Shown: in pieces, positions 1-64,000 of the stretch
Layout of the letters: each line of letters begins with the position of its first letter
How positions within the stretch are numbered: the stretch's first letter is position 1
NCBI GenBank assembly: GCA_022482495.1
Contig: JAKVPA010000003.1
Span: 1-64,000, forward strand
Source: Sphaerochaeta sp.
Lineage (GTDB): Bacteria > Spirochaetota > Spirochaetia > Sphaerochaetales > Sphaerochaetaceae
Reading direction: 5' to 3'
DNA: 64,000 nt
Notes under the pieces: generated by a model
Told to the model about the DNA's origin: nothing
Databases searched by the model: none
Seen by the model: the letters and a program-made list of their open reading frames with translations, nothing else
Position numbers and translations under genes: made by a program

Positions 1-447
1 CATGCTCTGGAAAGGAATAGTTTTCTCCATCAGTTATAAAAGTCGTGGGAAAATCCGAAGTAACATGATGAATGACTGAGGCATCTTGTGCTTGTTGGGA
101 AGTCCTCCATTCTTTTACACCAAGGTATTGTCTTGCGATAGCTTCCAGTGCTTTTGACAAAGAAGTGTTCTGCCCCATACTGTCAAATTTTGTAATATCA
201 TAGGGACCACAAAACAAAAGCGCTCCACGTAACGCTTTTTTGTCAGCGACTTGAGGTAGGTTTGTCCTTTGCGCATATTCAGATGAAGTCTGTGCCACAA
301 GGAACTGAGCCGCAATTTGCGCACCAGCAGAATCACCACCAACAAATATTCTCTGAGGATCAATACCGAATCTTTCCGCATTCTCCAAAAGAAATTGATA
401 GGCCTTTGCCGTTTGAAGAACCGGTGTGGGATATTGTGCGTCAGGCG
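1..447 (-). pseudogene. C-terminal part of IS-interrupted alpha/beta-hydrolase (esterase)
   Basis: This is the distal half of the esterase whose N-terminus lies at 1804-2195. Read on the minus strand from base 445 it stays open to the window edge and carries the nucleophile elbow GGDSAGAQIAAQ (Ser in G-D-S-A-G) and a following CGPYD segment, as in the hormone-sensitive-lipase/acetyl-esterase type of alpha/beta-hydrolase. It has no start codon of its own. Joined to the upstream half after removal of the insertion sequence and one 9-bp target copy, the reading is INYQVAPDAQYPTPVLQTAK, which is the expected continuous family sequence. The catalytic Asp and His must lie beyond the left edge. The gene is inactivated by the insertion. 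Confidence 0.85.
439..447. repeat. Target-site duplication, left copy (CGTCAGGCG)
   Basis: Nine-base direct repeat identical to 1804-1812, immediately outside the IS. Eight- or nine-base duplications are usual for IS256-family insertions. Removing one copy plus the IS restores the esterase frame exactly. Confidence 0.85.
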
Positions 448-1803
448 GCCTGTGTCCAGACATGTTCGCAATTTCATGTTGAATAAGTCATGAGAAGCCA
501 CATGCATTATGCAACCTCTTCCAATTTCAATCTCTGTTCAGTCAACGACTGGACACTCACATATGCTCTTTCCGATTGCCACTCCTCCTCATACTCGATG
601 AGGTAGGTGGTGATCAATCGGATGTATGAATCCTTGTTTGGAAAGATACCCTACAACCTTCGAACGTCTACGAATCTCTCGGTTCAATCGCTCCAGGGTG
701 TTGGTGGAGGATATCTTGCGATGGTCGATCTGGTCGAACCGATAGAATTGCAAAGAATCCTCCAATCCCTCTTCCAGGCAGCGGATTGCTTCAGGAAATT
801 GTTTTTCATAGGATTCCATGAATGACTGGGCATAAGAGCGGGCTTGCTTTTCATCAGGTTGCAGCCAGATGTGCTTCAGCTGCTTGGCAAAGCTATCCTT
901 ATGACGATGTCCCACATATGCAAGAATATTGCGCATGAAATGAACTTTGCAGCGTTGCCATGATGTTCCTATGAACTCTTTCCTGATAGCTGCCTGTAGG
1001 CCCTTGTGAGCATCACTGATACACAACCAGACCCGTTTGACTCCACGGTCTTTCAGATTCTGGAACAAGATACGATACGTTTCTTCAGATTCGTTATGCA
1101 TCGGTTCTACAGCGAGAATCTGGGCAGTACCATCAAGAGTGACCCCTTTTACTACAAGTACCGCCATACTCACTACATGGCCGTTCTCCCGGATCTTCTC
1201 GTATAAGGCGTCAATCCAAAGGATAGGATATTCCGCTTGGAGAGAACGATTCCTGAATTCCTCGACCATCGCATCCAGTTCCTTGTTCACTTCTGATACC
1301 TGTGATGCAGAAATCTGTTCGATACCCATGCTCTTGGCAAGCCGTTCGATTTTCCGTGTAGAGATGCCACTTACCCAAGCTTCCTGGATAATCTGCATCA
1401 GAGCCTGTTCGCTACGCTTCTTCGCTGTCACAAAGAAGGGTATATACCCACCTTTACGTAATTTCGGGATGGTCAGATACATCGTACCCATCCGGGTATC
1501 GAATCTTCGAACCCGAGTGCCACTGAGATGTGTGGTTCGTTCTGTACTGTGTTCGCCTTTTTGGGCTCCTACTTTGTTGGCCACCTCAATCTCCATGAAC
1601 TTTTCGGTGATCCACTGCAACATGCTCAGCATCGGATCCTCTTCAGTGATAAACGACAGTAGCTTTTTCTCCAGCTCTTTGGTAACATTTGAGTCGGTCA
1701 TGAGATGTTTTCCCTCCTAGTTTTGTTTGGTTACTTACTAGTATGGGTCTTCTCATGACCAATTTCAATCTACTGTCAAATTGCGAACTTAAGTATACGT
1801 GAT
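448..1803 (-). mobile_element. IS256-family insertion sequence, 1356 bp
   Basis: The element holds one transposase gene. Subterminal inverted repeats are visible: GTTCGCAATTT at 464-474 against its complement at 1778-1788, and GTCATGAGAAG at 487-497 against its complement at 1749-1759. The 15-16 bases outside the outer repeat match each other poorly, so the tips are placed from the flanking 9-bp duplication and from exact restoration of the interrupted esterase frame. Target duplication length and transposase type agree with the IS256 family. Whether it can still move depends on whether the transposase frameshift is real. Confidence 0.85.
507..1701 (-). CDS. IS256-family transposase (frameshifted near the C-terminus)
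   Basis: DDE transposase of the IS256/mutator type. The first acid is in ILWIDALYEKIR, the second in LCISDAHKGLQAA and the Glu in NTLERLNREIRRR, with the usual CKVHFMRN segment between. The uninterrupted frame ends early, at 589, with a non-family tail after IRRRSKVVGYLS. Dropping one base in the GGAAAG stretch at 640-645 continues it as PNKDSYIRLITTYLIEYEEE to a stop at 507, the normal family C-terminus, giving about 397 residues. The start at 1701 follows a purine-rich GGGAGGAAAA. Either the copy is dead or a base has been miscalled. Confidence 0.85.
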
Positions 1804-1812
1804 CGTCAGGCG
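1804..1812. repeat. Target-site duplication, right copy (CGTCAGGCG)
   Basis: Second copy of the 9-bp direct repeat at 439-447, directly abutting the other end of the insertion sequence and lying inside the esterase codons for A-P-D. Confidence 0.85.
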
Positions 1813-2195
1813 CAACCTGATAATTGATGGTCGCGGTAACAAAACCACGATCAGCCAACATTACCATATATGGCACGGTCTCTTCTTTTGATCCCGTGAT
1901 GAAAGCCCCACCGTGTACCCAAAGAATCAAAGGAAGCTTTTCCTCTGTATTCTTTGGCCGGTACACATCCAGTATTTCATTTTTCTTCGGATTTCCATAT
2001 GGTTGATCTACCCATCCGGTTACACGAGAACGGATCTCATCATAATCATCCGGCAGCACTACAGGACTGCTTTTCGTAAAATACCGCGCAATCGCTCTGA
2101 TGATCATCCCATCGGTTACACAACCACCCAAAATAAACATAAAAAACGGAACAAAGCAAAACCAAAACAAGATGGAAACGTTGTGTTTGTTTCAT
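1804..2195 (-). pseudogene. N-terminal part of IS-interrupted lipoprotein esterase
   Basis: Encodes the first part of an alpha/beta-hydrolase, with the oxyanion-hole motif HGGAF in LILWVHGGAFITGSKEE and a strand INYQVAPD cut by the IS. I place the start at 2195, where ATG gives MKQTQRFHLVLVLLCSVF and, after dropping one base in the A6 run at 2141-2146, MFILGGCVTDG. Together these make a textbook lipoprotein signal ending in the lipobox LGGC. As written the frame only opens at a TTG at 2170. The ATG has no Shine-Dalgarno but sits six bases after a -10 hexamer. An envelope-anchored esterase acting on an unknown acyl ester is inferred. Confidence 0.75.
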
Positions 2196-2201
2196 GCACA
2201 C

Positions 2202-2230
2202 ATTAACGCACAACAGTACAGACTTATCAA
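2202..2230 (-). promoter_or_regulatory. Leaderless-type promoter of the esterase
   Basis: On the minus strand TTGATA (2230-2225), 17 bases, GTTAAT (2207-2202), six bases, then ATG at 2195. The spacing puts the transcription start at or within a base or two of the ATG. Confidence 0.6.
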
Positions 2231-2244
2231 GATTACGACAACGA

Positions 2245-2276
2245 AAAAGAGGTCATGCCAGAGACACAACCTCTTT
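2245..2276 (-). terminator. Intrinsic terminator of the ilv-leu operon
   Basis: Eight-base stem AAAGAGGT / ACCTCTTT with a 15-base loop, followed on the minus strand by TTC and a T-rich stretch, about 33 bases after the ilvB stop codon. Confidence 0.7.
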
Positions 2277-2308
2277 CTCAGGTACGTAATTCTTTTGAAA
2301 ACTTCAGG

Positions 2309-3991
2309 TTACTCTCCAGAAACCTCCACGCCCATCATGTTCTCGATCGGTGTTCCTGGGGCAGCCATCGGATACACCTTGTCATCCAACGGAATCTGGC
2401 AATCCAAAATCACCGGTTTGCCCAGTGCCAACGCTTTCTTGATGATAGGCTTGGGATCATCCTCAACCCCGATACGGAATCCTTCCGCGCCATACGCGCG
2501 AGCCAAACCAATCCAGTCGATCGGCGTATCAAGCGTCGTCTCACTGTACCGCCCCTGATAGAACAACGTCTGCCATTGCCGAACATTCCCCAGCGCGTGG
2601 TTATCCATCAACACAATGATGATGGGAAGCTGGTATCTGACGGCGGTAGTTAGCTCATTACTGTTCATCCGCAAGCAACCATCACCGGCGATATTGAACA
2701 CCCTGCTTTTGGGATTCGCCAATTGCGTACCGATCGCGGCGCCCGTCCCATATCCCATCGTTCCCAACCCACCACTGGTCAGGAAGTGCCGAGGCTGTTC
2801 ATGCTCCAGGAACATCGCGGACCACAGTTGGTTCTGCCCTACCTCCGTCGTGACGAAGTCCTCAGGTTTCAGACACGCCTGAACCGCCTCGAGAATCTCC
2901 CTGGGCCGCTTTGAGTCGGGATTTTGTCGTACTGGATACTTTTTCTTGTATCCCGCGACCGTTTCCATCCATGGCTGATGACTGCAAGGTTTCTTCTCTA
3001 GCTCCTTATTGAGCTTTTCCAAAACCAACCCGGCATCCCCGGCCAAATGGCAGAACGTCTTCACATTCTTGTCAAACTCAGCGGAATCCACATCGATCTG
3101 GATGATCTTCGCTCCATGGGCGAAATTTGAAGCCTTCCCGATGACACGATCGGAAAAACGAGCGCCGATGGACACCAAAAGATCACATCCGGAAACCGTA
3201 ATATTGGAAACCTTGGTGCCATGCATTCCGACCATCCCCGTGCAACGCGGGCTTTTTGTCGAAATCGCGCCCGCTCCCATCATGGAGAAACACGCCGGAC
3301 TATCCAACAGGTCCAGAAAACGTCTGACCTGCTCAGACGCGTTGCTGCTGATCACCCCACCTCCGATGTAGCACATCGGACGTTTGGACTCATACAGCAA
3401 CTTCAATGCAAGATCGAACTGGTTGGGGTTCAACCGTTTTCCATACCGATGGATGGGTTCCGGTTCCTTCCGCTCATACCCGAACGTCGATGTCATCACA
3501 TCTTTTGTGACATCCACCAACACAGGGCCGGGACGACCAGAACGAGCGATATGAAACGCGTTCCGTATCGTAGCAGCCAGTTCCGCGATGTCCTTGACGA
3601 TATAATTATGCTTGGTGATCGGCATGGTGATCCCGGTGATATCCACCTCCTGGAATGCGTCACGCCCAAGCAGATTGAGCGGAACGTTTCCCGTGATGGC
3701 AACCATCGGGACGCTGTCCATGTACGCAGTAGCGATTCCCGTCACCAGATTGGTGGCGCCAGGACCACTGGTGGCGATGCAGACACCAACCTTGCCGGTA
3801 GACCGTGCATATCCATCCGCCGCGTGGCTTGCTCCTTGTTCATGCGCAGTAAGAATATGCCGTATTCGGCTCTTATTTTGGTATAATGCATCATACAGAG
3901 GGAGTACGGTACCTCCGGGATACCCGAAGACCGTATTCACTCCCTGCTCTACCAAGCACTCGATGATGATTTGGGCACCGGTGATTTCCAT
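2309..3991 (-). CDS. ilvB: Acetolactate synthase, large (catalytic) subunit
   Basis: ThDP/FAD enzyme that condenses two pyruvates to 2-acetolactate (Val, Leu) or pyruvate with 2-oxobutyrate (Ile). At 560 residues it is full length: an N-terminal ThDP-binding PYR domain with the activating Glu in LTAHEQGASHAADGYAR, a central domain, and a C-terminal PP domain with the ThDP-Mg motif GDGCLRMNSNELTTAV and LMDN. Start chosen at ATG 3991 (MEITGAQI): AAGGAG lies just upstream, spanning the end of ilvD, and the longer in-frame extension is not family sequence. It is the last gene of the operon; the regulatory subunit ilvN is the first, about 9 kb upstream. Confidence 0.95.
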   Translation of the reverse strand: MEITGAQIIIECLVEQGVNTVFGYPGGTVLPLYDALYQNKSRIRHILTAHEQGASHAADGYARSTGKVGVCIATSGPGATNLVTGIATAYMDSVPMVAITGNVPLNLLGRDAFQEVDITGITMPITKHNYIVKDIAELAATIRNAFHIARSGRPGPVLVDVTKDVMTSTFGYERKEPEPIHRYGKRLNPNQFDLALKLLYESKRPMCYIGGGVISSNASEQVRRFLDLLDSPACFSMMGAGAISTKSPRCTGMVGMHGTKVSNITVSGCDLLVSIGARFSDRVIGKASNFAHGAKIIQIDVDSAEFDKNVKTFCHLAGDAGLVLEKLNKELEKKPCSHQPWMETVAGYKKKYPVRQNPDSKRPREILEAVQACLKPEDFVTTEVGQNQLWSAMFLEHEQPRHFLTSGGLGTMGYGTGAAIGTQLANPKSRVFNIAGDGCLRMNSNELTTAVRYQLPIIIVLMDNHALGNVRQWQTLFYQGRYSETTLDTPIDWIGLARAYGAEGFRIGVEDDPKPIIKKALALGKPVILDCQIPLDDKVYPMAAPGTPIENMMGVEVSGE

Positions 3992-3993
3992 GC

Positions 3994-5673
3994 TTACTCC
4001 TTGAACACTGCTCCAGTCGAAGCGCTGGTCACCAGTTTGGCGTACCGCGCCAGATAGCCGGTGGTGATCGGACACGGCTTCTTCTTCCAATTCTTCTTCC
4101 GTTCGGCAAGCGTCTTCTCATCGACAAGCAATTCCAGTTTCCCTTCCGTGATGTCGATCAGGATCTGGTCCCCTTCCTGGACGAACGCGATCGGGCCACC
4201 CTCGGCCGCTTCCGGACTGACATGTCCGATGGACGCGCCACGGGTCGCTCCGCTGAACCGACCGTCGGTGATCAACGCGACGCATTTGTCCAGCCCCATG
4301 CCGGCAATCTCACTGGTCGGTGCGAGCATCTCCCGCATTCCAGGACCACCTTTGGGTCCTTCATAGCGGATGACCACCACGTCATTGGGATGAATTTGTT
4401 TGCCAAGGATCGCCTTGGTGACCTCTTCCTCACTCTCAAACACCCGCGCGGGCCCTTGGTGGCGCAGCATCTCCGGGGCGACGGCGGCACGTTTGACCAC
4501 TGCTCCATCCGGTGCGAGATTGCCACGAAGGACAGCGATGCCACCGGTGACGCTGTATGGGTTGTCGAATGGTCTGATGACTTCGGTGTCATAGTTCTTC
4601 GCGTCCGCATACTGCTCTCCAATGGTTTTCCCGGATACGGTCTGGGCGTCCGTGTACAACAGATGCCCTTTGTCCAGCTCCTTCATCACCGCCATGACTC
4701 CGCCAGCCATGTTCAGATCCTCCATATGGTCTTTTCCCGCGGGGGCCAGATGGCAGAGGTTCGGCGTATGGCTGGAAATCTCATTGGCCATGAAGATGTC
4801 CAGCTTGATGCCGGCTTCATGGGCGATGGCAGGCAGGTGCAACATGGTGTTGGTGGAGCACCCCAGCGCCATATCCACCGTCAAAGCGTTGTGGAACGCC
4901 TTTTCCGTCATGATGTCCCGAGGGCGTACATTCCGCTTCAGGACATCCATCACGGCGTACCCGGCTTTTTTCGCAAGCCGCTCACGAGCGGAATACACGG
5001 CGGGAATCGTCCCGTTTCCGGGAAGCGCGATTCCGACGGCCTCGCACAAGCAGTTCATGCTGTTCGCCGTGTACATGCCGCTGCAGGAACCACAAGTCGG
5101 ACAGCAGGCATCCTCCCAGGCGCGCACCCCTGCCTCATCCAATGTTCCGGCGGTATACTTGCCCACCGCCTCGAACATCGTCGAGAGACTCATGCCACGC
5201 TTGTCCCCACCAGGAACATGGCCGGCAAGCATCGGGCCACCGGAAACAAAGACACAGGGGATGTTCAGCCGAAGGGCAGCCATCAACATGCCAGGGACGA
5301 TCTTGTCGCAGTTCGGGACAAACACCAAGGCGTCAAACGGATGGGCCTTTGCCATGATCTCGATGCTGTCGGCGATCAACTCACGGGAACAGAGGGAGTA
5401 TTTCATGCCGGTATGCCCCATGGCGATGCCATCACACACACCGATGGTCGGGATGGCCACCGGATTTCCACCCGCTTCCCGGACGCCGGCTTTCACCGCG
5501 TCCACGATTCTGCGAAGCCCCACATGACCGGGAATGATCTCATTGGTGGAATCAACAATGCCGATCATCGGCATGGCAAGCTCTTCCTCCGTCCAGCCGA
5601 GGGCCTTCATCAATGAACGATGGGGAGCGCGCTGCACCCCCTGGGTGACGATATGTGAACGTAATTCTTCCAT
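3994..5673 (-). CDS. ilvD: Dihydroxy-acid dehydratase
   Basis: Iron-sulfur dehydratase converting 2,3-dihydroxy-isovalerate and -methylvalerate to the 2-keto acids of Val and Ile. The 559-residue protein has the cluster/metal cysteines in NCDKIVPG and [20 protein letters not shown], and GCSTNT further on. Start set at ATG 5673 (MEELRSH), two bases after the leuB stop, with GGAGG nine bases upstream; a TTG two codons earlier is less likely. Two bases separate its stop from the ilvB ATG, so translation is tightly coupled. Confidence 0.95.
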
Positions 5674-5675
5674 GA

Positions 5676-6734
5676 TCAAATCCTCCGGGCGACCTGATCG
5701 CCCATTTCCTTTGTACCGACCTTTTGCATTCCGTCGGTGTAGATATCACTGGTACGGTAACCAGCGTCCAAGGTCTCTCCCACGGCGCGCTCGATGGCGG
5801 CCGCTTCCTGCTCCAGACCGAACGAATAGCGCAGCATCATTGCCACGGACAGAATCGTGGCAAGGGGATTGGCGATGTTCTTGCCCGCGATGTCAGGGGC
5901 GGATCCATGGATCGGCTCATACATTCCACGGGAACCTTCCCCCAGGGAAGCGGACGGCAACATTCCGATGGAACCGGTGATCTGGCTTGCCTCGTCGGAG
6001 AGAATGTCTCCGAACATGTTGCACGTGACGATCACGTCAAACTGCTTGGGATTGCGGACTAACTGCATTGAGGCATTATCCACGTACAGATGGTTCACCG
6101 CCACCTCGGGATACTCCGGCGCGATGTTCTCCACGATGGAGCGCCACAGCTGGCTGGAAGCAAGGATGTTCGCCTTGTCCACCGACGTGAGCCGTTTCTG
6201 GCGCTTCATGGCGATCTCGAATCCCTTGCGGACGATCCGCTCGATCTCATAGCGATGGTATTCCATCGTGTCGAACGCGCCATCTTCCGTCGTACCACGC
6301 TTTCCGAAGTAAATGCCCCCGGTCAGCTCCCGTACCACCATCACATCCAGACCGTCCCCGATGATCTCATCCTTCAAGGGAGATGCGTGCCGTAATTGGG
6401 GATACATCATCGCCGGGCGCAGATTGCAGAACAATCCAAGACCTTTGCGCAGTCCGAGCAACGCTTTTTCCGGACGGATGGAAGGATCGACATGATCCCA
6501 TTTGGGGCCGCCCACCGCGCCGAGCAAGACACTGTCGCTGGCTTTGCACGCGGCAAGCGTCTCATCGGTCATCGGCACGCCGTACCGATCGATGGAGCAA
6601 CCTCCCAACAGGTAGGATTCACAGACAAACTCATGGCCGTAGGCTTTCCCGACGGCATGCAGTACTTTTACCGCTTCCCCAACCACATCCGGACCAATGC
6701 CGTCTCCCGGCACCAGGGCGATGACTTTTTTCAT
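5676..6734 (-). CDS. leuB: 3-isopropylmalate dehydrogenase
   Basis: NAD-dependent oxidative decarboxylation of 3-isopropylmalate in leucine synthesis; in this operon it should also act on the 3-methylmalate made through cimA and LeuCD. The 352-residue protein opens with [17 protein letters not shown] and carries the metal/substrate segment [19 protein letters not shown] and [19 protein letters not shown]. Its ATG overlaps the leuD stop (ATGA). Confidence 0.95.
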
Positions 6735-7225
6735 TTCCCTGCCTCCTTGCGCATGTAACCGGCCAGTCCGCCGGCAGCGATCAGATCCTGCATGAACGGG
6801 GGGAACGGCTCAGCTGAGTAGCTTTTCCCCGTCGTTTCATCGGTGATCGTCCCGGTGGAAAAGTCCACCTGGACGACATCACCGTCCTTGATGCCATCCA
6901 CCGCTTCCGGGCACTCCAGGATGGGAAGCCCGATGTTCAGGCTGTTGCGGTAGAAAATCCGGGCGAACGTCCGCGCGATGACGCAGGAGACTCCGCTTTC
7001 CTTGATGGCGATCGGGGCGTGCTCCCTGCTGGAACCACATCCGAAGTTCTTGTCCGCCACGATGATGTCTCCCGGTTTCACCCGCCGGATGAACGTCTTG
7101 TCCAGGTCTTCCATACAGTGGGAGGCCAGTTCCTTGGGATCGCTGGTATTCAGATACCGCGCAGGGATGATCACGTCCGTATCGACGTTGTCTCCGTAGC
7201 GGAATACATTTCCTCTTGCTTTCAT
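6731..7225 (-). CDS. leuD: 3-isopropylmalate dehydratase, small subunit
   Basis: Swivelling-domain subunit of isopropylmalate isomerase, partner of LeuC. It has 164 residues, the short (about 165 residue) type, with [13 protein letters not shown] and [15 protein letters not shown], the loop contacting substrate. Start placed at ATG 7225, which shares its A with the leuC stop (TGATG) and has GGAG eight bases upstream; a GTG one codon earlier is possible. Its stop overlaps the leuB start. Confidence 0.95.
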
Positions 7226-8496
7226 CACGCTTTCTCCTCAATGGTCGTGGGATCGGTCAGGTAACCGGTCACCGCGGATGCCGCCGCGACGGCGGGACTG
7301 GCGAGGTACACCTCACTCTTCACATGCCCCATGCGGCCGACGAAATTCCTGTTGGTGGTGCTCACCGCCCGTTCTCCTTCGGCGAGAATCCCCATGTGAC
7401 CGCCGAGACACGGTCCACAAGTGGGCGTCGAGACGGCGCATCCGGCGTCGACGAAAATATCGAACAGCCCCTCATGCATGGCGTCCTGCCAAATCTTCTG
7501 CGTGGCGGGGATCACGATGCACCGCACTCCATCAGCAACCTTGTGGCCTTTCAGGAGGTGGGCGGCGGCTTCCAGGTCGGAAAGCCTTCCGTTGGTGCAG
7601 GAACCAATGACCACCTGGTCAATCTTCACCCGTGGCATGTCATCGAACGTGTGGGTGTTTTCCGGCAGATGGGGGAACGCCACGGTGCTCTTCAGTTGGG
7701 ACAGGTCAATGTCGTACGTCTTCACGTACACCGCGTCAGGATCGGCGGTGTAAACAACCGGTTTCTTCGCCCCATGAGCCTCCAAATAGGCGATGGTCTG
7801 TTCATCGACCGGAAAGATTCCGTTCTTCGCGCCGGCCTCGATGGCCATGTTGCAGACGGTGAAGCGGTCATCCATCGTCAGGTTGGCAACACCGTCACCG
7901 GCGAACTCCATCGACTCGTACAGCGCGCCGTCCACCCCGATCATTCCGATGATGTGGAGGATCAGATCCTTGCCGGACACATACTTGCCCATTTTTCCAT
8001 GCAGGTTGAACTTCAGCGCCGCCGGCACCTTGAACCAATCCTTCCCCCAGCTCATGCCACAGGCCATGTCCGTCGATCCGACGCCGGTGGAGAACGCCCC
8101 CACCGCGCCATACGTGCAGGTGTGGCTGTCCGCGCCGATGATCAGATCCCCGGCGGTGACCAACCCCTGTTCCGGCAGCAAGGCATGCTCGATCCCCACC
8201 CGTCCCACTTCGTAGTAATGGGAGATTTGCTGGTCAGCGGCAAACTGCCTGAGGCATTTGCACTGTTCCGCAGCCTTGATGTCCTTGTTCGGCGTGAAGT
8301 GGTCGGGGACCAGCGCGACGCGGTCCTTGTCAAACACCTTCTCCTTGCCGAACTTGGGGAACTCACGGATAGCTACAGGACTGGTGATGTCATTTCCCAG
8401 CACAAGATCCAGGTTCGCCATCACCAGCTGTCCCGCATGTACGCCATCCAGTCCCGCGTGATGGGCGAGAATCTTCTGTGTCATTGTCATTCCCAT
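7225..8496 (-). CDS. leuC: 3-isopropylmalate dehydratase, large subunit
   Basis: Aconitase-family [4Fe-4S] subunit of isopropylmalate isomerase. At 423 residues it is the shorter bacterial/archaeal-type LeuC. Cluster cysteines are visible in [13 protein letters not shown] and [13 protein letters not shown]; substrate-site [21 protein letters not shown] is intact. Start at ATG 8496 ([15 protein letters not shown]) with GGAGGAG ten bases upstream, one base after the cimA stop. It should serve both the isopropylmalate and the citramalate branches. Confidence 0.95.
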
Positions 8497-8497
8497 G

Positions 8498-10094
8498 TTA
8501 TTTCGCTCCTCCGATGCTTTCCACACCGTTCTTGATCAAATAGTATTCAATGCTGTCCACCAAAGCGAGCCAGCTCGCCTCGATGATGTCTTTGCTTACG
8601 CCAATGGTCGACCAGCTCTCCTTGCCGTCCGTCGACTCGATCAAAACCCTGACTTTCGAAGCGGTCGCCTCGGAAGCGGAGAGCACCCTTACCTTGTAAT
8701 CCGTCAGGTGGACGGTCTTCAGCGTCGGATAGAACGGCTCCAAGACTTTCCGGAGCGCCTTGTCCAACGCGTTCACCGGACCTTCCCCTTCCGCCGCAGT
8801 GATCGCGGGAGTGTTTCCCCACCAGCACCTTCACCACGGCGTCATGGCTGTAGCCGCTGTTCGGGTCGGCGTACGGCAGGCTCCCGATGGTCTGGTAATG
8901 CACCAGCGAAAAGAAGGGATGGTAGGCGGCCAAGTGACGCCGGATGACCAGATCGAACGAGCTCTCCGCGCCTTCAAACTGATATCCGTCCGCTTCCCGG
9001 CGCTTGAGGAGATCCATCAGCGCGATGATCTGTGGATCATCCTTCTTCGAGCCGGGAAGCACCGTCCGGATACGATCCAGCATCAACGCGCGCCCGGCAA
9101 CCTCGCTCATCAGCAACCGACGCTCGTTCCCCACGGAGGATGGCTCGACATGTTCGTAGGCAAGCGGGTTCTTTTTCACCCCGTCGATGTGCATGCCGCC
9201 CTTGTGGGCGAACGCCGAAGCGCCGACATACGGCATGGAGTGAGGGATGGCCACGTTGCTGATCTCCGCCACTTTCCTGCAGACGGGGGTCAACCGGGTA
9301 AGGCGCTCCCCTCCGGTACATTCCATCCCTTTCTTCAGGACCAGATCCGCCATGATGGTGGACAGGCATGCGTTGCCACACCGCTCTCCGTAGCCCAACA
9401 GCGTTCCCTGGACCTGGACCGCGCCGGCATCCACTGCCGCCAGGCTGTTCGCCACGGCGCACCCGCTGTCGTCATGGGCATGGATGCCGATGGGGCAGGA
9501 AAACGTCTCCGTCACCGCTTTGGTCACGCGTCCCACCACATCCGGCAGCATCCCTCCCCTGGTCTCGCAGAGCACCAGCGCCTCCACTCCGGCTTCCCGG
9601 GCGACGCGCAGACATTCCATCGCGTAGGCGGGATCCGCCTGATAGCCATCGAAGAAATGCTCGGCGTCAAAGAACACCTTCCGTCCTTTCCCCACAAGAT
9701 ACGCCACAGAGTCCCTGATCATCTCCAGGTTTTCCGCTTTGGTGGCATGGAGGATTTCGGAGACCTGGAACGTCCAGGTTTTGCCGAAGACCGCCACATA
9801 CTCCGTCTCCGCCTCAAGCAACGCGTTGAGGTTGGCATCCTGCTCGGCCGTCTTTCCCTTGCGACGGGTGGAACCGAAGGCGACGAGACGGGCGTGATTG
9901 AGGCGTAACTCCTTGGCAGCCCGGAAAAACTCCTGGTCCTTGGCGTTGCTTCCCGGGTTTCCCGCCTCAACGAAGGCGATCCCCAGCTCGTCCAGCGCGC
10001 GGGTGATCTTCAGCTTGTCCTCGACGGAAAAACTGATGCCCTCGCCTTGGCTGCCGTCGCGCAGGGTGGAATCGTACAGGTCAATCGTGCGCAT
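8498..10094 (-). CDS. cimA: (R)-citramalate synthase (one-base frameshift)
   Basis: Condenses acetyl-CoA with pyruvate to citramalate, the threonine-independent route to 2-oxobutyrate and isoleucine. HMGL-like barrel with [12 protein letters not shown] and [14 protein letters not shown], then a C-terminal LeuA-type regulatory domain. The frame breaks at the C4 run 8817-8820: removing one base joins ...[10 protein letters not shown] to [21 protein letters not shown] and on to VESIGGAK with the stop at 8498, about 531 residues. As written, the main frame runs on into unrelated sequence. The ATG at 10094 lies 14 bases inside the end of leuA. The missing C-terminus would be the allosteric domain, so a real mutant might be feedback-insensitive rather than dead; sequencing error is more likely. 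Confidence 0.9.
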
Positions 10095-11694
10095 GGTTCT
10101 GCTTATCCGAATGCTCATAGAGCATGTCATTGGCGAAACTCATCGTGCTGTCCGCGGCGCTCATGCCGCTTCCGGCTGGAAGCTGCGACTCATCCAGCAT
10201 GTGGTTGACGGCCGAAAGGCAAGAGAGGATCGAAGCCTCGATGACATCGGTGGAGACGCCCCTGCCACGATAGAACCCCGTCCCGTCGGAAATCTTCACC
10301 AGGACCTCACCCAACGCGTCACGGTGTTCCGTCACCGCCTGCAGTCCATACTCCTCCAGGCTGAACGGATGCTTGATGATCTTCTCCACGCACCGAAGGG
10401 CGCTGTACACAGGACCGGTCCCGAACGCCACTTCCTGGTAGCTCTTGCCGGCCCTCTCCAGCGTGACACACGCCGTGCTGGTGATGGTGTTGCCGCTGTT
10501 GACGACGTAATTGACCAGTTTCCAGGCATTGGGATTCGGTTTCTGGCCGTTTTCCACCAGGGCGATCAAATCGCGGTCCTCGATGGTTTTCTTCCGGTCG
10601 GCGAGATTCTTGAAATCCTCGAACAGATGGGACATCTGCTCATCGGAAACATGATAGCCCAGCTCTTCCAGACGCTTGCGGAGGGCGTGCACCCCGCTGT
10701 GCTTGCCTAGAATCAACGTGGTCTTCTGCACGCCGACCGATTCCGGCGTCATGATCTCGTACGTCCTGCTGTTGGCCATCATGCCGTGCTGGTGGATGCC
10801 GCTCTCATGGGCGAACGCGTTTGCTCCGACGATCGCCTTGGACGGGTTGATCTTCACCCCGGTGATGGTGGACAGAAGCCGGGCGGAAGGATAGATCTGC
10901 TCGGTATGCACGCCGGTCGCATAGGGATACTCATCGCTTCGGGTACGGACATTCATCACCAGCTCTTCCAAGCTGGCGTTCCCCGCCCGCTCTCCGATGC
11001 CACAGACGGTGCATTCCACCTGGCGTGCCCCCGCTTCCACCGCCGCCAGGCTGTTGGCCACCGCCATCCCCAGGTCGTTGTGGCAATGACAGGAAAGGGT
11101 GACCTTGTCGATGCCGTCACACTTCTCCCGGACGGTGGTGAACATCGTACGGATATCCTCCGGCGTGGAGTACCCGACGGTATCCGGCAGGTTGATCGTC
11201 GTAGCCCCCGCCTTGACGACCGCCTCCACCACCTGGCAGAGGTAATCAAGATCCGTCCGGGTGGCGTCCTCACAGGAGAACTCCACATCCGGGCAGAGAT
11301 TGCGGGCGTAAGCGACCATGTCCACTGCCTGCTGCAGGGCGTGTTCCCTGGTCATCTTCAGCTTGTACTGCAGGTGCAAATCACTGGTGGCCAGGAATGT
11401 GTGGATCCTAGGACGTTTTGCCAGTTTCACCGCTTCCCACGCGGCGTCGATGTCTTTGGTCAACGCACGGGAAAGCGAGGCGACCACCGTGTCGTCCACC
11501 GCCGCGGCGATCTCTTTCACGCTTTCGAAATCACCGGGGGAAGCGATGGCGAACCCCGCTTCCAGGATGTCCACACCCAAGAGACGCAACTGTCGGGCCA
11601 TGCGGAGTTTCTCCTCAAGGTTCATGCTGTATCCCGGGGCCTGTTCCCCATCCCGAAGCGTCGTATCAAATATCAAAATCCGTTCGTTCGCCAT
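10081..11694 (-). CDS. leuA: 2-isopropylmalate synthase
   Basis: First committed step to leucine, acetyl-CoA + 2-oxoisovalerate. The 537-residue protein has the HMGL-like barrel ([14 protein letters not shown], metal-binding [24 protein letters not shown]), linker, and a complete C-terminal LeuA dimer/feedback domain (residues about 390-510). The ATG at 11694 is preceded by GGAGGGGAAACGAA. It is a distinct paralogue of the adjacent cimA, whose motif is [12 protein letters not shown]. Confidence 0.95.
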
Positions 11695-11716
11695 TTCGTT
11701 TCCCCTCCTTACGCCA

Positions 11717-12715
11717 TCAATTCTGCTTCAGCCAGCTCATCAGCGAGCGAAGACGCTCTCCGACCTGTTCCAGCTGACTGGTCTGTTCCATCCGCTTGGT
11801 GGCGTTGAAATACGGCCGTCCGACCTGGTTCTCAAGCAGCCAGTCACGGGCGAACGATCCATCCTGAATCCTGCCCAGGATTTCCTTCATCGCGTCCTTG
11901 CTCTGCTGGTTGATCACCTTCGGTCCGGAGACATAGTCGCCGTATTCCGCCGTGTCCGAGCAGGAGGCGCGCATCAAGGTCAATCCGCCGCGGTTGATCA
12001 AATCGGTGATCAGCTTCATCTCGTGGCAGCATTCGAAGTACGCCATCTCCGGCTGGTAGCCAGCGGCAACCAGCGTGTCGAATCCCGCTTTGATCAGATG
12101 GGAGACCCCACCACAGAGCACCGCCTGCTCGCCGAACAGGTCTGTCTCCGTCTCTTCCTTGAACGATGTCTCGAAAATTCCGGCCCTTCCCGCGCCCAGT
12201 CCCTTGGCGTAGGCCATGGCAACCTGTTTGGAGTCTCCGCTGGGATCCTGATGAACGGCGATCAAGCACGGAACGCCTTTTCCTTCCTGATACTGGCTGC
12301 GCACTGTGGCGCCCGGCCCTTTGGGGGCGATCATGATGACGTTGACGTCAGCCGGCGGCACGATCTGGCCGTAGTGGATGTTAAAGCCATGGGCGAAAGC
12401 CAGATACTGGCCTTTTCTCATGAACGGCCCGATATCATTGGCGTACAGCTTGGACTGCTTCTCGTCGTTGACCAGAATCATGACGATGTCCGCCTTCTTC
12501 ACCGCTTCGGCGGTGGTCAGCACTTCAAAGCCATCCTCTTCAGCGCGCTTCCAGCTCTTCGAACCCTTGTACAGGCCGATGATGACATGCACGCCACTCT
12601 CATGCAGGTTCAACGCGTGGGCGTGTCCCTGGTTCCCATACCCGACGATGGCCACGGTCTTTCCTTCCAACTTCCCGAGATCAGCATCTGAGTCATAATA
12701 CATCTTCGCACTCAT
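11717..12715 (-). CDS. ilvC: Ketol-acid reductoisomerase (class I)
   Basis: NADPH-dependent isomeroreduction of acetolactate and acetohydroxybutyrate. The 332-residue class I enzyme has the Rossmann motif [14 protein letters not shown], the cofactor-specificity loop [16 protein letters not shown], and the Mg ligands in [12 protein letters not shown] and the C-terminal knotted domain ([13 protein letters not shown]). Start set at ATG 12715 ([10 protein letters not shown]), where GGGGAG is seven bases upstream; a TTG five codons earlier is in frame but would include that Shine-Dalgarno. Confidence 0.95.
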
Positions 12716-12775
12716 TTCCTTGCTCCCCAAATCGATATTTCCTAGAAGCCATACGGCTCCTATCGAACATACAGC

Positions 12776-13303
12776 TCATTCGTCCACCACGCCCAGTTCC
12801 ATCTGCGAGGAGGGGCCGCGTCCCAGCGCGGTGATGCCGGTACGCACCATCTCGACAATCCCATACTCCTTGCACAGGTCAATGAACGACGCGATCTTGT
12901 CAAGGCTGCCGGTGATCTGCAGCGTGATGGCGGTGCTGGCCACATCCTCCACCTTGGCCTTGAAGATCTCGGCCAGTTCGATGATGTGGGTGCGGGTGTC
13001 CTCCGTCGTGGCGATCTTGATCAACACCAGCTCCTTCTGGATGGAATCGGCAGGGATCATTTCCGCCACGTTGATCACATCGACCAGTTTCTCCACCTGG
13101 TGCTTGATCTGCTCCACCACATCACGACTACCGGTCACCACGATGGTGATGCGCGAGACCGTCTCGTCCTGCGTCTCCCCCACCGAAAGGCTGTCGATGT
13201 TGTAGCCCCGTCTGCTGAACAGGCCTACGACACGCATCAATACGCCGCTGCGGTTATAGACCAAAATGGAGAGAGTGTAACGATTGCCGGTAGTAGTTTT
13301 CAT
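12776..13303 (-). CDS. ilvN: Acetolactate synthase, small (regulatory) subunit
   Basis: Valine-binding regulatory subunit that activates IlvB. The 175-residue protein has an N-terminal ACT domain (TLSILVYNRSGVLMRVVGLF, GYNIDSLSVG) and a C-terminal ALS_ss domain (residues about 85-160), the long form of the family. Start at ATG 13303 (MKTTTGNRY), eight bases after AAGGAG. First structural gene of the operon and 25 bases below the leader terminator. Unusual is that its catalytic partner is the last gene. Confidence 0.95.
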   Translation of the reverse strand: MKTTTGNRYTLSILVYNRSGVLMRVVGLFSRRGYNIDSLSVGETQDETVSRITIVVTGSRDVVEQIKHQVEKLVDVINVAEMIPADSIQKELVLIKIATTEDTRTHIIELAEIFKAKVEDVASTAITLQITGSLDKIASFIDLCKEYGIVEMVRTGITALGRGPSSQMELGVVDE

Positions 13304-13327
13304 GTCGGATGCTCCTTCTTGCATATG

Positions 13328-13350
13328 AAAAGACGCTTCGCCAGGCGAAG
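13328..13350 (-). terminator. Attenuator terminator ahead of ilvN
   Basis: Minus-strand hairpin CTTCGC-CTG-GCGAAG followed by CGTCTTTTC, lying between the leader-peptide stop and ilvN. The stem is short (6 bp) and the T-run only four, so efficiency is uncertain. Its position matches the terminator of a ribosome-mediated attenuator. Confidence 0.6.
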
Positions 13351-13358
13351 TATTGAAC

Positions 13359-13396
13359 CCACGGACCGTAACAGATTGAAGAATCTGCCGCCGTGG
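13359..13396 (-). promoter_or_regulatory. Leader hairpin, candidate antiterminator/pause structure
   Basis: Directly after the leader stop codon: outer stem CCACGG/CCGTGG with a nested stem CAGATT/AATCTG around a CTTC loop. This is where an alternative structure controlled by ribosome position would have to form. I did not find an unambiguous pairing with the terminator stem, so its exact role is inferred. Confidence 0.45.
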
Positions 13397-13558
13397 TTAG
13401 CAAATGACGACGAGTAGAATGGTAAGAAGGGTAATCAGAAGGAGGGAGAGGACAGGCAACAGGAGGGAAGATGCAGAAAAGTAAAAAGCGGTCGCGGTGG
13501 TGCTTTTCTGCATCATCGTACAGTTCATCTGATTCTTCCTGTCCATTGCGAATTTCAC
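13397..13558 (-). CDS. ilv-leu operon leader peptide
   Basis: Short ORF between the promoter and the terminator hairpin. From GTG 13558, eight bases after GGAGG, it encodes 53 residues ending in LLLPVLSLLLITLLTILLVV-I-C and a stop. Of the last 22 residues, 11 are Leu, 3 Ile and 3 Val, exactly the three end products of the operon. An internal ATG at 13546 would give a 49-residue version. The composition, position and downstream hairpins fit a control peptide whose translation stalls when charged Leu/Ile/Val tRNA is scarce. It is longer than the classical enteric leaders. A 9-bp inverted repeat (13473-13481 with 13503-13511) lies inside it. Confidence 0.8.
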   Translation of the reverse strand: MKFAMDRKNQMNCTMMQKSTTATAFYFSASSLLLPVLSLLLITLLTILLVVIC

Positions 13559-13594
13559 GGTCCAATCCTCCAGGCCGAACGGCCTTTTCCTAGA

Positions 13595-13624
13595 TTGATA
13601 GCAAAAACGGATGGAGAATGTCAA
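13595..13624 (-). promoter_or_regulatory. Promoter of the ilv-leu operon
   Basis: TTGACA (13624-13619), 18-base spacer, TATCAA (13600-13595) on the minus strand, giving a start near 13588 and a roughly 30-base leader to the GTG of the control peptide. Confidence 0.7.
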
Positions 13625-13689
13625 GTACTCATACACACAATGCATGAATATGCAAAAAGCTTTCACTTTTCTTTGAGTTTTGTTGGTGG

Positions 13690-13695
13690 TATACT
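13690..13695 (+). promoter_or_regulatory. Extended -10 of the small membrane-protein gene
   Basis: TGG-TATACT ends seven bases before the ATG at 13703. No convincing -35 or Shine-Dalgarno, so transcription should begin at the start codon. Confidence 0.55.
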
Positions 13696-13702
13696 GTTTT
13701 CT

Positions 13703-14014
13703 ATGCGGAAGACGGTTGCAATGTTCTGTGAGATTGCCGTTGCTGGAGCGTTCGGAATCTGGTTCCGGAGGAGCGATCTGGCCGTCACCGCGTCCATCGG
13801 GCTGGCCCTTGGCGCGTTGCTTGGACGGTATGACGGAGACGTGGTGATCTACCCCATCGCCACCCTGCTGGTCATCCTGGCGTTCCGTGGCGTCATCGTG
13901 ACGATGATCGATCGATGGAGTCTTGTCCTTGTGGCGTTCCATTGGATCTGGTACGCGTTCCTTGTGTTGCTCGCCATTTCCCTTGTCCGACAAATCATCA
14001 GCTCCCGTTTCTGA
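13703..14014 (+). CDS. Small integral membrane protein, unknown function
   Basis: A 103-residue protein I do not recognise. It is almost entirely hydrophobic, with about four membrane-spanning stretches (residues roughly 5-20, 26-40, 48-66 and 72-95) and short charged connectors (RRSD, GRYDGD, MIDR). Start chosen at ATG 13703 because it lies seven bases after an extended -10; the open frame extends upstream into the ilv-leu promoter region but that part is not protein-like. It is divergent from the ilv-leu leader and 60 bases before the response regulator. A role in branched-chain amino acid transport would be a guess from location only. Confidence 0.65.
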   Translation: MRKTVAMFCEIAVAGAFGIWFRRSDLAVTASIGLALGALLGRYDGDVVIYPIATLLVILAFRGVIVTMIDRWSLVLVAFHWIWYAFLVLLAISLVRQIISSRF

Positions 14015-14074
14015 CCGACTAGCACAAACCGTTCCAATCATTTATGATGGGAAGGCAGCACAAGGCAGGAAAGT

Positions 14075-14847
14075 ATGGGGTATACGGTCATTCTGGTGGA
14101 AGATGAAAAAATCGTGCGGGATGAGCTCGCCGCGTCCATCGGATGGGAACGGCTGGGGTTGACGCTTGGTCGGCACCGGCGGCGGATGGCCTTGAAGGCG
14201 AAGCGATGATCAAGAAACTGGATCCTGACATCGTCATCACCGACATCCGTCTTCCCGGCATCGATGGGTTGACCATGCTGGCGCGTTGCCCGGTAAACCA
14301 CGCGATTGTTCTTTCAGGACATACCGATTTCAGCTATATGAAACAAGCCATCCGGCTAGGGGTGTTCGACTACCTGCTCAAGCCGGTGGATGACGACGAG
14401 TTGGAAACGACCCTGTCCAATCTGGTGGTCAAGCTTCGGGAAGAGGATGTCGACTACGAACGGCTCCGCAAGACGAAAAACGCCACAGGGGAGGAGTTGA
14501 TCCCCCTTCCCCATTCGGTGAACAACCATGTGGTGGACAACGCCATCAGCTTCATCGCCACAAACTATGGAAAGCCGGTCGGGCTGCAGGAAGCCGCCAC
14601 GTTCCTTGGACTGTCGGAGAGTCATCTCTCCCGTCTGTTCAAAGAGGTCACCGGGCTGAATTTTCTGCAATACCTCAACGCCTGGAGAATCAACAAGAGC
14701 GTTGAGTTGATGCGGGATCCGAAACGTAACATCGGGGAGATCGCCACCAGTTGCGGATTCCCCACTCCCGGCTATTTCGCAAAGATTTTCAAACGCTTTT
14801 CCGGGGTCACTCCTACCCAGTACCGGGATGAGCACCCGTCGATCTGA
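14075..14847 (+). CDS. YesN-type response regulator, REC + AraC HTH (one-base frameshift)
   Basis: DNA-binding partner of the downstream histidine kinase. From ATG 14075 (after AAGGCAGGAAAGT) it reads MGYTVILVEDEKIVRDELAA. One base appears to be missing near 14165-14175; inserting a G continues LGSAPAADGLEGEAMIKKLD into the rest. REC domain: acidic pair ED, phospho-acceptor Asp in PDIVITDIRLPGIDG, switch residue in LLSGHTD-like VLSGHTDF, Lys in LLKPVDDDE. C-terminal AraC-type double HTH (VGLQEAATFLGLSESHLSRLF, IGEIATSCGFPTPGYFAKIF). Corrected length 257 residues, rather short for the family because the linker is reduced. Two bases from the kinase gene. Such pairs usually control sugar uptake operons. 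Confidence 0.85.
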
Positions 14848-14849
14848 CG

Positions 14850-16640
14850 ATGCGGACCTACAGCCTGTTCTCCCGTCTGATCACCAGTTTTCTCATTGTC
14901 ATGCTGATTCCTGTGGCGGCATTGGCAATTTATTATGCCTCGTGGGGAAACCGAAATCTGGAACATGCGCTCACGCAACAGGCACGCTCAACGGTGGAAC
15001 AGGACAGCATTGAGCTTGGGGATCTTCTGGAAGGATACCGTCACAAAGCGTACGTGCTCAGCACCTCCCCTCTCACTGTTGACCTACTGAAAAAAGACAG
15101 TCCGGATGCCGATGAGGCGGAGAACAAGGAAGTGTACTCCCTGTTGTTCACCACAATGAAAGGGGACACCTATCTGGCCAGCGCCCATGTGGTAAGCGAC
15201 TCCGGCAATGTCCGGCTCTCCACCCATGATTTCCCTGATCTGTACGATCTCCGGTTCCATACCAACCAGTGGGAAAGTTCCGGAGTGGCGGCGCAAATGG
15301 AAACCAACCGTACGGCAAGTGTCATTTCCCTCAGCGGACGGATGACCAGCGAAACCGGCAAGGCGATTCTTGTCACCATCATCCGTCGCGTCTATGACGA
15401 ACAAGGCAACAATCTGGGCTATGTGATCGTCGAGGTGTTTACCGACGCGGCGGAAGCGATCCTTGACCGGGATTCGACGCTCTCCGACGAGTTGGTGATC
15501 GACCCCCACCGCTTCTACGCCAAATCGTTGGCCAACCCCTCTCTTGTCGGAGGGTTCGACAAGTTCCCGTACCTTGCGGCGGTGACCAATCCGGAAGAAG
15601 GCGTCTCTACATCGGGCAACACCATTGTGGCCATCACGCCGATCAAGAACACCACGCTTTCTTTGGCGGGGGCGGTGTCCTCGGCGCCGTACGCCGGCAA
15701 CCTCAGGCAGGTACTGCTCATCATGCTCCTGGCTTTGGGACTGGGGATTATCGTCTCGGTAGTGTTCGCCTCACTGTTCTCCCGCTCCCTTTCCAAACCG
15801 GTCAAACGGCTGGCCCAGTCGATGAAAGCGGTGGAAGACGGCAATCTCCAGGCACAGGTGGCGGACTCCCGGATTACGGAGATCAACCAGCTTGACCACT
15901 CGTTCAACGCCATGGTGCGGCAGATCACCAGCCTGATGGACCTGTCCAGGGAAGAGGAAGCCAAGCTCGCCGAAGCGGAACGGAAAGCGCTGGAAAGCCA
16001 GATGAACCCCCACTTCCTGTTCAACACGCTGAACACCATCAAGGCGCTTGCAAAGATCCACCACGAGGATGAGATCTACACCATTTCCATCAAACTGGGG
16101 AAACTGCTCCGCTCCACGGTGGATAACCATGAAAGCGAGTGTTCCATCAAGGAGAGCATGGAGCTGGTGGACAGCTACCTGACCATCCAGGAGATCCGCT
16201 TCGGAGAGAAACTCCACGTACAGGAATCCGTGGAGGAATCCACACGGGACGTGATGACCCCCAAGTTGATCATCCAGCCGATGGTGGAGAACGCCATCGT
16301 CCACGGACTGGAGCCCAAGGCGGGGGACTGGCACCTTTCCATCACCATCAGAGAACGTGGCGGGATCCTCTCCATCGTCATCCACGATGATGGCATCGGC
16401 TTCGACCGCTCCACCCTTCCCTCGGATCTGGATGAACTGGACGGCAGCGGGCACGTCGGGCTGTACAACACCTACCGGAGGCTGAAACTCCGCTACGAGG
16501 CCCAGGCTGCCTTCTCGTTGGAAAGCGAACCGGGTGGGGGCACGACGGTCACCATGCTGATGCCCGCAATCCACAAGCGGACGGAAACCGAAGACGACTA
16601 CAAGGAAAGCAGCGCGTCCCGGGAATCCGAGGAGCGATAG
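14850..16640 (+). CDS. YesM/LytS-type sensor histidine kinase
   Basis: Membrane sensor of 596 residues. TM1 at residues about 8-30, a large extracytoplasmic sensor region, TM2 at about 288-312, HAMP (SLSKPVKRLAQSMKAVEDGN), a short coiled coil, then the His_kinase domain with the phospho-acceptor His in ESQMNPHFLFNTLNTIKAL, N-box MVENAIVHGLEPK and G-boxes (DDGIGF, GSGHVGLYNTYRRL). This class signals to AraC-type REC regulators such as the one immediately upstream. Likely ligand is a carbohydrate or a sugar-bound binding protein; the orphan binding protein 550 bases away is a candidate. The last 43 bases overlap the convergent HAD gene. Confidence 0.9.
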   Translation: MRTYSLFSRLITSFLIVMLIPVAALAIYYASWGNRNLEHALTQQARSTVEQDSIELGDLLEGYRHKAYVLSTSPLTVDLLKKDSPDADEAENKEVYSLLFTTMKGDTYLASAHVVSDSGNVRLSTHDFPDLYDLRFHTNQWESSGVAAQMETNRTASVISLSGRMTSETGKAILVTIIRRVYDEQGNNLGYVIVEVFTDAAEAILDRDSTLSDELVIDPHRFYAKSLANPSLVGGFDKFPYLAAVTNPEEGVSTSGNTIVAITPIKNTTLSLAGAVSSAPYAGNLRQVLLIMLLALGLGIIVSVVFASLFSRSLSKPVKRLAQSMKAVEDGNLQAQVADSRITEINQLDHSFNAMVRQITSLMDLSREEEAKLAEAERKALESQMNPHFLFNTLNTIKALAKIHHEDEIYTISIKLGKLLRSTVDNHESECSIKESMELVDSYLTIQEIRFGEKLHVQESVEESTRDVMTPKLIIQPMVENAIVHGLEPKAGDWHLSITIRERGGILSIVIHDDGIGFDRSTLPSDLDELDGSGHVGLYNTYRRLKLRYEAQAAFSLESEPGGGTTVTMLMPAIHKRTETEDDYKESSASRESEER

Positions 16641-17176
16641 TCATACAGCACGGTGCGCATCCCCACCTGGGAAGCCGCCTGGATATTGCATTCGTAATCA
16701 TCTATGAACCACGCTTGGCCTGCGGTATAGCCTTCCTTCTGGAGAATGTACCGGTAGTACTCCGGTTCCGGCTTGGACAGGCGGATCACATGGGAGGGAT
16801 AGGTGGCGTCAAACAGTTCGTCCGTCAGCCCCATCCCGGAAAGAATATCCCAGTGGGGGCCGAAGGTATTGGAACCACAGACCACCCTCTCTCCCCGTCC
16901 TCTGAGCCGCCGAATGACCTGGATGGCGTCCTCGTTGGGACGAGGATGGAAAAACGTCGCGAACGGCTCATCGGAAATGGTCACGCCAAAACGGCGTTGC
17001 CAGTGCTCCCAATAGGCGCGTGTGGGAAGGGAACCTTCCATCAACGGGACTTCATACGCCCGAAAATCCGCAAGGAACGCGTCCTTGTCCACCCGATCCT
17101 GATAGGCGTCGATGATCGCCTCCAGACAATGGATATGGGTGATGACGACATTGCCCATGTCAAACACATACAACAT
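16598..17176 (-). CDS. HAD-superfamily hydrolase
   Basis: Small phosphatase-like protein of 192 residues. HAD motif I is FDMGNVV: the nucleophile Asp is present but the usual general acid two residues on is Gly, so it follows the DxGN variant of YihX-like proteins where the motif is DLGNV. Motif II region VVCGSNTF, motif III Lys in SKPEPEYYRYIL and motif IV FIDDYECNIQAA are intact. The ATG at 17176 follows AGAGGAG, eleven bases below the stop of the sugar-binding protein, so the two share a transcript. Substrate unknown, plausibly a sugar phosphate. Confidence 0.8.
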   Translation of the reverse strand: MLYVFDMGNVVITHIHCLEAIIDAYQDRVDKDAFLADFRAYEVPLMEGSLPTRAYWEHWQRRFGVTISDEPFATFFHPRPNEDAIQVIRRLRGRGERVVCGSNTFGPHWDILSGMGLTDELFDATYPSHVIRLSKPEPEYYRYILQKEGYTAGQAWFIDDYECNIQAASQVGMRTVLYDYRSSDSRDALLSL

Positions 17177-17187
17177 ACCAACTCCTC

Positions 17188-18501
17188 TTATTTCCGTTCA
17201 TCAAGCAATTCCTGCAGGTTCGCCTTCAGCGTGACATACGCCTTCTGTGGTGAGACTCCGGAAAGCATCACGGACTCCACGGCATTTCCCAAAAGCTCTT
17301 GGATCCGGGCGCTGTCAGAGCCATGATACACCATGTGGCTGCGCGAAAGATCATGGAGAAACACGTTTCCATAAGGAAGATCACGGAACGCCCGGGAGTA
17401 GACCACTTCCCGGGTGGGTTGGACGAGCGACGCCCTTTCCAGATACTGGTCTCCGTGATCAAGCAGGAAACCGATCAACTTCCACGCAGCCTTTTGCGTC
17501 CGTAGATCGCTTTTCGCGTTGACCATCAGATAATGGACGTAGGCGGAAGCGGACACCTCGTTGACGGCATGCGCAAACTGGGGGAATGGAACGACCATCC
17601 ACTGCCCGCTCTGATAAAATTCGGGATACTGTTTGCGCATCCGGCTTTCCTGGTACAGTCCGGAGAGCGCCATCGCCGCGGTGGCGTCACCTCCAGCGAA
17701 TGACGAGCGGGCGTTCTTGTACGTGGGGGAGCCAAGGTTCACCCCCCCAGGCCCCCACGCCTGCATGAACGACAACACCGAGATCCACGCGTCCTCCCCG
17801 ACAACGGCCGTCTTCCCATCCGCGCTGACCAAGGCGCCCCCGAGCTGTTCCACCATCGGGACAAGGAAGTTCAGATAATACGGATAACGAAAATCAAAGC
17901 CCCGTTTCTTCAACACGGCGCCATCCCGCACCACCATTTTCCGGGAAAGGGAAACAACATCCTCCCACGTGCGGGGATAATCCTTCTCAGCATCCAGCCC
18001 GATGGCGGAAAACGCGTTCTTGTTCAGGTACAGGCACCAGTTGGTGTATTCCAGGGGCAGCCCATAGATGTCATTCCTGACGGTGACCCCATCGAATACT
18101 CCATCGATATAGGTATCCAGCAGATCCTGCCGGGAATCGAACCCGGCGGCAAGGTAATCCACCGGAGCGACGTATCCCCGGGCGATCAACGGATACTCGC
18201 TTTCCACGGGAAGGTTGAACATGTCCGGCCCCTGGCCGGCGGCAAACGCCCTGGGGATCAGATCGATCATCTCCGAAGAGGTGTACTCCACACGATTGAT
18301 CCGCACGTCGGGATTCCGCTGGATAAATTGGGCGATCAACTCCTGTTCTAGGGCCGCTCGCGCTTCATCCTGATGGGTCCAGTACGTAATGGTCACGGGA
18401 AGCGGCGTTTCCTCTTTTTTCCGCTGGCACGCGAAGAACAGCCACGCCACAAGCGGGATCACCGTAATGGCCAGCAAGATGATGGCGTACCGTTTCCTCA
18501 T
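17188..18501 (-). CDS. Orphan sugar ABC-transporter substrate-binding lipoprotein
   Basis: Family 1 extracellular solute-binding protein, 437 residues, with a lipoprotein signal (VIPLVAWLFFACQRKKEE, lipid Cys in FFAC). The body is a clear paralogue of the binding protein at 27150-28451, sharing YTNWCLYLNKNAF / LTNWAIYVNKRAF, DYPRTWEDVV, GFDFRYPY, VPMVEQLGG, WGPGGVNLGSPT and SGLYQESR. No permeases adjoin it. Start at ATG 18501, six bases after TACCAT and without a Shine-Dalgarno; a TTG six codons upstream is less likely. It could feed the permeases at 25259-27073 or act as a ligand sensor for the neighbouring kinase; both are inference. Confidence 0.85.
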   Translation of the reverse strand: MRKRYAIILLAITVIPLVAWLFFACQRKKEETPLPVTITYWTHQDEARAALEQELIAQFIQRNPDVRINRVEYTSSEMIDLIPRAFAAGQGPDMFNLPVESEYPLIARGYVAPVDYLAAGFDSRQDLLDTYIDGVFDGVTVRNDIYGLPLEYTNWCLYLNKNAFSAIGLDAEKDYPRTWEDVVSLSRKMVVRDGAVLKKRGFDFRYPYYLNFLVPMVEQLGGALVSADGKTAVVGEDAWISVLSFMQAWGPGGVNLGSPTYKNARSSFAGGDATAAMALSGLYQESRMRKQYPEFYQSGQWMVVPFPQFAHAVNEVSASAYVHYLMVNAKSDLRTQKAAWKLIGFLLDHGDQYLERASLVQPTREVVYSRAFRDLPYGNVFLHDLSRSHMVYHGSDSARIQELLGNAVESVMLSGVSPQKAYVTLKANLQELLDERK

Positions 18502-18543
18502 GCGTCCATGGTACTCCAATCCTTTGGATTTGCAAACGAATTT

Positions 18544-19563
18544 TCAGTCGATGACCACCGCGAAACCGGAAGCAGGCTCCACCGTGCCGACCACCACCGC
18601 GCCGGGCAATGCAGCCACCAAACGTTCCGCGTCCCCAGGAGGAAGAGAAAACAGCAAGCCACCGCTCGTCTGGGGATCGCAGAGCAGGTCCTTCAGATTC
18701 TGGGGAATACGCTCGGCGAACGACACATGGGGGGAGACATAATCAAGGTTGTGGTACATCCCCTCGGGAAGCAGGCCGTAGGAGGCGGCTTCCAATGCGC
18801 CAGGCAGGATAGGGACCGCGGCGGAATGGATGTGGAAGGTCACCCCGCTTGCCTGAGCCATCTGCATGCCGTGTCCCAACAGGGAGAAACCGGTCACATC
18901 GGTGGCGGCATGGACGGACAAGGGCCGCGCCGCGTCCCGCGCCTTCTTGTTCAGCGTGGTCATGCTGGCGACCGCTCCTTCCAGATACACCGGATCATCC
19001 AGCATTTCCGCTTTCGCCGCGGTGACGATCACCCCGATGCCCAGCGGTTTGGTCAGTATCAGAACATCACCCGGTTTCGAGCCTTTGTTTGACCAGATGG
19101 TCCCTTTCTTGGCGAAGGCGGTTACGCACAGCCCGTACTTCGGTACGGCGTCGCTGATGGTGTGCCCGCCGGCGATCACCGCGCCGCTCTCCGCGACCTT
19201 GTCCTGACCACCCCGGAGAATCTGCTCCATTACGGACAGTTCCAGACAAGAGGGGAAGCAGAGCAGGTTCATTGCCACGGCGGGCTCCGCCCCCATGGCG
19301 TAGATATCAGACAAGGCGTTGGCCGCGGCAACTTGGCCGAACGTGTACGGGTCGTCCACCATCGGTGGGAAAAAATCCACCGTCTCGATGGCCACCGTAT
19401 CACCTTCCACCTGGTACACCAGAGCGTCATCGCTGGATTCGAACCCTTCCAGCAACCGGTCACTGTGCATCACCGGAAGTCGGGAGAGCGTGTCATGCAG
19501 TTTCTGGGGATCCAGCTTCGCGGCGCATCCGCTTACCTTCACCATACTGGTCAGTTTCACCAT
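18544..19563 (-). CDS. selD: Selenide, water dikinase (selenophosphate synthetase)
   Basis: Makes selenophosphate from selenide and ATP. The 339-residue protein has the active-site region KVSGCAAKLDP, with an ordinary Cys codon (TGC) rather than selenocysteine, followed by DDALVY, ETVDFFPPMVDDPYTFG, IYAMGAEP, GGHTISD and DVTGFSLLGHG, all conserved in SelD. Start at ATG 19563, sharing its A with the stop of DUF3343 (TGATG). Last gene of a four-gene overlapping set. No selA, selB or tRNA-Sec lies in the window, so use in a selenium-dependent molybdenum hydroxylase or in tRNA selenation is as plausible as selenocysteine. Confidence 0.95.
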   Translation of the reverse strand: MVKLTSMVKVSGCAAKLDPQKLHDTLSRLPVMHSDRLLEGFESSDDALVYQVEGDTVAIETVDFFPPMVDDPYTFGQVAAANALSDIYAMGAEPAVAMNLLCFPSCLELSVMEQILRGGQDKVAESGAVIAGGHTISDAVPKYGLCVTAFAKKGTIWSNKGSKPGDVLILTKPLGIGVIVTAAKAEMLDDPVYLEGAVASMTTLNKKARDAARPLSVHAATDVTGFSLLGHGMQMAQASGVTFHIHSAAVPILPGALEAASYGLLPEGMYHNLDYVSPHVSFAERIPQNLKDLLCDPQTSGGLLFSLPPGDAERLVAALPGAVVVGTVEPASGFAVVID

Positions 19564-19799
19564 CACCCATGCCTCCATACACACACATACCCCTCCCCTT
19601 CCGGGCGGTACACGCCGTCAAGATCCGGGGAGGAGACACAATCCCACGAAGGAGCCGTGTAGACGACGCACGTCCCGCACGAGGCGGACAAGGAGCGGGG
19701 CACCGGCCTGAGGTAGGCTGCGCACCCCCGTTTCTCCACATCCGTCTTGAACCGCAACGCGCCATAATGGCTGAAGAACGTCGCCGTCCAAGTCTCCAT
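19563..19799 (-). CDS. DUF3343 protein, putative Se/S carrier
   Basis: A 78-residue protein of the DUF3343 type found beside selD and TusA-like genes. Visible are the opening FFSHYGALRFKTDVEKRG, the PVPRSLSASCGTCVVY core with a CGTC pair of cysteines, and a tail with further single cysteines. Usual members are about 80-90 residues, so it is complete. It begins at an ATG overlapping the TusA-like stop (TAATG) and ends in the selD start. A role passing selenide or persulfide to SelD is a common proposal, not demonstrated. Confidence 0.8.
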   Translation of the reverse strand: METWTATFFSHYGALRFKTDVEKRGCAAYLRPVPRSLSASCGTCVVYTAPSWDCVSSPDLDGVYRPEGEGYVCVWRHG

Positions 19800-19993
19800 T
19801 ATTTCTTCAGATCCAGCGTCCAGCCATCCACCGTCACGGTGTATCCCACCGCTTTGGCGTACCGGGTGACATTCTCCAGCGCAGCGCGGTCATCCACCAG
19901 CACCTTCAGTTCCTCCGGCTTGTCAGCCAGCGCCTTCTTCGTCATAACCACCGGTTGGGGGCATGACAATCCCCTGGCGTCAATCTCACGCAT
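19799..19993 (-). CDS. yedF: TusA/SirA-like (YedF N-domain) sulfurtransferase-like protein
   Basis: Only 64 residues, a bare TusA-type domain with the CPxP signature in ARGLSCPQPVVMTKKAL. In many selenium-metabolism proteins called YedF this domain is followed by a second DsrE-like domain; that half is absent. It may relay sulfur or selenium as a persulfide/selenosulfide on the motif Cys. Its ATG overlaps the last eight bases of yedE (ATGCGTGA) and its stop overlaps DUF3343. Confidence 0.85.
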   Translation of the reverse strand: MREIDARGLSCPQPVVMTKKALADKPEELKVLVDDRAALENVTRYAKAVGYTVTVDGWTLDLKK

Positions 19994-21062
19994 ATTGTTC
20001 CTTTCCTTTCTTCGTAATGATCATGCCGCACGCAACCAGGAATGCCAAGCATACGATCACCATGACCTTTCCGTTGGTCGTCGGTCCCTTGCCGGAAGAG
20101 GCCAGGGAGAAGTTGTGGGCGAACGCGGCGCCCATCACCATGCCAAGCACCGACATGGCGCTGTCCGTGTTCCCCTCACCGGCCAGGATCACCTGCCGGA
20201 GCGGGCAGCCACCCAGCATTACGGCGGCAAGCCCTACCACGGACATGCCGAGGAAGTTCCACAGGCCGGAAGTATGGGCCACCGGCTGGTCGGCGAACGA
20301 AAGATGGAACGTTCCCGTAGCCAGTGACCAGATCAACGTAAACAGGAAGATGAAGAGCGGAGCCATGATCAACGTAGAGTCCTTGAACAGGATCAGATCA
20401 CGGATGCCACCGGCCATGCAAAGTCTGCTGCGCTGGGCAAGGGCGCCGACCAACAGTCCGATGATCAGGGAAGCGGCAACCGGCGCGTGCATCGCACCCG
20501 GTCCGGAACCCGCCTTGCTGAAGGCAAGCAACGTGGGGAACGCGAACAGGAGCACCAAAAGCACCACCTGCAGTCCGGAGAACACCGTTCCTTCCAAGCG
20601 TCCCAGCATCTGGCTGCGCCCCAACGAGAAACCTCTGTTGAGGAACAGCGTCCCGACCCACACGCCACCAGCAAACCCGAACAGACCGATCAAGGCGTTC
20701 AAGTCACCGGCGCCCAGACGGAGCACCATCCGAAGCGGGCATCCCAAGAACACCAGCGCTCCGACCATCATGCAGAAGCCGAACAGAAATCGGAGCATCG
20801 GGGACGAACCGCCTCGCGGCTGGAATTCCCCTCGAGCCATGGAGAGGATGAACGCGCCCAGCACCATGGCGGGAATTTCCGGCCTGAGATACTGGACGGC
20901 GCCCGCGTTCTGCAGATGCAGAGAACCGGCGATATCCCGGATGAAACACGCGATGCAGAACCCCATGTTCTTGGGATTCCCCCACAACACCAACAACGCT
21001 GCGCCCAACCCCACCAAGACACCGGTAGCGGCGAGCACTTTCTTTTCCTTTGTGATCGTCAT
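19986..21062 (-). CDS. yedE: YedE-family putative selenium/sulfur transporter
   Basis: Ten-or-so-TM membrane protein of 358 residues, YeeE/YedE (DUF395) type. The two family signature segments are present with their cysteines: GCPLRMVLRLGAGD near residue 110 and GGCPLRQVILAGEGN near residue 285. YeeE-like proteins bring thiosulfate into the cell; the YedE branch is repeatedly found with selD and is proposed to import a selenium species. First gene of yedE-yedF-DUF3343-selD, all with overlapping ends. Start ATG 21062, six bases after TATACT, no Shine-Dalgarno. Confidence 0.85.
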   Translation of the reverse strand: MTITKEKKVLAATGVLVGLGAALLVLWGNPKNMGFCIACFIRDIAGSLHLQNAGAVQYLRPEIPAMVLGAFILSMARGEFQPRGGSSPMLRFLFGFCMMVGALVFLGCPLRMVLRLGAGDLNALIGLFGFAGGVWVGTLFLNRGFSLGRSQMLGRLEGTVFSGLQVVLLVLLFAFPTLLAFSKAGSGPGAMHAPVAASLIIGLLVGALAQRSRLCMAGGIRDLILFKDSTLIMAPLFIFLFTLIWSLATGTFHLSFADQPVAHTSGLWNFLGMSVVGLAAVMLGGCPLRQVILAGEGNTDSAMSVLGMVMGAAFAHNFSLASSGKGPTTNGKVMVIVCLAFLVACGMIITKKGKEQYA

Positions 21063-21068
21063 AGGCGC

Positions 21069-21097
21069 AGTATACCATTATGTTTTTCACCATGCAA
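21069..21097 (-). promoter_or_regulatory. Leaderless-type promoter of the yedE-selD operon
   Basis: TTGCAT, 17 bases, TATACT (21074-21069), six bases, ATG at 21062 on the minus strand. Confidence 0.6.
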
Positions 21098-21213
21098 TGA
21101 AGTTTTTTAGGGTTCCTTCCACAATTCAGCCCTTGGATTCCCGGGAAGCAAAAACACGAAAGAACCACCCTTTCCCGGCAGGTGTCCCATCGTAGTCCGA
21201 AGAGTTTTAAAAT

Positions 21214-21492
21214 ATGGTAACGATTGTTGATGAAAGAAAGCTGGAGACATATTTGGGGTTCCATCACAACCAGTTCCTTTATCAGAAAGCCGGATATATC
21301 CTTTCCTATTTTCCCAAGATGAAACTTTCCAAATCCTTTTTCAAACGATGTCATTCCCATATTGGGAAAAGCATCCGGTATCTTTCCATGGATAATCGAT
21401 GGGAGAATCCAATCTACCATGCATTCTGGCAACTCTACGCTCCAGAAGATCTTCTGAAGACGATGGAACAGGGAGCTAATGCAGATGTTTGA
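21214..21492 (+). pseudogene. AbiEi-like antitoxin fragment
   Basis: A 92-residue ORF resembling the C-terminal part of AbiEi/type IV antitoxins (KAGYILSYF, SFFKRCHSHIGKSIRYL, WQLYAPEDLLKTMEQG). Whole members are about 190-280 residues with an N-terminal winged helix, which is missing; nothing family-like precedes the ATG. It overlaps the toxin remnant by 14 bases, the usual order of the bicistronic module. Assignment rests on pattern and neighbour and is only moderate. Confidence 0.5.
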
Positions 21493-22174
21493 TCTTTCCC
21501 TTTCGGAACTAACAAAAAAAGCAGAAGAATTGCACTTCGTACGTGACACCTTGGAAAAGGTGTTACGTCTGACTGAAATCCTGACGTATATTCATTCAAA
21601 TTCCCGAATGAAGGACACACTTGCTTTGAAAGGTGGTACCGCAATCAACCTGACAGTGTTCAACCTCCCTCGTTTGTCAGTAGACATTGACCTGGATTAC
21701 CATGCAGATCAGACACGAACAGAAATGATGACAACCAGAAAAGAAATCACAAAAGATTTGCCAACGTACAGGGAGAGCCAAGGATACACACGACACACAG
21801 GGAGTAAATCTTGGCATAGTCTGGATTCGTTTGTCTTCTCATATACCCATTAAGGAGGTAGAAGTGATAACCTTAACATCGAGATAACCTATTCATTACG
21901 CTCTCATATGTTTGATCCTGTTCTTAGGCCTTTGCTGATTGAAACAACATCCAAGAAACAAGAAGTGTGAACACGTATGCCTCTTGAAATGTATGTAGGA
22001 AAAACAAACGCCCTGCTCAATCGTGCGGCCACGCGTGATCTCTATGATACGTTTTATATGATACGACATCATCTTATTCCAGAAAATCTCTCTTCTACAT
22101 TCCGAAAACGTATCGTCTTTTATACAGCGATTTCTTCAGAAACATCATCAATTTACGTTTGTTTTTTGGCTTGA
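21479..22174 (+). pseudogene. AbiEii-type nucleotidyltransferase toxin, nonsense-inactivated
   Basis: In one continuous frame this encodes recognisable AbiEii/AbiGii toxin sequence: LALKGGTAINLTVFNLPRLS with VDIDLDY (nucleotidyltransferase GGTA...DxD), SLDSFVFSYT, NIEITYSLRSHMFDPVLRPL, MYVGKTNALLNRAATRDLYD. The frame is cut by TAA at 21851-21853 and TGA at 21968-21970 and ends early at 22174 against a family length near 300. These are substitutions rather than indels, so unlike other broken genes in the window this one looks truly decayed. Lower GC than its neighbours suggests transfer. Confidence 0.75.
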
Positions 22175-22476
22175 TTACCTTGTCGACTTCCCATTCAAAT
22201 CTTCTCAATTTTCAGTGTAGATTCCAGTGTTCGCATAGAATTCATTCCAGTAAAAAGATAATCTCCTGAGCAACCAGGCAGAGACAGGACAAGGAAGGAA
22301 ACCTCCCCTCTTATTCCTCTCAAAGGGACGGACACACCTGCAAGGGGACACGCATCCGGTGTCAGGTGCGCTCTCCACGTATGCTTTTGGGGATCGAAAA
22401 AGGCATGGCTTCTGATTTCCATTATCCGCCCACATCCGGAATGGCAAAAGACGGGATATTGCGCTACACTTGTGCC
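22175..22476. other. Intergenic region between AbiE remnant and NifS-like gene
   Basis: About 300 bases with no gene I can support. The left part may be further toxin debris. At the right end TACACT (22465-22470) lies six bases before the NifS-like ATG. I compared the purine-rich middle (22280-22330) with common riboswitch consensus elements from memory and recognised none. Confidence 0.5.
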
Positions 22477-23610
22477 ATGCGGCGGATCTATCTGGACAAC
22501 GCAAGCACCTCATGGCCTAAAGCCCCCGGCGTCGGGAAGGCCATCACTGACTTTCTCTCAGGCAACGGGAGCAACGTCAACCGTGGCGCGTATTCCCATG
22601 CCTACGCGACGGAAGAACAGGTGATGGAAACCCGCCAGATGGTCGCGTCGCTGTTCTCCATCCCCGACCCCCGGCTGGTCACCTTCACGCTGAACGTAAC
22701 CGAAGCGCTGAACTTTTTGATCAAAGGGCTGTTCCAGCCCGGTGACCACCTGCTGGTCTCCTCCATGGAACATAACGCCGTGATGCGTCCTCTGGTGCAA
22801 AGCGGCTTCCCGTTCACCCGCATTCCTTCCGATTCACAGGGCAGGATGCTCGTCGATCATCTGGAGGATCTCATCACGCCCCAGACCAAAGCCATCATCA
22901 CCACCGCTGCAAGCAACGTCTGCGGCACCATCCAACCGCTTGCAGAGTTGTCTGAATTCGCCCGGCGGCACCATCTGCTTTTTTTGGTGGATACAGCGCA
23001 GGCCGTACCCTATCTGGATCTCTGTGGCATCCACGCCGACGCGTTCGCCTGGACGGGACACAAAGGACTGCTCGGCCCCCAGGGAGTCGGAGGGCTCGCG
23101 CTCACCGAAAAAATCGCCTCTACCATCGACCCGCTGGTCAGCGGCGGCACCGGCTCGTTCAGCGACAAGGAAACCATCCCAACCGTCCTTCCCGACCGGC
23201 TGGAAGCGGGGACGCAGAATCTGCCCGGCATCCTGGGACTGCACGCCGCCCTCACCTATCTGAAAGCCCATGGGAAGAAAGTGAAAGAAAGGGAATACCA
23301 GACAGGAGGAGCGCTGTTGGAAATCCTTATGGAACAACCGGGCGTCTCATTGGTCGGGCTTCCCACGATGGAAGGCCGTGTCCCGGTATTTTCCATCACC
23401 ACACCGGGGAACGATCCCGCCGATGTGGCCTTTTCACTCGCCGATCGTTATGGAATCGAAACACGGGTGGGGTTGCATTGCGCGCCATCCGCCCATACCA
23501 GTCTCGGAACGTTCCCCGGAGGCACAATACGCTTCGCTCCGGGGCCGTTCACCACCGATGAGGATATCCTCGCCACCAAAGAAGCGTTGAAGGAGCTGAT
23601 CCATGCATGA
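22477..23610 (+). CDS. Cysteine desulfurase-like protein, EF2568 type
   Basis: Class V PLP enzyme of 377 residues. It opens [19 protein letters not shown]; the Schiff-base Lys is in [13 protein letters not shown]; the catalytic Cys loop is [19 protein letters not shown] near residue 325, followed by IRFAPGPF. This matches the EF2568 subgroup of NifS-like proteins that sits with selD and molybdenum-hydroxylase maturation genes. Expected role is release of sulfur (or selenium from selenocysteine) for cofactor maturation. Start ATG 22477, six bases after TACACT, no Shine-Dalgarno. Its last eight bases overlap the XdhC-like gene. Confidence 0.85.
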
Positions 23611-24541
23611 ATACTATCGTCACCTGTCCCAATTTCTGAACAAGGACATCTGCAGCCGGACCACGGTGCTTTCCGGCCCCCACATCGGAGAAGAAGCGAT
23701 CTCCATCGGGGACAAGCAGGTGCTTGCCAGTCCCCATTTTGAGCCCGAAGGAGCGCAGACGCTGACCGAACATCTGATCCCCAAACCGCACCTGGTGCTG
23801 TTTGGAGGCGGCCATGTATCCCTGGCGCTGTACCAGCTGGGCGTTTTGCAGGAAATGCCGATGGACGCCTACGACGACCGGGAGGAATTCGCCAACCAGG
23901 CGCGCTTTCCCAAGGCGACCGTCCACTGCATGCCCTTCGACCAGCTCCCCCAGCACCCCATCACGTTCCCCGGGGCGTACGTGGTCATCGCGACCCATGG
24001 ACATCTGTTCGACCGGCAGTGCCTGGCCTACTCTCTCCGGCAACCCCATGCCTACATCGGCATGATCGGCAGCAGGGCGAAGGTGGCGTTCACCTTCGAC
24101 GCGCTGAGGAAGGAAGGGTTCACCGACGAAGAACTCTCTTCGGTGCACGCCCCCATCGGACTTGCCATCGGCGGAAACAGCCCGGCGGAGATCGCCGTGT
24201 CCATCATGGCCCAGATCATCTCCATCTACGCCAAGGATCCCGGTCGTGTGTTGATCGACCCGACGGTGCTTGCCGCTGCCACCTCCTGTGAAACGGACGG
24301 CGTGTTGGTCCGCGTGCTTGAGAAAACCGGCTCCTCCCCGGCGACTCCTGGAGCGATGATGCTGGTCACCAAGGACAACGTCATCGGAACGGTGGGGGGA
24401 GGATCAGTGGAGAAACGGGCCATCGACAAGGCAAGGGCGCTCAAAGCGAACATGATCGACGCAGAGGACCTCGGTCCCCATGGAGACGCCGGTATGGTCT
24501 GCGGCGGCGCGGTGAAGCTTCTCTACACCCGGCTCTGGTAA
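23603..24541 (+). CDS. XdhC/CoxI-like molybdenum-hydroxylase maturation protein, domain order reversed
   Basis: A 312-residue protein containing both halves of XdhC but in swapped order. Residues about 60-215 are the Rossmann XdhC_C domain ([60 protein letters not shown]). Residues about 225-310 are the CoxI-like part ([44 protein letters not shown]). Canonical XdhC has the CoxI part first. XdhC binds molybdenum cofactor and helps install its sulfido ligand. ATG overlaps the NifS-like stop (ATGCATGA), so the pair is co-translated: a sulfur/selenium donor plus a cofactor chaperone. Tail overlaps convergent yqeC by 19 bases. Confidence 0.8.
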
Positions 24542-25227
24542 CAGCGGTTTTCCTGTACCGATCCCCACAGGATGGGATAGGGAGCGTGGAGGGACAAACT
24601 CTTCTCCCTCTCCGTCTCCTCTATCGCGTCGTACTGGTTGCAGAGGATCAAGCAGGAGCGTTGGGCTGAAAAACCTTTCCTCACCCCTTGTGGCGTATCG
24701 ATCAGATGCTGCAGATAGGGGAAATCCACCGTTTTCTCCCCCGTCTCACCAAAACACACCTCCTTCCGCGGTTGTCCAATGGCTGACAACCCAAGTACGG
24801 CGATCACCGTGTCGGTGAACGAAGGGATCACCGGATCCCGCTCCGTATGGAGTTTCAACGGAAGACGACGCGCGCCATCCGCCTCGATCAACGTGATGTC
24901 ATACCGGAAGGAAAGGTTGTGGATACTCTCCAAGGAAGGAGCAATCGCTTTGGGAAGAGAGGGATGAGGGTCGGCGAACCAGACCGTCTCGCCGGGATGG
25001 GGAAAGTAGGAGGAAACCTCCGAATCTCCGAAGAAGTACCGGTCAGCGGAAAACCCAAAGCCTTCGGGGGTCTGCATCTTCGTGGTGGTCGTCAAAAGCA
25101 CCCGCTTTCCCAAACCCCGGTAATACCGCCCCAGAAGGGCAAGCAGACTGGTCTTCCCCCCGGCTCCGGTGATGGCGATGACCTTCCCACGCGCCAACGT
25201 GCCGATCGTTTCGTCCAAACGCGTCAT
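24523..25227 (-). CDS. yqeC: Selenium-dependent hydroxylase accessory protein YqeC
   Basis: P-loop protein of 234 residues with Walker A in VIAITGAGGKTSLLALLG, LLTTTTKMQTPE, LIEADGARRLPLK and a C-terminal LILCNQYDA. It matches YqeC, a genomic marker of selenium-dependent molybdenum hydroxylases; biochemical role unknown. Start placed at ATG 25227; a TTG five codons earlier is possible and neither has a strong Shine-Dalgarno. It lies only 31 bases after the sugar permease gene on the same strand, so it may be transcribed from the sugar-transporter promoter while facing its functional partners. Confidence 0.85.
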   Translation of the reverse strand: MTRLDETIGTLARGKVIAITGAGGKTSLLALLGRYYRGLGKRVLLTTTTKMQTPEGFGFSADRYFFGDSEVSSYFPHPGETVWFADPHPSLPKAIAPSLESIHNLSFRYDITLIEADGARRLPLKLHTERDPVIPSFTDTVIAVLGLSAIGQPRKEVCFGETGEKTVDFPYLQHLIDTPQGVRKGFSAQRSCLILCNQYDAIEETEREKSLSLHAPYPILWGSVQENRCYQSRV

Positions 25228-25258
25228 GCATCCATCATCCAAAGCGCTTCGCCATCCG

Positions 25259-26140
25259 TCAACCCTTGCGGGACTCGTACACCTCCGCGCCGCCCAGGAA
25301 GTATTTGGACAGGAAGCCGAACAGGATGAACATCGGGATGGACGCCAGGAGTGCGCATGCCATCATGGCTCCCTCGTCCGTCTGCTTCTCCTCGCTGAAC
25401 TTGGTGATGTACAACGGGATGGTCTTCATCTTCTCACTCTGTGACACCAACAACGGCCAGAGCAGGTTGTCCCACTGGTTGCGGAACGAGAGGATTCCCA
25501 GCGTGGCCACCACCGGCGTGCAGTTGGGAAGCACGATCCTCCAGTAGATGGAGAACTCCCCTAGCCCGTCCACACGGCTGGCGTCCAGATACTCGCTGGG
25601 GAACGTGATCAAATACTGGCGCATCTGGAACACCCCAAAGGCGGAGACGAGGAACGGGATGATCAAGCCACGGTACGTGTCCATGATCTTCATCGAAGAT
25701 GCGACCATGTACAGAGGGATCATGATGGCCTCAAACGGGATCATCATCGTCGCCATGATGGCCATGAACACGAACGTCCGTCCCTTGAACTTGAACTTGG
25801 CAAGTCCGTATCCGCACAACGATGCCAACAGGACGGTGGTGGCGGCGTCGGTGAGCGCCACGACCAACGAGTTCCAGATGTTACGGAGGAACACCGGATT
25901 ATTGTTGTTGCCGTAGATCGCCTTGTGGAAGTTGGTCAGAAACGTACGGTCCTGCGTTAGAAAATACGACCTGGAAGGGATCCAATTGAACGGCATGGTG
26001 AGGATCTGCTTGGCGTCCATGAAGGAAGCCACCACCATGAACAGGATGGGAAGAATGGTGAAACACATCACGATAAGCAGGAGAATCCACGCCACCACTT
26101 CTCCCACACTCACCCGGCCGACATAAGTATTGCTTGCCAT
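25259..26140 (-). CDS. Sugar ABC transporter permease, MalG type
   Basis: Inner-membrane permease of 293 residues with six predicted TM helices and the EAA loop DASRVDGLGEFSIYWRIVLP that contacts the ATPase. C-terminal gene of the binding-protein/permease/permease trio. The usual MsmK/MalK ATPase gene is absent from the operon, so a shared ATPase elsewhere must energise it. Nine bases separate it from the preceding permease stop. Confidence 0.9.
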   Translation of the reverse strand: MASNTYVGRVSVGEVVAWILLLIVMCFTILPILFMVVASFMDAKQILTMPFNWIPSRSYFLTQDRTFLTNFHKAIYGNNNNPVFLRNIWNSLVVALTDAATTVLLASLCGYGLAKFKFKGRTFVFMAIMATMMIPFEAIMIPLYMVASSMKIMDTYRGLIIPFLVSAFGVFQMRQYLITFPSEYLDASRVDGLGEFSIYWRIVLPNCTPVVATLGILSFRNQWDNLLWPLLVSQSEKMKTIPLYITKFSEEKQTDEGAMMACALLASIPMFILFGFLSKYFLGGAEVYESRKG

Positions 26141-26149
26141 ATCCGCCTC

Positions 26150-27073
26150 CTAGTACTCGACGTCGTCGCTCTTGGAAGCGGCGAACTGCAGATAGGTGAG
26201 CGCCAGCATGATGACGAACAGGATGATGGACATGGCCGAAGCCCGCCCCAACTTCCCGTTGCGCACCCCAGTGTAATAGATGTTCATCGTGATCACGTCG
26301 ATCGGCCCTCGCGCCGCTCCGTTCTGCACGAACATGTACTGCGTGCTGAACGTTTTCAGGCACTGCAGCATCGCCATGATGGAAACCAGCACCACCGTCG
26401 GTTTGAGCAGTGGCAGCGTGATGCGCCAGAACGTATGCCAACGACTGGAACCATCGACGATGGCCGCCTCGTAGAGCGTCGGAGGAATCGACGCCAGACC
26501 AGTGATGAACAGAATGACGAAATAGCCGATGTATTTCCAGAAATAGACAATCATGGTGGACCATTGCAACATACCGTCATCCGTCAACCATCGATAGTCC
26601 ACCCCATGGGTCATCAACAGATGGTTGGAAAACTGGTTGACCAGTCCCCTCGGATTGAACAAGATCATCCAGATGGACGCGGCGACCACCGACGAGAGGA
26701 CTGCGGGCATGTAGAACGCGATCTGGAAAAAACCACGTTGGCCAGGTTGTCTGAGTTGCATCATCAACGTGGCGAGGATCAAGGAGATCACCACCATGGG
26801 GATGAAGGTCCCCAACGTGAAGGTGAAGGTCGCCCGCATCGAATTGAGCAGCGGGAAACCGGCGTTCTCCTGGGTGAACAGATACACGTAGTTCTGCAAC
26901 CCCACCCACTTGCTGGTACGGGCGATGGCCTGCCGGTTGGTGAAACTGGTCAGAAGCGCATTGATGATCGGATAAAAGCTGAACACCGCGAAAAACACCA
27001 GGCAGGGGACGGTAAACAAAAATCCCCATTTCGCCTGCTTGCGTTCAATACTGTACGTTTTTTGCTTGGCCAT
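26150..27073 (-). CDS. Sugar ABC transporter permease, MalF type
   Basis: Partner permease of 307 residues: an N-terminal TM (WGFLFTVPCLVFFAVFSFYP) typical of the UgpA/MalF side, six helices in all, and the EAA loop YEAAIVDGSSRWHTFWRITLP. Start at ATG 27073 (MAKQKTYS), with GGGGAGAGG just upstream; an in-frame ATG eight codons earlier would include that Shine-Dalgarno. Between the binding protein and the second permease. Confidence 0.9.
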   Translation of the reverse strand: MAKQKTYSIERKQAKWGFLFTVPCLVFFAVFSFYPIINALLTSFTNRQAIARTSKWVGLQNYVYLFTQENAGFPLLNSMRATFTFTLGTFIPMVVISLILATLMMQLRQPGQRGFFQIAFYMPAVLSSVVAASIWMILFNPRGLVNQFSNHLLMTHGVDYRWLTDDGMLQWSTMIVYFWKYIGYFVILFITGLASIPPTLYEAAIVDGSSRWHTFWRITLPLLKPTVVLVSIMAMLQCLKTFSTQYMFVQNGAARGPIDVITMNIYYTGVRNGKLGRASAMSIILFVIMLALTYLQFAASKSDDVEY

Positions 27074-27149
27074 AACACCTCTCCCCATACATATCACCGA
27101 AAAAATGGAAAGCGAGGGGCGTTTCCACCCCTCGCGCCTTACGAAGAAA

Positions 27150-28451
27150 TCACACTTCGTTGATCAATTCCTGCACCGTCTTCTTCAACTCGTTGTAGGC
27201 GTCTTCCGGAGCTTTCTTCTGAATCATCACCGCCTTGACGGCAGCGGTGAGCGCTTCCTGGATAGCGCTGGAGTTGGCTCCATAGTACACCACGTGGGCC
27301 CGTTCCATATCGGAGCGGAACACATCGGAGTACGGCAGGTTCTTGAACGTATCACTTTCCATCAGCTTGTTCGTCGGCTGGAGCAACTGCACTTCGGTCA
27401 GATACTCCTCACCGTGGGAAAGCATGTAGGCGATGAACTGCCAGGCGACTTTCTGCGTCCGCTTGTCCGCGTCGGCGTTGACCATGTAGTAGTGGCCGTA
27501 GTAGTTGCAGGCGCCATCGGCGACGGCATCCTTGAACTTGGGATACGGAATGACCATCCAGTCTCCGCTGTCGTAGAACGACGGGTTCTCCGATTTGATG
27601 CGGGACTGCTGGTACAGGCCGGAAGAACACATGGCCACTTCCCCGTTGTCCTTGTCAAACACCTTGCGGGCTGCGGTCAACGTCGGAGATCCCAGGTTCA
27701 GCCCATCCGGGCCCCACTGCTGCAGGAACGTGAAGAACTTCACCCACGCGTCCTTGTTGACAATCGCTTCCTTGCCATCGTCGCTGACCAGTTTTCCACC
27801 CAGCTGCTCCACCATCGGAACCATGTTCTCCAGGTTGTAGCCATAGCGGAAATCGTAGCCACGGCTCTTCAGGATGTCCCCATCCCGTTTGACCAGTTTC
27901 TGGTTGACGGTGACCATGTCCTCCCAGGTCTTCGGATAATCCTTCTCAGGATCCAACCCGGCTTCCCGGAACGCCCGCTTGTTGACGTAAATAGCCCAGT
28001 TGGTCAATTCCATCGGAAGTCCATACACCTGGCCTTCATAGGTGACCGGATCCATCGTCTTGGGCGCGTAGGCGGCGATGACGTCCTTGGCGTCCTTGTA
28101 ACCTGTGGCCGCGTAGTCCATCGGGGCGACACGACCGGCTACGATGTACGGGTATTCCTCATTCACCTGCAGATTGAAGATCGTCGGCCCCTTGCCGGCG
28201 GCGAAACTGGTCTGAACCAACTCCACCATCTTTCCGGATGCCTGACGGGTCACGTTGATGGTTACATTGGGATGCGCCTGCTGGAATTCCTGGATGTACC
28301 GGTCTTCCAGTTTCTGCCGCGCGGCATCCTCATGCGTCCAAAACTCAATCGTCACCGGGGAATTGTCCTCAGCGGCTTCCTTTGATCCTTGCGCGAAGAC
28401 AGCCGGCGTGAGCAACGCCAGCGCCAAGAACAGCGCCATTCCTTTTTTCAT
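27150..28451 (-). CDS. Sugar ABC transporter substrate-binding protein
   Basis: Family 1 solute-binding protein, 433 residues, secreted by an ordinary signal peptide (MKKGMALFLALALLTPAVFA, mature QGSKEAAED...). No lipobox Cys is seen. Core motifs VTIEFWTHEDAARQKLEDRY, YGLPMELTNWAIYVNK and GLYQQSRIK. It pairs with the two downstream permeases. Start ATG 28451 with GGGAGG six bases upstream. Its close paralogue at 17188-18501 is a lipoprotein, suggesting duplication with divergent anchoring. The sugar is unknown. Confidence 0.9.
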   Translation of the reverse strand: MKKGMALFLALALLTPAVFAQGSKEAAEDNSPVTIEFWTHEDAARQKLEDRYIQEFQQAHPNVTINVTRQASGKMVELVQTSFAAGKGPTIFNLQVNEEYPYIVAGRVAPMDYAATGYKDAKDVIAAYAPKTMDPVTYEGQVYGLPMELTNWAIYVNKRAFREAGLDPEKDYPKTWEDMVTVNQKLVKRDGDILKSRGYDFRYGYNLENMVPMVEQLGGKLVSDDGKEAIVNKDAWVKFFTFLQQWGPDGLNLGSPTLTAARKVFDKDNGEVAMCSSGLYQQSRIKSENPSFYDSGDWMVIPYPKFKDAVADGACNYYGHYYMVNADADKRTQKVAWQFIAYMLSHGEEYLTEVQLLQPTNKLMESDTFKNLPYSDVFRSDMERAHVVYYGANSSAIQEALTAAVKAVMIQKKAPEDAYNELKKTVQELINEV

Positions 28452-28479
28452 ACAAAGCCTCCCTGTATTCGGTATGTTC

Positions 28480-28508
28480 AGTGTAGGGGCAGAAGAAAGC
28501 GGCCGCAA
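28480..28508 (-). promoter_or_regulatory. Promoter of the sugar ABC operon
   Basis: TTGCGG (28508-28503), 17 bases, TACACT (28485-28480) on the minus strand, about 28 bases before the binding-protein ATG, leaving a normal leader with Shine-Dalgarno. Confidence 0.6.
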
Positions 28509-28555
28509 GAAAACATTCTTGGTATTTCTTTAAGGCTTTGCGGAAAAAAGGTTCG

Positions 28556-28574
28556 GTTTTGAGAAAGCTCAAAC
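28556..28574 (-). terminator. Weak hairpin after the DtxR-like gene
   Basis: GTTTGAG-CTTT-CTCAAAAC stem on the minus strand with a T6 run eight bases further on, 20 bases after the regulator stop codon. Possible terminator, or a site in the sugar-operon control region. Confidence 0.35.
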
Positions 28575-28593
28575 AGTTTTGTAATTTTCTCCG

Positions 28594-28974
28594 TTATACA
28601 TTGTCATCACTTTGTAATGTATGGAGATACGCGGAGAGTTTGTCAAACGTCTCTTCGGAGATATCGTGTTCGATCAAGCAGGCGTCATGCTCGGCGACCT
28701 TGCCATCCACCCCGAGCACCTCATGGAAGAACCGGGTGAGCATCTTGTGGCGCCCATACATCCTGCTGGCCACTTCCCTGCCCTTGTCCGTCAGCTTGAT
28801 GTCCCCATAGCTGGGACGCACCACGTAGCCGCCATCCATCAGGTTCTGCATGGCACGACTTACCGAAGGCTTGGAAAGCCCAAGCCTGTTGGCCACGTCG
28901 GTGGTACGGACGACGCCGTGTTCCTCCTCAATGGCAAGCACCGCCTCAAGATAGTCCTCGCCACTTTTGTGCAT
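28594..28974 (-). CDS. DtxR/MntR-family metal-dependent repressor
   Basis: A 126-residue regulator with N-terminal winged helix (DYLEAVLAIEEE, VRTTDVANRLGLSKPSVSRAM) and a dimerisation/metal domain containing the HKMLTRFFHEVLG, AEHDACLIEHDIS histidines and acids seen in MntR-type proteins. No C-terminal SH3 domain. Divergent from feoA across a 77-base gap, so it probably senses Fe(II) or Mn(II) and controls feoAB. Start ATG 28974, six bases after TACGTT of a GTGACA-N17-TACGTT promoter, with no Shine-Dalgarno. Confidence 0.9.
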   Translation of the reverse strand: MHKSGEDYLEAVLAIEEEHGVVRTTDVANRLGLSKPSVSRAMQNLMDGGYVVRPSYGDIKLTDKGREVASRMYGRHKMLTRFFHEVLGVDGKVAEHDACLIEHDISEETFDKLSAYLHTLQSDDNV

Positions 28975-28980
28975 ATATGC

Positions 28981-29009
28981 AACGTACCATATTTCCGGCC
29001 GGTTGTCAC
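28981..29009 (-). promoter_or_regulatory. Leaderless-type promoter of the DtxR-like gene
   Basis: GTGACA, 17 bases, TACGTT (28986-28981), six bases, ATG at 28974. The spacer contains a perfect 8-bp palindrome CCGGCCGG, a conceivable operator half. Confidence 0.6.
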
Positions 29010-29016
29010 TTCTTCC

Positions 29017-29045
29017 TTGACGGTAAAGTTTGTTTATGCTAACTT
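29017..29045 (+). promoter_or_regulatory. Leaderless-type promoter of feoAB
   Basis: TTGACG (29017-29022), 17 bases, TAACTT (29040-29045), six bases, ATG at 29052. The divergent arrangement with the regulator's promoter gives a single short control region for both. Confidence 0.65.
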
Positions 29046-29051
29046 TTTAGT

Positions 29052-29285
29052 ATGAAGAAAACCGTAGGAGGTCTCACGTTGGGGGAAACGGGCACCGTCG
29101 ATACGATCGTCGCGCCCAAACCGCTGAAACGCAGACTGATGGACATGGGATTCACCCGAGGGGTTGCCGTGAAAATGGTCAAGGTAGCGCCGTTGGGAGA
29201 CCCGATCGAAGTGGAGCTGAGAGGGTACAATCTCTGTCTGAGGAAAGCCGAAGGAGACCACATCTCCCTGCAGGAAACCAAATGA
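29052..29285 (+). CDS. feoA: FeoA ferrous iron transport protein A
   Basis: SH3-like cytosolic partner of FeoB, 77 residues: PLKRRLMDMGFTRGVAVKMVKVAPLGDPIEVELRGYNLCLRKAEG is shared with the family (longest contiguous motif to note: RLMDMGFTRG and GDPIEVELRGYNLCLRK). The ATG at 29052 is preceded by a -10 rather than a Shine-Dalgarno. Stop overlaps the feoB ATG (ATGA). Confidence 0.92.
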   Translation: MKKTVGGLTLGETGTVDTIVAPKPLKRRLMDMGFTRGVAVKMVKVAPLGDPIEVELRGYNLCLRKAEGDHISLQETK

Positions 29286-31246
29286 CCACCCTGGCTCTGG
29301 TAGGAAACCCCAACTGCGGCAAGACCACCCTGTTCAACCAACTGACGGGAACGACGGCGTACGTCGGCAACTGGCCGGGCGTCACCGTAGAGAAGAAGGA
29401 AGGGTTGTATCATGGGATGCGGATCCTGGATCTTCCCGGCATCTATTCCCTGTCCCCCTACTCTCCGGAAGAGAAAATCGCCCGTCGGTACATTCTGGAC
29501 GAACAACCGGATCTGATCATCGACGTCATTGACTCCACCAATCTGGAGCGCAGCCTGTACCTGACCACCCAACTGGTCGAACTGGGGCGTCCGGTGATTC
29601 TGGCGCTGAACATGACGGACCTGTTGGAAAAGAACGGCATCACCATTGACGCGAAAAAACTTTCCATGCTGTTCAATTGTCCCGCCATCCAGCTCTCCGC
29701 GTCCAAGAACAAAGGTCTGGAACATTTTGAAGAGACCATACGGCAGACACTCTCCAGCGGCAAGCTCCCCGCCTGTCCGTTGTTCTCCAACACGGTGGAA
29801 CGATACATCACGCCGATCATCGCCGATGATTACCTGCACAATCTTCCCCAGGGACGCCCGATGCGCTGGGCCGCCATCAAGCTGATCGAACAGGATGAAC
29901 TGTTCCTCTCCTCCATGCCACCCGTCCCCGCCACCACCCAGAAGTTGATCGACCAGGCGCGCGCCGCGCTGACCGTCACCTACGATGATGACCCGGAAGC
30001 GGTGATCATCGACCAGCGGTACAAGGTGGCGGAGAAAATCTGCGCCGCCTGCCAGACTACCGTAAAAAAAGAACAACGATTCTCACTGGACCGCATCGCC
30101 ACCAGCAAGTACGGCGCCATCCCGCTGTTCGCCTTGGTGATGGCCGGGGTGTTCTACTTTTCCATCCAGCTGGTCGGCGGCATCACCACTCCCCTGATCG
30201 AACAGTTCTTTGACTTCATCAACACCCACTTGGACGCGTTCCTTTCCTCGATCGGCGTGGTACCGATCCTCCGAGGACTTCTGGTCAACGGCATCATCGG
30301 AGGCGTCGGTTCCGTCCTGACCTTTGTTCCCCAATTGTTCGTTCTGTTTCTCTTATTGAGCATTCTGGAAGACTGCGGGTACATGGCCCGCATCGCGTTC
30401 ATCATGGACCGGATCATGCGCTCCATCGGCTTGTCCGGCAAATCGATCATCCCGCTGGTCATCGGTACGGGATGCTCCGTACCCGCCATCATGTGCAGCC
30501 GGACGATTGAGCACCAGCGGGAGCGTGAACTGACGGTGATCGTCACCCCATTCATCCCCTGCGGCGCCAAGATGCCCACCTTCGCCTTGTTCATTGCCTT
30601 CTTCTTTCCCGGCAAATGGTACATCGCCCCCCTGATCTACTTCCTGGGCATCCTCAGTGTGATCATCACCGGGTTGATCAGCCAAAAGCTGGACAAGCAC
30701 AAAGAGACCAACGCGTTCATCCTGGAACTGCCCCACTACCAGGTCCCTACGGTGAAGAACGTCTGGCTGCAGACCAAAGAGCGGATCGCAGGCTTCGTCC
30801 ACAAGGCGGGCACCATCATTTTGCTCGCGTCGGCGGGCATCTACGTGCTGCAATCCTTCTCCTTCACCCTGCAACCGGTATCGGCCGACCAGAGCATTCT
30901 GGCCACCATCGGCAGAATCGTCGCCCCGATCTTCAAACCGTTGGGCTTCGGCACCTGGCAGGCGGCGGTGGCGCTCCTTACCGGGATCGCCGCCAAAGAA
31001 AGCATCGTCAGCACCCTGACGGTGACGATGGGAGGAGCGGCACTCTCCTCCGTCTTCACCACCCGCTTGGCGCTCTCCTTCATGGCCTTCGTCTTGCTTT
31101 CCACCCCTTGTGTCGCGGCGCAGACGGCCATGTTCAAGGAACTGGGCAGTGACAAACGGAAGTTCTGGAGGGCGGTGGGGTACCAAATGGGATTTGCCTA
31201 CCTGGTCGCCCTGTTGATATATTGGGCAGGAGGCATGATGGTATGA
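29282..31246 (+). CDS. feoB: FeoB ferrous iron transporter
   Basis: GTPase-coupled Fe(II) importer of the inner membrane, 654 residues. N-terminal G domain: G1 GNPNCGKTTLFN, G2 TVEKKEG, G3 DLPGIYSL, G4 NMTD, G5 SASKNKG; then the GDI helical region and two Gate domains with the conserved cysteine motifs GTGCSVPAIMCSRTI and FIPCGAKMPT. Somewhat shorter than E. coli FeoB (773 residues), as is usual for this type. Second gene of feoA-feoB-Cys-rich protein. Confidence 0.95.
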   Translation: MTTLALVGNPNCGKTTLFNQLTGTTAYVGNWPGVTVEKKEGLYHGMRILDLPGIYSLSPYSPEEKIARRYILDEQPDLIIDVIDSTNLERSLYLTTQLVELGRPVILALNMTDLLEKNGITIDAKKLSMLFNCPAIQLSASKNKGLEHFEETIRQTLSSGKLPACPLFSNTVERYITPIIADDYLHNLPQGRPMRWAAIKLIEQDELFLSSMPPVPATTQKLIDQARAALTVTYDDDPEAVIIDQRYKVAEKICAACQTTVKKEQRFSLDRIATSKYGAIPLFALVMAGVFYFSIQLVGGITTPLIEQFFDFINTHLDAFLSSIGVVPILRGLLVNGIIGGVGSVLTFVPQLFVLFLLLSILEDCGYMARIAFIMDRIMRSIGLSGKSIIPLVIGTGCSVPAIMCSRTIEHQRERELTVIVTPFIPCGAKMPTFALFIAFFFPGKWYIAPLIYFLGILSVIITGLISQKLDKHKETNAFILELPHYQVPTVKNVWLQTKERIAGFVHKAGTIILLASAGIYVLQSFSFTLQPVSADQSILATIGRIVAPIFKPLGFGTWQAAVALLTGIAAKESIVSTLTVTMGGAALSSVFTTRLALSFMAFVLLSTPCVAAQTAMFKELGSDKRKFWRAVGYQMGFAYLVALLIYWAGGMMV

Positions 31247-31440
31247 CGGTATTGGCGAACATTATCGTAGGACTGGTCATCGCGTTCCTGCTCTTTCTGG
31301 CCATCCGTTCGGTGGTCAGGCAGAACCGCTCCAACAGCTGCGGCTCCTGCACGCGGTGCGCGGCAAGCAGTGACGGCAAGCATACCTGTCCCCCCAGCGG
31401 ATGCGCGGGATGCCCGTTCGCCGGGAATTGCCATAAATAA
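31243..31440 (+). CDS. FeoB-associated Cys-rich membrane protein
   Basis: A 65-residue protein with one N-terminal TM helix (TVLANIIVGLVIAFLLFLAI), a basic stretch, and a short tail with seven cysteines (SCGSCTRC, TCPPSGCAGCPFAGNC). Such proteins commonly follow feoB where FeoC is absent and are presumed to bind iron or a cluster. Its ATG overlaps the feoB stop (ATGA). It ends the operon; no terminator is obvious after it. Confidence 0.85.
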   Translation: MTVLANIIVGLVIAFLLFLAIRSVVRQNRSNSCGSCTRCAASSDGKHTCPPSGCAGCPFAGNCHK

Positions 31441-31534
31441 ATATACATTCATTAGCATATTTATGCAAAAAGACTGGAATAAAACGCCGGGAAACCGTAC
31501 AATCGTGGCATATCATTCAGGAAAGGGGTTTCCT

Positions 31535-32347
31535 ATGAAAAAACAGATTTTGGTAGCCATCATGGCGCTTTGTATGGTGTCGACGCTGTTTGCCCAAGGC
31601 AACAAAGAGCAGACAACGACCGACAATTCCTTGCAGAAGGTTCTGGACAAGGGTGAGTTCGTCCTTGGTCTGGACGATTCGTTCCCACCGATGGGATTCC
31701 GTGACGAGAACAACGAGATCGTTGGATTCGACATCGATTTCGCCCGTGAGGTGTGCAACCGGCTGGGCGTGAAGCTGGTCTGCCAGCCGATCGACTGGAA
31801 CGCCAAGGAGCAGGAGCTGAACACCGGCAACATCGACTGCATCTGGAACGGATTCACCATCACCGACGAACGGAAGGCCAACATGGCTTTCACGGAACCC
31901 TACGTGGACAACGCCCAGGTGGTTGTCGTCAAAGGCGATTCCCCGGTGAAGACACTGGCCGACCTGAAAGGCAAGAAGATCGGACTGCAGGCGGGCTCCT
32001 CCGCCCAGGAAGCGGTGGACGACACCCCGGATTTCAAGAGCAGCCTGAAGGAGATCGTCGAGTTCAAGGACAACCTCACCGCCCTGATGGACCTTGAGAT
32101 CGGTGGAGTCGACGGCGTCGTTCTTGACCTGCTTGTCGCCAACGACAACATCAACCGCAGCGGCAAAGACTTCCGGATCCTCCCCGAAGGACTGTCCAAA
32201 GAGTCCTACGGCGTCGGTTTCCGCAAGAACGACATCGCTTTGAGGGACGCCGTGCAGGCGCAGATGGAAGCGATGGCCAAGGACGGCAGTCTTGCCAAGA
32301 TCGCCACTAAGTGGTTCGGCGCTGACATCACCGTCATCGGCAAATAA
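31535..32347 (+). CDS. Polar amino-acid ABC transporter substrate-binding protein
   Basis: Family 3 periplasmic binding protein of 270 residues with signal peptide MKKQILVAIMALCMVSTLFA. Typical motifs: FVLGLDDSFPPMGFRDENNE, GFDIDFAREVCNRLG, IWNGFTITDERK, LKGKKIGLQAGSSA. The residues around the ligand pocket (DDSFPP...GF) suit a polar amino acid such as cystine, glutamine or an arginine-like ligand; the exact ligand cannot be read. ATG 31535 preceded by AGGAAAGGGG. It is separated from the permease by a strong hairpin terminator. Confidence 0.9.
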   Translation: MKKQILVAIMALCMVSTLFAQGNKEQTTTDNSLQKVLDKGEFVLGLDDSFPPMGFRDENNEIVGFDIDFAREVCNRLGVKLVCQPIDWNAKEQELNTGNIDCIWNGFTITDERKANMAFTEPYVDNAQVVVVKGDSPVKTLADLKGKKIGLQAGSSAQEAVDDTPDFKSSLKEIVEFKDNLTALMDLEIGGVDGVVLDLLVANDNINRSGKDFRILPEGLSKESYGVGFRKNDIALRDAVQAQMEAMAKDGSLAKIATKWFGADITVIGK

Positions 32348-32366
32348 CAGAACAATCTTGTCAACG

Positions 32367-32396
32367 ACTCCCGGGAAACCGGGAGTTTTTCTTTTC
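32367..32396 (+). terminator. Intercistronic terminator after the amino-acid binding protein
   Basis: Perfect 8-bp stem ACTCCCGG-GAAA-CCGGGAGT with a GNRA-type loop and TTTTTCTTTT, 20 bases after the binding-protein stop. Partial read-through would give much more binding protein than permease. Confidence 0.9.
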
Positions 32397-32517
32397 CAGG
32401 AAAGAATCCCGCCACTTCCGTTCCCTTCCCTAGGCAAGTTTTTTCCTTTGGTGTATGATTCGGTATGTTTATTCCTTGGGTATGCATTTTGCCGCCAAGG
32501 AAATCCTTTAGGAAGGT

Positions 32518-33162
32518 ATGGGTTTCATGGGACCATTACTGCTGCAAATGCTCAAGGCGACCGGAACATCGTTGGAAATCTTTTTCCTGACGCTGCTGTT
32601 CGCCCTGCCACTGGGGATGCTGGTCGCCCGGGGGCGCATGGCGAAGAACCGCGTGGTCTCCTGGCTGGTCAACGTGTACATCATGATCATGCGCGGGACC
32701 CCGTTGATCCTCCAGTTGATCTTCGTCTACTTCGCCCCGTACTACATCTTCCACGCATCCTACGACCGGTTCACCGCCGTAATCATCGCGTTCGTCATCA
32801 ACTACGCCGCCTACTTCGCCGAGATCTACCGCGGAGGCGTTCAGTCCATCCCCAAAGGCCAGTATGAAGCCAGTTCCGTGCTAGGGTTCACCAAAGCCCA
32901 CACCTTCTTCCGCATCATTCTCCCCCAAGTGGTCAAACGCATCATGGCGGCGATGGGAAATGAGGTGATCACCTTGGTGAAGGACACCGCCCTGGCCCAG
33001 ACCATCGGGGTCGCCGAGCTGTTCCGCGTGGCGCAGAACGCCTCGGCCCGCCAGTTCTCCACCACTCCGATCTTCATCGCCGGCCTGTTCTACTTCGTGA
33101 TGAACGGCCTGGTTTCCAAAACCTTCGACCACATCGAGCGCAAGCTCGCCTATTACAACTGA
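32518..33162 (+). CDS. Polar amino-acid ABC transporter permease
   Basis: HisM/GlnP-type permease of 214 residues with about five TM helices and the EAA-like loop [22 protein letters not shown], plus the N-terminal family pattern [23 protein letters not shown] 32518 has AGGAAGGT almost abutting it; ATG 32527 three codons on has better spacing and is an alternative start. Single permease, so it should act as a homodimer. Confidence 0.9.
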
Positions 33163-33169
33163 GGCACCT

Positions 33170-33931
33170 ATGGAAGAAATCATCACCGTCCGACACGTTC
33201 AGAAACATTTCGGGGACCTGGGAGTATTGAAAGACATCTCCTTCAGCCTGCAGAAGGGTGAAGTCCTGTCCATCATCGGGCCGTCAGGATCAGGAAAGAG
33301 CACCCTCCTTCGCTGCATCACCCAATTGGAGAAGATCGACGGCGGGGAGATCGACATCTGCGGAGAGCGGATGGCATCCACCACCAACGGGGTGGTCACT
33401 TACGCGAACAAAGAAAAACTCAGGCACATCCGCCTGCAGTGCGGTCTGGTCTTTCAGAACTTCAACCTGTTCCCCCATATGTCCGTGCTGACCAACATCA
33501 CCGAAGCCCAGCGGTTTGTTCTGAAGAAGAGCAAGGAAGAAGCGGAGAAAACCGCCATGGCGCTGTTGGAGAAGATGGGACTGACGGACAAGGCATCCGC
33601 CTACCCCTGCCAGCTGTCCGGAGGCCAGCAGCAACGGGTCTCCATCGCCCGCGCCCTGGCGCTGAACCCCCAGGTGCTCTGCTTCGACGAACCCACCTCG
33701 GCGCTGGATCCCGAACTGACCGGGGAAATCCTCAAGGTGATCAAAGCGCTGGCCAAAGAGAAGATGACCATGGTGGTGGTCACCCACGAGATGCAGTTCG
33801 CCCGGGAAGTGTCGGACAACGTGATCTTCATGGACGATGGCGTGATCGTCGAACAAGGCGCTCCGGGGGAGATCTTTGGGAATCCCAAGAACCAACGCAC
33901 CCAGAAGTTCCTGCTCAGATACGAGCAATAA
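33170..33931 (+). CDS. Polar amino-acid ABC transporter ATPase
   Basis: GlnQ/HisP-type ATPase, 253 residues: Walker [15 protein letters not shown]-loop [14 protein letters not shown], signature [16 protein letters not shown], Walker [15 protein letters not shown], switch His [12 protein letters not shown]. Seven bases after the permease. Last gene of the transcript; its final 17 bases overlap the convergent amidohydrolase. Confidence 0.95.
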
Positions 33932-35486
33932 ACGGAGAACCCGCCACCACTCCGGTCGGCTTTCCATCCTGACAGGCAACGCGCCCGTTGACCAGAACAG
34001 AGTCCAGCCCGATGATCGGCGCGACCGGCTTGTCCATCGTAGCCGTATCCTGGATGGTCTTTGGATCGAACAGGACAAGGTCCGCCTTCATTCCTTCCTT
34101 CACCATTCCCCGATCAGTCATCCCAAGCCTTCCCGCAGCCAGGGCGGTCATCTTGCGGATCAGATCCTTCCAGGGAACGACCTTCAATTCCCTTCCATAG
34201 CGGGAGAGCAGATGCACGGCCGCGTTGGTGGAACGGGGATGCCACAGAGAGCCGGCATACAGGGCATCGGAACCGAAGGCCATCAACGGATGGGTAAGGA
34301 TGCGGATCAACGACGCTTCGCTCTGCGTGGTGTCCGCCATCAGGGCGATGCCCGTCTCCTCGGAGAGCAGACCGAACAGCATGGTGAAGGGATCCGTCTT
34401 CCGCTCGTCGGCCACATCCTGAAGCGTGTGCATCCGAAGTTCGGGATGATGATCCAGCGCCAGGATGGTGATCTCCCCGAACCCCACCATTTGGGTGATG
34501 CTGTCCCACCCATCAGGCTTCTCCATCTCCCGACGCATCGTTTTCCTGTCTGATGGATTGTGCAACGCGGAAAGAAGCTCCTCCCTTGGCAAGCGGAGGT
34601 AATCAGGAGGCAACAGACTGAACAGGCTGGTGGAGCCATAGGTATACGGATATTGGTCAAACGTCACCCGTACGCCGTTGTCCTTGGCTCCTTCGATCAT
34701 CTCCAGCATCCGGCCCACCTTGCCTTGGTTTCCCCTCCCGATGGCCTTCAGATGGCTGACTTCCAGCCGGACACCGGTCTTTTTGGCCAAGGAAAGCACT
34801 TCCGCAAGCGAAGGGATGACATCATCCCCTTCGCACCGGTGATGGACGGCGAACAGCCGGTCATGCTTCGCCGTGGTGGAAAGAAGGGCACGGAGTTCCC
34901 TGGCATCCGCGTACATGCACGGAGCGTAGTACAGACCGGTGGAAAAACCGACACATCCCTGTCGGAACGCTTCTTCCAACAGAGATGTCATTCGTTTCAG
35001 CTCCTCATCCGTCGCCACCCGGTTGGGATTTCCCTGAAGTGCGGTGCATCGGAGCGCGCTGTGGCTGACCAGGAACGCCATGTTGGTTCCCGTACCGCTC
35101 TGGGCAAGACGATCCAGATACGCCTGGAAAGACGACCAATAGGACTCCTTCCATGCCCCCAGCACATCCTCGTTCAACGCCTTCTGGATGGAATCATCCC
35201 GCGGGGATGGATATACCCCCACCCCGCAGTTTCCGCTCACCTCGCTGGTGATCCCCTGCCCGACCTTGGCCCGCATGGCGGGATCCCTGAGGACTTCAAG
35301 CTCACTGTGGGCATGGATGTCGATGAACCCCGGGCAGAGGATCTTCCCCGACGCGTCGACGGCCCCCGGTTGGTCAATGGTTCCGATCCGGGCGATCACG
35401 CCATCCTTCACGCCGACATCAGCCACATACGGTTCCGCTCCCGAGCCATCCACCACGGTGGCATGGGAGAACACCAGGTCAAACAT
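33915..35486 (-). CDS. N-acyl-D-amino-acid deacylase family amidohydrolase
   Basis: Metal-dependent amidohydrolase of 523 residues, D-aminoacylase type. Zinc ligands and signature: [22 protein letters not shown] (bridging Cys), [28 protein letters not shown], and the catalytic Asp in GSDALYAGS. It would remove N-acyl groups from D-amino acids or hydrolyse related cyclic amides such as dihydropyrimidine-like or acyl-dipeptide substrates. The ATG overlaps the stop of the Fic-like gene by eight bases. Confidence 0.85.
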
Positions 35487-36444
35487 GGTTGTCTTTCCTC
35501 CGAAGGAGCAGCGACAACACGCGCCGGATGGAAGTCTCGAACAAGGCGATCACATCCTGGTAGTTGCCACGCCGGCGGGTCAGCGCGAGATCGGCGTTCA
35601 GTTCCGGAACACCCTCTTTGGGGATCACCGGAGGCGGATAGCCGCCGGAAAGCAGTTCGCACGCCATGGCAAGCAGGGCGAAAAGTCCATCATGCTCGCC
35701 GAACGGCCGGATGCGCGTCAGCTCCCCGAACAGAAACGCCGAGCGTACCAGCGGGTGGAGCATCTGCCATTCCTTGTCATACTGGTAAAGCAGAATGGCC
35801 ATCTGCTGTCCGATGGAGAACACCGCGTCATCCGTCGACCCGCCGGCGGGGATGGATGCCTTGCGGTACGTGCCGAGGTTCAGGTCATCGATACCGGAAA
35901 GCAGGGTCCGATACATCCCTTTCAGTTTCATTTCGGAGAGATATGGATCATCATGCGGCATGGCGGGGATCGGGCCAAGCCCCGTCTCCTGGATACACCG
36001 AAGAAGCATGGTGCGGGCGTTCAGGCAAAGGAGCGCCACCGATTGGTCCATTCCCATGGGGAATGAGCCATCAAACAGCTGGGAAACCTGGGACGGAGAA
36101 ACATCCATCCCATCCAACAGCAACGCACCGGAGAGGAAATCAGGGAGCAACGAGCCGATGGTACGCCAAACGAATCCCTGGTCTTCCTTGCGGCTGCGGA
36201 ACTCCTCCGCCATCGCGTCCAACGCCGCGTAGTTCGCAGCGCCCGGGCGGAGCCCGACGTTCTTGATGCGCCGTAATCTTCTGCCATCCTGTGGCTTCGG
36301 GGCGTCGTACGGGATGTTCCATCCCCAGCCGTTCCGGATTACGCCATCCACCCGTCCTTCACTGCAGAGGATACGCACCCTCCGCTCCGTCAGTCCCCAC
36401 TTGTCCGCGGCGGTCTTGACGTTCATGTATTGCATCGTCGCCAT
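35479..36444 (-). CDS. HTH-Fic-like protein lacking the Fic active site
   Basis: A 321-residue protein. N-terminus is an excisionase/MerR-like helix-turn-helix (MNVKTAADKWGLTERRVRIL, GRVDGVIRNGWGWNIP) as often precedes Fic domains. The body ends with a Fic fold: HPLVRSAFLFGELTRI, then RPFGEHDGLFALLAM where active proteins have HPFxDGNGRxxRLL. The catalytic His is Arg and the Asn and Arg of GNGR are lost, so AMP transfer is not expected. Start ATG 36444, seven bases after a poor -10 (TACACC); ATG 36450 is an alternative. Co-translated with the amidohydrolase. Probably a regulator or substrate-binding relic of the Fic fold. Confidence 0.7.
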   Translation of the reverse strand: MATMQYMNVKTAADKWGLTERRVRILCSEGRVDGVIRNGWGWNIPYDAPKPQDGRRLRRIKNVGLRPGAANYAALDAMAEEFRSRKEDQGFVWRTIGSLLPDFLSGALLLDGMDVSPSQVSQLFDGSFPMGMDQSVALLCLNARTMLLRCIQETGLGPIPAMPHDDPYLSEMKLKGMYRTLLSGIDDLNLGTYRKASIPAGGSTDDAVFSIGQQMAILLYQYDKEWQMLHPLVRSAFLFGELTRIRPFGEHDGLFALLAMACELLSGGYPPPVIPKEGVPELNADLALTRRRGNYQDVIALFETSIRRVLSLLLRRKDNHV

Positions 36445-36538
36445 ACCCATAGGTGTACCATGATGGCGACAAACAGGCAACGGGAAAGTCGCTTTACCCT
36501 CTTTGCCATTTCTCGGATAATATCCCTTCGGAGGAGTC

Positions 36539-37823
36539 ATGGAACGGTATGATGTGGTGATCGTCGGCAGCGGACCGGCGGGTATGGGCGCGGCGTTCGC
36601 CCTGAAGGGGCGTAATCCCAACCTGTCCATTTTGATGATGGACAAGGAGAAGTTTTCCACCGGAGGGATGCGCAACGACTGCAAGATGAACTTCACCTAT
36701 CCCATCGGCTTCCCCACCGAGTACTGGACGGAAGAAGAAGCCAACCGCTATCTGGAGGAAGTCATCGCGTTCCTCAACCCCAAATTCTTGGATAAAACCA
36801 ATGTGGGGCGATACCAGGCGCGGGCGGAGAAACTGGGATGCGGACTGCTGTCCATCCGCCAGACCCACCTGGGAACTGATGGGGGCCTTCAGTTGATCAA
36901 AGAACTGCTGGCCCGCCTCTCCTCGTTGGGCGTGGAGCTTTCCCTGGGAGAGGAGATGACCCGGGTGGATGAAGCGAACAAGATCATCCGCACCCAGAAG
37001 CGGGAGATCGGGTATCGGGCGCTCCTCGTCGCCCCGGGCCGGCACGGCTTCCAGTTTCTGCAGGATCTGATGCGTTCCCTCTCCGTTCCCTACGTGGACA
37101 ACATCGTGGACATTGGCATCCGGGTGGAGACCCGCATCGAGCACTACCCGATCGTCACCGATTACTATGACCCGAAGTTCTATTTCCCCGAAAAAGTCAG
37201 GACGTTCTGTACCAACAGCGGCAACGCCCACGTGGTGCAGGAACGGTACGTGACCTCACGGGGAGACGTCTGGTACTCCGTCAACGGGCACGCCTACTCC
37301 GCCCACAAGGAGACGAACAACGGACTCGGTGAACTTCGCCATTCTGAAGACCGTCAAGTTCACCCATCCGCTGGCAAGTGGCCAGCAGTTCGCCGAGAAC
37401 CTCGGCTTACAGGCCGCCTTGATGGGTGGTGGCAAACCGTTGATGCAACGTGTCGGGGATTTCCGCATGGGCTCTCGCAGCAAGGAAGAGACGTTCAACA
37501 ATGACCTGTACGATTTCGCCCCCACGTTGAAAGCCAGCCCGGGAGACATCTCTCTGGCCATGCCGGCGAAAATCCTCCGGTGCATCTGGAAAGCGATGAA
37601 GAACCTGGACACCATCGTGCCCGGTGTACTCCACCCCTCCACCATCATGTACTATCCGGAGATCAAATGCTACGCCAACAAACCAGAGTATTTGGACGAA
37701 CACTTCCGGGTGAAAGAGGACATCTGGTTCGCCGGGGATGGCGCGGGATGCTCACGAGGCATCACCGGAGCGTGGGCTTCGGGAATCCGCGCCGCCGAAG
37801 GCATCGCCTCTTATCTGGAGTAA
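36539..37823 (+). CDS. FAD-dependent oxidoreductase (one-base frameshift)
   Basis: Flavoprotein of the large FAD_dep family. Start ATG 36539 with GGAGGAG upstream; N-terminal dinucleotide fold VVIVGSGPAGMGAAFAL, then RYQARAEKLGCGLL, LLVAPGRHGFQFLQ, NIVDIGIRVETR; C-terminal FAD motif IWFAGDGAGCSRGITGAWASG. The frame breaks in CTCG at 37325-37328; removing one base joins KETNNGL to VNFAILKTVKFTHPLASG and gives about 427 residues. Substrate unknown; relatives annotate as geranylgeranyl-reductase-like or unknown dehydrogenases. Tail overlaps the convergent esterase by 13 bases. Confidence 0.75.
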
Positions 37824-38602
37824 TCGAAGCGCCGTTCCAACCAGGTATCACACAGGCCGACCCACGCCACGTCAGCGGGATGCGGTGTGTTCACTTCCTC
37901 GTTGCACATGGAAAGCCCATGCCCGCCTTCCTGGAACAAATGGAGCTCGAATGGAATGTTGTGGGAACGGAGAGAAGAAGCGAGCAACATGCTGTTCTCA
38001 ACGGGAACGGCCTCATCCTCCACCGTATGCCAGATGAAGAACGGAGGGGCGTCGTCAGGCACCTGGTTCTCCAGGGAGAACAGTTCCTTCAGCTTGGCGT
38101 CCCCACCCGTGACCCAGCCGACGCTCTCCTCATGACCGTATTTCCCGGTGGAGATCACCGGGTAGCAGAGCACACAGGCGTCCGGCCGGTTCAACTTGTC
38201 CGGATGCTTCCCCAACGCCGGGTTCCCGAACAACAGGGAAATGGACGCGGCCACATGACCTCCGGCGGAGAATCCCAAAACACAGATCCGGTTGGGATCA
38301 CACAGCCAGGCGGTTGCGTGGGAGCGGATCTTTACCAGCGCGTCACTGGCCTCCAGAAGCGGTTCCATCGCCCCAGCGTCTTTTCCTACCGAGTAATCCA
38401 GAAGAAACACGTTGTACCCCTTGGAGAGGAAGTGCAACGCCACCGGGTCACGTTCCCGCCAAGAAAGGAAGCGGTACGCGCCACCGGCGCAAATCACCAC
38501 ACTGGGACGGATGTTCTTGATGCCACCGTCATCCACGTAATCCTGCAAGTATCCGGTAAGCGGGACCTCTTTGGGCCCCACACCAATCTGAATGATTTTC
38601 AT
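37811..38602 (-). CDS. Alpha/beta-hydrolase (acetyl-esterase-like)
   Basis: A 263-residue cytosolic hydrolase without signal peptide. Oxyanion motif VVICAGGAYRFLSWRE, nucleophile elbow VLGFSAGGHVAASISL, acid in EDEAVPVENS and His in QEGGHGLSMCNEE. This pattern matches BD-FAE/acetylxylan-esterase-like enzymes of sugar-utilising bacteria. Start ATG 38602 seven bases after TACGAT of TTGCAA-N17-TACGAT, no Shine-Dalgarno. Confidence 0.85.
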   Translation of the reverse strand: MKIIQIGVGPKEVPLTGYLQDYVDDGGIKNIRPSVVICAGGAYRFLSWRERDPVALHFLSKGYNVFLLDYSVGKDAGAMEPLLEASDALVKIRSHATAWLCDPNRICVLGFSAGGHVAASISLLFGNPALGKHPDKLNRPDACVLCYPVISTGKYGHEESVGWVTGGDAKLKELFSLENQVPDDAPPFFIWHTVEDEAVPVENSMLLASSLRSHNIPFELHLFQEGGHGLSMCNEEVNTPHPADVAWVGLCDTWLERRFDYSR

Positions 38603-38644
38603 GCTTCGCATCGTACCATGAGAAGCGGTTTTTTGCAAAGAACG

Positions 38645-40072
38645 CTATGTCCGCTTGATGGTATCCAGCAACGCGTCCAGACTCTGGTGGGTGACCCGCG
38701 GATTGAGCAAGGTGAACTTCAGGTAGGTTTTCCCTTTGTAGACCGTCTGCCCGATGATGGTTCCTTCCAGCAGCAACTTCCTCCGGATCGCCTTGATGCG
38801 CTCATCCGTCGCGCCATGCAGACGAAACACCACACTGCTCAACTCCGGCCTGGTCACCGCGTCAAAATCAGGATCGGCGAGGAGTCGTTCATACACGTAC
38901 GTGGCATTCTCCACGCAGGTGTCGATGATGGCCCCGTACCCATCCTGCCCCTGGCACTGGAACGACACCCACACCTTCAGCGCGTCAAACCGCCGGGTGG
39001 TCTGCAGTGACTTGCCCACCAGATTGGTGTATCCATCCTCCTCGTCCTCTTCCCGGTTCAGGTAATCGGCGTGCAGCATGAACGGTTCCATATGCTTTCC
39101 GTCCTTGACCAAAATGGCGCTGCAACTGATGGGAAGCAGGAACATCTTGTGGAAATCCAGCGTGATGGAATCACACTGGGAAAGATTTCCCAGCCGGCTC
39201 CGGTATTTCTCAGAGAGGATCGTCGCGCTGCCGTACGCCGCGTCTGCGTGGCACCACATGCCGTTTTCCCGGCAGACCGAGGCGATGCCGTCCACCGGAT
39301 CAATGCTCCCGTAGTCCGTCGTCCCGATGGTCGCCACGGCGCAGAACGGCAGGAGCCCAGCTTCCTTGTCCCTGCGTACCAAAGCCCGAAGGGCGTCCAC
39401 GTTCATCCGGCAGGCGTCATCCACCGGCACTTTCACCACGGCGTCATATCCAAGCCCCAACAGATGGGCGCTCTTTTCCATGGAAAAGTGGGAGATCTCC
39501 GACACGTACATCCGAAGCGAGCGGAAATCGTCAGGAATCCCATGCTTCTTCACGTCCCACCCTCGTTTGCCGCAGAACCAATCCCGGGCAAGAAACAAAC
39601 AGGAAAGGTTGGACTGGGTGCCTCCGCTGGTGAACGAGCCATCGGCATCCGGCCCGTACCCGTACAACGAAGTCAGTTGCTTGACCACCTCCACCTCGAT
39701 CTCCGTGGCGATGGGGGACTGATCCCAGGAATCCATCGACTGGTTGAACACCGAAAGGATTACTTCAGTGGCAAGGGACTCCATCAACGCGGGACTGTGG
39801 AGGTGCGCCATGTAGCGGTCTGAATAGGTATGGACGAAGTTGGGAAGCACTTCCTTCTTCATCTTCTCCAGCACCGCCTCATATCCCATTCCATGAGAAG
39901 GAAGCAACGTATCCTGCAGGACAGCCTGTAATTGCTGAGGCGTCCTGCCGCCATACGCGCTGCCGTCGCAAGACGCGTCCAAAACGGCGTCGATGGTCTC
40001 TTCCATCATCTGCCGATAGCGCAGGTGTGACTGGGGATCCTCCGAAAGCAACAGCTCAGACTTTCTTGACAT
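38645..40072 (-). CDS. PLP-dependent decarboxylase, L-2,4-diaminobutyrate decarboxylase type
   Basis: Group II PLP decarboxylase of 475 residues. Features in order: HLHSPALMESLATEVILSVF, FTSGGTQSNLSCLFLAR, IGTTDYGSIDPVDGIA, HADAAYGSATILS with the PLP-binding Asp, and the Schiff-base Lys in TLDFHKMFLLPISCS. Next to a diaminobutyrate aminotransferase this most likely makes 1,3-diaminopropane from L-2,4-diaminobutyrate (polyamine/norspermidine route), though relatives act on aromatic amino acids or glutamate. ATG 40072 lies 17 bases inside the aminotransferase gene. Confidence 0.85.
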   Translation of the reverse strand: MSRKSELLLSEDPQSHLRYRQMMEETIDAVLDASCDGSAYGGRTPQQLQAVLQDTLLPSHGMGYEAVLEKMKKEVLPNFVHTYSDRYMAHLHSPALMESLATEVILSVFNQSMDSWDQSPIATEIEVEVVKQLTSLYGYGPDADGSFTSGGTQSNLSCLFLARDWFCGKRGWDVKKHGIPDDFRSLRMYVSEISHFSMEKSAHLLGLGYDAVVKVPVDDACRMNVDALRALVRRDKEAGLLPFCAVATIGTTDYGSIDPVDGIASVCRENGMWCHADAAYGSATILSEKYRSRLGNLSQCDSITLDFHKMFLLPISCSAILVKDGKHMEPFMLHADYLNREEDEEDGYTNLVGKSLQTTRRFDALKVWVSFQCQGQDGYGAIIDTCVENATYVYERLLADPDFDAVTRPELSSVVFRLHGATDERIKAIRRKLLLEGTIIGQTVYKGKTYLKFTLLNPRVTHQSLDALLDTIKRT

Positions 40073-41408
40073 CAGCGTCCACCCTCCGGACCACGTCCTG
40101 GAAGATGTCCAGCATGGTATTCACTTCGTCATGGGTGACGTTGAGCGCCACCAAACACCGCATTACCGATCCCATACGGCCTCCCCGTTCCATGATCAAC
40201 TTCTTCTCGAAACAGAGTTTCTGCACCCGGGCGGCGATATCCCCGTCATACAGCGGAACGCCCATGATGTCCTTCGGCCCGTTGGGATTGATGAATTCGA
40301 TCCCGATCATCAACCCTCTGCCACGAACATCCCCGATGATGGAGACCTGCTGTTTCAACGCGTTCAGACGGGATTGGATCATCTCGCCCTTGACCCGCAC
40401 ATCCTCAAGGAACGCGGGATCAGAGACACGCTGCATCACCACCGTACCTGCCGCCATGGCAAGCTGGTCGCCACGGAACGTCCCGGTATGTGCGCCCGGT
40501 TTCCAGGTATCCAGTTCCTCACGGTACACCACAACGGAAAGCGGAAGCGAGCCGCCGACCGCCTTTCGACAGAAGAATGACATCCGGCACGATATCCCCG
40601 TACTGGAACGCGAAGAAGTCGCCACTGCGGCCGATGCCGCACTGAATCTCGTCGCAGATCAACGGGATGCCCAGCTCTTGGTCACCCTGCGCACCGTCTG
40701 GAGGAACTTCTTCGGCGCGGGAATCACCCCGCCCTCTCCCTGGATCGCCTCCAGGATCACCGCGGCGGGAAGCGGAATACCACTCTCAGGATCTTTCAAC
40801 GCGCGCTCGAAGTAGGCGCAACAGGCGTCGACACCCGCTTCCCCGCCCAACCCGAACGGATCGCGGTAGGTGTACGGATACGGCATGAACTGCACGTAAG
40901 GCATCAAGCCCGAAACCGGGCTCTTCGCGGCCAGGTTTCCGGTCAACGACAGGGCGCCATGGCCCATTCCATGGAACGCTCCATGGAACGCCACCACCGA
41001 CGTGCGGCCGGTGGCTGTCTTGCACAGCTTGATGGCTGCGTCCACCGCGTCGGTGCCACTGGGGCTGCAGAACTGGATTTTTGCGTGATCTTTCAATCCG
41101 GGAGGAAGCAGGCTGAACAGCGTTTCCACAAACCGGTCCTTCACCGGCGTGGTGATGTCCAGCGTATGAAGGGGAGCATCGCTCTGCAGCATGTCCACCA
41201 TCACCTGATTCACTTCCGGATCATTGTGCCCAAGGGCCAACGTACCGGCTCCGCAGAGGAAATCAAGATATTTGTTTCCTTCCACGTCTTCCACCCAAAC
41301 GCCCTTCGCCTTTTTCAGGGCGACGGGGAATTTCCTCGGATATGTCCGGGCGTTCGATTCTGTCTGATTCTGACGGTCAAGGTAGAATTGATTGGTGACT
41401 GTGCTCAT
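40056..41408 (-). CDS. Diaminobutyrate--2-oxoglutarate aminotransferase (two compensating indels)
   Basis: Class III PLP aminotransferase, 450 residues when corrected, forming L-2,4-diaminobutyrate from aspartate semialdehyde with glutamate as donor. N-terminus [56 protein letters not shown] base is missing near 40677 and one is extra at 40562-40563. Between them the correct sequence is in the other frame, [20 protein letters not shown], with the PLP Asp, leading to LLSK (Schiff-base Lys) [13 protein letters not shown]. Outside the pair the frame is identical. Start ATG 41408 ([11 protein letters not shown]) after AGAAGGA. Confidence 0.88.
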
Positions 41409-41500
41409 GCTGTCCTTCTCTTCTTCAGTACGCGTTCCATCGCTGGATTGGCGCACCTGTTATCTTCCTTCTTCAAGATGGTTGTACCAAGTCTACGCGC

Positions 41501-41517
41501 GCCTATGAACCATAGGC
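41501..41517. repeat. Perfect inverted repeat GCCTATG-aac-CATAGGC
   Basis: Seven-base arms with a three-base loop between the dehydratase-activase terminator and the aminotransferase gene. No T-run follows on either strand, so it is a candidate operator for the aminotransferase/decarboxylase operon rather than a terminator. Confidence 0.4.
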
Positions 41518-41578
41518 AACGAGCACACGTATTATTATCACAAACGGGAGAAAAGAAAAGAGTTTTCCAGCTGTTTTT

Positions 41579-41602
41579 GAAAAATTTTCCCAAGGGGGAA
41601 AA
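41579..41602 (-). terminator. Terminator of the 2-hydroxyacyl-CoA dehydratase operon
   Basis: TTTTCCC-CCTT-GGGAAAA stem followed by TTTTTC on the minus strand, just after the corrected stop of the activase gene at 41607. Its position supports that stop. Confidence 0.75.
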
Positions 41603-41606
41603 CCGG

Positions 41607-43230
41607 TCATTTCCCCAAGGCGAACAATGCCGCTCCGATGGCCCCGCACAGTTGCGCCATAGGGGGAGATGGCAAGGGGTACGGAGAGCTTGCGTTCCAA
41701 CGCGTGCACCACTCCGGGGTTCTTCGCAACCCCACCGGTGAGCATCACCGGCTCGGTGAGGCCGACACGCCCCACCAGCACGGCGATTTTGGAGGCGACC
41801 GACGCGTCCAGGGCGTACACGATATCCCCTACATCCTTGTTTTTGGCCACCAGAGAGACCACTTCCGACTCGGCGAATACGGTGCACATGCTGCTGATGA
41901 CGATCTTCTCGTTCGCCGTATCCCCCATACGGGCCATCTGGTCGATATCCATGTCCAACGCCCGGGCCATCATCTCCAGAAAGCGTCCGGTTCCCGCGGC
42001 GCACTTGTCGTTCATGGCGAAGTTCACCACGCCCCCCGCCTCATCCAGACGGATGGCCTTGCTGTCCTGTCCTCCGATGTCGATGACGGTACGGACGGAA
42101 GGATCCAGGAAATGGGCTCCTTTGGCGTGGCAGGAAATCTCCGTGATCCGCTGGTCATCCCCGAACGAATCACGCCCATAACCGGTGGCCACCACACGCG
42201 CCACCTGATCGCGGGAAATTCCCGCCTCCTCCAACGCTTTTCCCAGCGCTTCCTCCCCACTGGCCCGCGCCCCACGCCCCGTGGGCAGAATGACCGAAGC
42301 GACAATGGTTTGGTTCTGGTCCATCACCACCACATCCGTGCTGGTCGACCCGCTGTCGATGCCCGCCACAAACCCGTCACGTATTTTCATCGGGGGCTCC
42401 TTTGTTTTGTCCAACGTCTCTCGGAACGCTTCCAAACGTGTCGCCAACTGGCCTTCACTCTGCGTGGTGTAGTCCGTTTCGATCCGTATCGACGGAACCG
42501 AGCAGGAAGCCAACGCCTCGTTGCACTCCATTTGGGAAAAATCACAGAACTTCATCGCGTGGTACACCACCCCGGCAAGCTGGGGGTCATGATACAGCGC
42601 CGACCGCCCGACATTCCGGTCCATCCGGACGCAGGGAATCTGGGCAAGCAACGCGGCGGCGTAGGCGTCCCACATCGCATCTCCAGTTCCTTCCGGACGT
42701 GGTACAAACCGGTTTCCCAGACAGGTATGGTTCTCCACCGGATAGCCTGTCTTTTGGGACACAAACGCGGCAAGGGACGCGTCCGCTCTGGCTCCTACCA
42801 ACCCGATGTACGTCCCGGATGCCTTTTTCTCAGGAACGAACGCCGAGAGGAACCGCTCCACGGAAAACTCCTTTCCGCTGTATCGGGTATAGGCGTCCTT
42901 CAACCGGAGAATCTCCCGGACGAATAACGAGCGGGAACATGCGATATCCTCGTGGGGAAGATCCAACAGAAACAGGAACCGGCACTTCCCGCTCTTTCGG
43001 GCAATGTCCGCCACCCGACGCATCACGTCACAGCAATTGACCAGGACCAACTCCTCCGCGTCACCGTCACCCACCGCCTGGATGACCGATTTGCCGAACC
43101 CGCACAGGTTGGCGTGCCCCAGACGATCAGCATCAGGATACTGGGACGCCATCGCCTCAAGCGGCTTGCAGGAAACCCCAAAGCCCGCGAAGAGCTCGAT
43201 CGGAGTGTACTTGCACACGTAGCGGATCAT
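41607..43230 (-). CDS. 2-hydroxyacyl-CoA dehydratase HGD-D domain fused to HgdC-type activase (frameshift at C-terminus)
   Basis: Two-domain protein. Residues about 1-265 resemble a shortened dehydratase D-component (CKYTPIELFAGFGV, LVNCCDVMRR, MKFCDFSQME). Residues about 275-540 are an ASKHA ATPase activase: GIDSGSTSTDVVVMDQ, DIGGQDSKAIRLDE, the cluster Cys in FAMNDKCAAGTGRFLE and SSMCTVFAESE, MLTGGVAKNPGVVHALE. An extra base at 41654-41658 diverts the end; corrected, it reads SPYGQLCGAIGAALFALGK-stop at 41607, the standard activase end, 24 bases before a terminator. Activases pass one electron, driven by ATP, to a partner dehydratase. ATG 43230 overlaps the upstream stop (ATGA). Confidence 0.85.
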
Positions 43231-44486
43231 TTTCCCGCCTCCAGCATCTCGACGAACGCCTGGAGCCGCGTCTCCGTCTGTCCATCGCTTTGGTTGTGGA
43301 TGTCGCACCCGTCCCCATCCAGGAACAGGCAGGGCAGCCCCAACGCCTCCAGCTCATCCTTGATCATCCCGGACGAGGCCAACGTCGCCTTGCATCCCCA
43401 GTGGCCGAACAGCACCGCGCCATCGGCATGGACCCGTTTCTGCACGGCAAGGATCTGGTCGACGCGATGCTCCACCCCTCCGCAGAACGAACTGCGCACC
43501 ATTCTTCCCGCCATGGCAAGATAAGGATCAGGATCGTCCTGGAACGCGATCATCGATTCGTAGGACATCTCGCAGGCGACGATCCGAACCCGTGGATTGA
43601 AATTCAGGAGCGTTCTTACCGGCATCTGGGCGAACGGGATGGTGTGGATCCACAGAAGCTTCAACCCGTGATCAGGCTTTCCTTTTTCATAGTCGGAGAC
43701 GGCCATTCGCCAGTAGCGCAGGCTTTCCTCGCTTCCGAGCAGCATATGGTTGGTCATGATCTCGTACATCTGGGAAGTGACATCCCCGGGAACATTCACC
43801 GAACCGACGAGATCAAGATACCGAAGATACAGGGAACACGCTTCCCTGCTGCGATTCACCGCGCTCCGCAACGTGTCCTGCGCGATCAACCGATGGGTCT
43901 GGTCCTCAATGAACGTGACCATTTCCCTCAGTTCATCCGCCACATACCGGACGCTGTCCTGGGAAATCTCGTATGGGACTTCCACGCAGAACCGTGGAAT
44001 GTGGTAGGTCCGGGAAACATGGGGGAATGTGATCATATTGGCGTCACACGCCACGTTGGTGTACAGGAGGAACGGAGGCGTCGGCAACAGGCCCAATCGG
44101 GTGCCTCCGAGAAAAATCCGATGATACGAGCAGAGCCCGGGATCTTCATCCGCCGCGTCCAGCAGCGGATCCTGGCATCGCGTCCCCGTCATGAACGCCG
44201 AAACCCCCTCGGCGGAATACGGGGCGTAGCCTACAGAAAGAAGAGGTTCGCACGGAATAAACAGGCTGGTCATGGCACTCTGTTCAGGGTGACGAAGCAC
44301 TCCCCGCATATACCGCATGATCAACCAGGAGAGGTACTGCTTGCTTTTGGGAAGCCGCTTGTCGGGAAACCACTTCAGCCGGAATTCCTGCGCCACGTAG
44401 CCAAGGAGCATCAGCGACCGGGCTTTCTGCCCGTCCGTCACCGCCAACTCCCCTACCTTGCCCCCAAAAGCATCCACCACCGACAT
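43227..44486 (-). CDS. 2-hydroxyacyl-CoA dehydratase D-component-like protein
   Basis: A 419-residue HGD-D family protein: FIPCEPLLSVGYAPYSAEGV, GLLPTPPFLLYTNVACDAN, GKPDHGLKLLWIHTIPF, SFCGGVEHRVDQILAV, FGHWGCKATLASSG, DGDGCDIH. Conserved cysteines fit a [4Fe-4S] ligand set. With the downstream activase fusion it forms a two-gene system for a radical, ketyl-type dehydration or a related ATP-driven reduction; substrate unknown. No CoA-transferase or second dehydratase subunit adjoins. Start ATG 44486, six bases after TATCAT, without Shine-Dalgarno; a longer in-frame upstream extension runs into the tRNA region and is not credible. Confidence 0.85.
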   Translation of the reverse strand: MSVVDAFGGKVGELAVTDGQKARSLMLLGYVAQEFRLKWFPDKRLPKSKQYLSWLIMRYMRGVLRHPEQSAMTSLFIPCEPLLSVGYAPYSAEGVSAFMTGTRCQDPLLDAADEDPGLCSYHRIFLGGTRLGLLPTPPFLLYTNVACDANMITFPHVSRTYHIPRFCVEVPYEISQDSVRYVADELREMVTFIEDQTHRLIAQDTLRSAVNRSREACSLYLRYLDLVGSVNVPGDVTSQMYEIMTNHMLLGSEESLRYWRMAVSDYEKGKPDHGLKLLWIHTIPFAQMPVRTLLNFNPRVRIVACEMSYESMIAFQDDPDPYLAMAGRMVRSSFCGGVEHRVDQILAVQKRVHADGAVLFGHWGCKATLASSGMIKDELEALGLPCLFLDGDGCDIHNQSDGQTETRLQAFVEMLEAGK

Positions 44487-44537
44487 ACCCCGATGATAGC
44501 GGAAAACCCTAAAACCAACAACATCGGAACAAACAAA

Positions 44538-44571
44538 AACCTCCCTCATTCCTCAACGGAACTGGGAGGTT
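44538..44571 (-). terminator. Terminator after tRNA-Pro
   Basis: Eight-base stem AACCTCCC / GGGAGGTT followed by TTTTTG on the minus strand, starting four bases after the tRNA 3' end. Confidence 0.85.
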
Positions 44572-44574
44572 ACA

Positions 44575-44646
44575 TCGGGCAGAATGGATTCGAACCATCG
44601 ACCCCTTGGTCCCGAACCAAGTACGCTACCACTGCGCTACTACCCG
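44575..44646 (-). tRNA. tRNA-Pro (anticodon CGG)
   Basis: Complete cloverleaf on the minus strand: acceptor CGGGTAG/CTGCCCG, D-stem GCGC/GCGT, anticodon stem CTTGG/CCAAG with loop TTCGGGA (U33, anticodon CGG, G37), five-base variable loop, T-arm GATGG-TTCGAAT-CCATT, discriminator A. CCA is not encoded. Reads CCG codons. It has its own promoter and terminator. Confidence 0.93.
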
Positions 44647-44662
44647 AACACAAGCAGAAAAG

Positions 44663-44691
44663 ACTATACCTTTTGAAGCCGAAAGTGTCAA
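44663..44691 (-). promoter_or_regulatory. Strong promoter of tRNA-Pro
   Basis: TTGACA (44691-44686), 17 bases, TATAGT (44668-44663) on the minus strand, with the tRNA 5' end about 17 bases beyond the -10. Confidence 0.85.
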
Positions 44692-44827
44692 CTCAAGCAG
44701 AAAAGGAAGCATGTGTCTTTTGATGATACCCCATAAGATTACATCGGTACTTCGTTTCATTTGTAATCCTTCCCGCTTTGAGACGAGCACAGTTCCCAAA
44801 GCAGGAATTATCAGGTATTCTCATCCT

Positions 44828-46484
44828 ATGAATCGCAAGAAATGCCTTCTGATTATGGTTGTTTGCAGCCTTTCTTCCCTCCTTTGGGGTGGCGTCGCAT
44901 TGAAATCGCTGGAAGAGGAATATTGGAACCATTTGGTACTCATTGGTGCCGCTGAGCGCCCCACGCTGAGCTGGAGGACCTTAAGCGACAACCAGTTCAC
45001 CCTTCTTGACGCTTCCCAAGATGTCTGGAATCTTGGATCAAAAAAAGAACAGGTATGGAAGTTTTACGGACCGGAAGTTTTCTCATCCTACAACAGTGCG
45101 TATCCCTACGGCCAGAACGATGGCGCGCTTTGGCAAGGGAAAGGGTTTAACATCCAGGTAAAAGGTGGAGTTGGATTCAGCTCACATGGATTTGATATCA
45201 TCCTGAAACCTGAATTTAATTTCTCTCAGAATCTGTCCTTCAAAATTATGGTTGCCGATTCGTATTACGGAAGTGCATACGCCTATTATTGGTCGTCCTT
45301 GGATCTTCCCCAAAGGTTTGGAGATTCTCCGTTTTTTACATTCGACTGGGGTGACTCCGAAATCCGGTATACGATCGGGACGTTCACGATAGGGTTTGGG
45401 ACCCAAGCGCTCTGGCTCGGACCAGGATGGCTTAACGCCATTCTTCATTCCAACAACGCTCCGACCTACCCTCGCCTTGATTTTGGTTGGAGAAAGACAA
45501 AAATCACAATCCCCTGGCTCAACAACTGGTACGCGGGTGATTTTGAACTCCGTTTCTGGGCAGGAAGAACCGGTTATTCTGATTACTATAAACCCAGCCA
45601 AGGATTTGCCGACAAACACATGTTGCTCACAGGAACCAGCGTCGCCTATGCTCCTTCCTTTCTTCCAGGCCTCACCCTTTCCCTGAACAGTCTCGTCATC
45701 ACCCCTTGGGAAGACTCGGAAAGCTGGAAACAGTTGTTCGGACTAGCGACCGCCTTTGTCGGAAACGGCAATGAGGACGCCAAAGCGGAAATCTCCGCAA
45801 ACTGGAGATTCCCAACTGTGGGCCTGGAAATCTATGGGTCGCTCGGAATTGATGATTATGTGCCTGGGAGATAAATTCCTAGGCTATGTGCGTTACCCCT
45901 TCCACACTATGGTATACCAAGTTGGCCTGAAGAAAGGTTTTTCAATCAACCCACAAAAGCAGATATCCGGAGATTTGATCTTTGAGTGGACCAACATGGA
46001 AATGAGTCAAGATGCCCAGACCCAATGGGCGTATAATTTCTACTCACATGATGGAAATGTAAGCCTCACGAATTACGGGCAACTTGTTGGAGCAGGATCC
46101 GGATGGGCGGGAAACAGCCAAATCCTTGCATTCAAAATCTATTATCCCAAAGGGACTTCGACCTTTTATATTGAACGATCGAATCCTGATAATAATTATG
46201 TGTATGAACAAGTCATAAAAACAGGAACCCCAACTTCTAACGATCATGGAATCCACAATCCTCTTTTCGGTTCATTTAAAGCCAATTTTGCAATAGGGAT
46301 TCAAACCGCCTACTTCCTATCTGAAACGTTCGAAGTTAATGGGGGCGTTGTTTACAACTTAGTTCTCAATGATCTCTATAAAACTGATGGGAATGGATAT
46401 TATACTACTATTTCCACAGCAAATGGGGTAAATACAATTCTTAATAACTTCCACTTTTCTTTAGGTTTTAAATATGACTTTTGA
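44828..46484 (+). CDS. Wzi-like capsule assembly outer-membrane protein (one-base frameshift)
   Basis: Secreted beta-barrel protein related to capsule assembly protein Wzi, about 551 residues when corrected. Signal peptide MNRKKCLLIMVVCSLSSLLW; then repeated amphipathic aromatic-rich strands (GFNIQVKGGVGFSSHGFDI, WLGPGWLNAILHSNNAPTYP, FELRFWAGRTGYSDYY) and the terminal strand FHFSLGFKYDF ending in Phe as outer-membrane barrels do. The frame breaks in the G3 run 45866-45868; removing one base joins IDDYVPG to DKFLGYVRYPFHTMVYQVG. Start ATG 44828, six bases after TATTCT (TTCCCA-N17-TATTCT). Would help anchor the locus polysaccharide to the outer surface. Tail overlaps the flippase by 24 bases. 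Confidence 0.75.
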
Positions 46485-47759
46485 AAAAATATATACAGGA
46501 TTCATCCCTAAAAGCTGAAGCTTAAAAACCTGCCATCCATCCTTTTTGAAAAACAGATTGAAGAACATTAATGAAAGGGCTTGCGTAATTGCGGTAGCAA
46601 TTGCAGCACCCATAAGTCCTTTGCTTCTAATTAACCAATAATTCAGGATTAAGTTAATTAAAACACTAAAAAGCTGTGAATACATAAGTATTCTCCCTCG
46701 GTGTATCAGGGTAAAATGTCCAGCACGTAATGCAGCGTTATACATAAAAAATGAACCTATAATATAGATTTTATAGATGGGCAAAGCAGCCTCATATTCA
46801 CGATTCATCAAGAACATGAGTTTAGGCAATATATAAAAAGACAAAGCCGCACCAAAAATAAAAATCCATGTCAATGTCGCGGTTATTTGGATGTATCTTT
46901 GCTCATACCGTTTTTTATCCGTATGATACAGACGAATCAAACCAGGATAGACTGACTCCCTGATTGGGGAAAGGGCTATCTGAACGACACTTATTAGTTT
47001 CAATGCAATTGAATAAACGCCTACATCAGCTTTTGTTAACATTGCACCAATCATTACGGTATCGCTCTTTGAATAAATGACAGCGCATGAGGCTGCAATA
47101 CCCAAAGGGATGCTTTCCTTGACCATATCCCATATCAGGACAAAATCGGTAGCGCCCCATGCCGTTATCCCAAAATCACGGTGGTAAAGGAAAAACAACA
47201 AAAACAAATTCTGGATCGTCGTAATCAGCACGATGATGGCGAGAACATAAGTAGGTAATTTTTTCCAGACTGCAAACAACTGTAACAACGACCCCAAAAC
47301 ACTGGCAATATCCCTGGCCAGGACATTTACTTTTGACCTGCAAAGATATTCATATCGGTTGATCATCCCAAACTGAGACCCATTGATAATCGAATTAAAA
47401 AGCAATAAGCAAAAGATAAGAGTAAATTCAAAATCAGGTGTAGCAACAAACAGCACACAAACCCCGAACAACAACGAAATGAGGGAAAGCATCAATCTCG
47501 CTATTGTCACATTCCAAACCAAAATGCTGGGGTCTGTTTCCAGGTATTGTTTCTTTACCACACGCCCATCAATAAACGACCCCAATACCTCAAGAATCGC
47601 CACAACGCTTATTGCATATTGGTATACCCCATATTCTGTCGCACCATAATGATTGGCCACCTTCACGGTAACGAAGACATTAAGAAGAAGGATGAAGACC
47701 TTGTCGAATGTCATCCAGAAAATGTTGCTGAGAATCTTGGATTTTTCCGTCTTCATCAT
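46461..47759 (-). CDS. Polysaccharide flippase, Wzx type
   Basis: MATE/Wzx-like membrane protein, 432 residues, 12 or so TM helices. N-terminal SNIFWMTFDKVFILLLNVFV with TVKVANHYGATEYGVYQYA is the family opening; SIPLGIAASCAVIYSKSDTVMIG and the mid-protein basic loops agree. It should flip the lipid-linked, nonulosonate-containing repeat unit across the inner membrane. ATG 47759 overlaps the neuA-like stop (ATGA); ATG 47756 is the next codon. Confidence 0.88.
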   Translation of the reverse strand: MMKTEKSKILSNIFWMTFDKVFILLLNVFVTVKVANHYGATEYGVYQYAISVVAILEVLGSFIDGRVVKKQYLETDPSILVWNVTIARLMLSLISLLFGVCVLFVATPDFEFTLIFCLLLFNSIINGSQFGMINRYEYLCRSKVNVLARDIASVLGSLLQLFAVWKKLPTYVLAIIVLITTIQNLFLLFFLYHRDFGITAWGATDFVLIWDMVKESIPLGIAASCAVIYSKSDTVMIGAMLTKADVGVYSIALKLISVVQIALSPIRESVYPGLIRLYHTDKKRYEQRYIQITATLTWIFIFGAALSFYILPKLMFLMNREYEAALPIYKIYIIGSFFMYNAALRAGHFTLIHRGRILMYSQLFSVLINLILNYWLIRSKGLMGAAIATAITQALSLMFFNLFFKKDGWQVFKLQLLGMNPVYIFSKVIFKT

Positions 47760-48931
47760 GTATTCAAATTATATCCAAGGATTTTATCCACAACCTCACG
47801 GATAACACCTTCCCCACCCTTTGCTTTGGTTATGTATTTGGCGACCTCTCTGACAGGTTGTTCCGCATCACTTGGGCAACATCCCAATCCAACCATTTTG
47901 ACGGCCTCAAGGTCGTTGATATCATCACCAATGAAAACCACATTTTCCGGTTCTATGCTGAATTTCTCACAGAGCCTTGAAATCACAGCTGCCTTGTTTT
48001 GGCAATGAGGTTCATAGACATCAAGCTTGAGCTTTTCTCCTCTCCTTTCATTGAGTGATACATCTTCACCTGTAATCATACCGGTCAAGACTCCATGTTC
48101 CCTCAAAAGTTGGAATCCCATGCCATCTTTTGTATTGAACTTTTTGAGTTCATCACCTTTCTCGGAGTAGTACATCCCACCATCCGTAAGGCAACCGTCA
48201 CAATCCGTAAGGAACATCTTGATGACCGGCAATTGCTCCCTGGTTTGTTGTTGCTTTTTCATCAGCGCTTCGATGATCCCCCAGTCAGAAGGTTCATCAA
48301 TTTCAAAAAAAGAATCCTCATTCATCTCAACAGGTTTGATATGCCCCGAAACCCTGTTTCTTGTCCGCAACAAATCATTTTTTGATGTTATGTAGAATGC
48401 TCCATTCTCTACAAGATATCCATCAAATTCCTGCCTGCGTGGACGATGAAATACGTCATAATTTGTAGGTTGAGCGAATCCTTCCGCATCTACTTCCCAA
48501 TTGAATCTTTTTTGTCTGACGACGGACAGGACGCTGTCGACACCTCCCACCCTAAAGGCTTCAAAACCTTTGTCAAGATCAGAGCTTGTAAGTAATGGAG
48601 AGGTGGCTTGAACAAGAACGATTGTACTAAAATCATAATTCCCTGCAAATTCGAGCATGGCGGACTCAGTCGATGCAGAATCACAAGCCGTTTTTTCTGA
48701 TCTGTCTATCACCTCAACTTTCGAAAAGGAAGACCCTTCCTCTTTTGCAAACTTTTCAACGGTATCCCTGATAATCCTGCTGTCGGTTGAAACAAAGACC
48801 CGATCAATATATCTACAACCACAAGCCGCCCTTACAGCCCAATATACCAAAGGTTTGCCATTGAGTAATTTGATGTTCTTCAGCGGGATTGATTTGCTCC
48901 CACCTCTTACCGGGATAAATGCCACATTCAT
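47756..48931 (-). CDS. Acylneuraminate cytidylyltransferase fused to KdsC-like HAD phosphatase
   Basis: Bifunctional 391-residue protein. Residues about 1-225: CMP-nonulosonate synthetase (VAFIPVRGGSKSIPLKNIK, VFVSTDSRII, DSASTESAMLEF, LVQATSPLLTSSDLD, ENGAFYITSK). Residues about 238-385: HAD phosphatase of the KdsC type (MFLTDCDGCLTDGGMYYSE, MITGEDVSLNERRGEKL, VVFIGDDINDLEAV). The phosphatase would remove a 9-phosphate from the product of the neighbouring NeuB-like synthase, then the N-terminal domain activates it with CTP. Start ATG 48931 after AAGGGG. Confidence 0.88.
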   Translation of the reverse strand: MNVAFIPVRGGSKSIPLKNIKLLNGKPLVYWAVRAACGCRYIDRVFVSTDSRIIRDTVEKFAKEEGSSFSKVEVIDRSEKTACDSASTESAMLEFAGNYDFSTIVLVQATSPLLTSSDLDKGFEAFRVGGVDSVLSVVRQKRFNWEVDAEGFAQPTNYDVFHRPRRQEFDGYLVENGAFYITSKNDLLRTRNRVSGHIKPVEMNEDSFFEIDEPSDWGIIEALMKKQQQTREQLPVIKMFLTDCDGCLTDGGMYYSEKGDELKKFNTKDGMGFQLLREHGVLTGMITGEDVSLNERRGEKLKLDVYEPHCQNKAAVISRLCEKFSIEPENVVFIGDDINDLEAVKMVGLGCCPSDAEQPVREVAKYITKAKGGEGVIREVVDKILGYNLNT

Positions 48932-48979
48932 CTTTTTCCCCTTATCGTTTAAGGCTTTCCTTCTTTCAAAGAAACATGG

Positions 48980-49855
48980 TTAGTGCACCCTGTATTTCAG
49001 TTTCTTTCTTTGGACTTGCTCAATCGGCAATATTTCTTCCTGCTTGAACTGTAACGCATCATAGACAGCCAAAAGATTCCTCTTCAGTTTTCGCATCCCG
49101 TCAGGTTCCAATGATGCAGCCTGATCTGTCCCTTTCCATGTCCGGTCCAATGTATAATGGCGTTCAATGTAAGTCGCTCCCAAAGTATATGCTGCCACAT
49201 CAACAGCAATCCCTAAATGGTGTCCAGAAAAACCTATCGCCTTTACCCTGTTACCATAAGATTTCTGCAAACGGGAGATCTCCAACAGACAAACGTCCTT
49301 GAATGGGACAGGATACCCGGATGTGCAATCATAAATGATAAGATCTTTTGCTCGCCCATAATCCTCGAACAGCCTTACGATTGATTCTTCTTCGTCATGA
49401 GTCGTCATACCGAAGGACAGCTGTATTTCCCCTTGGTAGTTTTCACACAACCATTTGAGCATGGGAGAATTGGTATTGCAGGCAGAAGGGATTTTGATGA
49501 ATTGGGGATGCAAAGAGGTTATTTCCTTTGCACTTGTCAAATCCCAAACGGACGTCGAATAGATAATGCCGGCATCCTCGCACCAAGCTTTCAGTTGCGC
49601 ATGTTGCTCGAGGGTGAACTCCAAAAATTCCCTATGTTCCCCATACGTCTTCCCGAAAGAGTTTTCTGGATTCGGATGCGGTGCGTTGTACTGTTCGGGC
49701 GTCAGCAATTCCTTGGGACATCTTTTCTGGAATTTGATGGCATCAACCTTACAGAAATATGCAGCAGTCTCAATCATCTCATGGGCGATCTCCATACTCC
49801 CCATATGATTACAGCCCGCTTCCGCGATTACAAAGGGTTTATTGTATTGCAACAT
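48980..49855 (-). CDS. N-acetylneuraminate synthase-family protein without SAF domain
   Basis: NeuB-type TIM barrel of 291 residues condensing PEP with a hexose or hexosamine. Motifs FVIAEAGCNHMGSMEIAHEMI, AIKFQKR, FGKTYGEHREFLEF, YSTSVWDLTSAKEI, IKIPSACNTN, GFSGHHLGIAVDVAAYTLGATYIERHY (quoted in part) are family hallmarks. Bacterial NeuB/SpsE enzymes usually run to about 340 residues with a C-terminal antifreeze-like SAF domain; here the protein stops after the barrel. No NeuC or other epimerase gene is nearby. With the HAD-fused cytidylyltransferase it suggests a phosphorylated substrate such as mannose-6-P (Kdn route) or ManNAc-6-P; this is inference. Start ATG 49855, AGGA upstream. Confidence 0.85.
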   Translation of the reverse strand: MLQYNKPFVIAEAGCNHMGSMEIAHEMIETAAYFCKVDAIKFQKRCPKELLTPEQYNAPHPNPENSFGKTYGEHREFLEFTLEQHAQLKAWCEDAGIIYSTSVWDLTSAKEITSLHPQFIKIPSACNTNSPMLKWLCENYQGEIQLSFGMTTHDEEESIVRLFEDYGRAKDLIIYDCTSGYPVPFKDVCLLEISRLQKSYGNRVKAIGFSGHHLGIAVDVAAYTLGATYIERHYTLDRTWKGTDQAASLEPDGMRKLKRNLLAVYDALQFKQEEILPIEQVQRKKLKYRVH

Positions 49856-50272
49856 CTATTAATATCCTTTAATATAAAACTTTATAACATCAATATACCA
49901 TCGGTAAAAAATCAATTTTAAAAACATGGAACTACACTATTCCTTATAGAATGCATTGACAGCTTCACCGCAAAGTAAATTTGAAAACTTTCAAAATTTC
50001 TTTTACAAGTAATGTATCACGTTTATAAGCTAAAGCAAAGAATTTCAATTGACATCTCGTACCAGATTTGATTCTTTATGGCACTGATGAAGATGCCTCC
50101 TTTTTAACCAACAAGATTTCTACTTAAAAGCGATGAAGGATACCGTAACTTTATTGTGTTTTTTTGTTTTAATTATACTAACTTTTCATTTTATATTATA
50201 TTGTGAATTATCAATATAATTGCATCAATATTATTTTGAATGGAATACTATTTTTTTTATTTAACTAGGACC
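49856..50272. other. AT-rich non-coding stretch in the glycan locus
   Basis: About 420 bases, strongly AT-rich compared with flanking genes, with no supported gene, repeat or RNA. Homopolymer-rich near 50160-50265. It probably belongs with the AT-rich gene beside it as acquired DNA, and may hold the promoter for the neuB-like gene. Confidence 0.5.
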
Positions 50273-51511
50273 TTACACACCGGAAAGCCGATTTGTATGC
50301 CCATATTCTTGAAATTCAGAGTAGTTTGATAAAAATTTAGTAAATAAATCTTTATTTGATCTTCCGTCATCAGGTAATAAAGTATAATATTTAGTTAGAA
50401 AAGCTTTTGTATATTTTCCTCTGTTAATCTTTATTTTACATTTTTGAAGGGTATTCATATCAATCATTGAGCAATGAAGAAGAGATCTATATTGAGAAAC
50501 CTGCAATGAGAAAGGAAACCAAGAAGACGAAGATGTGAAAAGACATATTTTTTTCTCAAATAGAAAAGCAAGATTGAGCGATGTAGAAAAATGACCTATT
50601 ACACCTTCACTAAACTTTATCAAATTCGCGGTAACGCCATTATATACTTCAAAGCCATCCCAAAACCCTCTTTCATATTGAATTCTTGGATGTTGAGCAA
50701 TCACTATTTTACATCCATTATTTTCTTGAGAAAAGAAGCGCAAAGCTTTATGTATTTCATTATGATAAAGATATAAATCTCTTTCTGTAAAATTATACTC
50801 TTTGTTATCTGGATGTATAAACAATGCCTGATCGACAAATACAAAATATGGAGTTGTTATTAGCTTCTTTTCATGCGTTCTCTCATCAAGAAACTCATCA
50901 TATGAGACAGAATGAACGGGAATTATTTTTTTAATGGAAATATGCCCTGACCTCTCAACCTCCTCGATCATACCCCACCCAGAAGATAGGGAAAAATCAA
51001 AACTTCCTTGATTTTTTGGTTTCTTATAATTCGATAAAAAGCGCAAACTCTTGCATATGAATAAACGTTTATCTTGATTCCAAATTGTTACCAGTGTCTT
51101 TAAGTTATACGACTTTCTTCTTTCTTGTAATGGAAGCTGCCAATTATTTATAAGTGCAGTATGAATCTTATACCGGTTGAGCAAAAGCAAGAAAGACCAC
51201 AATGATGATCTCTCTTCAATTTTTTGAAATATAAATATATCATTTTGAGGATCTACCGACCTAATCAATTTAACAGCATCTCTTTTACGCTTGATTAATA
51301 TATATGCTTTCTTATTGATACCTAATTCATCAAAATCTGGAAGATACTTTAATCCTAGAATTCTGTTTTCTATTCTTCTCGAGACTGGATATTCAGAAAT
51401 ATCAACAAAGCGGAATGAAGAAAAAAGTTGGTAGAATAGACTAGGAGTTCCTTCAACTTTATTGTATAAATCACTAAGTTTTGTTTTTTTATGTAATATC
51501 CAAAAAATCAT
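50273..51511 (-). CDS. Unknown protein, glycosyltransferase-like, AT-rich
   Basis: A 412-residue protein I cannot assign firmly. It is basic, without signal peptide or clear TM. Segments such as YFVFVDQALFIHPDNKEYN, IHKALRFFSQENNGCKIVIAQHPR, GVIGHFSTSLNLAFLFEKKI and DEFLDERTHEKKLI resemble the layout of capsule/LPS transferases of the sialyltransferase-like GT-B group (nucleotide-binding HPD/HPR elements). Given the adjacent nonulosonate genes, a nonulosonate transferase is a reasonable guess. Base composition is much more AT-rich than neighbours, indicating transfer. ATG 51511 follows AGGA. Confidence 0.55.
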   Translation of the reverse strand: MIFWILHKKTKLSDLYNKVEGTPSLFYQLFSSFRFVDISEYPVSRRIENRILGLKYLPDFDELGINKKAYILIKRKRDAVKLIRSVDPQNDIFIFQKIEERSSLWSFLLLLNRYKIHTALINNWQLPLQERRKSYNLKTLVTIWNQDKRLFICKSLRFLSNYKKPKNQGSFDFSLSSGWGMIEEVERSGHISIKKIIPVHSVSYDEFLDERTHEKKLITTPYFVFVDQALFIHPDNKEYNFTERDLYLYHNEIHKALRFFSQENNGCKIVIAQHPRIQYERGFWDGFEVYNGVTANLIKFSEGVIGHFSTSLNLAFLFEKKICLFTSSSSWFPFSLQVSQYRSLLHCSMIDMNTLQKCKIKINRGKYTKAFLTKYYTLLPDDGRSNKDLFTKFLSNYSEFQEYGHTNRLSGV

Positions 51512-51672
51512 ATTTTCCTTTTTTTAAGTATACTGTAAAAACAATTTACAAAAACCAAGAAGATACTCTTAAACCAGAACCCCAAATCTCAAAAGCAACA
51601 ATATCAGTAAAAGACTTATATATCCTTTAAACACCAATAATTCTGGTAACGACAATTTTTACAAATTTTGGA

Positions 51673-52840
51673 TTACTCTCTTTTTTTAACCACATCTTCT
51701 GTTCGTTTTTTCAGAGCTTGAGTTATAGCTGTCTGTACACTCTTAACATTTTGTTGATTTGTATATCCATTCTGAAACAATACCTGCGATTCATTTTTTC
51801 TTTGCGATGATGCATGGAGGAGTCGTACCACTTCTTCAGCCCATCGTAGTGAACCGTTTGAGACAGGAAGGAAGTGAACTGTATCGCATATTTTGATTTC
51901 ATCGGTAATCGATGAATTGAAAATACAAGGGAGTCCTGCACACTGCGCTTCCAAGCCAACGATGGGGAATCCCTCAAAGAGACTGGGCAACAAGAACACA
52001 TCCATTCCCATCAATAAATCCTGTACATCTTGGCGTTGTCCCCAAAATCTGACACGATCCTGGACACCCAATCGTTGGATGTTTTTCTTGACTTCCTGGT
52101 ATTCTTTCCATTTTTGTTGATACGCGCCAATGAACCATAATTCCACATCCAATCCCTTTGAAAGACACTCTTGAAGAACAGAAATAAGGAAACGTTGATT
52201 TTTTGGATAATGCAATCTCCCGACATTCCCCAACACAATTCGGGATGGGGAAAGCCCTAAACCGCCACGAACACGATCACGAACTTCTGAGGAAAAAGAA
52301 AACTTTTGAATATCGATACTGTTATGGATCAATTGAAATGGCTTGTTGTGAAAAAAATACTTTCCCGCAATATTTGAACAGGCCCACCGATTTGTGAGTA
52401 TCTTTCCGCAATTGCCAGCGCAAAAAGGATTCTCTACCAACCACCCCACCAATGTCTTTCCATTTTTCTTCCCATTGGCAATGTGGGAATGAAACACTCG
52501 CACGGGAATACCAACCTGTTTCGCAACAAGCATTTCACAGCCTTGTTTGAGGGAATACAACGTGGCATTGGCAATAATGGCATCATACTTCTTCTCTTTG
52601 AGAAGCGTCTTGAACTCTTGCAAGAATTTCAAAGGATTATGGGAGAAATTCGCATTCATGCGGACGATACCCGCTCCCAACTGTACAAATTCTTGTTCAT
52701 ATGCCAATGATGCATACTTCTTGTCATTGATAAAATCACAATGGATTTGGGTACGATCGAAATACTGATATTGGGAATACAGGTATGTCTCAATACCTCC
52801 AATGGTATCGGTCATTCCCTAATTCAAGTACCTTGATCAT
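51673..52840 (-). CDS. GT4-family glycosyltransferase (one-base frameshift near start)
   Basis: GT-B retaining glycosyltransferase, about 388 residues when corrected. C-terminal donor domain: IVLGNVGRLHYPKNQRFLI, FWGQRQDVQDLLMGMDVFLL, E-x7-E in PSLFEGFPIVGLEAQCAGLP. As written the best start is ATG 52815 (MTDTIGGIETYLYSQ), which lacks the first beta strand. The ATG at 52840, overlapping the previous stop as ATGA, reads MIKVLELG and joins it if one base is removed from CATT at 52815-52816, giving the normal N-terminus MIKVLELGMTDTIGGIETYL. Part of the minus-strand glycan operon. Confidence 0.85.
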
Positions 52841-53967
52841 CTTCCCTCCCCCCGCAGAAACCCCTCAAAGATTGCCACATGTTCCTTCGCCATCTGTTCC
52901 ACCGTATAGGTTTTGACAGACTGCAACGCGGAAGCGGACATCGCGGCAAGTTCCTTTGGTGACTTCTTCAACATCGTCCGCAAGGCTGCCTCCAACTGAG
53001 TTTCGTCGTCAGCGATCACCTGTCCGTTGGAATCGTTTTGCAGAAGCTCCGTCGCGGCATAACACGCATCCGTGGCGATGACTGGTGTTCCATTGGCAAG
53101 CGACTCGGAAATAACCAGGCCCCACGCGTCCTGATGGGAAAACAAAACGGAAAAAAGTGAAGCGCGATAATACAAAGGAATTTGCGTGGGAGCAACAAAT
53201 GGGATCAAACGTACATTATGCAACCTATCCCGAGCAATCATTTTGGCTACCTGGATTTCCAATGGACCTCTTCCAATGAGGAGAAGCATTTCTTCTGGAG
53301 AGGAGACTCGTTTCCATGCGTGCAACAAACCTAACGGATTTTTCAGTTCGATCAACTGGGCGACAGACACCACATAGCGACCAGGGACAAGGCCAAGCGT
53401 CTTGCACGCCTCTTCCCGTTCTTTTGGGGTCACGCACTGTGAGAGTACCTGCTTTTCCGAATAACTGGCGAACGAATATCTTTTGATTGTTTCCAGCTTC
53501 GCTCCGAGCGTAACCAACACATGATCATTCGCCTTCGAGGGAGACAACAACATCGGTGCCATGGACACAAAATGGCGACCAGCCCAATTCTTCAGTCTCC
53601 CCCTGTCCTTGTCTGCCAACCCATCGATGTTCAGGATGTACGGCATATGGCGGCGATGCATTTCTTCCATCGTCCGCATGCAGGATAAGCTTTCAATGAT
53701 TCCGAATACCACGACATCAAAGCGTTCTTTTTTGATCAACCGGAAAAGGCCAAAATCGTAATTGTAATGCCCTATGTGCATTGCTTTGAGTGAAGCAACG
53801 GTGAATTCTCCTTGGGTATCCCGTTGATAATATGAACTGGTATCTTTTTGATACCTTCCCGTTCCATCCTCATACACCACGGTAAGGTCAACATATTTCC
53901 CCAATTCACGGAAAAAAGCGACACGATAAAAGCAGGGACAGGTCGTCACGAACAGCACCCGCATCAT
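52837..53967 (-). CDS. GT4-family glycosyltransferase
   Basis: A 376-residue GT-B enzyme: N-terminus MMRVLFVTTCPCFYRVAFFREL, donor domain YVVSVAQLIELKNPLGLLHA, LLLIGRGPLEIQVAKMI, VRLIPFVAPTQIPLYYRAS, and the catalytic E-x7-E region AWGLVISESLANGTPVIAT. Adds a sugar to the lipid-linked repeat unit; donor unknown. ATG 53967 overlaps the upstream stop (ATGA); ATG 53964 follows directly. Confidence 0.88.
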   Translation of the reverse strand: MMRVLFVTTCPCFYRVAFFRELGKYVDLTVVYEDGTGRYQKDTSSYYQRDTQGEFTVASLKAMHIGHYNYDFGLFRLIKKERFDVVVFGIIESLSCMRTMEEMHRRHMPYILNIDGLADKDRGRLKNWAGRHFVSMAPMLLSPSKANDHVLVTLGAKLETIKRYSFASYSEKQVLSQCVTPKEREEACKTLGLVPGRYVVSVAQLIELKNPLGLLHAWKRVSSPEEMLLLIGRGPLEIQVAKMIARDRLHNVRLIPFVAPTQIPLYYRASLFSVLFSHQDAWGLVISESLANGTPVIATDACYAATELLQNDSNGQVIADDETQLEAALRTMLKKSPKELAAMSASALQSVKTYTVEQMAKEHVAIFEGFLRGEGR

Positions 53968-55019
53968 GGTTTCCCCTCTCTTTCCAACACATCCTTCAGA
54001 AGTCCCGCCGATATCTTCCAATCATACGAAGCCAGTACCTTGTCCGCCCCTGTTGTATTGGTGGCGAGAAGCTCCTCCAACACGTAATCCGTCCGATGGG
54101 GATCAATGTAAATCGCGGCCTCATGGTAGATTTCCCGGAGCACCGGGATATCCGAAACGATGATGGGAGAACCGACCCGCAACGCTTCCAAGGGTGGGAC
54201 TCCGAATCCTTCATAGAAGGAGGGAAACACCAGCGCCTTGCAATGAGTCATCAACCCCTTGACGTCTTCATCCGAGGCATAGCCTAGGAACGTCACATTG
54301 GAAGGCAACGAAGCCATCGCGGCGCTTTTGGCGAACACCTTCCGGTCAATGCTCCCCGACACCAAGAACGTCTCTTGGGGATTCCGCTGAGCTTCCTTGA
54401 CCAACCACGCAAGATTCTTGTTGGGATCCAGGCTTCCCAGCATGAAGAAGAACCCTTTGTCCAAGACATGGTATCGGGAGAGCACATCATCTGAGGGAAC
54501 GATGTGCTCCAGATGCTGCCACGCGTTGGGAACCACCACGATCTTCCTCTCCGGGATATGGAGGGTTGCTTCGATCTCCTTCTTGGAAAACTCGGAGACA
54601 GTCAACACCAGAACGGCTTTTCGGGCGATACGGGAAAACAGCAGGTCATACCAGAGCCGGAACTTCCAGGTGAAATATTCGGGAAACCGTTTCACTTTGA
54701 CATCATGGATGCAGACGATGCCTGGATTACGAAGCGGCGCGGCGTTGCACAGGTTTACCGGTATGGCGTGCTGTGCATGGCAATACGAGGGGAAGTCACA
54801 CTGCTCCCATCGCACTCCGTGGTGGGAACCGACACGCGCCACGGCGATCGCATGAAGGTTGGGTATCTGGGTTTCCGAAACAGACGACGGCACAGCCAGC
54901 GAGACGCCATCATTCGTCGTCAGCTGACCATCCAACGCAGAGACCAGTTCATAGGCGAACCGTTGCACCCCCGTCATCCGTTGCGAAAGGAATTTTCCGT
55001 TGATGATGAACCGACTCAC
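53964..55019 (-). CDS. GT4-family glycosyltransferase (mannosyltransferase-like)
   Basis: A 351-residue GT-B enzyme: FIINGKFLSQRMTGVQRFAYEL is the typical opening of GT4 mannosyl/rhamnosyl transferases, then GIVCIHDVK, LTVSEFSKKEIE, FFMLGSLDPNKNLAWLV and E-x7-E in PSFYEGFGVPPLEALRVGSP. First gene of the minus-strand run. Start at GTG 55019, five bases after AGGAG; GTG 55025 two codons earlier would overlap the Shine-Dalgarno. A mannose donor is suggested by the divergent manC. Confidence 0.85.
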   Translation of the reverse strand: MSRFIINGKFLSQRMTGVQRFAYELVSALDGQLTTNDGVSLAVPSSVSETQIPNLHAIAVARVGSHHGVRWEQCDFPSYCHAQHAIPVNLCNAAPLRNPGIVCIHDVKVKRFPEYFTWKFRLWYDLLFSRIARKAVLVLTVSEFSKKEIEATLHIPERKIVVVPNAWQHLEHIVPSDDVLSRYHVLDKGFFFMLGSLDPNKNLAWLVKEAQRNPQETFLVSGSIDRKVFAKSAAMASLPSNVTFLGYASDEDVKGLMTHCKALVFPSFYEGFGVPPLEALRVGSPIIVSDIPVLREIYHEAAIYIDPHRTDYVLEELLATNTTGADKVLASYDWKISAGLLKDVLEREGKP

Positions 55020-55138
55020 AGCCACTCCTCAATGGGGAAGTATACTCTACCCATTCCCTGGCGGACAAGGTTCATCACTGAGTTTCTTTTTCCCCAGGTT
55101 GTGGTACAATCATCATACCACACGCAAGGAGTCACTTT
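55020..55138. promoter_or_regulatory. Divergent promoter region of the glycan locus
   Basis: Minus strand: TTGTCC (55069-55064), 18 bases, TATACT (55045-55040), leading to the glycosyltransferase GTG at 55019. Plus strand: -10 TACAAT (55105-55110) with no clear -35, then AAGGAG seven bases before the manC GTG. Both outputs have short leaders with Shine-Dalgarno sequences, unlike the leaderless starts elsewhere. Confidence 0.55.
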
Positions 55139-56191
55139 GTGAAGCGAGCAGCATTGATTTTGGCCGGAGGGAAAGGGGAACGGCTTTGGCCACTCAGCCA
55201 ACCGGAACGGCCCAAACAGTTTCTCACCTTGACGCAGAACAACCGGTCCCTCCTCCAATTGACCGTCCAACGGGTAACCTCACTTGTTCCCATCCAAGAC
55301 ATCTTCATCATCACCGGAAGCCGGTTCCTCGGCCTGGTGCAGGAACAGATCCCGGAGATTCCCCAATCCCACGTCATTCTGGAACCGTGCGGACGCAACA
55401 CGGCACCGGCCATTGCGCTCTCCCTTCTTTCCATCCAGCAGGCATATGGTTCGGAAGAGGTGACGGTTATGGTCTTCCCGTCCGATCATTTGATCGAACC
55501 GGAGGACGCGTTCGTCGCGACGCTCACCGACGCCGTCACCAGCGCCTCACAGGGAAATATCGTTACCATCGGCATCAAACCAACCTATCCGGAAACCGGA
55601 TTCGGCTACCTGAAGGCAAAACCACAAGGAACCGAAGCGTGTCCGGTGGAACGTTTTGTGGAGAAACCGGACAAAGAGACGGCACAGCGGTATCTGGAAG
55701 ATGGTACCTATTTCTGGAACGCCGGAATGTTCGTCTTCCCCATTTCCCTGATGAAGCAGGAACTTCAACGATACGTCCCTGAGGTGTATTCCCAGGTCGA
55801 ACGGTTGGTGGACGCCGATGGCGTCAATGAAGCCACCTACGGGCAGGTCCCTTCCATCTCCATCGACTACGCGGTGATGGAAAAAAGCACCGTGGTGAAG
55901 ATGGTGCCGGCGCGCTTTTCGTGGGATGATGTCGGTTCGTTCCTGGCGTTGACCCGTCATTATCAGCAGGATGAAGCTGGGAATACCGTCGTCGGAGCGA
56001 AAAAGCAGGTGGTTCTCTCCCTCTCCCACAACAACATCATCGATGTCCAGGAGGCATCCACCAAACAAATCATTTTGATCGGTGTGGATGACTGCACCAT
56101 CATTGAAAACCAAGGGACGCTTTTGATCTGCGCAAACTCCCATGTCCCGGAAATCCAGCAACTTCTCAAACAGAAGGGGGAAAAGAAATGA
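55139..56191 (+). CDS. manC: Mannose-1-phosphate guanylyltransferase
   Basis: Forms GDP-mannose. Single-domain enzyme of 350 residues without the C-terminal isomerase domain of longer ManC proteins. Motifs: ALILAGGKGERLWPLSQPERPKQF, EPCGRNTAPAIALSLL, VFPSDHLI, TGFGYLKAK, FVEKPDKETAQRYL, FWNAGMFVF, SIDYAVMEKS, WDDVGSFLAL (each a family signature). GTG start at 55139 with AAGGAG upstream. Overlaps the next gene (ATGA). Confidence 0.93.
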   Translation: MKRAALILAGGKGERLWPLSQPERPKQFLTLTQNNRSLLQLTVQRVTSLVPIQDIFIITGSRFLGLVQEQIPEIPQSHVILEPCGRNTAPAIALSLLSIQQAYGSEEVTVMVFPSDHLIEPEDAFVATLTDAVTSASQGNIVTIGIKPTYPETGFGYLKAKPQGTEACPVERFVEKPDKETAQRYLEDGTYFWNAGMFVFPISLMKQELQRYVPEVYSQVERLVDADGVNEATYGQVPSISIDYAVMEKSTVVKMVPARFSWDDVGSFLALTRHYQQDEAGNTVVGAKKQVVLSLSHNNIIDVQEASTKQIILIGVDDCTIIENQGTLLICANSHVPEIQQLLKQKGEKK

Positions 56192-57285
56192 AGGTAGCCA
56201 TCGTTCATGACTGGCTGGTGCAGTACGGCGGAGCGGAACGCGTGGTGGAAGACATTCTCTCTTTGTATCCGGACGCGACGATCTTCACGTTGGTGTACGA
56301 CAAGAAGCGGATGCCAAAGCGATTCCAGGACTACCACATCGTGACCACCCCGATGCAGAAGTGGCCCTTCTCCACCAAACTGTACAAGAACTTTCTGACC
56401 TTCATGCCCAAGGAGTTTGAGTCTTTGGATCTCACCGGATATGACCTGGTGATCAGCTCATGCTCCAGTTGCAGCAAAGGCGTCATCACCCCGGTGAACG
56501 CCCCCCATATCTGCTACTGCCACACCCCTACCCGCTACATCTGGGACATGTACTATGAGTACCGCTCCCACGCAGGATGGTTGAAACGGAAGTTGATGCC
56601 TGGCATGGTGCACCGTATGCGGCTCTGGGACAAAGCGGCCGCCGACCGCGTTGACTTTTTCGTCAGCAACTCAAATTTCATCAAACAACGGATCAAGAAG
56701 TTTTACCATCGGGACGCCACTACCATCTACCCGGGAGCCAGAATGAATCCATTCCCCGCAACTGAACAACCGGATGATTTTTATCTGGTGGTATCCCGTT
56801 TCGTCTATTACAAGCGCATCGATCTGGCGATCAAGGCGTGCACCCACTTGAAGAAACATCTGGTGGTCATCGGCAGTGGTGATGAAGCGGCAAATCTTAA
56901 GAAGATCGCAGGCCCCACCGTGACGTTCAAAGGGAATCTCAGCGACGAGGAAGTCCAGCAGGAATTCCTCCACGCCAAAGCGTTCCTGTTCCCGGGAGAA
57001 GAAGACTTCGGGCTTACCCCGGTGGAAGCCCAGTCCGCAGGAACTCCGGTGTTGGCCTATGGGAAAGGCGGAGCGTTGGAGACGATATTGGACGGAAAAA
57101 CCGGCTTGTTCTTCCCCGAGCAAACGCAAGAAAGCCTGGAAGCATGCATCACGCGGTTTGAACAAGATGGAGTCCTCTCTTCCCGGAAGGAGATTCAGGA
57201 ATACAGCAGGAAGTTCTCCCAAGAGGTGTTCCGGACGACCTTCAAAGCGTACGTTGACCAGTGTCTCAAGGAATGGAACGGATGA
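56188..57285 (+). CDS. GT4-family glycosyltransferase, WbaZ-like
   Basis: A 365-residue GT-B enzyme of the mannosyltransferase WbaZ type: MKVAIVHDWLVQYGGAERVV, HICYCHTPTRYIWDMYYEY, FVSNSNFIKQRIKKFYHRD, VVSRFVYYKRIDLAIKAC, and E-x7-E in PGEEDFGLTPVEAQSAGTPV. Co-translated with manC, so GDP-mannose is the likely donor. Its stop abuts the convergent gene at 57286 with no spacer. Confidence 0.9.
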   Translation: MKVAIVHDWLVQYGGAERVVEDILSLYPDATIFTLVYDKKRMPKRFQDYHIVTTPMQKWPFSTKLYKNFLTFMPKEFESLDLTGYDLVISSCSSCSKGVITPVNAPHICYCHTPTRYIWDMYYEYRSHAGWLKRKLMPGMVHRMRLWDKAAADRVDFFVSNSNFIKQRIKKFYHRDATTIYPGARMNPFPATEQPDDFYLVVSRFVYYKRIDLAIKACTHLKKHLVVIGSGDEAANLKKIAGPTVTFKGNLSDEEVQQEFLHAKAFLFPGEEDFGLTPVEAQSAGTPVLAYGKGGALETILDGKTGLFFPEQTQESLEACITRFEQDGVLSSRKEIQEYSRKFSQEVFRTTFKAYVDQCLKEWNG

Positions 57286-58110
57286 TTACATTCCAAGCGA
57301 GATTCGATCACGGAACCATCCGGACAACGCGGTGATTCGTTTGTCAAAAGCGCCGGGAAGCCATACGCTCCAGAACAGGATTTTCACTTCAGGTTTTCGA
57401 TTCTTCACCTCAACCAAGGAAAAAAGGAGAATTCCTTCTTTGGTCTGATAGGTTGAAAGGCACATGGAAAGCGCCTTTGCTTTCAACCCGGTAATCCCCC
57501 GAAATTTGATCGGTGTCATGTTGGTGATATCCAGGAAAATCTCTTGATCAGAAGTTGTGAACGTATGCTGGTACACGTTTCCATCGAAGGTGGTGTCAAA
57601 CTGGTACGCATAGGCGACCAATGAGGAAGGCAGTTCTTCCAATACCGGATCAGGAATCGTCGACGTAATATCCTTGGGATCACTGATGTACGAAGATTCC
57701 TTGAACAACGGATACGGCTTGTTGCCATGTCGACTGGAAAGATAGGTAATCTCTTTCTGGGTGGAGATCTGGCGCATCGTATTAAAAATAGTCAGCTGTC
57801 GCTCTGAATCCGTTTCGCGAGAGAGACCTGGAGCGTATGGGATCAACGTGACATAGGCCAACGCGAAGTTCTTCTCATCGCTGTTTTCCTTCGCTTGCGC
57901 CATCCGTTCCCCCATCACTCCCACGTTTGGCGTCATCGTGGAAAGATCCTTTCCTCCAAGGGTATCCCCATTCAAACTCCCTCCCTGCGCCAGCGTTTGG
58001 TATTCCGCTTCACTCAGTTGGGGAAGAATTGACCGATAGGATTCCAGTCCGAACAGACTGCTTATCGAAAGAAGAACTGCGCACACCGCGCTGATGTATA
58101 TCCGTTTCAT
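57286..58110 (-). CDS. Secreted protein of unknown function
   Basis: A 274-residue protein with a clear signal peptide (MKRIYISAVCAVLLSISSLFG, mature from LESYRS). No motif recognised. It has a low-cysteine, mixed alpha/beta composition with a C-terminal half rich in beta-type sequence (YAYQFDTTFDGNVYQHTF, GILLFSLVEVKNRKPEVKIL). ATG 58110 has GGAG six bases upstream and follows the sugar transferase stop by 16 bases, so it shares that transcript and may be a periplasmic factor of glycan export. Confidence 0.7.
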   Translation of the reverse strand: MKRIYISAVCAVLLSISSLFGLESYRSILPQLSEAEYQTLAQGGSLNGDTLGGKDLSTMTPNVGVMGERMAQAKENSDEKNFALAYVTLIPYAPGLSRETDSERQLTIFNTMRQISTQKEITYLSSRHGNKPYPLFKESSYISDPKDITSTIPDPVLEELPSSLVAYAYQFDTTFDGNVYQHTFTTSDQEIFLDITNMTPIKFRGITGLKAKALSMCLSTYQTKEGILLFSLVEVKNRKPEVKILFWSVWLPGAFDKRITALSGWFRDRISLGM

Positions 58111-58126
58111 CGTACTCCATTGTCCA

Positions 58127-59522
58127 TCAATAGGCGTTTTTGTTGACGAACCCTTTGAAGAATGTCATAATCACGATCTTCATGTCAAACCATATGCTCC
58201 AATTGCGCACATAGTACAGATCGAACTCGATCCGCTTGGCCAACGAGGTGTTTCCCCGAAGTCCATTGACCTGGGCCCACCCGGTGATGCCCGCTTTCAT
58301 CCGATGCCGCATGGCATATCCAGGAATCGTTTTTTTGAACTCCTCCACCAATTCCGGCCGTTCAGGTCTTGGCCCCACAAGACTCATTGAGCCCCCCAGA
58401 ACATTGAAAAATTGAGGTAATTCATCCAGACTGGTCCGACGGATGAATCGCCCCACCTTGGTGATCCGCGGATCATTCTCCTCCGTCCAGTGGACCTTCC
58501 CTTCCGGCATATCGATGCGCATGGAACGAAACTTGTACATGTCGAATATCCGGCCATCACGGGTCACCCGTTTTTGCTTGAAGATCACCGGTCCTTTGGA
58601 TGTTGTTTTCACCAGGATGGAAAGGAGCAGGAACAGAGGAGAGAGCAGTATCACACCGACCAAACAGACCACAATGTCAAAGAATCGTTTCTCCATACGT
58701 TTGAAAAACGACAGTTCCGCGCCATTGATCCGAAGCATCGGAATATAGTGGAAGTCAGAAATATAGGTTCCCGCGTAGGACTGGGGAATATGGGGAAGGA
58801 AAATCACTTTCTGGGCAAACAGATCCAAGCCTTCTCCAACCCGGGCCTTCGTTTGATCGTATGCCTCGGGAGGAAAGGAGATCACCACGATGTCCGCCTT
58901 TACCTGCTCCACCGCGTCAACCAAGGAGGTCGCTTGGATATGGGGGAACGACAACCACCCTCCTTCCCCATCATACTGACCGACAAACCGAAGTCCATGT
59001 TCGTCTTCCGTAGCTGTGCCGACGTATTCCTCCATCTTTTTGCCATACCCGACAAGCAATATCCTTCTCAGACCTTTCCCCTTGCTGTACTGACGCGTCA
59101 ATACGGCATTCACGATGGTTCTGCCAATGAGCAGAAATACAAAAAGAAAAAGCGGCGAAGAGAACCAGCATGACACGACTGACTTTATCACCAAAGAAGA
59201 AATAAAAGATGAAAATCCACGTAGCGAACACTTCAAAGGTCGTGGTGAACAATTCGCCAGCTTCCTTCCGCCACGTCTTGGAGACATCTGACTGATATAA
59301 TTTGTTACGATTGAGGAAATAGAGCGTCGAAAGAAGAACAAAAGGAGCCAATCCCGTAAAAAACATCAGGCTGCTTCCGGTTGCCCCGGGAAGAACAAAG
59401 AATCGCAGGAAATATGCGAGAAACCAAGCTCCCAATACGGAAATCGCATCAAAGACAAACCGTTTCACAAATTGAGGAAAGCCAAATTTCCTCTCATAAC
59501 TGTTTTTTATGGAAGGGCGCAT
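58127..59522 (-). CDS. Undecaprenyl-phosphate sugar-1-P transferase, WbaP/WcaJ type (one-base frameshift)
   Basis: Polyisoprenyl-phosphate hexose-1-phosphate transferase that starts the glycan repeat on the lipid carrier; about 464 residues when corrected. N-terminal TM bundle (FVFDAISVLGAWFLAYFLRFF...), CoA-binding-like central domain (RRILLVGYGKKMEEYVGTA), one more TM (FFDIVVCLVGVILLSPLFLL) and the catalytic domain with KFRSMRIDMP, RRTSLDELPQFFNVLGGSMS, VGPRPERPELVEEF and GITGWAQVNGLRGNTS. The frame breaks in one of two A5 runs at 59141-59151 and one base less restores it. Start ATG 59522 lies six bases after CATACT of TTGACA-N17-CATACT; a TTG two codons earlier is less likely. Confidence 0.88.
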
Positions 59523-59528
59523 ATGCAA

Positions 59529-59557
59529 AGTATGGAAAGGTTCCCGCTACCTGTCAA
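59529..59557 (-). promoter_or_regulatory. Leaderless-type promoter of the sugar-1-P transferase
   Basis: TTGACA (59557-59552), 17 bases, CATACT (59534-59529), six bases, ATG at 59522. The promoter lies across the end of the upstream gene. Confidence 0.65.
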
Positions 59558-61384
59558 CCGAACTTTCGTGAAGAAATGGTGACGTCTTCAAGGGCAGTGA
59601 GCAGACAATCGTCATCTTTCTGATTCCGTACGGCTAACCGGATGTACTGTTTGCCATCGATCCCATCCTTCCGGGAAAGGTCTTTGACCAGAATGGCGTG
59701 CTGGTCCAATAAAGCGATGGCGATCTGGCGGGCGCTCCTGCCCTCCGTCACCTCACACATCACATAGTTCGCCTGGCTGGGAATCGGACGAATCCCTCCA
59801 ATTCGGGAAAGCGCTTTGGCAAAACGCGCCCGTTCCGCCCTGATCGCCTCAAGGGAAGCGAGATACGAATCTTGGTACTTGTCCCCGATCTGCAGAAAAA
59901 ATTCACCGAACGAGTTGATGTTCCAGATGGCCACATCCTTTGCCAGACGACCAATCAACACATTATCCCCGGAAGCAAGTACCCCGAGCCGAAGTCCGGG
60001 GACCCCATAGCTCTTGGAAATGCTCTTCACGACCACCAAATCAGGATGGGAATCCAACAACTGGGAATCCAGCAATGTGAAGGGATAATCGGCGAAGTCG
60101 ATGAACGATTCGTCAACGATCAGGCGGATATGACGATCTTCCGCCCATGCGAGCAATCGCAAAAGATCCTCTTTTCCGATCAAATTCCCGGAAGGATTGT
60201 CTGGGTTGACCACAAGCAATGTGGAGATGGGATGGGTTTGGAAGAACGAGATCAGATCTTCTGACGTGTAGGTGTAATCTCTATTTTGGGGAACGAACAC
60301 AACCAATTTCCCATTGGCGTACCGATTCCCATATTCCGCGAAGGAAGGATGGATCACTCCTAAATCACCGGTAAGGAGGCTCATCAGTGATTTGATCAAC
60401 TCACTCGCGCCGTTGCCCACCACGATCTGGTCTTGATGGATGGAGAAATGCATCGCGGCAAGCAAACGGTTGACGTTCTGCCCGGAAGGATACGACTGGA
60501 GCAACGTAGGGAAACTCGCCTGCAACTCATCCACCAGCTTCTGGGGTGGATAATACGGATTGACCAGATAGCAGAAATCCAACAACCCGGGATACCGCCA
60601 GTATCCTCCGTATCGCTTCTCCATCAACGAAAGTTTTTCTTCTCCGCTTCTCGCGAACAACGTTTCGGCGATATCCAAATCCTGGATGTCGTCGATCTCA
60701 TACCATTTGCAATTTTCCAACCGAATCGCCTTGATCCCCGGATTGTCTAAAAGCGCGATGACTTTCAGCACCTGTTCGTAGTACTGGTTGTTGCCAAGCG
60801 CCTTACAGTACGCCTCCAAGAACGGAACGTAATGCGTCTGGGAGAACGCTTTGGAGAACTTGTAGATGTTGACGGTCTTGCAGTAGGATGCGCAGTCTGA
60901 AAACTGGAAATGTTTCTTGTCGATGATGTCCAGAATCGTGCCATCCTCCGTCATCTTCACCACCGTCCCATCCATCCAGCTCTCATACTTGGAAACCAAC
61001 GCCAGGTTGGGATATGGATTATCCAGCAACAACCGAAGCGCTTTTTCCTCAAAGATCAGATCAGATTCCAGAAGAAGCGTATCTTCCTGAAGCAGATATG
61101 TTTTTGCGAGATACAGCGAGTAAATGTTGTTCGTCTTGTCATACACCGGGTTCTCGACGAACACGATGGGAGTGCTGATGCCAAGCGTCCGGACATACTC
61201 CTCCAGTTTCTTCCCTTGATAGCCCGACAACGATCACCACACGGGAGAGATGCAGCCGGTCCAATTGGGAGAGCGCCCGTTCGATCAACGTGCTCCCATT
61301 GACCTGAACCATGCATTTGGTCACGTCCTTGGTCAATTCCTTCAACCGCTTTCCCATCCCCGCCGCAAGAATAATCGCCTGCAT
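59554..61384 (-). CDS. Nucleotidyltransferase fused to CobD-like class I/II aminotransferase (one-base frameshift)
   Basis: About 609 residues when corrected. N-terminal domain (1-240): LicC/MobA-like NTP transferase, IILAAGMGKRLKELTKDVTK, VQVNGSTLIERALSQL, LLLESDLIF, WYEIDDIQDLDIAE. C-terminal domain (250-609): fold-type I PLP enzyme, VVGNGASELIKSLM, VVNPDNPSGNLIGKEDLL, RLIVDESFIDFAD, Schiff-base Lys in KSISKSYGVPGLRLG. The DESFIDF box is closer to threonine-phosphate decarboxylase CobD than to HisC. The frame breaks in the C3 run 61223-61225; one base less joins RVVIVVG to YQGKKLEEYVRTLG. A product like CDP-ethanolamine or CDP-aminopropanol is inferred. ATG 61384 after AGGAAG. Confidence 0.8.
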
Positions 61385-61398
61385 GTTTGCTTCCTTTC

Positions 61399-64000
61399 CT
61401 ACTTGCTTGTTGTAACCTGAAATACATATTTCGTCCAGTTTTTTGGATTAAAGATATCATCATGTACCGAAAGCCAATCATTTTTAGGGATAGGAAGATA
61501 GGGTTGATCCTTCTTGATGAATGAAACATTCCACATGTTACTGGTCGTCACCACTTCACCATTTTTCTTCTCCTCCATGGTGATGGGATTTTGTGTGTAC
61601 GGGTTAACAGGATTTGCGACAACACCCTGCAACGCTAACGCAGGCACATCGGCGTTTGTCATGAAAGTGTGCTCTGTTTTGAGGTCACCGGTATCATCAA
61701 AATCCTTTACCATCAACAAAGCGCGATACCAAGACATTTGTTCTCCATTGGGAAGGTTGAAATTATCGGCCATATCATCCGCAAGGGCGAACCCATGATC
61801 GCTGACAATGATGATTTTGGTATTGTCATAGACCCCATTTTCCTTCAAATACGCAAACCATGTCCCCAGGAGACGGAATGCGGACGCATCCACATGATAT
61901 AAAGAGCTTTTGGGAAATGGAGTCGAATCAAGCAAGATAGGCTTGAGAGAAGGAACATAATCGGGAGCCTGAAGCAATCGATCCTCATGCGTCATCTCAT
62001 TATCCATCATATTCAGGTTTCCTTTCCCGTCATTAAAATCCGTAATATAGGGAAGCGCCACCATTGTGGAATAATGATTGACAAAAACGGAACCCAAAAC
62101 GTTGAAATCAATCTCATGGTTCAACGCGTTGAGATATTCGCCTTTGTCATAGAGAGGCCAGCGAAGTACGAGCGGAGCTGCCTGGAATACCGCGTATCTG
62201 ATCATATTGGAGGAAAGAATTTGGCCATACCCTACTTCACCTTCCTGGAAACGTGTATTCTTCCACCATTCGCTGTATCGCCCATTTATTCCTTTTGCGG
62301 TGACATGTTCCATCCCGGCAAAAGGCCCTTCCACAAAATCCCATGAATAATCAGGATAGGGAGGATTCAACGTCACCACATCATACCCTTCTGATGAGAA
62401 AATCTCAGGAAGCAACGTGATGGCTTCATTCTGTTTCTGCTGAAGGGTCTTGTCCGTCCGCTTCTGCATCTTGATCGGAGTATAATCATACCCCCCATAC
62501 AGTGTTGGGGTCCCATAGAGGGTATGGCTGCCAAACGAAATCGCATTCGGATAATAGGTAAAACCGGTGAATTGCTGATACAGCAACGGGTCTTCCTGAA
62601 AAATGTACGGAACATATCCGCTGATGGCCCGGTCCAACATGATTACCAGCACATTCTTCCCGGTACGGGAAAAATGGAACATCGGCTCAAACTTGGTATC
62701 ATCACTGATGGCTGTCTCTGTCTCCTCTTGGTGGGATAACAACTCGCGGTACTTCTGAGAAATCCCATGCATCCGAACCACGGACTGGGCGGAAACTGCA
62801 ATCATAAGAATCACGAGGACAAAAGAGATGGCCCGAGAAAACCTCCGATGGAACAGCCAGGAAAGCAGACAAAAAAGTCCCACAAGCAGTCCAAGATTCA
62901 CATAATTCTTGATGCCTTGCATTTTCATCAAGTCACTATTCGCAAAGCCCAAATCCGTAAATACGGTCCCATAATTCCCGGGGAACAAGAAGGTATTCAT
63001 CAAGGCTCCAAGGAAAACAACCCCGGAAAACACGACAAAGAACGGCTGAATCTTTTTGGGAAAAAGAAAATACAAGCACACCGGCCAGATGATGAAGCAC
63101 CCCAACGCCTGGAGCATGGTGATCCCCACAAAATCCAACGGACTGGCATAGGGTCCCATGTTGGCGAATTCCGTGGGGGAAGTGGAGATCAGATTCAAGG
63201 GTATCAGCGCGCCAATCAGCAATGTTACGCCCAGCATGCCAAGGAAAAACAACAGGAACCGGAGTCTGTCATGATCACATAACCACCCTACACAAGTGGC
63301 CGAATACCACTTGGCAAGACGATACCAAAGGGGGATAAGAAAGATGATCAACGAAATCGCGTAGATGGCATAAATCTTCCATTTCTGACCGGTCCCATGC
63401 TTGGAATAATATCCACTGATCCCCAGACACACCACACAGAAAATCCCGTACAACATGCGAAGCGGATGCCGCATCTTGTAAAAAATGTTCTTTACCAGCG
63501 ACAGAATATTGTTCATCGCCCAGTAAAGGACCAATCCCGCGGGAGAGGCGTACAGTATCACCAGAAAGACGGCGGCAAGAGCGTAAATCTGCACCTTCTC
63601 TCTTACCGGATGTCCTTTGGAGTAGATCGCCCCGCTGATGCAGTTGGCGACTGTCATGATGATGGGAAGCAGATTGAACGTCCGGCCCGCGATGTTGATC
63701 ATCCCATCCGGCGCGCCGAGATCTTTGATGAACCAGAATGACAATCCTTTCAGATCAGGATGATTGGACAGGAACAGGTATGCGGCGAGGAAGAACGGAA
63801 TCTGGATCAAAATGGAGAACGAAGAGCGGAGGGCGTAAATTGGCTTATAATCACATTCCCGGTAATAGGCAGACAGGAGCATGAACCGTTCGTCCCCTTT
63901 GAACACCTTCCGGATCTTCTTCACTTCCGGCGCCATTTCTGCTACTTTGTTTCGTTCCACTTCCTGCCAATGCTCGGCAACCATATAAATGGGAAGCGTG
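61399..64000 (-). CDS. YidC/Oxa1-like domain fused to sulfatase-fold (phosphoglycerol/phosphoethanolamine transferase-like) domain, 5'-partial
   Basis: At least 866 residues; the frame is open to the right edge (TLPIYMVAEHWQ...), so the start and first TM helix lie outside. The first 190 visible residues are YidC-like: FKGDERFMLLSAYYRECDYK, YALRSSFSILIQIPFFLAAY (groove Arg), PIIMTVANCISGAI, SPAGLVLYWAMNNI. Several more TM helices follow to about residue 395. The last 440 residues have the alkaline-phosphatase/sulfatase fold: NVLVIMLDRAISGYVPYIF, GSHTLYGTPTLYGGYDYTP (nucleophile region), IIIVSDHGFALADDMAD (metal DH). It may transfer a phospho-substituent to surface glycan. 14 bases upstream of the fusion gene at 61384. 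Confidence 0.8.
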   Translation of the reverse strand, partial: TLPIYMVAEHWQEVERNKVAEMAPEVKKIRKVFKGDERFMLLSAYYRECDYKPIYALRSSFSILIQIPFFLAAYLFLSNHPDLKGLSFWFIKDLGAPDGMINIAGRTFNLLPIIMTVANCISGAIYSKGHPVREKVQIYALAAVFLVILYASPAGLVLYWAMNNILSLVKNIFYKMRHPLRMLYGIFCVVCLGISGYYSKHGTGQKWKIYAIYAISLIIFLIPLWYRLAKWYSATCVGWLCDHDRLRFLLFFLGMLGVTLLIGALIPLNLISTSPTEFANMGPYASPLDFVGITMLQALGCFIIWPVCLYFLFPKKIQPFFVVFSGVVFLGALMNTFLFPGNYGTVFTDLGFANSDLMKMQGIKNYVNLGLLVGLFCLLSWLFHRRFSRAISFVLVILMIAVSAQSVVRMHGISQKYRELLSHQEETETAISDDTKFEPMFHFSRTGKNVLVIMLDRAISGYVPYIFQEDPLLYQQFTGFTYYPNAISFGSHTLYGTPTLYGGYDYTPIKMQKRTDKTLQQKQNEAITLLPEIFSSEGYDVVTLNPPYPDYSWDFVEGPFAGMEHVTAKGINGRYSEWWKNTRFQEGEVGYGQILSSNMIRYAVFQAAPLVLRWPLYDKGEYLNALNHEIDFNVLGSVFVNHYSTMVALPYITDFNDGKGNLNMMDNEMTHEDRLLQAPDYVPSLKPILLDSTPFPKSSLYHVDASAFRLLGTWFAYLKENGVYDNTKIIIVSDHGFALADDMADNFNLPNGEQMSWYRALLMVKDFDDTGDLKTEHTFMTNADVPALALQGVVANPVNPYTQNPITMEEKKNGEVVTTSNMWNVSFIKKDQPYLPIPKNDWLSVHDDIFNPKNWTKYVFQVTTSK

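Follow-up and report, generated by a model that had tools for sequence, protein, structure and literature searches.

In the window, by which we mean the whole 64,000-nucleotide stretch analyzed, a branched-chain amino acid operon lies on the minus strand in the order ilvN-ilvC-leuA-cimA-leuC-leuD-leuB-ilvD-ilvB (Table 1). An earlier note on this DNA called the operon complete. This is correct for the gene content, and the eight genes other than cimA are intact; however, the reading frame of cimA breaks near 8.8 kb, with positions 2-423 and 439-523 of TIGR00977 matched in different frames, which reflects either a real frameshift or an assembly error. The likely ilvN start, at 13303, is preceded by the Shine-Dalgarno sequence AAGAAGGAG (13320-13312), whereas an alternative ATG at 13324 has no comparable one. 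Just downstream of ilvB, by reading, a transposase-like ORF (589-1701) seems to interrupt an alpha/beta-hydrolase-like gene (2-2170, minus strand).

Table 1. Coordinates of the ilv-leu operon and its leader region in the window
Feature	Position	Strand	Details
Likely promoter	13594..13624	-	-35 TTGACA 13624-13619, 18 nt, TATCAAT 13600-13594; from sequence
Shine-Dalgarno of leader ORF	13567..13571	-	GGAGG; spacing to GTG 13558, 8 nt
Leader peptide ORF	13397..13558	-	53 codons, GTG 13558 to TAA 13397; VKFAMDRKNQMNCTMMQKSTTATAFYFSASSLLLPVLSLLLITLLTILLVVIC
Perfect 12-bp inverted repeat	13470..13514	-	GATGCAGAAAAG / CTTTTCTGCATC, 21-nt loop; just 5' of control codons
Control region	13400..13465	-	22 codons, 17 Leu/Ile/Val; CTC/CTT/CTA, ATT and GTC favored
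Box A	13391..13396	-	CCACGG; directly 3' of leader stop codon
Inner stem of A:B hairpin (putative antiterminator)	13387-13382/13377-13372	-	CAGATT/AATCTG
Box B	13359..13364	-	CCGTGG; pairs with box A
Terminator-like hairpin and tail	13328..13350	-	CTTCGC-CTG-GCGAAG 13350-13336, tail CGTCTTTT; weak alone
ilvN, acetolactate synthase small subunit	12776..13303	-	NF008864, 203.9 bits
ilvC, ketol-acid reductoisomerase	11717..12730	-	
leuA, 2-isopropylmalate synthase	10081..11694	-	NF002086, 731.7 bits
cimA, citramalate synthase	8498..10130	-	TIGR00977; two frames (8547-10130 and 8498-8776)
leuC, isopropylmalate dehydratase large subunit	7225..8526	-	TIGR02083
leuD, isopropylmalate dehydratase small subunit	6731..7228	-	TIGR02084
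leuB, isopropylmalate dehydrogenase	5676..6734	-	TIGR00169
ilvD, dihydroxy-acid dehydratase	3994..5679	-	NF002068 / TIGR00110
ilvB, acetolactate synthase large subunit	2309..3994	-	TIGR00118; start near 3994

Upstream of ilvN, the GTG-initiated ORF described in the earlier note is present on the minus strand with a good Shine-Dalgarno sequence, and its C-terminal 22 residues (LLLPVLSLLLITLLTILLVVIC) contain 17 Leu, Ile or Val (11 L, 3 I, 3 V); its true start may be an in-frame ATG downstream of the GTG. The two structures said to follow it are also found. A large nested hairpin between boxes A and B (13396-13359, fold z -3.4) begins immediately 3' of the stop codon, and a terminator-like hairpin with its tail stands 25 nt ahead of the likely ilvN start. 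The perfect inverted repeat within the ORF has no counterpart in the relatives and is particular to the window genome, where it could form a pause or sequestering hairpin. For the promoter, many relatives carry a TTGACA-17/18-TACAAA-type element ahead of their leader, at a place matching that in the window; the window element itself was absent from the output of a strict consensus scan. Transcription is thus expected to start near 13588, upstream of the whole leader ORF, and not downstream of 13400, which the earlier note had named as an observation against the leader.

Conservation of the leader ORF

Each ORF ending 40-160 nt upstream of ilvN was scored by the number of Leu, Ile and Val among its last 14 residues. 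The window leader scores 11 of 14, a value reached in 0 of 3000 dinucleotide shuffles, whose maximum was 9. Among 95 ilvN loci, from Sphaerochaetaceae plus one neighbour, a leader ORF was accepted at the equivalent place in 88, and a score of at least 8 was found in 86, in contrast to 26 of 1900 shuffles (1.4%). At least one of the seven loci without an accepted ORF carries a leader-like sequence just below the threshold (MHRINIISSLSSLIIISLLRS), and five more ilvN-led loci in neighbouring families have the leader. The named loci from an IlvN alignment search belong to Sphaerochaeta, Pleomorphochaeta and Candidatus Ornithospirochaeta. Conversely, none of the 19 loci of other spirochaete families with ilvB-first operons has a Leu/Ile/Val-rich ORF ahead of ilvB. 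The leader peptides range from 17 to more than 90 residues in length and have nothing but the Leu/Ile/Val tail in common; over the last 14 codons, these residues make up 70% in frame versus 25% and 13% in the other two frames. Collectively, the shuffles and the relatives exclude chance, and the leader ORF of the window is real. Its absence from relatives had been proposed as grounds for refutation; instead, it is conserved.

In a scan of named genomes, the nearest IlvN proteins beyond the family itself were clostridial ones and some from Methanosarcina, and not those of most other spirochaetes. This similarity pattern suggests that the operon may have been transferred. The clostridial loci with the closest IlvN have no such leader.

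Synonymous codon usage in the leaders

The leaders were chosen by their amino acids and not by their codons, so codon usage provides a test independent of the selection. Based on 15 loci, whose genomes are related and not mutually independent, the G-ending Leu codons CTG and TTG account for 4 of 89 Leu codons in the leaders versus 324 of 668 in the adjacent genes (Fisher 3e-18). Similarly, Ile is encoded by ATT in 50 of 72 cases versus 123 of 555, and Val by GTA in 22 of 38 versus 90 of 615. Across all 88 leaders, CTG and TTG are 10 of 410 Leu codons (2%, versus 49% in neighbouring genes), and CTA makes up 30% (versus 4%). The window follows the same pattern, as all three Ile codons of its leader are ATT, whereas its operon uses ATC in 80%. 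Among possible Leu control codons in E. coli, CUA is ranked first, CUG lower, and UUA and UUG lower still (PMC1183508). The bias in the leaders appears to agree with this prediction of attenuator control-codon theory, which is based on E. coli, and host tRNA pools may differ. Judged from these sequences, the selected feature of the leader would be its codons and not the peptide sequence.

Such a bias, invisible to the protein, bears directly on the possibility that the ORF encodes a small hydrophobic membrane microprotein with unrelated hairpins downstream. A 22-residue stretch with 17 Leu, Ile or Val could span a membrane. However, the peptides vary in length from 17 to more than 90 residues, share no conserved sequence beyond the tail, and end nearly always 0-3 nt before box A. 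We regard a microprotein as extremely improbable.

Hairpins downstream of the leader stop codon

Box A lies 0-3 nt from the leader stop codon in 81 of the 88 loci, with box B some 25-35 nt further on, and three architectures are built on this pair. In group I (g16, which includes Ornithospirochaeta, and g11), box B (GCCCGTGG) pairs either with box A or with a third box, C, that is followed by a U-run. The A:B pairing holds in 96.7% of cells and the terminator helix B:C in 87.1%; none of 500 shuffles reached the covariation score of B:C, and a U-run of at least 5 is present in 46 of 47 copies. This arrangement reads as a textbook switch, in which the predicted A:B antiterminator and the U-run terminator are mutually exclusive. 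In group II (g4, g5, g15, g17, g20 and g21), mostly without a U-run, the partner of box B is either A or a second CCACGG-like box within a longer stem. Group III consists of g3 (Sphaerochaeta), g18 (Pleomorphochaeta) and g1 (the window), and it combines A:B and a covarying inner stem with a separate downstream hairpin. Here, A:B and its inner stem show five pairs with double changes in 15 cells; shuffles averaged 4.5, and 0 of 500 were as high. The covariation analysis of relatives that the earlier note had proposed thus speaks for the hairpin that follows the stop codon. Moreover, the near-invariance of boxes A and B fits boxes that would serve two partners, as attenuator boxes serving several partners stay conserved in Actinobacteria (PMC1262725). 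Elsewhere in the genome, CCACGG...CCGTGG hairpins occur at nine other places versus one for a reversed-pattern control.

A U-run of at least 5 is found in only 3 of 28 group III copies; a few members, G133, G136 and G123, do show a clear U-run terminator. In the window, the tail reads UCUUUU with four consecutive U only, and taken by itself the terminator does not stand out from chance (1 found versus 1.2 expected; z -1.65). In the predicted fold, A:B and the terminator hairpin can coexist, so that the fold by itself provides no switch. Folds with box A masked suggest an overlap between the two, as GUGG of box B may also close the terminator stem at its base, but the statistics for this are weak (window z -0.6, group mean -0.9). 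The description of the system as enteric-style fits best for g16 and g11, with their three mutually exclusive boxes and U-run; in the window group, the terminator is weak and its exclusion by the antiterminator at most putative.

After the pre-ilvN hairpin, a TATAYCC motif (CTTATACCC, GTATCC, TATATCC) occurs in Sphaerochaeta and Pleomorphochaeta, including several group III loci. Its pairing with box B was considered as a rule for group III and rejected; z was about -3.9 in two near-identical Pleomorphochaeta sequences and weak otherwise (mean z -0.9), and the pairing is a tentative idea at most. A pairing of box A with a terminator arm in the window (CCACGGCGG with UUCGCCUGG), seen by eye, was likewise dropped, having no counterpart in relatives.

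A leucine-only leader in sister species

For the genus of the window, only two other genomes were examined, and IlvN, IlvC and IlvB had no match in either. Both retain leuA-leuC-leuD-leuB-ilvD, without cimA at the locus, behind a leader ending in SLSLLLTSVTR, with Leu codons CTA, CTC, CTC and CTT and a tail free of Ile. In one of them, a stem GTCACCCGT/ACGGGTGAC lies immediately ahead of the stop codon and covers it, and the other has a T-G pair in this stem. The loss of Ile/Val synthesis thus appears to be accompanied by a leucine-only leader, which is the predicted direction; the two genomes are close relatives and would record one event at most. As a natural experiment, loss of Ile/Val synthesis would here go with loss of Ile/Val codons from the leader. 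The leu locus shares divergent two-component neighbour genes with the window locus, and, comparably to the TATAYCC motif ahead of ilvN, CAGCATATCC follows a hairpin ahead of leuA.

Proposed mechanism of attenuation

Ribosome-mediated attenuation is well supported because leader conservation, codon bias, the A:B hairpin, the group I switch and the leucine-only sister leader all bear on it, and we consider it probable that a ribosome-mediated transcription attenuator controls the ilv-leu operon of the window. In the proposed mechanism, RNA polymerase would start near 13588, with a ribosome trailing along the leader ORF. With ample charged Leu, Ile and Val tRNA, the ribosome would reach the stop codon and cover box A, A:B would not pair, and the terminator ahead of ilvN would form. 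With any of the three short, Leu above all, the ribosome would stall in the 22-codon tail and leave box A free. The A:B hairpin would then form first and hinder the terminator, so that the operon would be transcribed. In the window, A:B would probably hinder the terminator by occupying the GUGG of box B, which would otherwise close the terminator stem at its base. From these data, we infer ribosome-stalling sensing with good support and termination in the window with moderate support. A similar-looking ilvB leader of Streptomyces coelicolor showed no dependence on its control codons (PMC1262725), which counts against the mechanism.

Two other readings were weighed. One retains the leader as a sensor of Leu, Ile and Val by stalling but lets the window group respond by means other than intrinsic termination: through Rho, through pausing of RNA polymerase or at the level of ilvN translation. 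In its favor, the leader, the codon bias and A:B persist without a U-run in most copies of groups II and III, group III has the TATAYCC motif after its second hairpin, and actinobacterial cys leaders without terminators, for which Rho was suggested, offer a published parallel (PMC1262725). However, the window does have a hairpin with UCUUUU at the expected place, clear U-run terminators exist in the three members of its group named above, and the ilvN Shine-Dalgarno sequence lies downstream of the predicted hairpins; overall, we find a non-intrinsic output unlikely. The other reading takes the weak terminator, the frameshifted cimA and the loss of most of the pathway in two sister species as signs of a decayed attenuator, inherited and recognizable in the window genome with its regulation lost. 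The retained lineage codon bias (ATT in 3 of 3 versus ATC at 80% in the operon), the hairpin at z -3.4 and the eight other intact genes make decay highly improbable.

Attenuation by a stalling ribosome thus remains our preferred reading. As a possible variant, which we hold only tentatively, Sphaerochaeta-type spirochaetes including the window may have kept the sensor and replaced the intrinsic terminator by a hairpin with the conserved TATAYCC and no U-run, acting perhaps through Rho or programmed pausing. If true, one orthologous attenuator family would have changed its output with the sensor unchanged.

Comparison with known systems

Leader-peptide attenuation has been described in Proteobacteria and Actinobacteria, and then in Firmicutes (PMC2965389). 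The enteric leuLABCD, ilvBN and ilvGMEDA systems (Rfam Leu_leader RF00512) resemble the present one in a leader packed with control codons, the preference for CUA over UUA/UUG, an operon for the same amino acids and, best seen in group I, a choice between antiterminator and terminator. In contrast to the enteric 1-2-3-4 layout, the hairpin here starts at the stop codon and involves two or three boxes, and a single ilvN-led operon serves all three amino acids in a spirochaete. Searches with Rfam families at gathering and relaxed thresholds gave nothing meaningful in the window leader and no hit in 20 relatives.

By description, the leader peptides ahead of ilvB in Actinobacteria (PMC1262725, PMC10272879, PMC13236596) are alike in their branched-chain leader ORF, downstream terminator and conserved boxes with several partners; however, they belong to another phylum and to the gene order ilvBNC. 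Firmicutes likewise have leader peptides before ilv-leu operons (Staphylococcus aureus, PMC5794164; Listeria, PMC5864092), but these, again likened by description, are described together with CodY. In Leptospira, an ilvB motif with seven members was not explained by its authors as a leader peptide (PMC8632094). The earlier note had suggested that the attenuator may be undescribed for this lineage, and we found no spirochaete branched-chain leader-peptide attenuator in the open literature, although a mention in the survey of Lopatovskaya et al. 2010 is possible. Collectively, this seems to be a known kind of switch, conserved across Sphaerochaetaceae, in a lineage where its description appears to be missing.

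A family-wide case in Spirochaetota would extend the range of leader-peptide attenuation. Nearly 90 orthologous leaders of one operon, in which peptide, hairpins and terminator vary independently, would also allow a wide test of the selective-charging rule for control codons beyond enterics. Finally, the contrast with T-box control drawn in the earlier note stands for the operon but not for the family. The T-box riboswitch (RF00230), which senses tRNA charging as an attenuator does, has no match within the 64-kb window and hence none at the branched-chain operon, whereas most genomes of Sphaerochaetaceae have one T-box match; that of the window genome lies before thrS (contig 13, 16864-17098).
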